A stretch of DNA of 40,053 nucleotides from positions 1 through 40,053 of the IMG/VR virus record IMGVR_UViG_3300046507_000335, one strand, 5' to 3'. The notes under the pieces were generated by a model. That model saw nothing but the letters and a program-made list of their open reading frames with translations. It had not been told where the DNA came from and did no database searches. The stretch is from a virus. The position numbers and the translations under genes were made by a program. Numbering within the stretch: position 1 is the stretch's first letter; every line of letters begins with the position of its first letter. Shown in pieces: positions 1-40,053 of this stretch.

Positions 1-49
1 TGTGTCGCGGGTTGCCTGGCCACAGGGGACGGTGCTAGGTTTAGCCACC

Positions 50-125
50 GCCCGTGTAGCTCAGTCGGTAGAGCAGCGCACTCGTAACGCGAAGGTCGCA
101 GGTTCGATTCCTGTCTCGGGCACCA
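50..125 (+). tRNA. tRNA-Thr (anticodon CGT)
   Basis: The sequence folds as a cloverleaf: acceptor arm 50-56 with 115-121 followed by encoded ACCA, a D arm of GCTC/GAGC, anticodon loop CTCGTAA with CGT at the centre, and a T arm closing on TTCGATT. The acceptor stem has one U-U mismatch and the anticodon stem has A-C at positions 31-39. Its 3' part is the phage attachment core, so integration regenerates the complete tRNA on the left side. Confidence 0.95.
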
Positions 126-126
126 A
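101..126 (+). repeat. attL: attL core (26-bp direct repeat)
   Basis: The T-arm and acceptor 3' half of tRNA-Thr plus one downstream base is repeated exactly at 38924-38949. The bases on either side differ between the two copies (A at 100 against T at 38923; A at 127 against G at 38950), which fixes the core at 26 bp. Confidence 0.95.
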
Positions 127-168
127 ACGCACTTCCAGCAGATCCCTAAGGGTTCCGCGAACATCGAT

Positions 169-193
169 AAGCCGCCGATTATGGCGGCTTTTT
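169..193 (+). terminator. Rho-independent terminator after tRNA-Thr
   Basis: AAGCCGCC (169-176) pairs perfectly with GGCGGCTT (183-190) across a six-base loop and is followed by further T residues. It lies inside the prophage, 44 bp past the tRNA end. It would end tRNA transcription before the integrase, so the phage supplies a replacement terminator for the host gene. Confidence 0.75.
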
Positions 194-238
194 AGTTCCT
201 GTGAGTTCCGAATAGATCCTATGCGTTCCGCGCAGAAA

Positions 239-288
239 TAGTACATCATCCAGCACATCTTAATTTCGAGTGACTAGGTGATGTACTA
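239..288. promoter_or_regulatory. Inverted repeat before int; candidate integrase arm sites
   Basis: TAGTACATCA (239-248) and TGATGTACTA (279-288) form a perfect 10-bp inverted repeat. The right arm ends at the base before the int start codon and overlaps the int ribosome-binding site AGGTG (276-280). The heptamer AGTACAT recurs twice near attR (38853-38871), so these are good candidates for integrase arm-type binding sites, with possible autoregulation of int. The rest of 194-288 shows nothing else. Confidence 0.5.
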
Positions 289-1500
289 ATGCCCCTCACG
301 GACACAGCGGTTCGCCAGGCCAAGCCGGCAGACAAGGAGTACACCATCGCGGATGGCAGCGGGCTTTCACTGCTCATCGCACCCAACGGCACCAAGTCGT
401 GGCACTTCCGATTCACCTGGCACGGCAAGCAGCCGCGCATATCCCTCGGCACCTATCCAGAGATCGGCCTACGTGATGCGCGTGAGCGGAGGGACCAGGC
501 TCGGGCGCTGGTGGCAAAGGGCATTGATCCGCGCAATGAGCGTCGGCAGGCGAAGGCAGAGGCCGCCGTGCGCCATGAAAACACCTTCGAGGCCGTGGCG
601 AACCGTTGGCACGCCTTCAAGGTTCCGCGCTGGGCAAAGTCCATGAAGGGCGCCGCTGCACAGTCCAGGCTCTACCTTGAAAAGGATCTGATCCCCGAGA
701 TTGGGAAATACCCGTTGGACCAGATCAAGCGAGCCGATGTTCTGAGGGCTATGCGCAGGGTTGAGAAGCGCGGAGCCCTGAACTCGGCAAGGAAGTGCCG
801 GTCCTGGCTTAACGAGATATTCCGGTATGGGATGGCCGAAGGCCTGATAGACATCAACCCAGCCGCCGACCTGGACATCGTTGCCGTTCCGGAGCCGCCG
901 GTGCAGCACAACCCTTTCTTGAAAATGCATGAGCTCAAGGATTTTCTCAGGACGCTGCGCAATGACAGCTGTGCCAGTTACGTGCGCAGCGCCATCCGGC
1001 TGTTGCTGCTGACGGGCGTGCGAACGATTGAGTTACGCAGTGCGACTATCGATCAGTTCGATTTCGATGGTGCTTTATGGGCGATACCGCCGGGGGTTGT
1101 GAAGCAATTGCAGAAGAGGGTAAGGACGCAAAGCGGGGAGATTCCACCGTACCTGGTCCCGCTATCGCGGCAGGCTGTGGAAGAGGCAAGGCGTGTGCAT
1201 CAGCTGACCGGTGGTTATCGCTTGCTTATCGCGGGTCGCAATGACCCGCGCAAGCCAATAAGCAATGCCACTGTCAACGGGGCGATTTCACGCATGGGAT
1301 ACAAGGGCAGGCTCACGGGGCACGGGATTCGCGCCACGATATCAACCGCCTTGAACGAGAAGGGATATAACGAAAAGTGGATCGACGCTCAGCTATCGCA
1401 CATTGGCGACTCGTACAACCATGCTGAGTTTGTGGAGCAGAGGCGAGGGATGATGCAGGACTGGGCCGATTACTTGGATTCGCTGGAGACTGAAGCCTGA
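289..1500 (+). CDS. int: Tyrosine recombinase integrase (P4 type)
   Basis: This enzyme catalyses site-specific recombination between attP and the tRNA-Thr attB. Residues 1-90 match the DUF4102-type arm-binding domain of P4-like integrases (tRNA-targeting), about 100-200 the SAM-like core-binding domain, and about 210-395 the catalytic domain. Catalytic residues visible are R245 (TGVRTIEL), H345 and R348 (GHGIRAT), H371 (QLSH) and Y376 (SYNHAEF). The distance from H371 to Y376 is only five residues, shorter than the usual nine or ten. The length of 403 aa is normal. The start at 289 has AGGTG eight bases upstream. The gene lies beside attL and its last 31 bases overlap the convergent excisionase candidate. 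Confidence 0.95.
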   Translation: MPLTDTAVRQAKPADKEYTIADGSGLSLLIAPNGTKSWHFRFTWHGKQPRISLGTYPEIGLRDARERRDQARALVAKGIDPRNERRQAKAEAAVRHENTFEAVANRWHAFKVPRWAKSMKGAAAQSRLYLEKDLIPEIGKYPLDQIKRADVLRAMRRVEKRGALNSARKCRSWLNEIFRYGMAEGLIDINPAADLDIVAVPEPPVQHNPFLKMHELKDFLRTLRNDSCASYVRSAIRLLLLTGVRTIELRSATIDQFDFDGALWAIPPGVVKQLQKRVRTQSGEIPPYLVPLSRQAVEEARRVHQLTGGYRLLIAGRNDPRKPISNATVNGAISRMGYKGRLTGHGIRATISTALNEKGYNEKWIDAQLSHIGDSYNHAEFVEQRRGMMQDWADYLDSLETEA

Positions 1501-1718
1501 CCGCGTGCGGCCGCGAGCTTGTCCCTGTTCCATTGCAGAACCTCGGACTTCACCCAGGCCACGGCCCGGCCACCCAGCCTTACCTGTTTTGGGAAGCGGC
1601 CATTGCTGGCCATGTCGTAGATGGTGCTTTGGCTCAGGCCCACCAACTCAATGACCTTTGGGAGCCTCATGTATTCGACCGGCGCATCCTGCTGGTCGTC
1701 GTTGCGTGCGGTGTTCAT
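1470..1718 (-). CDS. AlpA-family DNA-binding protein, likely excisionase
   Basis: The 82-aa protein has the AlpA/MerR-like winged helix: residues 15-65 read as an HTH (IELVGLSQSTIYDMASNGRF) followed by a strand and wing containing FPKQVRLGGRAVAWV. Such proteins act as excisionases or as activators of integrase. Its place as the last gene of the leftward early operon, convergent with and overlapping the end of int by 31 bases, is the usual place for xis. GAGG lies seven bases before the ATG. Assignment as Xis rather than another regulator is inference. Confidence 0.85.
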   Translation of the reverse strand: MNTARNDDQQDAPVEYMRLPKVIELVGLSQSTIYDMASNGRFPKQVRLGGRAVAWVKSEVLQWNRDKLAAARGQASVSSESK

Positions 1719-1770
1719 AGGGATACCTCGCCAGGCCGTTGCCGGCTGGAATTGGTTTGAAGGGGAGGGG

Positions 1771-2622
1771 TTACTGCTTGATTTGGTTGAGGCGGGCTAC
1801 TTCGTCGAGGCAGGCGTTCCAGCCGTTGGCCATTGATTCATCGCCAAAGTCTTCTGCGCAGGCCTCGCTTGGCAGCACCACCGCTACCGGCGCGGGCAAC
1901 GTGCGATCTTCCGGCACCGGCGGATAACCAGGGAACGCCACCGGCTCGCCATGGGCCTGAGCGAATGGTGTGTCCATCACTTCCACGGCATCACAATCAG
2001 CACAGCGCCGTGGATCGTCTGCAAGAGACATGTACCGGTGCTTACAGGTGCAGTCGGCGCCCGGCTCTTCAGGGTCAAGTACGACGCAGTGGGCTTCATG
2101 CTTCGCGGATGGCGCGGAGGGGTGATCGCCTGACGCCATCGCTACTTCAGAGGTAATCTGTGCAGTCGGATAAAGCTTGGCGGCTTGCGCGGATTGGTGG
2201 GCGAGAAATGCAATGACGTCCCTACTCCACTGGAAGAAGCCGGGTACGCCACGTGGTGCTCGGTCCAGCAACTCCCGCGCCTTGGTCAGTCCTTCTCGAA
2301 GTTTCCGATTAACGCGCCGTTTTATTGTGAACATATTGGTGGACGCTAGTAGCTCACCATTGAGCCGTTCCACCTCCGCCTGTAGCCGGGTGACGTGGGC
2401 GCGGTGGTCGACAAAGCTCACCCACTCGCCTTCCGGCATACAATGGGTTTCGCCTTCCAAGAAGTCCCATCGCTCTACTTCCGGCTCCCCGCCAGCAGGC
2501 GGCACAGGTTCAGCGAGTGCGGCGCGTAGCTTGTCGTGCGTAATTCCATGACCGGCCTCAAAACAAGAAAGCATCGCGTGTTCGACCAGCTCACGCGACA
2601 GGGTTACGGTTTTATTGTTCAT
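1771..2622 (-). CDS. Hypothetical early phage protein, Ea22-like composition
   Basis: The 283-aa product has an N-terminal piece starting MNNKTVTLSREL, a central helical segment (about 70-130) and a C-terminal part with a Cys-rich patch (GADCTCKHRY and RCADCDAVEV) that could bind a metal. The ending ESMANGWNACLDEVARLNQ resembles tails of Ea22-like early proteins of lambdoid phages; that likeness is from memory. The start at 2622 is chosen because it overlaps the upstream stop as ATGA. The open frame extends a further 36 codons upstream, but those lie within the neighbouring gene. Function unknown. Confidence 0.75.
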   Translation of the reverse strand: MNNKTVTLSRELVEHAMLSCFEAGHGITHDKLRAALAEPVPPAGGEPEVERWDFLEGETHCMPEGEWVSFVDHRAHVTRLQAEVERLNGELLASTNMFTIKRRVNRKLREGLTKARELLDRAPRGVPGFFQWSRDVIAFLAHQSAQAAKLYPTAQITSEVAMASGDHPSAPSAKHEAHCVVLDPEEPGADCTCKHRYMSLADDPRRCADCDAVEVMDTPFAQAHGEPVAFPGYPPVPEDRTLPAPVAVVLPSEACAEDFGDESMANGWNACLDEVARLNQIKQ

Positions 2623-2840
2623 GGTAGTTTCTTCCACCAAGCTTGATTGAATGCCAGCATCGCCAGCTCCGGGGACTTGCCAAAGCCGGCAACACCATTC
2701 TGAAGATCCTGGCCGTATAGCGCACACCACTGATCGCCATCAATCGACAGGCGCGGACGATAGAGAACGCTCGGCTCGGTCATGCATTCGTCGATATGTC
2801 GGTAGGCCTGCGCGGCTACTTCGTTGATGTAATCACTCAT
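2619..2840 (-). CDS. Small hypothetical phage protein
   Basis: The 73-aa protein starts MSDYINEVAAQAYRHIDE and contains a compact region with PRLSIDGDQWCALYG followed by GKSPELAMLAFNQAWWKKLP. The second part resembles the short strand-helix modules of phage accessory proteins that act on unknown targets. It is tightly packed: its start overlaps the end of the upstream gene (2833-2840) and its stop overlaps the next start as ATGA. No known function. Confidence 0.75.
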   Translation of the reverse strand: MSDYINEVAAQAYRHIDECMTEPSVLYRPRLSIDGDQWCALYGQDLQNGVAGFGKSPELAMLAFNQAWWKKLP

Positions 2841-3225
2841 GGCTTGCTGCCTCGGCGGTGGGGTTGAGGGCGGCTTCGATGGCTGCGTCTACAGCGGCGT
2901 CGAGGTCAACCCCGTTGAGCACCATGTTCTCCGGTGTGGTGCCAGCAAACACGCCGCCCTGATGGATCGTTTCCAAGTTACGGCTACGCAGCCAGCGATA
3001 CCGCTCTGCGTCACGCTCCGCCGCCTGGCACGCCTGCTGCTCTGCGTAGCGTCTCTGCTCCAGGCTGTGCAACGCTTCGTCGCGCTGGTTGAGCAGCTGT
3101 TGCAGGGCTTCGCGCTCGCCCTTCAGACGGTCGAAGTCGGCGGCCAGCACAACGGAAAGTCGGCCCAGGGCTTCGCCTTCAACAAGGCCCGCATCGCCAA
3201 CGTGGTAACGCCTCATGCGATCCAT
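2833..3225 (-). CDS. Hypothetical coiled-coil phage protein
   Basis: The 130-aa product has a long helical, probably coiled-coil segment (about 28-80) rich in Glu, Arg, Gln and Leu, followed by the common phage sequence AERYRWLRSRN and a C-terminal DLDAAVDAAIEAAL helix. Early operons of many phages carry such proteins without known role. Its start overlaps the 3' end of the upstream 33-codon gene and its end overlaps the downstream start, showing translational coupling. Confidence 0.75.
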   Translation of the reverse strand: MDRMRRYHVGDAGLVEGEALGRLSVVLAADFDRLKGEREALQQLLNQRDEALHSLEQRRYAEQQACQAAERDAERYRWLRSRNLETIHQGGVFAGTTPENMVLNGVDLDAAVDAAIEAALNPTAEAASHE

Positions 3226-3314
3226 ACAGCCTCCTGACGCTTAACGCTGAGTTTGTAGGCGAACACCGGGGCGGCTGCATTCAGCACCAGCACTACGATC
3301 AGAAACCAAATCAT
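3213..3314 (-). CDS. One-helix membrane microprotein (33 aa)
   Basis: The frame encodes MIWFLIVVLVLNAAAPVFAY followed by a basic tail (KLSVKRQEAVWIA). The first 20 residues form one transmembrane helix or an uncleaved signal anchor. It starts with ATGA overlapping the upstream stop, has GGGAG seven to ten bases before the ATG, and ends 13 bases inside the next gene. The overlaps and good ribosome-binding site support translation. Function unknown; a role at the cell membrane is inferred from composition only. Confidence 0.65.
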   Translation of the reverse strand: MIWFLIVVLVLNAAAPVFAYKLSVKRQEAVWIA

Positions 3315-3472
3315 GATTGATTCTCCCGCGCCTGCCGCTCTGCCATCAGGGCTTGACGCTTCTTGCTGCATTTTTGGTGGTTGCCCCGGCTCCGGTTCTT
3401 CTGGCAGATGTCGCAGATGAGCGGGAAGTCAGGGCAGTTGGATTTCAGCTTGCCGGGGATGGGGGCGGTCAT
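3311..3472 (-). CDS. Small Cys-rich zinc-finger-like protein (53 aa)
   Basis: The 53-residue protein has C13, C20, C23, H32 and C35 in an arrangement (CDICQKNRSRGNHQKC) that could bind one zinc ion, followed by a strongly basic helix (SKKRQALMAERQAREN). This suggests nucleic-acid binding. It is joined to both neighbours by ATGA overlaps (3311-3314 and 3469-3472), so translation is coupled along the chain. No named family is recognised. Confidence 0.65.
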   Translation of the reverse strand: MTAPIPGKLKSNCPDFPLICDICQKNRSRGNHQKCSKKRQALMAERQARENQS

Positions 3473-4071
3473 TCTCGGCCAGCCTTCGCTAGCTCGTACT
3501 GCTCCAGGGTCAGCGCGACCGCGTTGTCAGGCATTCCCGGCAAGAAGTCGGCGGGAATTTCGCCGGCGCTGAACAGGTTATTTGTGGTCCACAGCTTGCC
3601 GGTGGTGAGCTGGTACAGGTACCAGCGCGAGCCGCCGAACCCCAGCCACGAACTGTTGCCGCCTGGCTGGTCGCCGCTGTCGCCGTAGACCCAGCCTTTC
3701 ATCACCAGCATGCGGCCGGCACGTGCCTGGGCGTTGTAGGTGGTGCGCTTCTCGTGCCAGAAGTCGCAGTGATGACATAGGCCGTTGGCCTTGAGCCTCG
3801 CTGCCGTTGGTTCGCGATAGTTGGCCCGCTCTGGTTTCCCGCAGTGCCCGCAAAAATGAACATGCCCTCCGGCGGCGACCTCGCGCAACATCAGATGCAA
3901 GTTAGTCAGGTAGTTGGTCATGTCGCTAAAGGCGCTCAGCCGGGCTTTGCGGTCATCCATGCTGACGATCTGGTACAGCCGCTCTTTTCCCCAGTCGGTA
4001 ACGCCATAGCAGTTGCGGTTGATGCGGCACTGCTCTTCGTATTCGGGTGTTCCGTATGCTGGCCTACTCAC
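3469..4071 (-). CDS. Hypothetical protein with four-Cys zinc module
   Basis: The 200-aa product carries two CxxC pairs (C74/C77 in HFCGHCGKPE and C99/C102 in LCHHCDFWHE), likely one structural zinc site. A C-terminal half rich in Trp, Tyr and Gly (SSWLGFGGSRWYLYQLTTGK) follows, which looks like a small beta domain. The GTG at 4071 is preferred because it overlaps the stop of the upstream gene (GTGA). A longer frame to 4332 exists, but its extra part is out of frame with a better gene on the same strand. It has no recognised function. Confidence 0.7.
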   Translation of the reverse strand: MSRPAYGTPEYEEQCRINRNCYGVTDWGKERLYQIVSMDDRKARLSAFSDMTNYLTNLHLMLREVAAGGHVHFCGHCGKPERANYREPTAARLKANGLCHHCDFWHEKRTTYNAQARAGRMLVMKGWVYGDSGDQPGGNSSWLGFGGSRWYLYQLTTGKLWTTNNLFSAGEIPADFLPGMPDNAVALTLEQYELAKAGRE

Positions 4072-4247
4072 GTCTTCACCTCCAACAGCTTGATAACTTC
4101 CTTGATGCCCTCTGCGTAGCTGTGCGGCTGCGCGGCGGCGTTGCGTGCCAGGTCGCCAACGATCTTGAGCGCGACCTTGGGGTTGCGGATCGAAGCGCCG
4201 GCGTCCTGCGCCACGCCCAGGGCAAACCGCTTGCCCTCCAGGTACAT
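4068..4247 (-). CDS. Hypothetical small phage protein, possibly N-terminally frameshifted
   Basis: The 59-residue frame starts MYLEGKRFALGVAQDAGASI and ends KEVIKLLEVKT, a plausible helical protein. No ribosome-binding site precedes the ATG at 4247. A better start context (ATGAACAC at 4272, 8 bases after the upstream stop) is in a different frame. Removing one base from the A/C stretch at 4261-4268 would join it in phase. The gene may therefore carry a one-base insertion near its start, or it may simply start at the internal ATG. It is coupled downstream through a GTGA overlap. Confidence 0.55.
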   Translation of the reverse strand: MYLEGKRFALGVAQDAGASIRNPKVALKIVGDLARNAAAQPHSYAEGIKEVIKLLEVKT

Positions 4248-4280
4248 GACGCGGTTGATGGGTTGTGTTCATGAGAGCCT

Positions 4281-4490
4281 CTACCAGGCAGCGGCAAGGC
4301 CGCCCAAGTCGAATAGTCGGGATCTGAGCCACTGGGCATGGTTGTGTCTGTGTTGGTCCGTCTTCGGCTTATCCCAGTGAGCAAGGCAGCGGATGAAGAT
4401 CAATCGTCTGGTCACCATCCACGGCGCGACAGGCTCAACCGCCTGCGCGAAGCACAGATTCAGCTGGTTTGGATTGGCCTGTCGCTTCAT
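4281..4490 (-). CDS. Small hypothetical protein (69 aa)
   Basis: The product begins MKRQANPNQLNLCFAQAVEP and has a basic, Trp-containing C-terminal part (CLAHWDKPKTDQHRHNHAQW). It starts two bases after the original stop codon of the exonuclease gene (TGA at 4493-4495), so the two genes were probably translationally coupled before the exonuclease frameshift. No family is recognised. Confidence 0.65.
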   Translation of the reverse strand: MKRQANPNQLNLCFAQAVEPVAPWMVTRRLIFIRCLAHWDKPKTDQHRHNHAQWLRSRLFDLGGLAAAW

Positions 4491-4492
4491 GG

Positions 4493-5115
4493 TCAGGCCA
4501 CCTGAGCCGGCGGATTCATTGCCCAGTAAACGCGGGCGCAGGCCTCGGCATCGGGCCGGGCGCGGTGGCCGCCGACCAACTCTTCGCCGGTGAAGTGCAG
4601 CAGGGCCTCGGTTACGGTTGGCACCTTGTATTGGCCTGGGCGACCGAATCCGGCGGCGATCATCTTGGCGGTTGGCGGGCACTTGACGATGTTCTTGCTT
4701 GACTGGCAGGTGCAGTAACCGGGCGTGGCCTTGAAGGCGTCGGCCGCTTCCTTGCCGCGATAGCGCGATAGCGCGATAGCGCGATGCGCATAATCCGATC
4801 ATCGAAGGCAATGTTGTGGGCGATGCGCAGGCCGGCACGCTCATGAATCGCCATGAAGCCGTCCAGCGCTTCGGACTCGGGGATGCCCATGTCCATCGCC
4901 ATTTCGTTGGTGATGTCGTGGATGGCGGTCACTTCGGCGGGGATCACCCAGCCATCGGGGCGGACCATCGCCTCGAAGGAATCGACCAGGGTGCCGTCCG
5001 GGCTGTAGGCCAGGATGCAGATGTCCACCAGGTGGGGCTGGCGCGGGTCGTCGCTTGGGTCGCGAAACAGCGGCAGGCCAGTTGTCTCTGTGTCGTACGG
5101 GGTGAGCAGGTTCAT
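4493..5115 (-). pseudogene. DEDDh 3'-5' exonuclease, frameshifted by an extra 8-bp repeat unit
   Basis: The N-terminal part has ExoI motif D8/E10 (YDTETTGL) and ExoII motif HNIAFDD of DnaQ-like exonucleases. After the segment RIALSRYR the frame enters three copies of GCGATAGC (4757-4780) and the ORF stops at 4660 (151 aa). With two copies the frame continues as GKEAADAFKATPGYCTCQ and on to HRARPDAEACARVY, which holds the ExoIII His and Asp, ending at 4493 (204 aa). The present allele therefore lacks one catalytic motif and is expected to be inactive. GAGGAAAG precedes the ATG at 5115. Loss could be reversible by repeat slippage. Confidence 0.85.
4757..4785. repeat. 8-bp tandem repeat (3 units plus partial)
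   Basis: GCGATAGC occurs three times in tandem (4757-4764, 4765-4772, 4773-4780) followed by GCGAT. Two units keep the exonuclease reading frame open; three shift it. Copy number change by replication slippage would switch the gene off or on. Confidence 0.9.
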
Positions 5116-5135
5116 GGGGCACTTTCCTCGGGGCG

Positions 5136-5160
5136 AAAAGAAGGCGCCCGCAGGCGCCTG
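5136..5160 (-). terminator. Intra-operon terminator upstream of the exonuclease
   Basis: Read on the minus strand, AGGCGCC and GGCGCCT form a GC-rich hairpin with a three-base loop followed by TTCTTTT. It sits between the gene ending at 5190 and the exonuclease gene and would limit leftward transcription unless antitermination acts, in keeping with the boxA-like element after the left promoter. Confidence 0.65.
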
Positions 5161-5189
5161 TATTGTTCGATTTGGTTGGGATGGGGCCG

Positions 5190-6002
5190 TTACGCCACGT
5201 CGTTCAGCTTCGCGATGACCTTGAACTTGTGCTCCAGCGCGGTGGCGCCCTCGGCTTCCAGCTCGATCACCTTGTTGTCGAGCAGGCGCATCAGCAGTAC
5301 GGCGGCCTGGTCGCTGTCGATAGCCATCCGGCTTTGAATCCACGCCGCGTCCAGGGTGCTGGTGACCTTGAGCACCACCAGCTGGGCGGCGTCTTCGTAG
5401 TTGTAATCGCCGAACTCTTTGCCGTTATTGGCGGGGCTCGCCGTGCCTATCAGGGCTTCCAGCTCATCGCTGGTGCCCAAGGGGTGTTCGCCGTCCGGCT
5501 CATCTGGCCCGGTGGGCGTCTGCCCGAACAGGCTGCCGGTGATGTCGCTCACATGCAGCGGCAAGTCCGGTTGGTCGCGGTCCGGCTGGATGAAGTCCAG
5601 GCCTTCGGCGTAGTCGTTGGGCGCCAGGACCAGCAGACACAGCCGGCCAGCAACATCGATGAGCCCGTGTCGGTTCGGGTCCTGGGCATCAATGGCAGCG
5701 GTTACCGTAATCGCCTTAGCCTTGAACTTGGCGTCTACGATCGTCACCGGGATGGTGTCAACGTTGCGGGAGCTGATAATGCTGATGGCGTTGGTGGCCG
5801 CCTTGTTGGCCGCTTCAGTCATGCGGTCGATGACTTCCTGCTGCTGGCCTTCGTTCAGGCTGTGATATGGGGCGCGGATGTTCTTCACTTCAAACAGGCC
5901 GGCCTCGACCATGTCATGCACCAGCAGTTCGTGCGCAAGGGCCGAAGCGGGTACGTCCAGCAGCTTGGCCCGCTCGATGATTGCCTTGTGTTCAGTCTTC
6001 AT
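5190..6002 (-). CDS. Early phage protein with FtsK-gamma-like C-terminal domain
   Basis: The 270-aa protein has an N-terminal helical region, a middle section with beta-like sequence (about 75-140), an acidic Pro/Gly-rich linker (about 150-185) and a C-terminal segment from about 200. The segment containing LVVLKVTSTLDAAWIQSRM then LLMRLLDNKVIELE resembles the winged-helix gamma domain that lets FtsK read chromosomal KOPS sites. The resemblance is by eye. No ATPase motor is present, so a DNA-binding role is more likely than translocation. It lies downstream of the recombination genes. Confidence 0.75.
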   Translation of the reverse strand: MKTEHKAIIERAKLLDVPASALAHELLVHDMVEAGLFEVKNIRAPYHSLNEGQQQEVIDRMTEAANKAATNAISIISSRNVDTIPVTIVDAKFKAKAITVTAAIDAQDPNRHGLIDVAGRLCLLVLAPNDYAEGLDFIQPDRDQPDLPLHVSDITGSLFGQTPTGPDEPDGEHPLGTSDELEALIGTASPANNGKEFGDYNYEDAAQLVVLKVTSTLDAAWIQSRMAIDSDQAAVLLMRLLDNKVIELEAEGATALEHKFKVIAKLNDVA

Positions 6003-6011
6003 GGGTAACCC

Positions 6012-6212
6012 TCAGTGTTTAGCGATGCGTTCGAGCTTCGACTGTTGCGCCGGGCTCAGGTTGGTGTGAGCGCCGTAGCGCTTGAAGCTGGCCCGGATGT
6101 TCTCGACGAATTCCAGTTCCCATTCCCCGCTGGCATGTAGCTCAGCGGAAACCAGGATCGCGGCGAACTCTTCGATGCTGTCGTAGACCTCAAGGACAGA
6201 TTGGGCGGCCAT
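6012..6212 (-). CDS. Small hypothetical phage protein (66 aa)
   Basis: The acidic N-terminal half (VLEVYDSIEEFAAILVSAEL) and a basic C-terminal end (NLSPAQQSKLERIAKH) suggest an all-helical protein. It sits between the YqaJ exonuclease and the FtsK-gamma-like protein, with short gaps to both, and probably belongs to the recombination segment. Function unknown. Confidence 0.75.
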   Translation of the reverse strand: MAAQSVLEVYDSIEEFAAILVSAELHASGEWELEFVENIRASFKRYGAHTNLSPAQQSKLERIAKH

Positions 6213-6227
6213 GGCTGGTCCTCCTGA

Positions 6228-7916
6228 TCAGGCGGCAGCCTGGTTGCTCTGCACTGCCTGAATGTGGTTGACCAGAGCGCCGCACATGGCCGGGAAATCA
6301 ATCGCCCGGTACAGGCAGGCGCCTTGCTTGCGCTCAACCGCTTCGAAGCCCAGGGAGCGCAGGAAGTCTGCCGACAACGTGAAGCCCAGCATTGCGCCGA
6401 GTTCGCCAAGCTTGAGCCGCTGGCCGTCGTCCGTGGTTGCCTGGACAACTGCAGTTGGCTTGATTGGCGTTACAGCGACGGGGGCGGGCTCTTCCGGGGC
6501 CTTCTCGTCTGCCAGCGGCGCTTGCGTTAGCGCAGTCGTTGCGGCGGCAGCTTTCTGTGCTTCCTGCTGGCGCGTAGCCTCTGCCTGCTTTTTCTCTTCT
6601 GCCTGCCGCTGCGCCTCTTCTTCCTTGCGCTTCTTCTCGGCCTGTTCCTGATCATGCTCGTTGATGCGGACCTTGATCAGCGCCACCAGGTCATCGTTGG
6701 CCTTGAGCACCAGGTCTTGGGCGTCGTGGAACAGGAAGGCATGGTTGACGGCCAGCTCCCGCAGGCTGTTGAGGTTGAGGCGGATCTTGTCGGCGATGCT
6801 GCTGGCGTCAAGCTTTGCCCGGATCAGCTCGTTGTTGGCCGCTTCCTTCAGGCTGGAGACGTTCTTTTTGCCCTTGATGGCGCCGGCGAAGTCAGCGACC
6901 ACCCTCGGCATGCGGATCTTGCCGCCCAGGGTGCCGTTGATCTGGTCGATGTGGGTTTGCAGATCCTTGGCGGCTTCCATGACGATATCGCTACGGATGA
7001 ATTCCTTGCGGGTTGCGATCAGCTTCGTCAGCTCCAGGCGCTTGCGGCGCGTCTCGGCTGCAATGTCGTCTATCGCCTTGAACAGCACGTCGATGCTTTC
7101 GGTCTGGCTCAGCGCGTGTTCCTTCGCGGCCTTGAGCTTGTCTTCAACCTCACCGCACCACTTGACGGTCTCGTCGGCGTCGGCGAAGTCCTTGTCAGTG
7201 GACAGCTCAGTGTTGATGCTGCCGATCACCTTCATGGCGTGGGACTTGAAGGCATCCAGGTTGCTGGCGGTCACCATGCCAGTGACGTCAATGCGCAGCG
7301 CCGGCAGTTGGTCAGGCGCGGAACCGATCACCTCAACCTTGGCCTGTTGAACCTCGAAGGTGCCCAAGTCCTCTTCGAACTTGGCCCAGCCGGCAATCAG
7401 CTGCTCGGCGCGGCCATCGACGGGTCGGTATTCCATGTGCACAAAGTTCTCGGCGGTGCCATCGGAGCAAACGAAGATCACGCGTTCGGCGCCGCTCACC
7501 AGCAGTTGCTGCTCAAGCTGCCAGTAGTAGTGGGGCTCAAGCTCGCCAGCCTTAACTTGGGCGACCAAGTCCTGATTCCACAGCTTGTGTTCGAACAGCG
7601 TCTCGCCAAGCATTGTGGCGCCGTCCATGGAGGCCAGCAGGTTGCCGTCTGTGCCAACAATCGGGTACAGCTCTTCGCCGATCAGGGCCTCAACCAGGGG
7701 GCGGGCCAGCTCTTCGGTGGCGTGGCCCTTGTCGAAGATGCATTGCAGTTGGGGAGAAATATCCGGCGTTATGCCGGTTTTCTTCGCGGCCAACAGCTCG
7801 GTACGGGTTTGGTACTTCGATACCCCCTTCATCGCCGGCGCTTCGGAGGCGTTGAAGTGGTTGGCGCGCAGCGCGTGCCACTCGGCAGAGCCCTGGGCTA
7901 CGTTGTGAATGATCAT
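6228..7916 (-). CDS. YqaJ-family viral recombinase exonuclease with extra C-terminal domain
   Basis: Residues about 1-180 match the YqaJ/lambda-exonuclease fold: SAEWHALRANHFNASEAPAM at the start, GHATEELARPLVEALIGEE, the metal-binding Asp in ASMDGA, the ExK pair in EHKLW and a later Gln motif in WQLEQQLLVSGAE. The enzyme would digest one strand 5'-3' to make 3' tails for RecT. At 562 aa it is far longer than the nuclease domain. A helical region (about 200-420), a charged Glu/Lys/Gln coiled coil, a Pro/Ala linker and a small C-terminal domain (LGFTLSADFLRSLGFEAVER) follow. The recT stop overlaps its start as ATGA. Confidence 0.9.
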   Translation of the reverse strand: MIIHNVAQGSAEWHALRANHFNASEAPAMKGVSKYQTRTELLAAKKTGITPDISPQLQCIFDKGHATEELARPLVEALIGEELYPIVGTDGNLLASMDGATMLGETLFEHKLWNQDLVAQVKAGELEPHYYWQLEQQLLVSGAERVIFVCSDGTAENFVHMEYRPVDGRAEQLIAGWAKFEEDLGTFEVQQAKVEVIGSAPDQLPALRIDVTGMVTASNLDAFKSHAMKVIGSINTELSTDKDFADADETVKWCGEVEDKLKAAKEHALSQTESIDVLFKAIDDIAAETRRKRLELTKLIATRKEFIRSDIVMEAAKDLQTHIDQINGTLGGKIRMPRVVADFAGAIKGKKNVSSLKEAANNELIRAKLDASSIADKIRLNLNSLRELAVNHAFLFHDAQDLVLKANDDLVALIKVRINEHDQEQAEKKRKEEEAQRQAEEKKQAEATRQQEAQKAAAATTALTQAPLADEKAPEEPAPVAVTPIKPTAVVQATTDDGQRLKLGELGAMLGFTLSADFLRSLGFEAVERKQGACLYRAIDFPAMCGALVNHIQAVQSNQAAA

Positions 7917-8803
7917 GCGGTTACTCCTTCGAGAGGCTTCAGCTGATTGATGGTTTCGGTCTGCTCAGGCGTGAGCACGTACTTGCTGGAGATCGTCCCG
8001 ATTACGGCTTCGGGGGTGGTCCGCTTCGACTCAATGCCGGCGCGCCACTTGGGCAGGTTCTCGGTGAGCTTGTCGTCGGGGTAGGCGGGCAGAGCCTTGG
8101 GCTCGGTGTCGCGGATTGGCGAAACATCGCGAATTGGTTGTCCGTATTCCTCAACCTCATCCGGGCTGTAAACGCCAAGAATCACGTCAGGGCAGTACAG
8201 GCGCGACCAGCGCTTGACAGCGAGGTACGACAGTTGTTGGCGTGGGTCATCAGCCCATAGGCCGCTGTTGCGTGTCCGTGCCTGCGCCAACAGCAGCTCA
8301 ATGACGCGGGGCTCATCTTCACCACGGAATGTCGCCCAGACCTTTACGCCGAGACCTTCCTCGTCGCTCATCTTCCAGCCAGGAACGCGGTATTCCCCTT
8401 TCTCACCTTTCCGGATTTCAAACTTGCCGATCACCTTCGACCAATCGCCGTACCACTCGTAATGCAATCGGTCTTTGACCGGCGCCCGACTGGTGATGAC
8501 CGCGTTGATAAGCTGGGCCTCGTAGCCGAGCACGCCGTTCACCTGGTGGGTTTTCTGGGCAACGGCGAAGGGGTTCATGCCCCATTGCATCGACTGCATG
8601 ATCACCGCAAGGCAGTCCGCCGGGTTTCCGTTGAAGTGCTTCGGCACCGTGGCGCGCCCGGTAGCCATCAGATCGGCGAGGCGCATCATCTTGTCGAGGC
8701 TGTCACCGTCCAGCACCAGGGAGCTGGTGCTTATGGATGGATGTGGAAGGACATTGAGGTTTTGTTCTTGCGCAGTCGGCGCCAGGGTCGTTGTCTGGCT
8801 CAT
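7913..8803 (-). CDS. recT: RecT-family single-strand annealing protein
   Basis: The 296-aa protein has the RecT core: PADCLAVIMQSMQWGMNPF, VNGVLGYEAQLINAVI, and later QLSYLAVKRWSRLYCPDVI. RecT coats the 3' single strands made by the partner exonuclease and anneals them to homologous DNA, often at replication forks. It is coupled to the downstream exonuclease through ATGA (7913-7916) and to the upstream small gene through ATGA (8800-8803). Together the pair forms a Red-like recombination module. Confidence 0.92.
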   Translation of the reverse strand: MSQTTTLAPTAQEQNLNVLPHPSISTSSLVLDGDSLDKMMRLADLMATGRATVPKHFNGNPADCLAVIMQSMQWGMNPFAVAQKTHQVNGVLGYEAQLINAVITSRAPVKDRLHYEWYGDWSKVIGKFEIRKGEKGEYRVPGWKMSDEEGLGVKVWATFRGEDEPRVIELLLAQARTRNSGLWADDPRQQLSYLAVKRWSRLYCPDVILGVYSPDEVEEYGQPIRDVSPIRDTEPKALPAYPDDKLTENLPKWRAGIESKRTTPEAVIGTISSKYVLTPEQTETINQLKPLEGVTA

Positions 8804-9009
8804 TTCCGCACCTTCCGCGATTCGTTGTATTCGGCTTCAGTGGCAACCGAGACCAGACGACGGTCCTCGATCTTCTTTTTCTGGTCTTCGTGCAGCTTCA
8901 CCTGGGAGGAGTAAAACAATTCGCGATCCCAGACGCGGTGGGAGTTGATGACGGGGTCGTGCTTGCCGGTGGGGTCAACCAGGCGAATGAACATGTCTTG
9001 CGCTTTCAT
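8800..9009 (-). CDS. Small hypothetical protein upstream of recT
   Basis: The 69-aa product (MKAQDMFIRLVDPTGKHDP at the start, KKKIEDRRLVSVATEAEYNE near the end) is probably one sheet plus a basic helix. Its stop overlaps the recT start, so the two are translated together. Similar small genes accompany phage recT genes; the role is not known. Confidence 0.75.
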   Translation of the reverse strand: MKAQDMFIRLVDPTGKHDPVINSHRVWDRELFYSSQVKLHEDQKKKIEDRRLVSVATEAEYNESRKVRK

Positions 9010-9057
9010 AGGGGTCCTTGCCGCGTAGACCGCAGCCTTGAAGAGAGGGTGGGAGGA

Positions 9058-9429
9058 TTAGGTGGGTGTTTCGGACTGTCGCTGAAGCTTGGCCAACTGG
9101 TTGGCGTTGGGAGGCAGCTCCAGGTAGTACACCTCGACGCAATACCGGGGCGTCTGCTTGAACAGCACCGGAGAAGAAGCGCGGCGCCTCGACATCAAGT
9201 CGCGCATCATTTCGGGATCAGCGAAGCCCAGGCGCTTGCCGGCGAACTGGACTTTCTCGCGCTGGGCGTCGGCTTCCAGGTAGGCAAGGACCTCTTTCAC
9301 GTCCATCACCGACAGCTCAACCTTGTCGTATCCGCATTCAATCGCCCGGTGAATCTCCGGCAGCAGCCAACGCACCGTTTCCATTGCCGAGGCCTTGCGG
9401 GTTTCGAAGTCCTTGGCGTGGCGGCTCAT
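9058..9429 (-). CDS. Hypothetical early phage protein (123 aa)
   Basis: The protein begins MSRHAKDFETRKASAMETVR, has an acidic helical middle (VELSVMDVKEVLAYLEADAQ) and a basic stretch (MMRDLMSRRRAS), then a short beta-like end (RYCVEVYYLELPPN). It starts inside the previous stop codon (ATGA at 9426-9429). No family is recognised; the basic patch might contact nucleic acid. Confidence 0.75.
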   Translation of the reverse strand: MSRHAKDFETRKASAMETVRWLLPEIHRAIECGYDKVELSVMDVKEVLAYLEADAQREKVQFAGKRLGFADPEMMRDLMSRRRASSPVLFKQTPRYCVEVYYLELPPNANQLAKLQRQSETPT

Positions 9430-9656
9430 GGTTTGCCCCGGGCCGCCAGCATGGCGTCGGCCATGTGGAAAGCAGCATTCGAGGTTCGGGCGCCGTCTTC
9501 GACAGTGATAGGTAGGCTGCTAGAAATCATTGCCTGCATGGCCTTGGCCGCGAAGTAATCGCGCAGCGTCATGCCAGAGCCGCCGGCGCCGTTCGTGCGC
9601 ACATCGTTGTCAGGCGTGACCGGGAAGGCCGGCCCGCCACCTTTCTGTTGGTCCAT
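9426..9656 (-). CDS. Conserved phage protein with GMTLRDYFAAKAM motif
   Basis: The 76-aa protein starts with a flexible GGGPAFPVTPDNDV segment followed by GMTLRDYFAAKAMQAMI and a C-terminal helix (AFHMADAMLAARGK). This pattern recurs in many small early proteins of enterobacterial and pseudomonad phages, none with known function. It starts eight bases after the stop of the upstream membrane microprotein. Confidence 0.8.
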   Translation of the reverse strand: MDQQKGGGPAFPVTPDNDVRTNGAGGSGMTLRDYFAAKAMQAMISSSLPITVEDGARTSNAAFHMADAMLAARGKP

Positions 9657-9664
9657 GGGGTTAC

Positions 9665-9784
9665 CTATTGAGTGATGAGGCCCGCGATTGCCGGGACCAG
9701 GAAGATGGTGAGGAAGAACAGCGCGCCGGTGATGGCCGAGGCCAGGCGGATAGCGTGGCGGCGTTGCCGCTGTCGAGTAGTCAT
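9665..9784 (-). CDS. One-helix membrane microprotein (39 aa)
   Basis: The frame begins with a basic stretch (MTTRQRQRRHAIR) followed by a hydrophobic segment (ITGALFFLTIFLVPAIAGL) that forms one transmembrane helix, with the N terminus expected in the cytoplasm. It overlaps the upstream zinc-ribbon gene by ATGA (9781-9784). Function unknown. Confidence 0.65.
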   Translation of the reverse strand: MTTRQRQRRHAIRLASAITGALFFLTIFLVPAIAGLITQ

Positions 9785-9984
9785 CCCGATGAACCCATCA
9801 TGTCGTCGCCGAAACACTCGCCATTGCAGCTCTCGCTCCCGCACTCAGGGCACCGATCTACTGGCTGCACATCGCGCTGGCAGTTCTCTCCGCCGCAATG
9901 GGGGCATTTCGTACCTGTCAGGTTCCCGTAAGGGCCAACCCAGTGGATTCCAAACCTTTCGCACTTGCTGCAAATCATGGTCAT
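9781..9984 (-). CDS. Zinc-ribbon protein (67 aa)
   Basis: The product has CSKC near the start, CPHCGGENC in the middle and CPECGSESC near the end: several CxxC knuckles that can hold one or two zinc ions. The tail is acidic with GDDMMGSSG. Proteins of this kind often contact nucleic acids or RNA polymerase, but nothing more specific can be said. It is coupled by overlap to genes on both sides. Confidence 0.75.
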   Translation of the reverse strand: MTMICSKCERFGIHWVGPYGNLTGTKCPHCGGENCQRDVQPVDRCPECGSESCNGECFGDDMMGSSG

Positions 9985-10130
9985 GGAAACCTCACAACAA
10001 GCATGTTGCGGCGAACCTCGATGCTGATCCGCTTGGGCAGATCAGTGACCAGAAAAAAGCCCTGCGATTGCAGGGCCCTGATCAGTCCGGGGATGGTGGG
10101 GGCGATGACCGCCCGGCATTTACTGGTCAT
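9981..10130 (-). CDS. Small hypothetical protein (49 aa)
   Basis: The frame from the ATG at 10130 reads MTSKCRAVIAPTIPGLIRAL and ends PKRISIEVRRNMLVVRFP, a basic helix-strand-strand protein. A longer open frame extends upstream to 10259, but that part lies within the neighbouring gene in another frame. The stop overlaps the next start (ATGA at 9981-9984), and the start lies inside the end of the upstream gene (11-bp overlap). Confidence 0.65.
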   Translation of the reverse strand: MTSKCRAVIAPTIPGLIRALQSQGFFLVTDLPKRISIEVRRNMLVVRFP

Positions 10131-10269
10131 AGCGGCGCTCCAGCAGGGTTTCGCGCTCATCAGAGCGCCAGTCGCCGGCCTCGAACGGGTAGTCGCTCGG
10201 TTCGGCATCGTCTTCGAATAGGGCGTCCGGTTCGTCTGGCGGTTCAAGCCAGAGGTCATAGGTACTCAT
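10120..10269 (-). CDS. Small acidic protein (49 aa)
   Basis: The product is strongly acidic (MSTYDLWLEPPDEPDALFED then DAEPSDYPFE), with a C-terminal WRSDERETLLERRYDQ helix. The charge suggests a DNA mimic or a partner of a basic protein, which is inference only. ATGA overlaps join it to the upstream gene (10266-10269), and it overlaps the downstream basic 49-aa protein by 11 bp. The acidic and basic proteins could form a pair. Confidence 0.6.
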   Translation of the reverse strand: MSTYDLWLEPPDEPDALFEDDAEPSDYPFEAGDWRSDERETLLERRYDQ

Positions 10270-10508
10270 GCCCGGGCCATTCGATCGTTCCGGCAGAGCC
10301 GGGCTACACGATTGCTACGGACGGCACTGATGCGGTGGTGCAGCAGAGCGGCGCTGGTGTGGTCGATGTCGCCACACATCAGGGCGTAGGAAATCATCCC
10401 CTCCGCGTAGCAAAGCTCTGACTCGGAGCCGACCAGATCACCGGCGGGCAGGTTTCGAGCCTTATCGAGCTGTTCCTCGAAAATCGTTCGCGCTGTCTTG
10501 TTGAACAT
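10266..10508 (-). CDS. Hypothetical early protein (80 aa)
   Basis: The protein begins MFNKTARTIFEEQLDKARNL and has a mostly helical body with Cys and His residues (ELCYAEGMISYALMCGDIDH) and a basic end (SNRVARLCRNDRMARA). The start at 10508 has a GGAGG-like site in front (CTTGGAGGCGACC). The upstream extension of the open frame lies across another gene and is not used. Function unknown. Confidence 0.7.
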   Translation of the reverse strand: MFNKTARTIFEEQLDKARNLPAGDLVGSESELCYAEGMISYALMCGDIDHTSAALLHHRISAVRSNRVARLCRNDRMARA

Positions 10509-10530
10509 GGTCGCCTCCAAGGGCGGTGAT

Positions 10531-10659
10531 TTAGATGCGGTGGCCGCATGCCTTGGCCTGTTTAGCCAGGTTGTGCCACAGGGCTGCTTGAATCTTGTCG
10601 CCGGCAGCCAAGCTTTTGCGCGCCTTGGCCAGCAGCTGCTGTACGAGTGATTCATTCAT
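10531..10659 (-). CDS. Small basic helical protein, first gene of the left operon
   Basis: The 42-aa product (MNESLVQQLLAKARKSLAAG then KIQAALWHNLAKQAKACGHR) is basic and helical. As the promoter-proximal gene after a boxA/boxB-like site it holds the position of lambda N, but it lacks the Arg-rich RNA-binding motif, so an antiterminator role is only a guess. CGGAG lies nine bases before the ATG. An in-frame upstream ATG at 10707 would add 16 residues (MHLVTGALGKQPEQHA) but has no ribosome-binding site and lies in a hairpin. Confidence 0.6.
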   Translation of the reverse strand: MNESLVQQLLAKARKSLAAGDKIQAALWHNLAKQAKACGHRI

Positions 10660-10719
10660 GGCGTGTTGCTCCGGTTGTTTTCCCAATGCACCCGTCACCA
10701 GGTGCATCAGTGAAAAATT

Positions 10720-10733
10720 CCTTCTTGCTGGCC
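10720..10733. repeat. 14-bp direct repeat, copy A (second copy 10950-10963)
   Basis: CCTTCTTGCTGGCC is found at 10720-10733 and at 10950-10963, 230 bases apart, bracketing most of the leader. One copy abuts the boxB-like stem, the other lies close to the first gene. The role is unknown. Confidence 0.8.
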
Positions 10734-10960
10734 TACGGATCTAATCCAGCACCCCACATTGCCTAGGGTTTAAGTCGCTCTCATCGCCCAGAGGCGGCGA
10801 CCGATGCCCAGCTATCTGCCTCAAGCTGGCTCGGAAATCTTTCTATCCAGCCGCGACCCTGTCCGCTGGAAAACTGATTCGGGGCTTTGCGCTGCGCACC
10901 CTGGGACAGTTGCCATCCCTCTGGACCGTTGAGGCCGGTCCATCGCTTGCCTTCTTGCTG

Positions 10961-10997
10961 GCCGGTGGTTATCCGGCAGGGGTAGAGCTAAAGAGTG
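10961..10997 (-). promoter_or_regulatory. nutL-like element (boxA and boxB-like hairpin)
   Basis: On the minus strand CACTCTTTA (10989-10997) matches eight of nine positions of the lambda boxA consensus CGCTCTTTA. Eleven bases later GCCGG/CCGGC (10961-10977) forms a 5-bp stem with a seven-base loop in the place of boxB. It lies about 30 bases after the expected start of leftward transcription. A terminator at 5136-5160 gives such a system something to act on. Confidence 0.5.
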
Positions 10998-11007
10998 GCC
11001 TCATGAA

Positions 11008-11070
11008 TTTGCGTGTTGCGCATAAGGTGATTTGCATTATGCGCAATTAATAAATTGCGTCAAGCGCAAA
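11008..11070. promoter_or_regulatory. Left operator cluster OL (three 17-bp sites)
   Basis: Three near-palindromes share the pattern TTTGCG-N5-CGCAAA: TTTGCGTGTTGCGCATA (11008-11024), TTTGCATTATGCGCAAT (11031-11047) and ATTGCGTCAAGCGCAAA (11054-11070). Their starts are exactly 23 bp apart, so the sites lie at near two-turn spacing as in lambda OL. They cover the promoter at 11036-11063. The same motif appears right of the repressor gene (12017-12033, 12064-12080), so the prophage repressor is the obvious ligand. Confidence 0.75.
11036..11063 (-). promoter_or_regulatory. Leftward early promoter PL
   Basis: Read on the minus strand, TTGACG (11058-11063) is a near-consensus -35 box and CATAAT (11036-11041) a five-of-six -10 box, 16 bases apart. 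The -35 lies in the third operator and the -10 in the second, so bound repressor would block polymerase. The start site is expected near 11029, ahead of the boxA-like element. Confidence 0.75.
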
Positions 11071-11090
11071 TTATGAAAAAACACGGACGC

Positions 11091-11114
11091 AAAAAAGCCC
11101 GCACAGGGCGGGCT
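11091..11114 (-). terminator. Terminator of the repressor operon
   Basis: On the minus strand AGCCCGC and GCGGGCT pair across a five-base loop and are followed by six T residues. It lies 20 bases after the stop of the gene at 11134 and would end the leftward repressor transcript before it enters OL/PL. Confidence 0.85.
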
Positions 11115-11133
11115 CGATTGGAAGGGTGGGCGG

Positions 11134-11364
11134 CTATCGCCGGCTGAGGCGGGTGTAGAAGTAGTGCGTCATGGGTTGGATGGCGAAAACGGCGAAGAAG
11201 GCAGGCACGTACAGCGCCCACTCAGTCAGGGTCCGGGCTGCCTTACTGTCGATGTGTCCGGCCAAGATGAACGACCCCATCAGGATTGCACCGATGATAA
11301 AAAATCCAACCAATGCAAGGGTCTGAGCATGGCGCCATATGGCTTTCTGTTCGGGAGTTTGCAT
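11134..11364 (-). CDS. Two-helix membrane protein co-transcribed with the repressor
   Basis: The 76-aa protein has two hydrophobic segments (about 15-35, LALVGFFIIGAILMGSFIL; about 48-66, EWALYVPAFFAVFAIQPM) separated by a short polar stretch, so it is probably an inner-membrane hairpin with both ends in the cytoplasm. Its ATG follows the repressor stop with no spacer (TAA then ATG), and a terminator closes the pair. It is therefore made in the lysogen, as lambda rexAB are. A role in superinfection exclusion or host fitness is inferred from this position only. Confidence 0.8.
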   Translation of the reverse strand: MQTPEQKAIWRHAQTLALVGFFIIGAILMGSFILAGHIDSKAARTLTEWALYVPAFFAVFAIQPMTHYFYTRLSRR

Positions 11365-11997
11365 TTAAAGCCCCGTCATTTTGGTGTCGATCACTCGGCC
11401 GATGATCTTGAATGCAGTGTCGATCTGGATTGTTCTGTAGCCCGGATTCAATGGTCGCAGGTACTTGATGCCCGCATCCTCGACGTACTGCTTAAACGTG
11501 CTCTCGCCGCTTTCCAGTTTGATTACATAGTACTTGCCGCTGATGAGGTCGGCCTCTGGCTGCACCAGGATGCGCGATCCCTCTGGGAAACTAGGGTTGC
11601 CGGCGCAGGTCATCGAATCGCCCCGCACATCGAGCCAAAAACCGTTGGGGCCAGCGTTCTCTGTTGAGGCAATCCAGGTTTCTGCATCACCTGGGTGGAA
11701 GTTGTCGCATGATTCTGCCCATTCCCCGGCAATCACCCAACTGATCAAAGGATAATCCTTAAGGGGCCTGGTCGGTTGCAGCGCCGCCTGTACGTTAGAC
11801 ATTCCGGCGTCTTGTGCTTGCGCCAGTTCGATACCCAACACCGTCATGATTCTGCCAAGCAGCTCTTTGCTGGCGAATTGCTTACCTCGCTCAAGGCGTG
11901 ACAGGTTGCCCGCGTCGGTCTCGACACGGTGCGCCAGTTCATCAAGCGTCCAGCCCTTGGCTTTTCGCGTTTGTCTGATCAGTTTTCCTATATCCAT
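11365..11997 (-). CDS. LexA-like prophage repressor (HTH plus S24 peptidase)
   Basis: Residues 1-60 form a lambda/XRE-type HTH (GWTLDELAHRVETDAGNLSR). The C-terminal half is an S24 autopeptidase with Ser128 in GDSM and Lys169 in STFKQY. The expected self-cleavage bond is Ala90-Gly91 in SWVIAGEW. It keeps the lysogen silent by binding the 17-bp operators on both sides. RecA-stimulated cleavage after DNA damage would induce the phage. At 210 aa it has the size of PrtR/CI-type repressors of Pseudomonas phages. Expression is expected from a promoter within 12001-12060, with an operator over it. Confidence 0.93.
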   Translation of the reverse strand: MDIGKLIRQTRKAKGWTLDELAHRVETDAGNLSRLERGKQFASKELLGRIMTVLGIELAQAQDAGMSNVQAALQPTRPLKDYPLISWVIAGEWAESCDNFHPGDAETWIASTENAGPNGFWLDVRGDSMTCAGNPSFPEGSRILVQPEADLISGKYYVIKLESGESTFKQYVEDAGIKYLRPLNPGYRTIQIDTAFKIIGRVIDTKMTGL

Positions 11998-12016
11998 TGT
12001 TCAATTCTCATTGTCC

Positions 12017-12080
12017 GTTGCGTTGCACGCAAAGCGCGACGTGCAAATTTTGCTTGCGCTTAATTTGCGCAATGCGCAAA
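12017..12080. promoter_or_regulatory. Right operator region OR
   Basis: GTTGCGTTGCACGCAAA (12017-12033) and the perfect palindrome TTTGCGCAATGCGCAAA (12064-12080) match the left operators. A weaker site may lie between them (TTTGCTTGCGCTTAATT, 12049-12065). The two clear sites are 47 bp apart, close to twice the 23-bp step of the left cluster. They lie between the divergent repressor and Cro-like genes. Confidence 0.7.
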
Positions 12081-12082
12081 AT
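12054..12082 (+). promoter_or_regulatory. Candidate rightward promoter PR
   Basis: TTGCGC (12054-12059) and CAAAAT (12077-12082) are 17 bases apart and overlap the strongest operator. The boxes are only moderate matches, but the position before the Cro-like gene (ATG at 12113) fits. A minus-strand -10 candidate for the repressor (GACAAT, 12010-12015) lies at the other end of the region. Confidence 0.45.
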
Positions 12083-12112
12083 CGGCTCGTCTCCCACATA
12101 AGGCGTACTGCC

Positions 12113-12352
12113 ATGACCCCCTTGAAGCGTGCCCGTACCGCTCGCAAATGGACGCTTGCCGATGTCTCGGCCCGTCTTGCGCAGACCGGTGATGCCATCG
12201 ATTCCGGAAACCTGTCCCGCATTGAGCGAGGCGTTCAGCGTGCATCCGCAACCCTTGCGGAAAACCTGAGCCGGGTTTTCGGCGGAGAAATCACCGAGAT
12301 CCACATCCTTTACCCGGAGCGTTTCACCGACTCCGGAGAAGAGGCGGCCTGA
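12113..12352 (+). CDS. Cro-like XRE-family regulator
   Basis: The 79-aa protein is a single HTH domain: RTARKWTLADVSARLAQTGD, then SGNLSRIERGVQRASATLAE. It is divergent from the repressor and first in the rightward operon, the place of cro. It should bind the same operators and favour lytic growth. The start at 12113 has AAGG nine bases upstream. A longer open frame upstream runs through the operators and into the repressor gene, and is rejected. The N-terminal likeness to the repressor (KGWTLDELAHR against RKWTLADVSAR) suggests a shared origin. Confidence 0.85.
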   Translation: MTPLKRARTARKWTLADVSARLAQTGDAIDSGNLSRIERGVQRASATLAENLSRVFGGEITEIHILYPERFTDSGEEAA

Positions 12353-12354
12353 TC

Positions 12355-12660
12355 ATGTCGAGCCCATTGAACCAAGAGCAGACCGTAAGGGCCCGCAAGA
12401 ACTACGCCGTCTTGATGCAGAAGCTTGCGTCGATAGGCAACGCACCCGTGGCGCTTGCAGTGGGTTGCGACGAAGCGACGATCAGCCGCATGAAGCCAGA
12501 GAAGTTCGAACAGCTGTGCATGATTCTCGCCGTGCTGGGGCTGAAGGTCGTTCCCGAGGAAATGCGCTGCTTTAACGAGCAAGACATTGCGATGTTCATC
12601 CACGGATCAAAGCGTTGGATGGAACACATCCAGGGCGTTGACCAGTTGGCGGAGGGTTGA
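12355..12660 (+). CDS. CII-family transcription activator
   Basis: The 101-aa protein follows the CII layout: an N-terminal helix (QEQTVRARKNYAVLMQKLAS), an HTH (APVALAVGCDEATISRMKPE) and a hydrophobic helix (FEQLCMILAVLGLKVVPEEM). CII activates repressor and integrase transcription after infection and sets the lysogeny decision. It lies directly after the Cro-like gene and before the O-like replication gene, as in lambda. Confidence 0.8.
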   Translation: MSSPLNQEQTVRARKNYAVLMQKLASIGNAPVALAVGCDEATISRMKPEKFEQLCMILAVLGLKVVPEEMRCFNEQDIAMFIHGSKRWMEHIQGVDQLAEG

Positions 12661-12663
12661 CCC

Positions 12664-13512
12664 GTGGACTGGTTCCGGATGTACGGCGAGTTTGCCACCG
12701 ACCCCAAAGTGCAGATGATGAGCGAGGCAGATCAACGCCGCTTCGTCATGCTGTTATGCCTGCGTTGCAGTAACGACGATGTAACGTTACATGAAACAGA
12801 AATCGCGTTTCAGCTCCGTATCAGTAACGAGGAGTGGGCAACCTCGAAAGCCCTGTTTCTTGCGAAAGGGCTCATTGATGGAGACTGCCAACCGGTCGCA
12901 TGGAACAAGCGCCAATTCGTCTCCGACTCAAGCAGGGCAAGGGTTGCAGCCCATCGCGCAAAGAAGAAACAGGAAGGTAACGTTACTGTAACGCCACCAG
13001 ATACAGATACAGATACAGATAAGCCTATTGATGGTATTGCCCGCGAAGGTCGTTTCCCGATGCCGCTCGATGGCTGGGGCGTTGACCACAAATCCTTCAA
13101 GGCTGTCGCCTTCAAAAATTCGGTACCGACCTCAGCGCTAACGCCAGAGATCCTAGCCGCGTTCACCTCGTACTGGCATGCCCGGCCCGAGAAAGAGCAA
13201 TCCCAGGCCCAATGGGAATTCCAGCTCGTACAACACCTGAACAATCTCATTCAACGCGCCAAAGCCAGCGGGAGCACCGCCAATGGATACGCTCGACCTG
13301 AAAACACTGCCGAAGGCCAAACCGGCCGTGGTCCCGAAGCAAATCAACGGCGTCCTCGACAGGGCTCAAGGTCAGCTGTCGACCAAGTCCGAGACGCCAT
13401 TGCCGAGCGAAAAGCCCGAGAAGCTCTCGCAAGCCATGATGGACAAGCTCTGGCTCAAGATGACGGAGATGTACGGCCATCGCTGGACGGCGAATTTCGG
13501 CGTATCAGCTGA
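12664..13512 (+). CDS. Replication initiation protein, O/DnaT-like
   Basis: Translation starts at GTG 12664, with GGAGG (12652-12656) eight bases before. Residues about 1-100 form a winged-helix origin-binding domain (WFRMYGEFATDPKVQMMSEA at the start). A short Asp-Thr repeat linker (PPDTDTDTDK) from four CAGATA hexamers follows. The segment 130-200 (MPLDGWGVDHKSFKAVAFKN to QAQWEFQLVQHLNNL) matches the DnaT-like domain that recruits the helicase loader, and the end DDGDVRPSLDGEFRRIS is a usual ending of this phage family. The last 230 bases are also the start of gene P in another frame. Candidate origin iterons lie inside the gene. Confidence 0.88.
   Translation: MDWFRMYGEFATDPKVQMMSEADQRRFVMLLCLRCSNDDVTLHETEIAFQLRISNEEWATSKALFLAKGLIDGDCQPVAWNKRQFVSDSSRARVAAHRAKKKQEGNVTVTPPDTDTDTDKPIDGIAREGRFPMPLDGWGVDHKSFKAVAFKNSVPTSALTPEILAAFTSYWHARPEKEQSQAQWEFQLVQHLNNLIQRAKASGSTANGYARPENTAEGQTGRGPEANQRRPRQGSRSAVDQVRDAIAERKAREALASHDGQALAQDDGDVRPSLDGEFRRIS
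12768..12993. promoter_or_regulatory. Candidate replication origin iterons in gene O
   Basis: The hexamer GTAACG occurs five times: at 12770, 12781, 12824, 12977 and 12988. Two are within the palindrome GTAACGTTAC (12781-12790 and 12977-12986) and two within CAGTAACG. Lambdoid origins lie inside the O gene as iterons bound by the O protein. The spacing here is irregular, so this is a candidate only. Confidence 0.4.
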
Positions 13513-14035
13513 TCCTGGTCATTCCTGGGCAACCGTGCTCAAGGGTTTGACCGGTGACCAGTTGGCAAACGGCCTGAACGCGCTGGTGGAAAAGGCCGAT
13601 GAATTCGACTGGCCGCCGCCGGCGAACGTCTTTCGCTCGATGTGCCTGCAAGTGCCTGGACTGCCAAGTGAGGGTCAGGCCTGGGACGAAGCCAGGGCCG
13701 GGACGTACAGCCACCCAGCCGTGCGCATCGCTGCAGAAGCCACGAGCACGTTCGACCTGCACACCGCAAAGAACAACGACAAGGCGCTACGCCAGCGCTT
13801 CGAACGCAACTACGCCATCGTCATGCGCCGCGCACAGACCGGCCAACCGCTCGAAGGGCGAATTGCCAAGGGCATCGGCAGCGACAGCATGCGTCCACGG
13901 GAGCAGGTCCAGCTCGAGCACAGCCGCAAGGAAGCTGACCGCATCGTCGAAGTCCTCGAAATACCCAAAGACCCCAAGGCCTGCCGCGCTCTGCTGCTCG
14001 CCAAGATGGGCATCAGGAGAAACGCCAATGTCTGA
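13283..14035 (+). CDS. Replication protein P (helicase loader)
   Basis: The 250-aa protein matches the lambda P family: after a loose N-terminus come LSQAMMDKLWLKMTEMYGHR, SWATVLKGLTGDQLANGL, WPPPANVFRSMCLQVPGLPS and a helical C-terminal part. P binds the host replicative helicase and delivers it to the O-origin complex. The start at 13283 makes a 230-bp out-of-frame overlap with gene O, and family-conserved sequence in both frames (YGHRWTANFG here, DGEFRRI in O) supports the overlap. The end overlaps rusA by 8 bp. Confidence 0.87.
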   Translation: MDTLDLKTLPKAKPAVVPKQINGVLDRAQGQLSTKSETPLPSEKPEKLSQAMMDKLWLKMTEMYGHRWTANFGVSADPGHSWATVLKGLTGDQLANGLNALVEKADEFDWPPPANVFRSMCLQVPGLPSEGQAWDEARAGTYSHPAVRIAAEATSTFDLHTAKNNDKALRQRFERNYAIVMRRAQTGQPLEGRIAKGIGSDSMRPREQVQLEHSRKEADRIVEVLEIPKDPKACRALLLAKMGIRRNANV

Positions 14036-14471
14036 ATTCAAACCTGTGTCGTTCCTGGTGCCAGGCGAAGCCATCGGCAAGGGCCGCCCCCGTGTGTCAA
14101 CGATCGGTGGCCATGCACGCATGTTCACGCCCAAGAAAACCGCCAACTACGAAACCCTGATCGCCATGGCAGCACAGCAGGCCATGCAAGGCCGTGAGTT
14201 GATCGCCGGCCCAGTGCTGGTGGAACTCAAAATCTTTGTGGCCGTCGCCGCCTCCTGGTCGAAGAAGAAGGCCGCCGAAGCCCTGCAAGGCATCGTCATG
14301 CCCACCAAGAAGCCCGACGCCGACAACGTGCTCAAGGCCATCTGCGACGGCATCAACGGCATCGTTTTCAAGGATGACGTCCAGGTCGTCAACGTCTCGC
14401 TCAGCAAGCGATTCAGCGAAACACCGGGCGTCTCCGTTCGCGTCGTACCGCTGGAGGGCAAACCATCGTGA
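14028..14471 (+). CDS. rusA: RusA-family Holliday junction resolvase
   Basis: The 147-aa protein has the RusA pattern: GEAIGKGRPRV near the N terminus, the acidic motif KKPDADNVLKAICDGING (D97, D99, D107) and FKDDVQVV (D116, D117). RusA cuts four-way junctions symmetrically and clears branched DNA before packaging. A longer upstream open frame runs through gene P and is rejected; ATG 14028 has AGGAG (14016-14020) in front. Confidence 0.92.
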   Translation: MSEFKPVSFLVPGEAIGKGRPRVSTIGGHARMFTPKKTANYETLIAMAAQQAMQGRELIAGPVLVELKIFVAVAASWSKKKAAEALQGIVMPTKKPDADNVLKAICDGINGIVFKDDVQVVNVSLSKRFSETPGVSVRVVPLEGKPS

Positions 14472-14569
14472 AAACCACCCTGCTGCACATCAATGCCGCG
14501 ATGCTCGTTGTTCTGGTGTTCGCGGCCTACAAGCTCCACCAGCTCGGCCTGCCAGCTGTTTGCCAATGA
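14468..14569 (+). CDS. One-helix membrane microprotein (33 aa)
   Basis: The GTG start overlaps the rusA stop (GTGA). The product has one hydrophobic helix (INAAMLVVLVFAAYKL) flanked by polar ends. Similar very short genes follow phage rusA genes, with no known role. Translational coupling to rusA is the main support. Confidence 0.55.
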   Translation: MKTTLLHINAAMLVVLVFAAYKLHQLGLPAVCQ

Positions 14570-14583
14570 TCACCGGGGGAATC

Positions 14584-14859
14584 ATGAACACGCCAAAGAT
14601 GGTTTGGACCACTCACAAGCTCGCCGATGGATGGGTGTTGCTCTGCGTCGATGTCAACCTCGAACAGCTCGGCGAGCCTGAAGCACTGTTGGGGTTTCGC
14701 AAGGCTGTGCATCCGTTCCACTTCGATGATTTGCAAGATCCTGTGGGGGAATTCACCGCCGTTATCGCTGAAATGACTAACGCGGTGACGTGGGGCATGC
14801 AGGGGGTGGAGTGCGCTCAATCTCTGATTGCTTCGCGTGCGTGCGCGTTTGGGGCCTGA
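14584..14859 (+). CDS. Hypothetical phage protein (91 aa)
   Basis: The protein begins MNTPKMVWTTHKLADGWVLL and contains GFRKAVHPFHFDDLQDPVGE, with a C-terminal helix holding two Cys residues. A GGGGGAATC ribosome-binding site precedes the ATG. Upstream extension of the frame lies inside rusA and is not used. No family recognised. Confidence 0.7.
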   Translation: MNTPKMVWTTHKLADGWVLLCVDVNLEQLGEPEALLGFRKAVHPFHFDDLQDPVGEFTAVIAEMTNAVTWGMQGVECAQSLIASRACAFGA

Positions 14860-14861
14860 CC

Positions 14862-15122
14862 ATGCTTGCCCTGGTCGAGCAGCGGGTTGACTGGTTTGCG
14901 GTCATCACCGTGCTGTCACGCTCCGGCTACTCCCCGCAGTCGGTTGCGGATGCCATCGGCGTGGCTCGGACCACGCTGCTGGGTTGGAAACAGGGCGCTG
15001 AACCTCGCTACACCGAGGGCGAGCGCCTTGTGTCGTTCTGGTGCCAGATCACCGGGAATGACCGTACAAGACTGCCCATGGTCGCCGTTGGTGACTGGTG
15101 GGCTTATCATTCGAAAGCCTAA
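14862..15122 (+). CDS. Small HTH DNA-binding protein, possible late regulator
   Basis: The 86-aa product has an HTH-like segment (SGYSPQSVADAIGVARTTLL then GWKQGAEPRYTEGERLVSFW) like XRE or transposase-type HTHs. It starts two bases after the previous stop. It is one of the last genes before the terminator at 15740-15767, in the position where lambdoid phages carry their late activator or Q, so a late-regulator role is possible but not shown. Confidence 0.7.
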   Translation: MLALVEQRVDWFAVITVLSRSGYSPQSVADAIGVARTTLLGWKQGAEPRYTEGERLVSFWCQITGNDRTRLPMVAVGDWWAYHSKA

Positions 15123-15138
15123 ACACGGGATGAGCTCG

Positions 15139-15528
15139 ATGAACTACGAAAACGTTTTGCTGATTGGTGGTCCGAAGGACGGCGCTCGCATGTCTGTGCT
15201 GGAGGGTATGTCGCGCATCCAATTCGCCGAGGCGAGCGAGGCAGGCCACAGGCCTATCGGCGGGCGCACGCCAACAGTGATGGATTTTCAAACTGTGGTT
15301 TACAGGCGTGAGCCTATGCACAGCAGCATGGGCTTCAAGGGCACCGTGTACGTGATTGATAACGGCGTTTGTGCGATTCAAGCTCTGATCGAGGGCTACC
15401 GTGGCAGCCGCGAAGCATTCGAAGCTCTGGCACGCAAACAAGGCTACAACACTGACCAGGACGAGAATGGATACTTCAGCAAGAAAACCACGGAGCTGTA
15501 CGAGTTCTGGTGTGGCGGGAGGGGTTGA
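15139..15528 (+). CDS. Hypothetical phage protein (129 aa)
   Basis: The protein starts MNYENVLLIGGPKDGARMSV, a segment often seen at the start of small phage proteins (strand then GGPxDG turn). It continues through VVYRREPMHSSMGFKGTVYV, giving a beta-rich N-terminal half, and ends with a helical part. An ATG nine bases upstream (15130) is also possible; the later one is preferred because GGGATGAG lies before it. Function unknown. Confidence 0.7.
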   Translation: MNYENVLLIGGPKDGARMSVLEGMSRIQFAEASEAGHRPIGGRTPTVMDFQTVVYRREPMHSSMGFKGTVYVIDNGVCAIQALIEGYRGSREAFEALARKQGYNTDQDENGYFSKKTTELYEFWCGGRG

Positions 15529-15529
15529 A

Positions 15530-15694
15530 ATGGCCCTGATGCAGGTGTGTCCCAGATGTCGCGACGCCTACAGGCTCGGAGAGATACGCGGCCAGTTGTG
15601 CGCGCAATGCACGCGCGACATCGCTGCAGAGGTCAAGCGTGATGACGATAAGACCGCCCTCGCCAATGACCTGGTGCGAGGCAATCCGAAATAG
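15530..15694 (+). CDS. Small zinc-ribbon protein (54 aa)
   Basis: The protein has CPRC (residues 7-10) and CAQC (24-27), a single zinc-knuckle layout, and a charged C-terminal helix (AAEVKRDDDKTALANDLV). GGGAGGGG precedes the ATG. Its stop codon TAG is part of the repeated AATAGTCGGGA motif. A role in late transcription control is possible from position but unproven. Confidence 0.65.
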   Translation: MALMQVCPRCRDAYRLGEIRGQLCAQCTRDIAAEVKRDDDKTALANDLVRGNPK

Positions 15695-15710
15695 TCGGGA
15701 TCCCGACACC
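15690..15710 (+). repeat. Module-boundary hairpin motif, copy 1
   Basis: AATAGTCGGGATCCCGACAC matches the other four copies; here the loop is GATC instead of GAAA, so the site is also a perfect 14-bp palindrome. It overlaps the stop codon of the zinc-ribbon gene and stands before the lysis genes. Confidence 0.85.
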
Positions 15711-15739
15711 CTGACGCGATGATCCTTGCCTCCATCGCT

Positions 15740-15767
15740 GCCCCGCCATCGTGTGGGGCTTTTTTTT
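15740..15767 (+). terminator. Terminator between early right operon and lysis genes
   Basis: GCCCC (15740-15744) pairs with GGGGC (15755-15759) and eight T residues follow. It separates the replication operon from the late genes, so late transcription must start after it or read through it. Upstream GCCTCCA (15728-15734) can pair with TGGAGGC (15773-15779), which covers the holin ribosome-binding site. Confidence 0.8.
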
Positions 15768-15785
15768 GACTCTGGAGGCCAGACC

Positions 15786-16064
15786 ATGAAAGCCCCAGTC
15801 AGGAGTACGAACATGGCAAACCCTGCACCGGAAGGGATCGTTGAGGCTGTAGGGGCGTCGGTTGCCAGCAAGGGCATGATGGTCGGCGCGGCCACAGGCG
15901 TTGCTGGTTGGCTTTCCCAGGTCAACTGGATAGGGATCACTGGCGTTGGCATTGCGGTGCTGGGCTTTGCGGTCAACACGTACTTCCAGATCCGCCGGGA
16001 CCGCAGGGAGGACGCAGAGAGCGCCGCTCGCATCCAGGCCCTGCGCGATCAGTGCCGGCCATGA
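15786..16064 (+). CDS. Holin
   Basis: The 92-aa protein has an amphipathic N-terminal part and two hydrophobic segments (about 30-45, GMMVGAATGVAGWLS; 50-68, WIGITGVGIAVLGFAVNTYF), followed by a charged tail (FQIRRDRREDAESAARIQAL). This is the class II holin layout; it sets the time of lysis. GGAGG lies seven bases before the ATG and can be covered by an upstream complementary sequence. The stop overlaps the lysozyme start. Confidence 0.8.
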   Translation: MKAPVRSTNMANPAPEGIVEAVGASVASKGMMVGAATGVAGWLSQVNWIGITGVGIAVLGFAVNTYFQIRRDRREDAESAARIQALRDQCRP

Positions 16065-16570
16065 GCAACCGCAACCGTATTGCCGTGGGCCTGCTGAGCA
16101 TCAGCGCCGCCGGCTTCGGCATGTGGCAGGCCAACGAAGGCTTGACCACCACCGCAGTTATCCCCACCAAGGGCGACGTGCCCACCATCGGCCACGGCTC
16201 GACCCGCTACGAGGATGGCCGGCCTGTCCAGATGGGCGACACCATCACCCCCAAGCGTGCCGAGGTACTGGCCCGCAACCTGATCAGCCAGGACGAGAAG
16301 CTGTTTGCCGCATCCCTGCCAGGCGTGAGCCTCTTCCAAGCCGAGTTCGACGTGTACCTGGACTTCACAGGCCAATACGGCATCGGCACCTGGCGCAACT
16401 CATCGATGCGCTCAAAGCTGCTCACAGGCCAATACGCCCAGGCCTGTGCCTCGCTGCTCAAATACCGATTCGCCGCTGGCTATGACTGCTCGACACCCGG
16501 GAACAAGCGTTGCCCGGGCGTGTGGTCTCGTCAGCTCAAGCGCTACAGCCAGTGCATGGCAGCTCAATAA
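16061..16570 (+). CDS. SAR-type endolysin (lysozyme, GH24-like)
   Basis: The 169-aa protein begins with a weakly hydrophobic, Gly/Ala/Ser-rich segment (IAVGLLSISAAGFGMW) typical of signal-arrest-release endolysins. These are exported by Sec and held inactive in the membrane until the potential falls. The catalytic region has E26 (ANEGLTT), D39 and T42 in KGDVPTIGHGST, and the later CSTPGNKRCPGVWSR end is common in phage lysozymes. It cleaves the MurNAc-GlcNAc bond. Overlap with the holin is ATGA. Confidence 0.88.
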   Translation: MSNRNRIAVGLLSISAAGFGMWQANEGLTTTAVIPTKGDVPTIGHGSTRYEDGRPVQMGDTITPKRAEVLARNLISQDEKLFAASLPGVSLFQAEFDVYLDFTGQYGIGTWRNSSMRSKLLTGQYAQACASLLKYRFAAGYDCSTPGNKRCPGVWSRQLKRYSQCMAAQ

Positions 16571-16596
16571 CCCCACCACCACCCGAGGCAATACCC

Positions 16597-16827
16597 ATGG
16601 ATAACCAGCACAAGAAGATCACCGGCTATCGCGACCTTACCCAGTCCGAAATCGACGGTATGAACTCCATCAAGGCTCTGGAGGCTGACACCGGCGAGCT
16701 GTTCAAGCAGATCAGCCAGATTGAAGGCGTTGACCCACGGCTGCTGGCTCTGGCCAAGACCAACCTGCAACAGGGCTTCATGTGGTTTGTGCGCTCCATC
16801 GCCAAGCCTGCCGACCCCTTCGCCTGA
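16597..16827 (+). CDS. acb2: Acb2-family anti-CBASS cyclic-nucleotide sponge
   Basis: The 76-aa protein closely follows the Acb2 family: NQHKKITGYRDLTQSEIDGM at the N terminus and ALAKTNLQQGFMWFVRSIAK at the C terminus, two helices joined by a short variable link. Acb2 forms hexamers that bind cyclic di- and trinucleotide signals of CBASS immunity and so prevent effector activation. Y11 and K26, reported as ligand-contacting in characterised Acb2, fall at the same numbers here. It lies between lysozyme and spanin genes. The family call is from remembered sequences; activity is inferred. Confidence 0.85.
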   Translation: MDNQHKKITGYRDLTQSEIDGMNSIKALEADTGELFKQISQIEGVDPRLLALAKTNLQQGFMWFVRSIAKPADPFA

Positions 16828-16839
16828 TTGGTGCGCGCC

Positions 16840-17283
16840 ATGACTCGCTACCTCATCGCTGGGCTGGTTGTGGCGCTCATCCTCGTCGGCTGGCGTCTTG
16901 ACCATGTCAGCACCAGGCTCAGCACCGCAACGGAGCGTGTAGGCACGCTGGAGGCCTCGATAGAGTCTCGCAAGGCCACTCAGAAGCTGCTGGCCCAGCT
17001 CGACACCGACAACACGAAGGTACTTACCAATGCTCAAGCATCCAACAAGGCTCTTCTTGCTCGCCTCGGCTCTGGCGGTCAGCGCCTGTCAGTCCCAGCC
17101 CGCTGCCCCGTCGTGCGAGCCGGCACAGGCCCCGGCAGCGTGGATGATGCAGAAGCGCGAACCGAACTTGACCCAGCGCATAGTCAACGAATTATCACCA
17201 TCACCAACGACGGAGACGAAGCCATCATCGCCCTGAACGCGCTTATCGACCACGTCAACGCCGGTTGCCTCCCTCGCAAATAG
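16840..17283 (+). CDS. Rz: i-spanin (Rz-like)
   Basis: The 147-aa protein has an N-terminal signal anchor (YLIAGLVVALILVGW) and a periplasmic coiled-coil-like stretch (VSTRLSTATERVGTLEASIE) with the usual ending of DUF2514-like Rz proteins, including paired Cys residues. Together with the outer-membrane lipoprotein encoded inside it in another frame it fuses the membranes in the last step of lysis. The stop codon TAG is part of repeated motif copy 2. Confidence 0.87.
   Translation: MTRYLIAGLVVALILVGWRLDHVSTRLSTATERVGTLEASIESRKATQKLLAQLDTDNTKVLTNAQASNKALLARLGSGGQRLSVPARCPVVRAGTGPGSVDDAEARTELDPAHSQRIITITNDGDEAIIALNALIDHVNAGCLPRK
17030..17236 (+). CDS. Rz1: o-spanin lipoprotein (Rz1-like), nested in Rz
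   Basis: The 68-aa frame is shifted by one relative to Rz and lies wholly inside it. It has a lipoprotein signal: basic start, LFLLASALAVSAC with lipobox ending at C20, then a Pro/Ala-rich mature part, as in other Rz1 proteins. GAAGG precedes the ATG by nine bases. The mature protein should sit in the inner leaflet of the outer membrane and bind Rz. Confidence 0.87.
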   Translation: MLKHPTRLFLLASALAVSACQSQPAAPSCEPAQAPAAWMMQKREPNLTQRIVNELSPSPTTETKPSSP

Positions 17284-17300
17284 TCGGGAAACCGACAGCC
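17279..17300 (+). repeat. Module-boundary hairpin motif, copy 2
   Basis: AATAGTCGGGAAACCGACAG contains GTCGG and CCGAC closing a GAAA loop. It overlaps the Rz stop codon and lies 54 bases before the first gene of the head module. Confidence 0.85.
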
Positions 17301-17310
17301 CGCCACCACG

Positions 17311-17356
17311 ATGCTGGGGCCTCTTTGATGAACCATCACCGAGGCCCACCAGCATG
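17311..17356 (+). promoter_or_regulatory. Hairpin covering ribosome-binding site and start of the next gene
   Basis: ATGCTGGGGCCTC (17311-17323) pairs with GAGGCCCACCAGCAT (17341-17355) with a two-base bulge. The right arm contains the GAGG ribosome-binding site (17341-17344) and the first two bases of the ATG at 17354. In the RNA this would hide the start site. Confidence 0.6.
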
Positions 17357-17767
17357 CCAGCGCCAGACCTTACCCCTCAGACCCCCGGCGAACCGCTCGC
17401 CACCATCACACCGCTTGCGCCCTCAGATATCGACGCAGGCGCCCAGGCCCCAGCCCAGCTCTACAGCGCCAAGCACAACGGCGGTGGGCGCTGGAAGATT
17501 TGGTGCGCACCTGCCGAAGGCGATGCCGATTGGTTCAGTGACTTCATGGTTGCCGGTGACGGTGCCAAGGACCAAGCCGAAGCCGAGGCCCAGCGCCTGA
17601 ACGCCGGCGGCGAACCGCTCGTCATCGACGCCCAGCGCGATGGCGACCGTGAGGCGCTGAGCAAACCAAAGCCCGCGGCTTCCAACGCCGTTGACCCAAC
17701 CACCCTGAAACAGGCAGTCATGACCCCTGACGGCTGGCTGTGCCCTGAACCAAAGGTCAAGGAGTAA
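17354..17767 (+). CDS. Hypothetical protein at start of head module
   Basis: The 137-aa protein has a Pro/Ala-rich N-terminal third, a middle part (KHNGGGRWKIWCAPAEGDAD) and an acidic helical section, ending DGWLCPEPKVKE. No family is recognised. Its position before the portal fits a small virion or assembly protein. The start site is buried in a predicted hairpin. Confidence 0.7.
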   Translation: MPAPDLTPQTPGEPLATITPLAPSDIDAGAQAPAQLYSAKHNGGGRWKIWCAPAEGDADWFSDFMVAGDGAKDQAEAEAQRLNAGGEPLVIDAQRDGDREALSKPKPAASNAVDPTTLKQAVMTPDGWLCPEPKVKE

Positions 17768-17771
17768 CGAC

Positions 17772-17975
17772 ATGGGAAGCCGACCAAAGAAGCCAAAGGT
17801 TGTTGCCGCGCCTGACCCGCAGGTCGAGGCACAGAAGGCCGCCGACCTTGCAGCGCAGAAGGCCAACGAAGAGACGGCCACCCGCAAGAAGCGCAAGCAG
17901 GAAAGCAGCCTGCTGTCGTCTGCCGGCGCCGCTGGCAGCGTCCTGGAACAGGGCAAGAGGACACTCGGAGCATGA
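17772..17975 (+). CDS. Small basic helical protein before portal
   Basis: The 67-aa product (MGSRPKKPKVVAAPDPQVEA, then Ala/Lys/Glu-rich helix, then Gly/Ser-rich end) resembles small proteins placed just before the portal gene in T7-like and BPP-1-like phages. Its stop overlaps the portal start (ATGA at 17972-17975). Function unknown. Confidence 0.7.
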   Translation: MGSRPKKPKVVAAPDPQVEAQKAADLAAQKANEETATRKKRKQESSLLSSAGAAGSVLEQGKRTLGA

Positions 17976-19573
17976 ACGCAGACCAGATCGCCAAAACGCT
18001 GAGCACCTTGAAGTCTCTCCGCTCGCCGCATGAGTCGGTCTGGCGCGATTGCTTCGACCACAGCTACCCGATCCGGGGTAGCGGCTTCTGCACGGAGCAG
18101 ATCACGGCCATGGAAGCGCAGATGCGCAAGGCCAGGATGATCGACGGGACCACCACGGACGCGGCCCGCATCCTGTCATCCGGCATCATGTCGGGCCTGA
18201 CCCCGGCGAACTCCCTGTGGTTCGGCATGGATGTTGGTCAGGAGACCGACGAGGAACGCAGGTGGCTTGACGACTCTGCCGACATCCTCTGGCAGAACAT
18301 CCACGCATCCAACTTCGACGCAGCCGCCTTTGAGGGGCTTATCGACGTTGTATGCGCTGGGTGGTTTGCCCTGTACATCGATCAGGACATGGAGAAGGGA
18401 GGCTTTACGTTCGATCTGTGGCCTATCGCGAGCGTGTACGCCTCTGCGTCCAAGGCTGGCGGCAAGATAGATACCGTGTACCGGGAGTACAAGCTCACGG
18501 CAGAGCAGGCGGTAAACGAGTTCGGCGAAGAAAACCTCAGCGAGAACACCCGCAAGCTGGCGAAGGACAAGCCGCAGGAGCTGGTGCGCTTCGTTCACGC
18601 CATCTACCCGCGCAGCACGTACATGGTGGGCGCCAAGCTGGCGAAGAACATGCCTATCGCTTCCTGCAAGGTCGAGGTAGAGGCAAAGCACCTGGTCAGC
18701 GAATCGGGCTACCACGAAATGCCGGTGGTGGTTCCGCGCTGGATGATGATCCCTGACAGCGTGTACGCGGTGGGCCCGGTGTTCGATGCGCTGCCAGACT
18801 CCCGCACCCTGAACGAGTTGTGCCGCATGGACCTGGCAGCCGGTGACCTGGCTATCGCCGGCATGTGGATTGCCGAGGACGACGGTGTTCTCAACCCTCG
18901 AACCGTCAAGGTCGGGCCGCGCAAGATCATTGTCGCCAACAGCGTCGACAGCATGAAGCCCCTGCAAAGCGGCTCGAACTTCCAGTACGCGGAAACCAAG
19001 ATCGCCCGGTTGCAGGGCTCCATCCGCAAGATCCTCATGGCTGACCAGCTCCAGGCGCAGGACGGCCCGGCGATGACTGCCACCGAGGTACATGTGCGGG
19101 TGAACCTGATCCGGCAACTGCTGGGACCGGTCTATGGCCGTCTCCAGACCGAATACCTGCAACCTCTGGTGGAGCGTTGCTTTGGCATCGCCTACCGCGC
19201 TGGCGTGCTGGGTGCTGCGCCTGAGTCGCTGGCTGGCCGCAACTTCACCGTGCGCTACCTGTCGCCGCTCGCCCGGTCGCAGAAGCTGGAGGAGGTCACC
19301 GCCATTGACCAGTTCTTGGCCGGTGCCGTGGCGATTGCAGCCGAGACGCAAGACCCATCGGTGCTGGACAACATCGACATGGACGAGGCCCAGCGCTTCA
19401 AGGGCGAAGCCTTGGGCGTTCCGTCGTCCGTCATCCGCAGCGTGGCCGCACGCGACAAGCTGCGCGAGGATCGAGCCACAGCCAACCAGCAGGCGCAGGA
19501 ACAGGCTCAACAGCAAATGATGCAACAGCAGGCCGGTGAGGCTGCGCTCAAACAGCAAGGGGCGGCGGCATGA
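17972..19573 (+). CDS. Portal (head-tail connector) protein
   Basis: The 533-aa protein matches the podovirus head-tail connector family: LRSPHESVWRDCFDHSYPIR at the start, ARILSSGIMSGLTPANSLWF, MIDGTTTDAARIL, the central TATEVHVRVNLIRQLLGPVY and a Gln/Ala-rich C-terminal tail. Twelve copies form the ring at one capsid vertex through which DNA is packed and ejected. The length equals that of T7 gp8-like portals. Confidence 0.92.
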   Translation: MNADQIAKTLSTLKSLRSPHESVWRDCFDHSYPIRGSGFCTEQITAMEAQMRKARMIDGTTTDAARILSSGIMSGLTPANSLWFGMDVGQETDEERRWLDDSADILWQNIHASNFDAAAFEGLIDVVCAGWFALYIDQDMEKGGFTFDLWPIASVYASASKAGGKIDTVYREYKLTAEQAVNEFGEENLSENTRKLAKDKPQELVRFVHAIYPRSTYMVGAKLAKNMPIASCKVEVEAKHLVSESGYHEMPVVVPRWMMIPDSVYAVGPVFDALPDSRTLNELCRMDLAAGDLAIAGMWIAEDDGVLNPRTVKVGPRKIIVANSVDSMKPLQSGSNFQYAETKIARLQGSIRKILMADQLQAQDGPAMTATEVHVRVNLIRQLLGPVYGRLQTEYLQPLVERCFGIAYRAGVLGAAPESLAGRNFTVRYLSPLARSQKLEEVTAIDQFLAGAVAIAAETQDPSVLDNIDMDEAQRFKGEALGVPSSVIRSVAARDKLREDRATANQQAQEQAQQQMMQQQAGEAALKQQGAAA

Positions 19574-19824
19574 AGCTGACACCAGAACAGACCGACGCCA
19601 TGTTCAAGCGGGTGTTCGAGGAGCACCACGAAGGCCGTGTTGTGCTGGAGCTGCTGATTCAGCGCTTCGCCAAGAACGCATGCACGGTTGGCGGCATCGA
19701 CGCAATCCTCACCACCTACAAACAAGCCGGGGCTCGTGAGGTCCTGGATCACGTTGTATTGCGGATCAACCGCGCCAACGGCGTGCAAGAAGACGCCAAC
19801 GATAACGACGAGCAAGGGGAATAA
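19570..19824 (+). CDS. Bbp19-like small phage protein
   Basis: The 84-aa protein (MKLTPEQTDAMFKRVFEEHH, RVVLELLIQRFAKN, EVLDHVVLRINRANG) has the layout of the small protein between portal and scaffold in BPP-1-like phages. That family assignment is from memory and tentative. It overlaps the portal stop by ATGA and ends two bases before the scaffold gene. Confidence 0.75.
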   Translation: MKLTPEQTDAMFKRVFEEHHEGRVVLELLIQRFAKNACTVGGIDAILTTYKQAGAREVLDHVVLRINRANGVQEDANDNDEQGE

Positions 19825-19826
19825 CG

Positions 19827-20678
19827 ATGAACTGGTTTATCCATGGCCGACTGGGTCACTTCTTCATGGCCGAGGCAGGCGAGGGGGGCGATCCCTCAAC
19901 AGTGACCGCACCGCCGGCCTCTGCCACGCCACCTGCCACGTCTGTGCTGAGCGGCGGTAACACCTCAACCGACTACATCCCGGAAAAGCTCCGGGTCATG
20001 AAAGAGGATGGCAGCCTTGACCAGGAAGCATCGTCCCGCAAGGTTGCCGAGGCCTACAAACACCTTGAGACACGGTTTGGTTCTGGTGATGTTCCGCCCA
20101 AGACTGCCGACGAATACGCCGTCAAGCTGGAAGGGGTTGAGGGTTTCAACTGGGAAGAGTTCAAGGCAGACGAGGGGACTCAATCGTTCTTGAAGGGCGC
20201 CCACGCCAAGGGCCTGACCAATGACCAGGTGCAGTACGTCATCGGCGAATACATGAAGGCGGCGCCCGGCCTGGTAGAGGGTGGTGTGCAGCTCTCGACC
20301 CAGGACTGCACCGCCGCCCTCAAGGCCGCCTGGGGCGATGAAGCGGCCATGAAAAGCAACGTGAGCGCCTCCTATCGTGCCGCCGAGGCATTCGCCAGCG
20401 AAGCCGGCAAGCCGGGCAACTTCGAAGCCCTGATGAGCAAGTACGGCAATGACCCGGACTTCATCGCCTTTACCGCCAACATTGGCAAAGAGCTGAAAGA
20501 GGACAGCGCCATCAGTGGCGGCAGCGTGGTCAGCGATGGCGACTTCGCGGTCAAGTCGGCTGAGTTGCGTGCCCAGCTCGAAGCCATGCCACAGCACGAT
20601 CCGAAGCGCGCCGGCATCAAGGCCCAGCTCGATGGCATGTATGAGGCCAAATACGGCAAGACCAAATCCCGCTTTTGA
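19827..20678 (+). CDS. Capsid scaffolding protein
   Basis: The 283-aa acidic, largely helical protein lies between portal and major capsid genes. Its sequence is of low complexity at the N terminus (Pro/Thr/Ser-rich about 20-50), has a central domain (KTADEYAVKLEGVEGFNWEE to YVIGEYMKAAPGLVEGG) and ends with a basic helix-turn (YEAKYGKTKSRF) of the kind used by scaffolds to contact coat protein. It guides procapsid assembly and is then lost. Confidence 0.85.
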   Translation: MNWFIHGRLGHFFMAEAGEGGDPSTVTAPPASATPPATSVLSGGNTSTDYIPEKLRVMKEDGSLDQEASSRKVAEAYKHLETRFGSGDVPPKTADEYAVKLEGVEGFNWEEFKADEGTQSFLKGAHAKGLTNDQVQYVIGEYMKAAPGLVEGGVQLSTQDCTAALKAAWGDEAAMKSNVSASYRAAEAFASEAGKPGNFEALMSKYGNDPDFIAFTANIGKELKEDSAISGGSVVSDGDFAVKSAELRAQLEAMPQHDPKRAGIKAQLDGMYEAKYGKTKSRF

Positions 20679-20689
20679 CCCCCGCCGCA

Positions 20690-20710
20690 AATAGTCGGGA
20701 AACCGACACC
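20690..20710 (+). repeat. Module-boundary hairpin motif, copy 3
   Basis: AATAGTCGGGAAACCGACAC is intergenic here, 12 bases after the scaffold stop. It shares CCGCAAATAGTCGGGA and the complete stem-loop with copies 1 and 2. Confidence 0.88.
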
Positions 20711-20875
20711 TCCCATGCACAAACATCGCAGGCATCCCAGCAATGGGCCGGCCTGCGATGGCACGCAGACAACCGGAACGCCCCGAGGCGCAGCACAGCC
20801 GATGCACGCCAGGAACACCGGCCCGCATAGCGGATAACCGGCAGGCAATCCCTTATCTGCATTGGAGTGCATCGT
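20711..20875 (+). promoter_or_regulatory. Structured leader of the major capsid gene
   Basis: The 165-base gap holds a perfect 10-bp hairpin CATCGCAGGC/GCCTGCGATG (20724-20760) and a perfect 8-bp inverted repeat CGATGCAC (20800-20807) with GTGCATCG (20867-20874). The second arm touches the GGAG ribosome-binding site (20864-20867) and ends one base before the capsid ATG. No ORF of note is present. Control of capsid translation or mRNA stability is likely. Confidence 0.6.
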
Positions 20876-21739
20876 ATGTCCTTTCAAATCACCGAAGCCT
20901 TCGTCCAGCAGTTCGGCGACAACTTCCGCCACCTGGCGCAGCAAATGACCTCGCGGCTTGAAACCCGCGTGAGCATCGAACCGAACATCGTCGGCATGTC
21001 CAAGTCGATCAACCGCATGGGTCAGCGTACTGCCAAGCGCCGCACCACTCGCCACGGCGACACCCCGATCAACGATCAACCACACAGCACGCGCTTTGTG
21101 GATCTGTTCGACTGGGAAGATGGCGACATGCTCGACGACCAGGACAAGATCCGCATGTTGGTTGATCCAACCTCGGACTACGTCAAAGCCATGGTTGCCT
21201 CTCTCAACCGCACCAAAGACGACGTAATCATCGCCAGCATGGGCGGCAACTCCCGCGCCACCACCGGCAACATCATCTTGCCGACTGCCCAGAAGATCGC
21301 TGTGGGCGGCACTGGCTTGACCAAGGCCAAGATCATTCAGGCCCGCAAGCTGTTCCGCCGCAACGAAGCCGACAACCACAACGGCGAGGAACTGTTCATC
21401 ACCTACAGCGCCTCGGCAGCGGCTGACATCCTGGCCGATGCGACCTTGACCAGCGCTGACTACATGGCCGGCAAGTTCCTCGAGGATGGCGACGTCGAAG
21501 GCAAGTGGATGGGCTTCACCTGGATTCCGTCCGAGCGCACCCCGCTGTCCGCCGGTACTCGTCTGCTCTACGCCTGGGCCAAGTCTGGCGTAACCCTGGG
21601 CAAGGGCGCCGACATCACCACCAAGGTCGGCGAGGATCCTGGCAAGGGCTTCAACGTCCGTATCTACGGGAAAATGTCCATCGGTTCTGTGCGGGTGGAA
21701 GAAGAAAAGGTCGTGGAAATCGCTGCGCTCGAGACGTAA
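20876..21739 (+). CDS. Major capsid protein
   Basis: The 287-aa protein starts MSFQITEAFVQQFGDNFRHL and contains WEDGDMLDDQDKIRMLVDPT, VGGTGLTKAKIIQARKLFRR, EELFITYSASAAADIL and a C-terminal GFNVRIYGKMSIGSVRVEEE. This pattern is that of capsid proteins of BPP-1-like and related podoviruses, which adopt the HK97 fold. ATG 20876 is chosen over the in-frame GTG at 20867 because GGAG lies eight bases before it. Confidence 0.9.
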   Translation: MSFQITEAFVQQFGDNFRHLAQQMTSRLETRVSIEPNIVGMSKSINRMGQRTAKRRTTRHGDTPINDQPHSTRFVDLFDWEDGDMLDDQDKIRMLVDPTSDYVKAMVASLNRTKDDVIIASMGGNSRATTGNIILPTAQKIAVGGTGLTKAKIIQARKLFRRNEADNHNGEELFITYSASAAADILADATLTSADYMAGKFLEDGDVEGKWMGFTWIPSERTPLSAGTRLLYAWAKSGVTLGKGADITTKVGEDPGKGFNVRIYGKMSIGSVRVEEEKVVEIAALET

Positions 21740-21784
21740 GTCTCAGGCAATGCCTCTCCACCCATCTGATCAGGAGCATGAATC

Positions 21785-22309
21785 ATGGCAGTAGTAACCA
21801 CCAAATCCCTGGCCGTCACCAACTCTGACGCGCTCCCACAAACCCTGTCGCCCCAGCGCATCGACGGCGGTCGCCTGCGTGAGCGGGTTGGCTTCATCGA
21901 GGCTGGTGCCGCCGACTCCATTGGTTCGGTGTATCGCCTGACGCGCATCAACTCGGTGGACCGTGTGTCCCGGCTGTTGCTGTCGTGCGATGCGATCACC
22001 ACCGCCGTTGGCGACATCGGCCTGTATGACGTCACGGCAGTCAATGCCGGTGCCGCTGTAGACGTGGACTTCTTCGCGTCGGCCCAGGCCCTCACCGCTG
22101 CGCTGGTCAACCAGGACGTGACCCACGAAGCGGACCCGACGGACGCTGGCGTTGGCTTTGGCCTGGCCGACATCGAGAAACCGCTGTGGCAGGCCCTTGG
22201 CCTTGCTGCTGACCCTGGCAAGCAATACGACGTAGCAATCACGCTGACTGCTGCTGCAACCGGTGCCGGGACCGTGAGCCTGAAGTTGCAGTACATCGAC
22301 GGCAACTGA
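21785..22309 (+). CDS. Bbp16-like capsid cement protein
   Basis: The 174-aa protein (MAVVTTKSLAVTNSDALPQT, then SIGSVYRLTRINSVDRVSRL, IGLYDVTAVNAGAAVDVDFF, and a beta-rich end KQYDVAITLTAAATGAGTVS) lies directly after the capsid gene. It resembles the cement protein that locks capsomers together in BPP-1. An AGGAG site stands before the ATG. Confidence 0.82.
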   Translation: MAVVTTKSLAVTNSDALPQTLSPQRIDGGRLRERVGFIEAGAADSIGSVYRLTRINSVDRVSRLLLSCDAITTAVGDIGLYDVTAVNAGAAVDVDFFASAQALTAALVNQDVTHEADPTDAGVGFGLADIEKPLWQALGLAADPGKQYDVAITLTAAATGAGTVSLKLQYIDGN

Positions 22310-22340
22310 TCATCGAGGCGGCCAGGGAAGGCAATCAATT

Positions 22341-22369
22341 TACCGGGGCCTAGTGCCCCGGTCTTTTTA
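22341..22369 (+). terminator. Rho-independent terminator after capsid genes
   Basis: CCGGGGC (22343-22349) pairs perfectly with GCCCCGG (22355-22361) across CTAGT and is followed by TCTTTTT. It lies between the abundant head proteins and the tail genes and would lower expression of the latter. Confidence 0.85.
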
Positions 22370-22383
22370 TCTGGAGGTTGAGG

Positions 22384-22971
22384 ATGACCATGGCGACCGG
22401 TGTTTCGATTTGTTCCAATGCCCTGCTGATGCTGGGCGCACAGACCATCAACGACTTCAACGACCAGTTGAACCTGGATCGGGCCAAGCTCTGCGCCAAC
22501 CTGTACCCCACCGTCCGCGACGATATGCAGCGCCAGCACCCGTGGAACTGCTGCATTAAGCGCGCCGTGCTGGCACCTGATGCGGCTGCGCCTGCCTTTG
22601 GTTATGAGCATTCCTTCGAGCTGCCAGCCGACTGCCTGCGCGTGCTGGAGGTTGGAACGGATGACCAGCAGATCGATTATCTGGTCGAGGGCCGAAGCAT
22701 TCAGGCCGACACCACGGTGCTTGAGCTGCGCTACGTGTTCCGCAATGAGGTGGAAAGCACCTGGGATACCAACCTGATTGCCATCATGACGCTGGCGATG
22801 TCTGCCGCGCTGGCTTATCCGGTGACCCAGTCGGCGGCCAAGGAGACGGCCCAGGAGCAGAAGCTCGAAATGGCGCTGCGTAAGGCCCGCGCAGTTGACG
22901 GCCAGGAAGATCCACCCCAGACCTTGGGCGACGAGCGCCTGCTTGCCTCCCGCTTTGGGAGCTACTGGTAA
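22384..22971 (+). CDS. Tail tubular protein A-like (adaptor)
   Basis: The 195-aa protein has the features of the T7 gp11/adaptor family: SICSNALLMLGAQTINDFND, LYPTVRDDMQRQHPWNCCIK, FELPADCLRVLEVG and a C-terminal helix ending ASRFGSYW. It joins portal to the tail nozzle. The ATG at 22384 has GGAGG six bases upstream. The stop and the next start overlap (TAATG). Confidence 0.87.
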   Translation: MTMATGVSICSNALLMLGAQTINDFNDQLNLDRAKLCANLYPTVRDDMQRQHPWNCCIKRAVLAPDAAAPAFGYEHSFELPADCLRVLEVGTDDQQIDYLVEGRSIQADTTVLELRYVFRNEVESTWDTNLIAIMTLAMSAALAYPVTQSAAKETAQEQKLEMALRKARAVDGQEDPPQTLGDERLLASRFGSYW

Positions 22972-25121
22972 TGGCCCGCCTGACCCTGATTCAAACCAAC
23001 TTCACCGCCGGCGAGGTTTCGCCAAGGATGCTGGGGCGCGTTGACCTGGCCCGCTACCAGAACGGCGCCGAGACTATCGAGAATGCTTGGCCGGTCATCC
23101 ATGGAGGCTGTGTGCGCCGGGACGGCACCTTGTTCGTAGCCGCGGCGAAGTTCCCCGACAAGAAGTGTCGGTTGATCCCCTACGTGTTCAACACCCAACA
23201 GGCCTACATGTGCGAGTTCGGCGACCTGTACGTGCGGATCTACTACCCCGACGGCACCTATACCGGCGTCGAGCTGGTCAGTCCCTACAGCCACACCGTG
23301 CTTGACCGGGTGGACTACGTGCAGGGCGCAGACACCATGTTCATCTTCAACAGCGCGATCCCGGTCTATCGCCTGCGCCGGCTCGCCGATACTGAGTGGA
23401 GCCTTGCGCCGGCTCCGTTTGTGACCAAGCCCTTCGATGAGAAGGGTATCGACTTCACAACCTCAATCACGTTCAGCGATCCAACGGTCGGCACTGGGCG
23501 CACGGCCACCGCTGCCGTATCCGCGTTCCTGGCATCTGATGTGGGCCGCGAGATATGGTCCGGCGGTGGCGTTGCCAAGATCACCGCATACACCAGCGCC
23601 ACGGTGGTGACTGTTGAGGTGTTGAACGCCTTCACCGATGCCGTGCGACCCACGTGGTCGCTCAAGGGCTCACCACAGACCACCAACACCCTGAGCGCTG
23701 CCACACCCGTGGGCGGCGTCGTCACCATGACCTTGGGTGCTGCTGGCTGGCGTACCGACGACGTGGGCAAGTTCGTGAAGATCAACGGCGGATTGCTTGA
23801 GGTCAGCATTTACACCAGTCCCACCGTGGTATCGGGAATCATCCGCTCGGCGCCGACATCTGCCGTTGCATCGCCGGCCAACGCCTGGTCGCTTGAGGCG
23901 TCAGTTTGGAACGACATCGACGGCTACCCCGGAACGGGAACGCTGTATGAGCAGCGCCTTGCTCTGGGCGGCTCTGTGAACTACCCACAGACTATTTGGG
24001 AGTCGCGCATCAGCGAGTACCTGAACTTCGAACTGGGCACCAAGGATGATGACGCTCTGTCCTACAACCTGTCGTCTGACCAGATCAACCCGATCCTTCA
24101 TATGGGGCAGATCAACGCCCTGATTCCGTTGACCTACGGTGGTGAGTTCACCGTCAGCGGCGGCGTTGAGAAGTCCATCACTCCTACTAACATCCGGGCG
24201 AAGAACCCATCGGTCTACGGCTGCAACCGTGTGCGACCGGTCCGCATCGGCAACGAGCTGTATTTTGTCCAGCGCGCCAACCGCAAGCTCCGGGCCATGG
24301 CCTACAAGTACGACTCGGACACGTTCGGTTCGCCTGACATGTCGATCCTGTCCGAGCACGCCACCAAATCCGGCATCGTTGACATGGCGTACCAGCAAGA
24401 GCCTGAGTCGATCCTGTACCTGGTGCGTGCGGATGGCGTCATGGCAACCATGACCGTTGACCGTGACCAAGACGTCATCGGCTGGGCGCGCCAGATCACG
24501 GACGGTGCCTTTGAATCCTGCGCCTCCATCCCAATCCCTGACGGCGACCAGGTCTGGTGCGTTGTGCGCCGCACGATCAACGGCCAGAACGTCCGCTACA
24601 TCGAGCGGTTCAACCAGGGCATACGGGTTGATAGCGGCGTGTTCGCCATCAACGAGGCCAAGCCGGTTACCTGGGGTGGCTTAGCCCACCTTGAAGGTAA
24701 GACCGTGGACATCGTCGCCGATGGCATCGTCATGCAGCAGCAGACCGTCGTCGGCGGTCAAGTGACTTTGCCCAGGCCTGCCAGGTTTGTGCAGATCGGC
24801 CTCAACTTCGTAACAAAGATCAAAACGTTGACGCCAGAAGTTCAGGGCAGCACCGGCAGCGTGCAGGGCAACAGCATGCGCATTGGGGAGATAACCCTGC
24901 GCCTCCTGGAAACCACCGGCTGCAAGGTCAACGGCCAGATCATCGCATTCCGCTCGACCGGAGCCGGAACCCTGGACCAGCCACCCGACCTGTTCACCGG
25001 AGTCCATCGAATGGAGAGCCTTGGGTGGGGGCGCGGTGAGGCCTCGATAACCATCACCCAAGAGCAGCCTTTGCCCTTCCAGCTTCTGAGCGTCATCAAG
25101 AAAGCCACGTTCAACGATTGA
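22971..25121 (+). CDS. Tail tubular protein B-like (nozzle)
   Basis: The 716-aa protein begins MARLTLIQTNFTAGEVSPRM and continues GRVDLARYQNGAETIENAWP, VIHGGCVRRDGTLFVAAAKF, the conserved start of podovirus nozzle proteins of the T7 gp12 type. Long beta-rich sections follow (repeats of TAYTSATVVTVEVLNAFTDA type). It forms the tube end through which DNA leaves. Length is normal for the family. Confidence 0.87.
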   Translation: MARLTLIQTNFTAGEVSPRMLGRVDLARYQNGAETIENAWPVIHGGCVRRDGTLFVAAAKFPDKKCRLIPYVFNTQQAYMCEFGDLYVRIYYPDGTYTGVELVSPYSHTVLDRVDYVQGADTMFIFNSAIPVYRLRRLADTEWSLAPAPFVTKPFDEKGIDFTTSITFSDPTVGTGRTATAAVSAFLASDVGREIWSGGGVAKITAYTSATVVTVEVLNAFTDAVRPTWSLKGSPQTTNTLSAATPVGGVVTMTLGAAGWRTDDVGKFVKINGGLLEVSIYTSPTVVSGIIRSAPTSAVASPANAWSLEASVWNDIDGYPGTGTLYEQRLALGGSVNYPQTIWESRISEYLNFELGTKDDDALSYNLSSDQINPILHMGQINALIPLTYGGEFTVSGGVEKSITPTNIRAKNPSVYGCNRVRPVRIGNELYFVQRANRKLRAMAYKYDSDTFGSPDMSILSEHATKSGIVDMAYQQEPESILYLVRADGVMATMTVDRDQDVIGWARQITDGAFESCASIPIPDGDQVWCVVRRTINGQNVRYIERFNQGIRVDSGVFAINEAKPVTWGGLAHLEGKTVDIVADGIVMQQQTVVGGQVTLPRPARFVQIGLNFVTKIKTLTPEVQGSTGSVQGNSMRIGEITLRLLETTGCKVNGQIIAFRSTGAGTLDQPPDLFTGVHRMESLGWGRGEASITITQEQPLPFQLLSVIKKATFND

Positions 25122-25132
25122 GGTAACCCGCC

Positions 25133-25576
25133 ATGATTCGGCCCGCCAAGCACTCCGACGTCCCTCGACTTGTTGAACTCGCCACCCTGCTGCATGCAAC
25201 AAGCGACTACTCGAAGATGTCTTTCTGTCCCGATAAAACCGGGGCGTTCCTGCATGAGCTGATCAATGGGGCAGGGGTTGTTTTCGTTGCCGAGGTAGGC
25301 GGTGAGGTTGTTGGCGGTATGGCCGGAGGCATCGTTGATCAATGGTTCAGTCATGACCTGATCGCTTACGACTACTCGATATTCGTCGAGCCGTCCAAGC
25401 GCAACGGGGTGAGCGCCATCCGCCTGATCCAGACCTTCAAGGAGTGGGCCAAGATCAAGGGCGCCAAGCAAATCCATATGGGTATTGGCACCGGCGTAAA
25501 CGTCGAGGGAACAACCCGCCTTTATGAATCCCAGGGGCTGCGAAACGTCGGGCCCCTTTTGATGATGGAGATCTAA
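25133..25576 (+). CDS. GNAT-family N-acetyltransferase
   Basis: The 147-aa protein has a GNAT fold: MIRPAKHSDVPRLVELATLL (beta1-alpha1), VVFVAEVGGEVVGGMAGGIV (beta2-3), YDYSIFVEPSKRNGVSAIRL (motif A region, with RNGVSA in place of the usual acetyl-CoA loop) and LYESQGLRNVGPLLMMEI at the end. It would transfer acetyl from acetyl-CoA to an amine. The gene sits among virion genes, as do GNAT genes of some related podoviruses. The substrate is unknown; a virion protein or a host factor is possible. Confidence 0.87.
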   Translation: MIRPAKHSDVPRLVELATLLHATSDYSKMSFCPDKTGAFLHELINGAGVVFVAEVGGEVVGGMAGGIVDQWFSHDLIAYDYSIFVEPSKRNGVSAIRLIQTFKEWAKIKGAKQIHMGIGTGVNVEGTTRLYESQGLRNVGPLLMMEI

Positions 25577-25578
25577 CC

Positions 25579-26106
25579 ATGGCTGTTGGAGCAGTTGGAG
25601 CGGCAGGGTACGCGGCATATGCCGCTATCGCAGCCGCTACGGTTTATTCGGTCTACTCGACCCAGCAAGCGGGCAAGCAGGCACAGCTCAATGCCAACGC
25701 GCAAAGCGACCAGGCCGCCCTGGATGCAGATACGGCAGCCAGCGCCGCAGTGGTGCAGGCCGACCGGATTCGACGTCTTGCGCGCAACCAGGCGAGCGAA
25801 GCCAACGCCGCATTGGCAGCCTCGGGCGTCGAGGTGGGGGCCGGAACCGCGATCAACATCAACGAAGAGATCATCGGCAATGCTGAGGAAGATGCGGCGT
25901 TGACGATCTTCAACGGCCGCAACCAGCAATCCAGGCTCTACAACGACTCAGCGAACTACACGATAGCCGGCCAGCAGGCCAGGTCAGCGGCCAACTCACA
26001 ATCGATCGGCACCGTGCTTTCTGCTGGCGCTCAGACCGCCTCGATGTGGAAGGCTTCGGCGGCTGGCCGTAACGGAACCGTCACGCAGGCAGGGGGTAAC
26101 ACCTGA
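25579..26106 (+). CDS. Internal virion protein (gp14-like)
   Basis: The 175-aa protein has an N-terminal hydrophobic Gly/Ala segment (VGAVGAAGYAAYAAIAAATV) and an Ala/Gln-rich helical body (QQAGKQAQLNANAQSDQAAL). This layout matches the smallest ejection protein of T7-like phages, which inserts in the outer membrane. It starts two bases after the GNAT stop and overlaps the next gene. Confidence 0.8.
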   Translation: MAVGAVGAAGYAAYAAIAAATVYSVYSTQQAGKQAQLNANAQSDQAALDADTAASAAVVQADRIRRLARNQASEANAALAASGVEVGAGTAININEEIIGNAEEDAALTIFNGRNQQSRLYNDSANYTIAGQQARSAANSQSIGTVLSAGAQTASMWKASAAGRNGTVTQAGGNT

Positions 26107-28124
26107 TGGCACAGATTCCACTGGGTAGCTTTGGACAAGTCGCCGTCCAGCAAGAAACCCCGCAGAACCGTGTGATTACGGTCGATAGCGGCGCACAGAA
26201 CCAGGCTGCCCAGCGGGCGGCCTCTGCCGTTCAGGGCGCTGCACTGGGCTATCTGGACCAAGTCAACAAAGAGGATCAAGCGCTCTCCAGAGTCAAGGCC
26301 AGCAATGCGCTGATCGACCGTGAGTCCCAAATCAAGACCATTGCTAATGACCTTGATGAGCAGATGCGTACCGGCCAACTCGGCTATGACAAGTCGGAGG
26401 AAGCCTACCAATCGGCGGTATCAAAGCTACCGGCGCTTGAAACGCCAGGGCTCGACCCAGCGCAGCAGGGTGAGATTGGTAACTCCCTCAAGCGTTTGCA
26501 GCTGGGTGGACTGGCAAAGGTGCAGGAGGCTGCTGGCAAGGGCCGCATCCTGGCCGCGCAAAGCGACCTAACTTCCCGCATGGACATGCTTGGCAAAGAC
26601 GCAGCCATGCCCGGTGCCAACGTTGACCAGATCAATGCCCGCATGGATGCCGAGGATATCGACGTAGCTGGGCGCCTGGCGTTCGGTGAGGCCTGGACCA
26701 GCAAGAAACAGGAATTCAAGGACGACAACTGGACCACGCACGCGACCCAGCGCGTCATCGAGTCACGCGAAAGCATCGGCAGCCTGCAAAAGCTTGAGCA
26801 CGACTTGACCGCCGAGGATGGGTTCTATGCCAAGAAGCTGGACCCGGAGAAGCGCAATCAGTTACTCAACACCGTCAGCGGTCGAATCTTCCAGGTGAAG
26901 GAACACCAGCAGCGCCAGGCTGAAATGCGAGAAATGAAGGCTGAGCGCATCCTCACACAGATGGATCGGCAGGCATCGACAGGCATTCCACCAACGCCAG
27001 CGGATCAGCAGCGGTGGAAGTCGGCCTTGTCTGGCACCTCCATGGCTGGCGAGTTCAATGCCCGCATGGGTGAAATGGTCGAATCGCAGAACCTGCTGCG
27101 CCAGCCAATCGCCGCACAACAGCAATACGTGGACCAGATGCGCCTGGACATGGCAAAGAACGGCGCCAGCGTTACTCAGCAGGCCAACGTGACCCGCCTG
27201 CAATCTGCCATCGACAACAACCTAAAGCTGCTGCGCGACAGCCCGCTGAGCTTTAACGCTATGCGCACAGGGCAGGACGTTGCGCCCCTGGACGTCTCGG
27301 GTATCGCCACGCCAGAGGGGCAGGCCAAGCTGGGCGAGCAGATCGCCGAGCGCTTCGATGTGGTCAACTCCGTGCGCAAGGCATACGGCCCCGAGGTGGC
27401 CCGCGTTCCGTTCAAGCCTGAAGAAGTGACCATGCTTACGTCCGTCATGACCCAGGCCGACGACGCTACCAAGCTGCAACTACTGGGCGCCATTGCGGCC
27501 TCTTCGCCGTCTGGCGCTGACTATGCCGCCGCCATCAAGCCATTGGTTGCCGATCAGCCCATAACAGTGCTGGCTGGCATGGCCCAGTTCCGTGGGCTCA
27601 AGGGCAAGGACGGAACCGACGTGCCCAAAATGTTGCTAGCCGGCGGCAAGGTCCTGAAGGACAAGTCGGTGCCGCTGCCCAAGGACAACATCTTTCGTGA
27701 GGCATTCGAGGAGCACATCGGCACATCCATGGCCCCGGGCACGCCACAGCGGGAGCAAGCCTTCCTGGCCTTTAAATCCCTGTACGCAGGCACAGCCGCT
27801 GCCAAAGGGGTTGTTTACGGCGAGGGTGAGGATCTGGATGGCGACACCGCCCAGGCCGCCATCGACATGGCAACCGGTGGTATCAGCGAACGTGGCGGGG
27901 CCAAGGTCATCAAGCCCTACGGCATGGCCGATGATGCCTTCGATAAGGTAGTGGACCTGGAGCTGCAAGGCATGGCCGAGCGGACCAAGTTCCCGATAGG
28001 CCAGCTGGAGGACATGCCGCTGTCACCAGTGCCTGGCCGTGAGGGCTCGTATTACCTGATGAATGCAGGCCGGGTGCAGATCGACCCGGCGACCCAGCAA
28101 CCTATGGTGGTGAAAGTCAAATGA
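26106..28124 (+). CDS. Internal virion (ejection) protein, gp15-like
   Basis: The 672-aa protein is mostly helical, starting MAQIPLGSFGQVAVQQETPQ, with Ala/Gln/Lys-rich segments. It lies in the second position of the ejection block. T7 gp15 homologues form the periplasmic part of the DNA-ejection channel. Direct sequence similarity to T7 is weak by eye; the call depends on size, order and composition. Confidence 0.78.
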   Translation: MAQIPLGSFGQVAVQQETPQNRVITVDSGAQNQAAQRAASAVQGAALGYLDQVNKEDQALSRVKASNALIDRESQIKTIANDLDEQMRTGQLGYDKSEEAYQSAVSKLPALETPGLDPAQQGEIGNSLKRLQLGGLAKVQEAAGKGRILAAQSDLTSRMDMLGKDAAMPGANVDQINARMDAEDIDVAGRLAFGEAWTSKKQEFKDDNWTTHATQRVIESRESIGSLQKLEHDLTAEDGFYAKKLDPEKRNQLLNTVSGRIFQVKEHQQRQAEMREMKAERILTQMDRQASTGIPPTPADQQRWKSALSGTSMAGEFNARMGEMVESQNLLRQPIAAQQQYVDQMRLDMAKNGASVTQQANVTRLQSAIDNNLKLLRDSPLSFNAMRTGQDVAPLDVSGIATPEGQAKLGEQIAERFDVVNSVRKAYGPEVARVPFKPEEVTMLTSVMTQADDATKLQLLGAIAASSPSGADYAAAIKPLVADQPITVLAGMAQFRGLKGKDGTDVPKMLLAGGKVLKDKSVPLPKDNIFREAFEEHIGTSMAPGTPQREQAFLAFKSLYAGTAAAKGVVYGEGEDLDGDTAQAAIDMATGGISERGGAKVIKPYGMADDAFDKVVDLELQGMAERTKFPIGQLEDMPLSPVPGREGSYYLMNAGRVQIDPATQQPMVVKVK

Positions 28125-30028
28125 GCTGGCTTGATGGATTGGTCGAAGAGAACGAGGCGTTAAGCCAGGATCAGCGCTTCGAACGCACAGAGGAAAAGCC
28201 CAAGCCGGGCGCCTTCACGGGTGCCCTTGATACGTTGGGGCCCAACCTGCTGCGCGGTGGGCTTGAGGCCGGCGGCGCTATTGAGTCCGGGTTCAGCTCG
28301 CTTTGGCAGGGCGGCCTCGATCTGGCCGCCAGCGCATTGCTGCCCGAGCCTAAGTTTGGCGGCTCGCCTGACGTGACCAGCGCCGAGCGGTCCAGCCAGG
28401 AAACCCTGGGGCAGGGCACGGCCAAGGAAGTCATGGACCTGCGTCCTGATCCTGCTGAGGTTGGCGTTGTCGGGCAGATCCTTGGCGAGGCTGCTGCCGT
28501 TCTGCCGCGCACCGTGGTGGGCACTGTGCTCGGCGGGCCTGTGGGAGCGGCGGTTGCTGCTGGTGCACCTGCTGGCTACTCCGGCAAACAGGTTGGCATG
28601 GCCGAAGGGTTGGACGAGGAAACCGCGACCTACAAGGGCGCAATTGATGCGGCCACTGTAGGCGTTGGCGCTGTGCTTCCTGCTGCCCGCTTCGTCAAGC
28701 CGCTGCTTGGAGACGCCGCAATTGCTGTGGGAGCGAACATTGGCTTGGGCATGGCCGGGAGAGGCGCTACGGCCAAGCTGTTGGAGAGCAACGGCTACAC
28801 CGCCCAGGCCGCGCAATACCAGGCCATGGACGGAACAGCCATCGCTACGGATGCCATCTTGGGTGCTGCGTTCTTCGGCATCGGTCGCGCAGGCCTGCGC
28901 CGGCCCACCACAAAACAGATCGACGCGGCGTTGAGCGAACGCACGTTCCAGCATGCCGACATCGATACCGCCCCGGGCGCACCAATCAACCCACGCTCAG
29001 CGGTGGCACATCAGGACGCCATACGCACGGCCATAAGTCAGCTGAGCCGTGGCGAACCTGTGAGGCTTCCGGAGAGCATCCATTCAGCCGAGTTCCTGCG
29101 CACTGCTGATGAATCACCGGTCCTTGCCCCCAGCCGTGACGTGGCGCTGGCGACCGCCCGCCAGGACTTGGAGCCGACGTTGCGCCTTGAGCTGGAGCAG
29201 GAAGCCGCGGGGATTCTGCCCAACGTGCGCGACGTCAAAGCCGAGCTATCCACGGTAGCCCGCAGCCTGGAAGGGCTGGACGATACGTTCCGTGTTCGAG
29301 CAAAAGAGTTCCAGCAACAGGGCCAGAGCCGCAAGGCTGCCGAGCGTTCGGCCCGCGAATCGATCGATGCCGAGCGCCAGGCCTTGAACGACCGCCAGGC
29401 CGCTCTGGGCGAAAGCCTGTCAGGCAACCGATTAGCAGAGTTGGCCCGTGCAGACCTGAATGCCCTGGATCGTGGTTCGCTCCCACAGAGGTTAGAAGAG
29501 CGTGTCAACCAGCGGGCCGACAGCATCATCCAGGGCTTCGAGAAAAAGCCGCTTGCCGCCGGCGTGGCCGAGGGCAACACCCGCTTGAGCATGGCGCAGG
29601 TGGCCCAGCAGGAAATCCGCCGCATCCTGGACGACATCGAGCGCGCCGAGCCCACGTTGCAGGCCAAGCCGCTGGATATTGGCGCCTCAAAAGAAGCGGC
29701 AAAACCGGAAGCTGGTGGCAAGTCGGGTGGTAAACAAACTGGTAAAGCTGCCCCTGAGAAAGTTACCACCCCTGAGAAATCGGGGGATGAGGTGGTAAGC
29801 GAGTCCGGTAAACCGAGTGCCGATCCAGAGATTCAGCTCGCCGATGAGGTGCTTTCCCGCATGGATGACATGCGCTTATCCACCGGTGCCATGGACACCG
29901 ACGGCAACCCGATCACCGTATCTGCCCGGGAAATGCTCGCCAGTGCCGATGCCGATATCGCCAAGGCTCAGGAGGAATCCCGAGGCTTTGCCGCTGCTGC
30001 TGCTTGCTTCCTGCAGCGCGGTTTCTAA
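28121..30028 (+). CDS. Internal virion (ejection) protein with membrane-like segments
   Basis: The 635-aa protein has a Gly/Ala-rich hydrophobic middle (VVGTVLGGPVGAAVAAGAPA and VGVGAVLPAARFV, then AAIAVGANIGLGMAGRG-like) that may cross membranes. A long charged helical part (about 330-520) and a low-complexity Lys/Pro/Glu tail follow. Such proteins are ejected with the DNA. It starts inside the previous stop (ATGA) and ends with TAA that forms part of motif copy 4. Confidence 0.75.
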   Translation: MSWLDGLVEENEALSQDQRFERTEEKPKPGAFTGALDTLGPNLLRGGLEAGGAIESGFSSLWQGGLDLAASALLPEPKFGGSPDVTSAERSSQETLGQGTAKEVMDLRPDPAEVGVVGQILGEAAAVLPRTVVGTVLGGPVGAAVAAGAPAGYSGKQVGMAEGLDEETATYKGAIDAATVGVGAVLPAARFVKPLLGDAAIAVGANIGLGMAGRGATAKLLESNGYTAQAAQYQAMDGTAIATDAILGAAFFGIGRAGLRRPTTKQIDAALSERTFQHADIDTAPGAPINPRSAVAHQDAIRTAISQLSRGEPVRLPESIHSAEFLRTADESPVLAPSRDVALATARQDLEPTLRLELEQEAAGILPNVRDVKAELSTVARSLEGLDDTFRVRAKEFQQQGQSRKAAERSARESIDAERQALNDRQAALGESLSGNRLAELARADLNALDRGSLPQRLEERVNQRADSIIQGFEKKPLAAGVAEGNTRLSMAQVAQQEIRRILDDIERAEPTLQAKPLDIGASKEAAKPEAGGKSGGKQTGKAAPEKVTTPEKSGDEVVSESGKPSADPEIQLADEVLSRMDDMRLSTGAMDTDGNPITVSAREMLASADADIAKAQEESRGFAAAAACFLQRGF

Positions 30029-30048
30029 ATAGTCGGGAAACCGTCTAC
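30028..30048 (+). repeat. Module-boundary hairpin motif, copy 4
   Basis: AATAGTCGGGAAACCGTCTA keeps the GAAA loop and the inner three base pairs but has CCGTC in place of CCGAC. It overlaps the stop codon of the preceding ejection protein. Confidence 0.82.
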
Positions 30049-30060
30049 CCCCGAACCATA

Positions 30061-30090
30061 GGCTTGCTCCCATCCCAACAGGAGCAAGCC
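30061..30090 (+). promoter_or_regulatory. Perfect hairpin hiding the ribosome-binding site of the next gene
   Basis: GGCTTGCTCC (30061-30070) and GGAGCAAGCC (30081-30090) form an uninterrupted 10-bp stem with a 10-base loop. GGAG in the right arm is the only ribosome-binding site for the ATG at 30092, seven bases on. There is no T-tract, so it is not a terminator. Confidence 0.75.
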
Positions 30091-30091
30091 C

Positions 30092-32635
30092 ATGCGTCCC
30101 GAATGCATCAAGGCCGTCACCCAGGCCATTGGCCGCCCCCTCACACAACCAGAAATCCAGGGCATCGAGAACCGTGTGCGCCGCAACATGAAGCAATTGG
30201 CGCAGACCGACCCAACCTGGCAATCCAAGACCGCCGCCGACCGGCTCAACGAGGCCGCCGCCAAGTCCGCCAAGGATCTAGTTGACGAGGCCAACCTCAA
30301 GAAAAAGCGTGTGGCACTGACCATCCTTGCCCATGACCGCATCGACAGTTACATGAAGCGCTTCCCTGATCACCCGCTTGAAGGCCTCGATCGGCTGTTG
30401 GCGTTTTCCAGCGACGGCAAGAGCGGCATTCAGTCAATTGAGTCATCCACTCGCGCCATCCGTGACGATGCGCTCAGCCGCATGCTGGAGGTCATCGACC
30501 AAACCAAAGGCAAGTTCCTTGGCCTGTTCCAGGACGAAGCCGGGAACCTGGCGCTGGTGCGCGAGCTGCACGGCCATGACTCAGGCGTAGCGGCAGCCAA
30601 GACCGCCGCGAAGCAATTCAAGGACACCGCCGAACAGTTGCGCCAACGCTTCAACCGCGCCGGCGGTGATGTCGGGTTTCTGGATGATTGGTCTATGCCT
30701 CGGGATCATTCGCAGGTGAAGGTCGCCAAGGACCAGGCCAAGTGGGTGGGCGACCATGTGCAGTGGGCCAACCGTGGCAAGTACCTGAAGGAAGACGGCA
30801 CGCCAATGAACGATGCCGAGCTGACCGACTTCTTGAATCACGCTTGGCAGACCCTGGCGACTGGTGGCGTCAACAAGCTGGAGCCCGGCCAGGCCGCCGG
30901 CAACGGCATGCGCGCCAACCGTGGGAGCGAATCCCGCCAGATCCATTACAAGGACGCGGAAAGCTTCATCGCGGCCCAGAAGGCCTACGGCGAGCGCAAC
31001 CTGCTGGAGCTGCTGATTGGTCACATCGACCGGGCAGCCCGTGATATCTCTCTGGTCGAAGCCCTGGGCCCGAACCCGTCCAACCAGATGCGGTACTTCC
31101 TGGATGAAGGGCAGAAGTCCACGGACATGGCCGACCCGAAGAAAGTCGACAAAACCGCCAAGCAGCGAAAAAAGATCGAGCATCTGTTCGAAGAGGTGGC
31201 CGGCACCCGCGAGCCGCCGGCATCGGCCGCTATCGCTAACGGCTTCGAAACATACCGCGCCTTGAATGTCGCCAGCCGCTTGGGCTCTGCCGTGCTGACC
31301 TCCGTCACCGACCAGGGAACCCTGGGTCTTACCGCGTCCATGAACGGCATGCCAGTGATGAAGGTGTTCACCAACGAGATACGCATGCTCAATCCGGCCA
31401 GCGCAGCGGACCGACGCATGGCGCAGCGTGCAGGCCTGGGCCTGAATCAGTTGATCGGCAGCCTGAACCGCTGGGGTGCCGATGGCCTGGGCACCACTGA
31501 GCAGATATCCGGGCGAATCTCGAAGTTCAGCCAGACCGCTGCCAGCAAGATCATGCAGGCATCCGGACTGAACGCTCTGACTGCCGGCACCCAGCGGGCT
31601 TTCGGCGCCACCATGATGGATACGATTGGCGAGATGTCCCGCCGGCACCCGACCATCGCGGCCATGGACCCGGCGGACAGCAAGCGGCTACTCGGCCAGG
31701 GCGTCACCGAAACCGACTGGGCCGTGTGGCGCCTGGCGCAGCCTGAAGACTGGCAGGGCGTGGGCGATACCGTGCTGACCGCGAACAGCATCTACCGCAT
31801 CAAGAACGCTGACCTGGTGCCGCTGGCGCAACAGCTCAAGACCACCCCACAGCGGCTCAAGGATCAAGCGGCCACCAAGCTGCTGGGCACCGTACTGGAC
31901 GAAACCAACATGGCGATCATTGAGCCAGGCGCCCGCGAGAAGGCAATGATGCACGGAGGCGTCGAGCGCGGCACCGTCAAGGGTGAGCTGATGCGCTCGT
32001 TCTGGCAGTTCAAAAGCTTCTCCATCGGCATGGTGCTGCGCCACGTCAAGCGCGGCATGGCACAGGAAGGTTGGGGTAAGGCCGGGTATCTCGGAGCTCT
32101 GGTCGCCAGCACCACCGTGCTGGGCGGGATGGCGATTCAGTTGGGCGAGATCGCCGCCGGGCGCGATCCGAAGGACATCACCGACGATGGAACCCTCGGC
32201 GTGCCTGGCCTGCGCTATGGCCTGGCCTCGATGCTCAAGGGCGGAGCCATGGGCCTGTATGGCGACTTCCTGTTCTCCGACAGCTCCCAGGGCGGTAGCT
32301 CCCCGCTGGCTGCCATTGGCGGCCCGATTGCCGGTGACCTGGAGTCGATATTCAAACTCAAGGACAACGCGGCCGCCGGCGAAGTCAACCAGACCGGTGG
32401 CAAGCTGGTGAAGCTCGCCAAGTCCCATACCCCTGGCGCGAACCTCTGGTACACGAAGGCAGCCACTGACCACCTGATCTTCAACCAGCTACAGGAGCAT
32501 TTCAGCCCCGGCTATCTGCGCCGCATGAAGAAGCGCGCCAAGAAGGAATTCAATCAATCGTATTGGTGGGAACCGGGCGACACGGCACCGGATCGCGCAC
32601 CGAATATTGGCGCAGCAGTGGGGGCCAGGCCATGA
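30092..32635 (+). CDS. Large internal virion (ejection) protein, gp16-like
   Basis: The 847-aa protein starts MRPECIKAVTQAIGRPLTQP and is helical over most of its length, with a central segment of family-type sequence (FLDDWSMPRDHSQVKVAKDQ) and a C-terminal part with AKKEFNQSYWWEPGD. It is the largest ejection protein and probably spans the cytoplasmic membrane during DNA entry. No lytic transglycosylase motif is evident. It ends with ATGA overlap to the small terminase. Confidence 0.78.
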   Translation: MRPECIKAVTQAIGRPLTQPEIQGIENRVRRNMKQLAQTDPTWQSKTAADRLNEAAAKSAKDLVDEANLKKKRVALTILAHDRIDSYMKRFPDHPLEGLDRLLAFSSDGKSGIQSIESSTRAIRDDALSRMLEVIDQTKGKFLGLFQDEAGNLALVRELHGHDSGVAAAKTAAKQFKDTAEQLRQRFNRAGGDVGFLDDWSMPRDHSQVKVAKDQAKWVGDHVQWANRGKYLKEDGTPMNDAELTDFLNHAWQTLATGGVNKLEPGQAAGNGMRANRGSESRQIHYKDAESFIAAQKAYGERNLLELLIGHIDRAARDISLVEALGPNPSNQMRYFLDEGQKSTDMADPKKVDKTAKQRKKIEHLFEEVAGTREPPASAAIANGFETYRALNVASRLGSAVLTSVTDQGTLGLTASMNGMPVMKVFTNEIRMLNPASAADRRMAQRAGLGLNQLIGSLNRWGADGLGTTEQISGRISKFSQTAASKIMQASGLNALTAGTQRAFGATMMDTIGEMSRRHPTIAAMDPADSKRLLGQGVTETDWAVWRLAQPEDWQGVGDTVLTANSIYRIKNADLVPLAQQLKTTPQRLKDQAATKLLGTVLDETNMAIIEPGAREKAMMHGGVERGTVKGELMRSFWQFKSFSIGMVLRHVKRGMAQEGWGKAGYLGALVASTTVLGGMAIQLGEIAAGRDPKDITDDGTLGVPGLRYGLASMLKGGAMGLYGDFLFSDSSQGGSSPLAAIGGPIAGDLESIFKLKDNAAAGEVNQTGGKLVKLAKSHTPGANLWYTKAATDHLIFNQLQEHFSPGYLRRMKKRAKKEFNQSYWWEPGDTAPDRAPNIGAAVGARP

Positions 32636-32970
32636 GAGACGATCAGATCACCCGCCTACAAGCGCTCAGCGAACGCCTGGGCGAGGTCGTTATCACCGAG
32701 GTGGACCCGCACAACTGGCCGGGAGCAGAGAAGGTTCCGGCAGAGCTGACCCAGCAGGAGCGCGGCGACCGCTACTGGTGCAAGAAGAACGCCGCCGCCA
32801 CCATGACGCTGCTGCTCAAGGTTGTGAACATCGCCGGCGTCATGAACCGCCAGAAGCCCGCGCCTGATGCGGGTCATGCAGTTGATGAGTTGGACGGCGA
32901 ACTAGCTGCCGCCGAGCGTGAGGCCCAGGCCATCATCGACCGGATGCAGAAGGGTGGTCATGTCCACTGA
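32632..32970 (+). CDS. terS: Putative terminase small subunit
   Basis: The 112-aa protein (MRDDQITRLQALSERLGEVV, ELTQQERGDRYWCKKNAAAT, MTLLLKVVNIAG, then an acidic coiled-coil end AAAEREAQAIIDRMQKGG) stands directly before and overlaps the large terminase gene by 11 bp. Size, helical content and position fit TerS, which binds the packaging start and stimulates the motor. Sequence alone does not settle it. Confidence 0.72.
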   Translation: MRDDQITRLQALSERLGEVVITEVDPHNWPGAEKVPAELTQQERGDRYWCKKNAAATMTLLLKVVNIAGVMNRQKPAPDAGHAVDELDGELAAAEREAQAIIDRMQKGGHVH

Positions 32971-34582
32971 CCCGGAGAAGAAAGTCAGCCTGCTGGTTTT
33001 CTTCATGCTGTGGGCACGGCGCATGCGTTGGGATGTGCCGTTCATCCACGTCCAAGCGTTGATATGGCTGGAGGCTAAAGGGTCTCTGGCCGTTTTGCGT
33101 TGTTTCCGTGGCTTTGGCAAATCCACCTTGTTGGCGATCTATAACGCCTGGCTTTTTTACAAAGACCCGACCTATCGAATTCTTCACCAGTCCGAATCGG
33201 ACCCAACGGCCTACAAGACCAGCCGCGATACGCAGAACGTTATCCGCAACCACCCGTTAACCCGGCATCTGCTCCCGCCCAATCAGGGCACTGTCGAACA
33301 GTGGTGGGTAGAAGGGGCGGCGGACTTCCGTAACGCGAGCATGTTCGCCAAGGGCATCCTATCCAACGTCACGTCGGCCCGCGCTGATGAGTGCCAGAAC
33401 GACGACGTCGAGGTGCCGCGCAACATCCAGACGCCCGAGGCCCGCGAGAAACTTCGGTATCGCCTCGGCGAGCAGACGCACATCCTGGTGCCTGGCGGGA
33501 GCAAGCTCTACATCGGCACCCCGCACACGCACGACAGCCTGTACGACGAGCTGGAGAGCATGGGGGCCGACTGCCTGACGATCCGCATGTTCGCGCATGA
33601 GTTCCGGATCGAGGACGCCAAACACCACGCCTATGACATGCCGTTCGTGCCGGATGTGGTGTTCTCCGGCATCGGCAAGCACGCCCGCGTCCTAGCGCTG
33701 GGCACCGACTACCAGGCCACCAAAACCGGCATCGCGTTTTTCGAGCCACCCGGCACGCTGATCGACTGCTACGCAGGCAGCGCCTGGCCCGAACGTTTCG
33801 ACATGGCAACGCTCGAAACCCGCCGGCGTGAGACCCGCACCATCAACGAATGGGACTCGCAGTACCAACTGCACTCGAAGCCCGTTACGGAGGTTCGCTT
33901 GGACCCGGCCCGCATCATTCCCTACGATGCGCAACCGACCATGCGCTACGCCAACAACGCGGCAGCCATGTACCTGGGATCAACTCAGATAGTCGGCGCG
34001 GTGGCGTACTGGGATTGCTCCCTGGGCAAGATCAAGTCGGACGCCTCGGCATTCTCGCTGCTGCTGACGGACGCCCGCGGGCAACTCTATTGGCATGTGG
34101 CGAAAGGGCTCACCGGGGAAATTGCAGAATTCGATAGCCGCGACCGCATCAATGGCGGCCAGGTGTACCAGATCCGCGAGTTGGTCATCCAGTACCAGAT
34201 TCCCCGGGTAATCATCGAAACAAACGGGCCAGGCGGGTTCGCTCCCGCGATCCTGAAGCAAGCCTTGAAGGGCACCGGGTGTGGCGTAGGAGAAGAGCAC
34301 AGCAGCGCCAACAAACAGAAACGCATCCTCGATGCCTTCGAGTCGCCGTTGTCGGCCCGATTCCTGTGGGCTCACGTCGAAGTGCTGCGCACGATTTGGG
34401 ATCAGATGCGCGACTTCAACCCACTGCTGACAACGCAGGACGATGACTACATTGACTCCGGCGCCGGCGCGATCAGCCAAACCCCCGTTCGCATTGGCCG
34501 AATAGTCGGGAAACCGACAGAGACCAGGCGGGACGATTGGCGTCCAGATGCGGGCGTGCACGACGTGCAGGTTGAATACTAG
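32960..34582 (+). CDS. terL: Terminase large subunit
   Basis: The 540-aa protein has a P-loop RGFGKST (R50-T56) with Walker B-like acidic residues D143/E144 (RADECQNDD), followed by a nuclease domain with Asp residues in VAYWDCSLGKIKSDASA and Glu in VIIETNGPGG. It is the packaging ATPase and headful or terminal nuclease, of the T7 gp19/BPP-1 type. ATG 32960 is preferred over an in-frame upstream start at 32918 because GAAGGG stands before it. Motif copy 5 lies inside its 3' end and encodes RIVGKPTE. Confidence 0.9.
   Translation: MSTDPEKKVSLLVFFMLWARRMRWDVPFIHVQALIWLEAKGSLAVLRCFRGFGKSTLLAIYNAWLFYKDPTYRILHQSESDPTAYKTSRDTQNVIRNHPLTRHLLPPNQGTVEQWWVEGAADFRNASMFAKGILSNVTSARADECQNDDVEVPRNIQTPEAREKLRYRLGEQTHILVPGGSKLYIGTPHTHDSLYDELESMGADCLTIRMFAHEFRIEDAKHHAYDMPFVPDVVFSGIGKHARVLALGTDYQATKTGIAFFEPPGTLIDCYAGSAWPERFDMATLETRRRETRTINEWDSQYQLHSKPVTEVRLDPARIIPYDAQPTMRYANNAAAMYLGSTQIVGAVAYWDCSLGKIKSDASAFSLLLTDARGQLYWHVAKGLTGEIAEFDSRDRINGGQVYQIRELVIQYQIPRVIIETNGPGGFAPAILKQALKGTGCGVGEEHSSANKQKRILDAFESPLSARFLWAHVEVLRTIWDQMRDFNPLLTTQDDDYIDSGAGAISQTPVRIGRIVGKPTETRRDDWRPDAGVHDVQVEY
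34501..34520 (+). repeat. Module-boundary hairpin motif, copy 5 (inside terL)
   Basis: AATAGTCGGGAAACCGACAG is a full-length copy in the coding region of terL, 82 bases before its stop and 90 before the tailspike ATG. It is the only one in coding sequence and has no evident ribosome-site hairpin after it. Confidence 0.88.
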
Positions 34583-34609
34583 AGCCCGCCGCCACCAAGG
34601 GGTCTACAC

Positions 34610-36700
34610 ATGTCTGTCCAGCCAGGGCCAATCGAGAAGCGCTATGCCGCCAACGGTGTCACCACCATCTATGCCGTACCGTTTCTAGTAATCGAAGCCG
34701 GCGACCTCAAGGTCTACCTCAACGGCGTGCTCCAGACGTCCGGGTACACCCAAACTGGCGTCGGCCAGCCAACCAGCTCCATCACCTTCACCATTCCCCC
34801 GACCGGCGATCTTTACCTGGTGCTGGAGATTCCGTTCCAGCGGCTTGTTGACTATCAGGAAAACGGCGACTTCTTGGCCTCGACCGTAAACAGAGACTTC
34901 GACCGCATCTGGCAAGCCCTCAAGCAGTTGCTGACTACCACCAGCCGTTCGCCGGTACTGGGCGTGAACGACGTCGATGGCGAAGGGTGGTATCTGGCAA
35001 AGGGTAATGGAATCAGAAATCTGCGCGACCCCGTTGAAGCGCAAGACGCTGCGACCCGTGGCTGGGCTGAACAGTTTATCTCTGACATTTTGGCGACGGG
35101 GCAAGGTCCAGTGAACAACGCTGCGAACGTAATCTACTCATACCCGAACGGCACCATTCATACCGTTCAATCGCTGTCCGGCTCCGATGGGGCAAAGGGC
35201 ATCGGCGAGTCCCGCTACGGCGGCACCCTCAGTGGGGTTTTGGGGGCATTGCCCTACTATGCATCATTGCTCGGGCTCGGCTCCGGTGCGGATGACAAAC
35301 CGGTCTTGCAAGCTCTGATCAATAGCCTTTCGTTGGCCGGCGGCGGTCATATTGTGATGGATTGCAACACTGACTATGTAACCAGTGACACAATTTATGT
35401 TAAGTCGAACGTAGATATAACGTTTACAGGAACCGGGTTCCTTAAACTGACAGCATCGTCTACGAACGGTGCCGTGCTTGTCGTGTACTCGCAAAACGTG
35501 AACGTGCTTACCGAAAATGTCACAATCGTTAACCCCCGCATTGACGGCGGTAATTTCGGCTATCCAACTGGCGCCGCGTATGGCGAAAATGGTGTAGCCG
35601 GGACAAACTGCAAGCACGTTCGTGTTTACGGCGGACTTGTCAAGAACTGCCGTCGAGGTGCGAGCAGCCCTGTTGGCACGGGCGGTAAGGCCATTCAATT
35701 CGAAAGCGGTGTTGACGACATATTGGTTGACGGGCTGACGGCTGAAAATTGCACAATTCTGTGTGAAACAGGCGGGTCGCCGAACGACACAAGCGTTACG
35801 CCAAACTTGTTCCATACAGGCACCCGCGTCATCTACCGCAACCTGCGTGGCAAAAACATTGAGCGGCCAATAAGCTTGATGCAACTTTTCAATCCGCCAG
35901 GCGATGAGAGTGTTGTCAACTGCCTCATTGACGGCGTGCAGCTCTACAACTGTGGCCGTGAAGGCGTCGCGGGCACCGAAACAAACTTCGGTATTATCGT
36001 CGGCGACCGTTACACTGGCGCTATCGTTCGAAATGTCCAGTGTTACAACGACGCGTCATATGGAAAAGTTCATTCCGTCGTGCGGATGCGCCGTGGTCGG
36101 CGCAACGAAATCAAGGACATTTCCTTTATCGGCGACTGTGACTACCTCGTAAGCCATCGGGAACCTACAGGCGGCGGAACTGTTTCCGATCTCAAGGACA
36201 ATGTCTTTGGTCCTATTCGACACTACGGGACATGCAACACCTATGCAGTTGGTGGTGTGTCCGGTGATACAGCGTTTTTGCTTGACAATATCTACGACAT
36301 ATACACTGATGTTGTGACATCCGGCCTTATTGACCCTCTGATTCAGGTTTCAACACTTTTCGGTGCGTTCACCAGCGGGAGCAAGGTGCAGCGTGTTGAA
36401 GGGCCTTTCAACCTGATAGGCGGTTATTTTGCAAACACCTACTACTCAGGAGCATTTGGTTATGCTGGGTCCGTGAATATCTCGGGCCTTTCTGTTGCCG
36501 CTGTATCCGGTGGCTATGCCCTGGATTGCCCTGGCGACATGTTCTTGCGGCGCTCGGGCTCCGATCGGCTGCGCACAACATCGGTGGGCGTGCGTCTCGT
36601 CGCCCCTACATACGCTGACAATGCCACAGCTTTGGCGGGCGGCCTGGTCGCTGCGGACGTGTACAAAACTGCTGCTGGCGATCTGCGCATCGTGGTTTGA
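34610..36700 (+). CDS. Tailspike: T7-type fibre N-terminus with beta-helix domain
   Basis: Residues 1-140 match the T7 tail fibre N-terminal domain that binds the tail (EKRYAANGVTTIYAVPFLVI, RLVDYQENGDFLASTVNRDF, LKQLLTTTSRSP). From about 210 (YASLLGLGSGADDKPVLQAL) to 560 the sequence has the pectate-lyase-like beta-helix signature (GGGHIVMDCNTDYVTSDTIY, GTGFLKLTASSTNG), as in capsule or O-antigen-cleaving spikes. A C-terminal piece (YADNATALAGGLVAADVYKT) is shared by many fibres. Base composition from about 35.35 to 36.5 kb is visibly richer in A and T, a sign of domain exchange. The target polysaccharide is unknown. Confidence 0.87.
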   Translation: MSVQPGPIEKRYAANGVTTIYAVPFLVIEAGDLKVYLNGVLQTSGYTQTGVGQPTSSITFTIPPTGDLYLVLEIPFQRLVDYQENGDFLASTVNRDFDRIWQALKQLLTTTSRSPVLGVNDVDGEGWYLAKGNGIRNLRDPVEAQDAATRGWAEQFISDILATGQGPVNNAANVIYSYPNGTIHTVQSLSGSDGAKGIGESRYGGTLSGVLGALPYYASLLGLGSGADDKPVLQALINSLSLAGGGHIVMDCNTDYVTSDTIYVKSNVDITFTGTGFLKLTASSTNGAVLVVYSQNVNVLTENVTIVNPRIDGGNFGYPTGAAYGENGVAGTNCKHVRVYGGLVKNCRRGASSPVGTGGKAIQFESGVDDILVDGLTAENCTILCETGGSPNDTSVTPNLFHTGTRVIYRNLRGKNIERPISLMQLFNPPGDESVVNCLIDGVQLYNCGREGVAGTETNFGIIVGDRYTGAIVRNVQCYNDASYGKVHSVVRMRRGRRNEIKDISFIGDCDYLVSHREPTGGGTVSDLKDNVFGPIRHYGTCNTYAVGGVSGDTAFLLDNIYDIYTDVVTSGLIDPLIQVSTLFGAFTSGSKVQRVEGPFNLIGGYFANTYYSGAFGYAGSVNISGLSVAAVSGGYALDCPGDMFLRRSGSDRLRTTSVGVRLVAPTYADNATALAGGLVAADVYKTAAGDLRIVV

Positions 36701-36831
36701 CGGAGGTGCGCAGGGTGCCATGCAAGGATGCTAGGCACCCTGCGTCGTAGGCATGTATGGCTAAATCCAGTAAGATGCCGGGCGAATTACCCAATGTGCC
36801 CGCGCTTGTCTACCATGGATCGACCAGACTG

Positions 36832-38799
36832 ATGACCTCAAGTTTGTTACACCCAAAATATCGTCCCGATATCGACGGCCTTCGGGCCGTCGCAGTGTTG
36901 TCCGTAGTTTTATTCCATGCATTTCCAACTCTAATTCGCGGTGGCTTCATCGGGGTTGATATTTTTTTTGTAATATCCGGTTTTCTCATATCAACAATAA
37001 TTTTCAAAAGTCTTGACGCTGGAACTTTCAGCTTCGGCGAGTTTTATGCCCGCAGGATAAAACGAATATTTCCAGCGTTGCTGGTTGTTCTGGTGTTCTG
37101 CTATGTGTTCGGGTGGTATTCGTTGCTTGCGGATGAATATGCGCAACTTGGAAAGCACATAGTCTCGGGCGCTGGGTTCGTTTCAAACCTGACGCTTCTT
37201 CGCGAAGCTGGGTATTTCGATAGCTCGGCTGACACTAAACCACTGCTCCACCTGTGGAGCCTGGGTATTGAGGAACAGTTCTACCTGTTCTGGCCGGTCG
37301 CGGTATTCATTGCCTGGAGGCTTCGGTCCAGCCTCTGGATGCTGACCGCTGCTCTGTCTGTGGTGTTTTTCCTGCTGAACCTTTCCATGGTCGGCACCAA
37401 CCCAACGGCTACCTTCTATTCCCCCCACACCAGATTCTGGGAGCTGCTGCTTGGCAGTCTGTTGGCCTGGTGCACCATCTATCTTCCCGGCCGCGCAACC
37501 CTGACTGGAGCGACTTCATCCAACGTGCAATCACTGTTGGGCGTTGGGCTTCTTGCGGCGGGATTCCTTTTCATCACCAAGGACATTGGCTTCCCGGGCA
37601 AGTGGGCGCTCGTCCCGGTCATCGGCGCGGCCCTGATCATCGCCGCTGGCCCCTCTGCCTTCATCAACCGCTACGTGCTCTCCCACAAGGTCATGGTTTG
37701 GTTTGGCCTGATCAGCTTCCCGCTTTACCTGTGGCACTGGCCGATCCTGACGTTTGCAAGGATCATCGAGGGCGGAACGCCGAGTTCCGCGTTGCGAGCT
37801 GCAGCGGTTGTTGCCTCGATCCTCTTAGCGTGGGTTACCTATAAACTCATCGAGCAGCCTCTGCGAAAAAGTCAGGGGCAGTACAAGGCTGTTGGCCTGG
37901 TCGGCTTGATGTTCGCCGTTGGCCTGGTCGGCTTTGTCACCTATCGCAACGATGGCCTGGCCGGCCGAGAGTTTCCCAGTGAGGTCGCCGCGCACCTGGG
38001 CAGTGTCGCCGACTACAAAACAACCATGAAAATCTACGGCCTTGGCGAGTGCTTCATCGACTACGAACAAACCGTTGACGTTCTCGTCGCCAACAAGTGC
38101 GGCCAGCCTTCTGGAACCGGCCGGCGCCTGATCGTCTTCGGCGATTCCGAGGCGGCTCACCTCATGGGCGGTGTGAGAAAGGTTTATGCCGGCGCCGGCT
38201 TTGACATTGAGCAGTGGACCGGAACAAGTTGTCGCCCATTTGATTCCTTTATGCCGAATCCTGTCGGGCGCTGTGCCGATGTCTCTCGTCGCTTTGTGAC
38301 CAGTGTGCTGCCAACGCTTAAGGCTGGCGACGTTCTGATCGTCGGGTCAAGCTGGATAAGCTCTTTCAATGCACAAACCGGCGATGTGCTAATGAAGTCA
38401 CTGGACGGGCTCTTCGATGCTCTGAGCAAAACGCCGGCGACTGTCATCGTTTTTGGCAACACGCCCCACTTTTATGAGCACCCGGTTTCGTCGATTGCCA
38501 GGAAGATCAGCATTTCCCGAGATATGCGATATCTCAAGGCAGTGGACTACCAGCCATCGAACAAGATCATTGAAGACCTCGCATCAAAGCGGGGCGTCTT
38601 GTACTTCAATCCGTCATCGGGGCTTTGCAAGCCAGAAAACCCGCTTGAGTGCATAGCCTACGATGGAAAAAGCCTCACATTCTTTGACCGTGGACACATG
38701 TCCGAAGCCGGATCGGAGCGAGTCCTACAGAAGTTTTCCAAGGATGTGGACATAACAAACCCACTGATCGGGGCGCCAGCTATCTCTACGGTGGATTGA
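36832..38799 (+). CDS. O-antigen acetyltransferase (acyltransferase-3 plus SGNH)
   Basis: The protein (655 aa from this start) has an acyltransferase-3 domain with about ten membrane segments: YRPDIDGLRAVAVLSVVLFH (R18, H29), FIGVDIFFVISGFLISTII, LHLWSLGIEEQFYLFWPVAV. A periplasmic SGNH domain follows, with GDSEAAH (S439) and DRGHMSEAG (D619, H622). Such OafA/Oac-type enzymes carry acetyl groups across the membrane to O-antigen sugars. An alternative start at 36757 adds 25 residues. The 5' part (36.9-37.15 kb) is AT-rich while the rest is GC-rich. Next to attR, it is probably a lysogenic-conversion gene. Confidence 0.9.
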   Translation: MTSSLLHPKYRPDIDGLRAVAVLSVVLFHAFPTLIRGGFIGVDIFFVISGFLISTIIFKSLDAGTFSFGEFYARRIKRIFPALLVVLVFCYVFGWYSLLADEYAQLGKHIVSGAGFVSNLTLLREAGYFDSSADTKPLLHLWSLGIEEQFYLFWPVAVFIAWRLRSSLWMLTAALSVVFFLLNLSMVGTNPTATFYSPHTRFWELLLGSLLAWCTIYLPGRATLTGATSSNVQSLLGVGLLAAGFLFITKDIGFPGKWALVPVIGAALIIAAGPSAFINRYVLSHKVMVWFGLISFPLYLWHWPILTFARIIEGGTPSSALRAAAVVASILLAWVTYKLIEQPLRKSQGQYKAVGLVGLMFAVGLVGFVTYRNDGLAGREFPSEVAAHLGSVADYKTTMKIYGLGECFIDYEQTVDVLVANKCGQPSGTGRRLIVFGDSEAAHLMGGVRKVYAGAGFDIEQWTGTSCRPFDSFMPNPVGRCADVSRRFVTSVLPTLKAGDVLIVGSSWISSFNAQTGDVLMKSLDGLFDALSKTPATVIVFGNTPHFYEHPVSSIARKISISRDMRYLKAVDYQPSNKIIEDLASKRGVLYFNPSSGLCKPENPLECIAYDGKSLTFFDRGHMSEAGSERVLQKFSKDVDITNPLIGAPAISTVD

Positions 38800-38923
38800 G
38801 TCCGGCAAGCAGATGAAACCGCTGGCGCAGCCACCGCCAGCGGAGCCGGAAAAGTACATTGGTTAGTACATCTATTTTTTAGTGCTGCGACTTTGACCAA
38901 TGATTACTGGCAAAAATAGGAGT
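38800..38923. other. Gap between acetyltransferase and attR
   Basis: There is no ORF. A perfect 9-bp hairpin CCGCTGGCG/CGCCAGCGG (38819-38843) may end the acetyltransferase transcript, although no T-run follows directly. Two direct copies of AGTACAT (38853-38859, 38865-38871) are candidate integrase arm sites. Confidence 0.6.
38853..38872. promoter_or_regulatory. Candidate integrase arm-type sites at attR
   Basis: AGTACAT is present twice as a direct repeat 12 bp apart, the second extended to TAGTACATC, which equals nine of the ten bases of each arm of the inverted repeat before int. The sites lie 52-71 bp from the attR core, as expected for the other arm of attP. Confidence 0.5.
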
Positions 38924-38949
38924 GGTTCGATTCCTGTCTCGGGCACCAA
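38924..38949 (+). repeat. attR: attR core (26-bp direct repeat)
   Basis: This is an exact copy of the 3' end of tRNA-Thr at 101-126. The preceding sequence does not continue the tRNA, so it is only the attachment core. It marks the right end of the prophage. Confidence 0.95.
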
Positions 38950-38973
38950 GTTCTTCCAAGGGACTTTTGACTT

Positions 38974-39165
38974 CTATCCGAGCTGCGGACAGGTTTGCAG
39001 ATAGTCATCTACCGCCTCGCGAAAAGCCGCTTCCAGTTCGGCCACCGTTTGTCCTTCGTAACTCACCAGCGCCCTGATGAATAAGAGCTTTCCGAACAGG
39101 CATTTGTCCTGGGTGCTTGTTTCAATTGAGCCGACATAGCCCTTGTATTGCAATTGGCTGCTCAT
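38974..39165 (-). pseudogene. Truncated HicB-like antitoxin fragment
   Basis: The 63-aa product (QYKGYVGSIETSTQDKCLFG, then VAELEAAFREAVDDYL) matches the N-terminal HicB fold, but full HicB antitoxins are about 105-115 aa with a C-terminal ribbon-helix-helix or HTH DNA-binding domain, absent here. There is no hicA next to it. The fragment lies 24 bp outside attR, so the phage core itself does not cut it. An old deletion next to the tRNA, or a natural short form, are both possible. Confidence 0.65.
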
Positions 39166-39459
39166 GGAGTCTCGACCCTCACTGCTGAAGTCGTGGATAT
39201 TTATACGGGGTGAATCCCTGTGCATGGAACCGAGAAACTGTAACCGCGCACATACCGCGCTCCTCCATTGATTCCGGTTGTTGCACTGGCTTGCGTCTCT
39301 GTTAGGATTCCCCTGTCCCAAAAACCAACACCGTTGTTTTCAGATGATCCACGAATGGTTCTGAAGGCCAGGTGAACCGGGCTTCTAACGGCTTCCTGCG
39401 TCAGAGAGATCCTTGATGATCCAGATCCATCTTCCATTCCCCAGATCAACGAGAACGCC
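39166..39459. other. Intergenic region without recognised gene
   Basis: No coding signal stands out. A weak sigma-70-like promoter (TTGCAC at 39281, TAGGAT at 39303, 16-base gap) points toward the gene at 39460. GATCCA occurs in two nearby copies. Nothing else is seen. Confidence 0.4.
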
Positions 39460-39765
39460 ATGACTGTTAAAGCATTGTCCCAGGAAGCCAGGCACGAAGA
39501 AGCACTGAAGAAATATGTGCTGGATGCGCCCCAGTTGCTGGAAGAGATCAAGGACTTGTCCGCCGACGATCAGAAAGACCAGATCCAATGGGCATTCGAG
39601 GACGAGGCCGAAGCCCAGGGGCTGCAACCCTGGGAGTTGACGCTCAAGTACACCAGCACGCCTGAAGAGTTCGAGGTGCAGCGCCTTGCATTGCACAAGG
39701 AAGCGGCCGAGGTGTTGGGTGTGGAATGGGATGAATACTGCGAGATGAATAATCTGGTGGTCTGA
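39460..39765 (+). CDS. DUF6388-like small protein
   Basis: The 101-aa acidic helical protein (MTVKALSQEARHEEALKKYV, KDQIQWAFEDEAEAQGLQPW, ending GVEWDEYCEMNNLVV) resembles a short conserved Pseudomonas family that I recall as DUF6388. It is chromosomal, outside the prophage, between the HicB fragment and nadC. Its function is not known. Confidence 0.75.
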   Translation: MTVKALSQEARHEEALKKYVLDAPQLLEEIKDLSADDQKDQIQWAFEDEAEAQGLQPWELTLKYTSTPEEFEVQRLALHKEAAEVLGVEWDEYCEMNNLVV

Positions 39766-39789
39766 AAAACACGCGGTAAGAGCGACACT

Positions 39790-39881
39790 GTGGCGAGGGA
39801 GCTTGCTCCCGCTGGGTTGCGCAGCAACCCCAAAAAGAGGGGGCCGCTTCGCGGCCCAGCGGGAGCAAGCTCCCTCGCCAC
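39790..39881. repeat. REP-type inverted repeat pair
   Basis: A 27-bp segment (39790-39816, starting GTGGCGAGGGAGCTTGCTCC) is repeated as a perfect inverted copy at 39855-39881. Inner stems GGGTTGC/GCAACCC and GGGCCGC/GCGGCCC lie between. This is a doublet of the REP elements common between genes in Pseudomonas of the fluorescens group. It stands between two convergent genes and may also act as a bidirectional terminator. Confidence 0.85.
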
Positions 39882-39917
39882 GGACTATCTTCGTTTTGAT
39901 TGCCCGGCGTCAGCCTG

Positions 39918-40053
<136 letters not shown>

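Follow-up and report, generated by a model that had tools for sequence, protein, structure and literature searches.

A third unit of an 8-bp repeat shifts the reading frame of a DnaQ-like exonuclease gene in a temperate Pseudomonas-type phage

The described genes closest to the one considered here are those for the annotated 3'-5' exonuclease of the Pseudomonas phages F116, H66 and LKA5, which belong to the same gene family (phrog_192) and show 70-72% DNA identity to it across about half of the query. Intact copies of phrog_192 contain all three Exo motifs, whereas the copy described here has a frameshift between ExoII and ExoIII, as well as a G67D substitution. More distantly, E. coli DNA polymerase III epsilon (DnaQ), ExoI, RNase T and TREX share their fold and the ExoI-III motifs with an intact relative, although the phage enzyme, of approximately 204 amino acids, is less than 22% identical to the solved DEDDh chains. 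A further point of comparison is provided by phase-variable (contingency) genes, in which the number of units in a short in-frame tandem repeat sets the reading frame, and which are recognized by a tandem repeat inside or adjoining the frame, by unit numbers that vary among relatives, by conservation of the repeat through selection and by switching that is reversible within a population. A literature search found nothing bearing on the exonuclease gene itself.

The disrupted gene (exo; 4493-5115, minus strand; phrog_192 'DNA polymerase exonuclease subunit', Pfam RNase_T PF00929) lies in a linear virus record of 40,053 bases, the whole of which is referred to here as the window. The window carries an integrase gene (289-1500), genes for a CI-like repressor, a CII-like regulator, RecT and a RecE-like protein, and podovirus-type structural genes. 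It is a temperate Pseudomonas-type phage, most closely related to Pseudomonas prophages and to IMG/VR contigs. Upstream of exo and co-directional with it on the minus strand are four open genes, encoding RecT (7913-8803), a RecE/YqaJ-like protein (6228-7916), a phrog_7521 protein (6012-6212) and a phrog_6576 protein (5190-6002). The last of these has 270 residues, compared with 330-358 in many relatives, and is a length variant with no evident frameshift, while the RecE-like gene of one relative (L035), which tblastn matches in two pieces that lie in different frames, has an apparent frameshift near residue 141. Elsewhere in the window, a perfect hexamer array of four CAGATA units (12998-13021), the unit length being a multiple of three, is found within a replication-initiation-like open reading frame (12664-13512), and the region near the right end contains an O-antigen acetylase-like gene (36757-38799), which possibly supports lysogenic conversion, and a gene for a HicB-like antitoxin (38974-39321).

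The product of exo belongs to the DEDDh (DnaQ-like) 3'-5' exonuclease family, an identity proposed in the original prediction and borne out by the Exo motifs, by matches to phrog_192 and Pfam RNase_T (both in the N-terminal part of the protein, phrog_192 also in the C-terminal part) and by a fold search with an intact relative. The window copy contains the ExoI motif with its characteristic DxE, DTETTG (residues 8-13; 5077-5094, minus strand), which is invariant in the homologue alignment, and the ExoII motif with its catalytic Asp, AHNIAFDD (residues 99-106; 4798-4821, minus strand). The HxxxxD of ExoIII (HRARPD; 4550-4567, minus strand), which is in frame in the intact relatives, is absent from the same polypeptide and is found in the frame that follows the repeat. 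An RNase H-like exonuclease fold was obtained by AlphaFold for the intact protein of the relative L010, rather than for the truncated product (mean pLDDT 83, pTM 0.81), and Foldseek searches with this model returned DnaQ domains, ExoI, TREX and RNase T at E values of about 1e-7 to 1e-6. The frameshift maps to the helical region that follows ExoII, and would deprive the product of its final catalytic pair and of the C-terminal helices.

The frameshift arises at three perfect CTATCGCG units (4756-4779, minus strand), which correspond in the register of the original prediction to three GCGATAGC units at 4757-4780 in plus-strand numbering, and which amount to 3.75 copies at period 8 when a partial copy is included. 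Base composition does not account for the array: three-copy arrays of period 7, 8, 10 or 11 were absent from 40 Markov-simulated windows, and a match to the 16-bp two-unit pattern with no more than two mismatches is expected only 0.02 times, so that a chance origin of this kind was rejected. Furthermore, no period-8 array of at least three copies was found across 1.40 Mb of related loci. Direct reading of the frames agrees with the earlier claim that the three units reduce the product to 151 residues without ExoIII, and shows that ExoI and ExoII are retained. The shortened frame (4660-5115, minus strand) runs from the ATG at 5115 for 151 codons to a TGA stop (4662-4660), and its final 30-odd residues are out-of-frame sequence. 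Beyond the repeat, the original frame is open up to the stop at 4495-4493; what is left of the natural 3' end in that frame, ExoIII included, comprises 56 codons (4493-4663, minus strand), the first being an ATG that shares bases with the premature TGA (ATGA). The 151-residue product is predicted to be inactive because the frameshift removes the ExoIII His and Asp.

The effect of removing one unit is illustrated by the closest relative, L010 (86.7% DNA identity over 3.6 kb), in which the sequences flanking the array are identical to those of the window, exactly one unit fewer is present and exo is intact. Its 204 residues are the length that the original prediction had assigned to a two-unit gene, and the same length is found in L009. 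A perfect two-unit array occurs in only three relatives (L003, L010 and L013), all with an intact exo; the other close relatives encode the I-A-L-S-R-Y-R-G stretch mostly with different codons and have no array. Three units were seen in none of about 120 distinct exo homologues and, as an exact pattern, in none of 399 Pseudomonas genomes, while a gapped pattern that admitted anything from one to four units retrieved only two-unit contigs from the viral contigs. No relatives with one, three or four units were thus found among the homologues and viral contigs; searches likewise found no sibling isolates of the window's own phage, and plasmids yielded a single weak match to exo. Because relatives, viral contigs and the 399 Pseudomonas genomes give no three-unit copy, the third unit is private to this record and the repeat is not maintained. 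Since most relatives use other codons for the same residues, the repeat is best regarded as an accident of codon choice, not as a contingency locus that has been kept.

Among 123 distinct loci, exo is intact in 119. In addition to the window copy, L029 and L068 have C6 and C8, respectively, where relatives have an in-frame C7 at the KCPPT codons, about 435 bases into the gene; their products are shortened to 145-147 residues, with the frame beyond still clean, and these alleles could reflect either real slippage or homopolymer error. In the fourth case, L078, exo breaks off some 96 residues in, where it joins unrelated sequence with chromosomal-type genes alongside, indicating a prophage remnant or a mis-joined contig.

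Until very recently, exo was under purifying selection on both sides of the array, as judged from Ka/Ks values between the window and L010 of 0.11 upstream and 0.08 downstream, with similar values in comparisons between intact copies. The downstream codons being still constrained, the event is recent, or else it is an assembly error, which would leave an identical signature of constraint. The recent date suggested originally is upheld by the downstream Ka/Ks and by the frame that remains clean to 4493. A further feature of the window copy is codon 67 (4915-4917, minus strand), which is GAC (Asp) in place of the GGC (Gly) of L010. This residue is Gly in 119 of 119 distinct homologues, and its aligned counterpart in E. 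coli epsilon is the glycine of HGI. Loss of a unit may therefore not restore activity: G67D, if harmful to the enzyme, may block restoration. The substitution fits weakly with a gene that is possibly no longer under constraint, but it could be neutral, and the window does not stand out within the exo family in its private changes: at columns that do not vary among 20 close relatives it has 2 such substitutions, versus 0-5 in the others.

These observations are probably explained by a recent slippage duplication of one 8-bp unit that would inactivate an accessory exonuclease of the RecE/RecT region, a reading to which the flanking match with L010, the intactness of nearly all homologues and the slippage-type frameshifts of L029 and L068 lend support. 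The main rival, which we consider unlikely, is a sequencing or assembly artefact, in which case exo would be intact in the phage itself, with two units, the third having been added in the contig. The array is indeed a perfect short tandem repeat, three units occur in no other record, the rest of exo looks constrained on either side, and the other window genes that were checked match their families without interruption. However, a short read can span an array of approximately 30 bp, and short-read assemblers rarely add a unit; G67D would in addition call for a second error, unless it has nothing to do with the third unit. Phase variation, proposed in the original prediction, would have frequent changes in unit number toggle the exonuclease on and off. 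An in-frame tandem 8-bp array is of a type prone to slippage, and one unit more or less toggles the frame, as in contingency loci. Nevertheless, the proposal found no support and is judged improbable: unit number does not vary among relatives (all three perfect arrays have two units), the repeat is not conserved, three units are few for a contingency locus, and G67D may prevent restoration. Nor do all relatives have at least three units out of frame, a finding named originally as counting against a switch; when the relatives were counted, none had three.

It is also scarcely credible that the enzyme is split or rescued, with ribosomes reinitiating at the ATG at 4663 to give a separate 56-residue ExoIII piece, or with a -1 frameshift giving some full-length product. 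The direct overlap of the premature TGA with this ATG, and the fact that the shift needed is -1, are compatible with such schemes, but the conserved Met-Ile codons of the intact gene are enough to generate the ATGA, the ATG lacks a purine-rich ribosome site ahead of it, and some 30 residues would be lost from the fold or exchanged for others. Programmed frameshifting was rejected, no slippery X XXY YYZ heptamer having been found between the repeat and the stop. That short repeats lying between ExoII and ExoIII (the 8-bp units here, the C7 tract in L029 and L068) repeatedly slip and knock out exo, with loss or on/off switching favoured in prophages, is very improbable. Broken copies account for 4 of the 123 exo loci, window included, versus 1 of 134 neighbouring genes (phrog_6576 0/57, recE 1/46, recT 0/10, integrase 0/21), an excess that is not significant (Fisher P 0.20), and a disruption hotspot was accordingly rejected. 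The commoner breakage of exo is suggestive at most, and homopolymer errors could explain two of the cases.

Under the slippage duplication that we favour, the ancestor would have had two 8-bp units by chance of codon choice for I-A-L-S-R-Y-R-G, one of which replication slippage would have duplicated; the 8-bp gain would then have shifted the frame and ended the product after 151 codons, ahead of the ExoIII His and Asp, and the loss would be tolerated since the enzyme is presumed to be accessory. The finding is real but probably represents ordinary gene damage, and its lesson is that relatives must differ in unit number before a tandem repeat together with a frameshift amounts to a contingency locus. 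Recurrent loss of exo in prophages, if true, would suggest that lysogeny can do without the enzyme or bears a cost from it.
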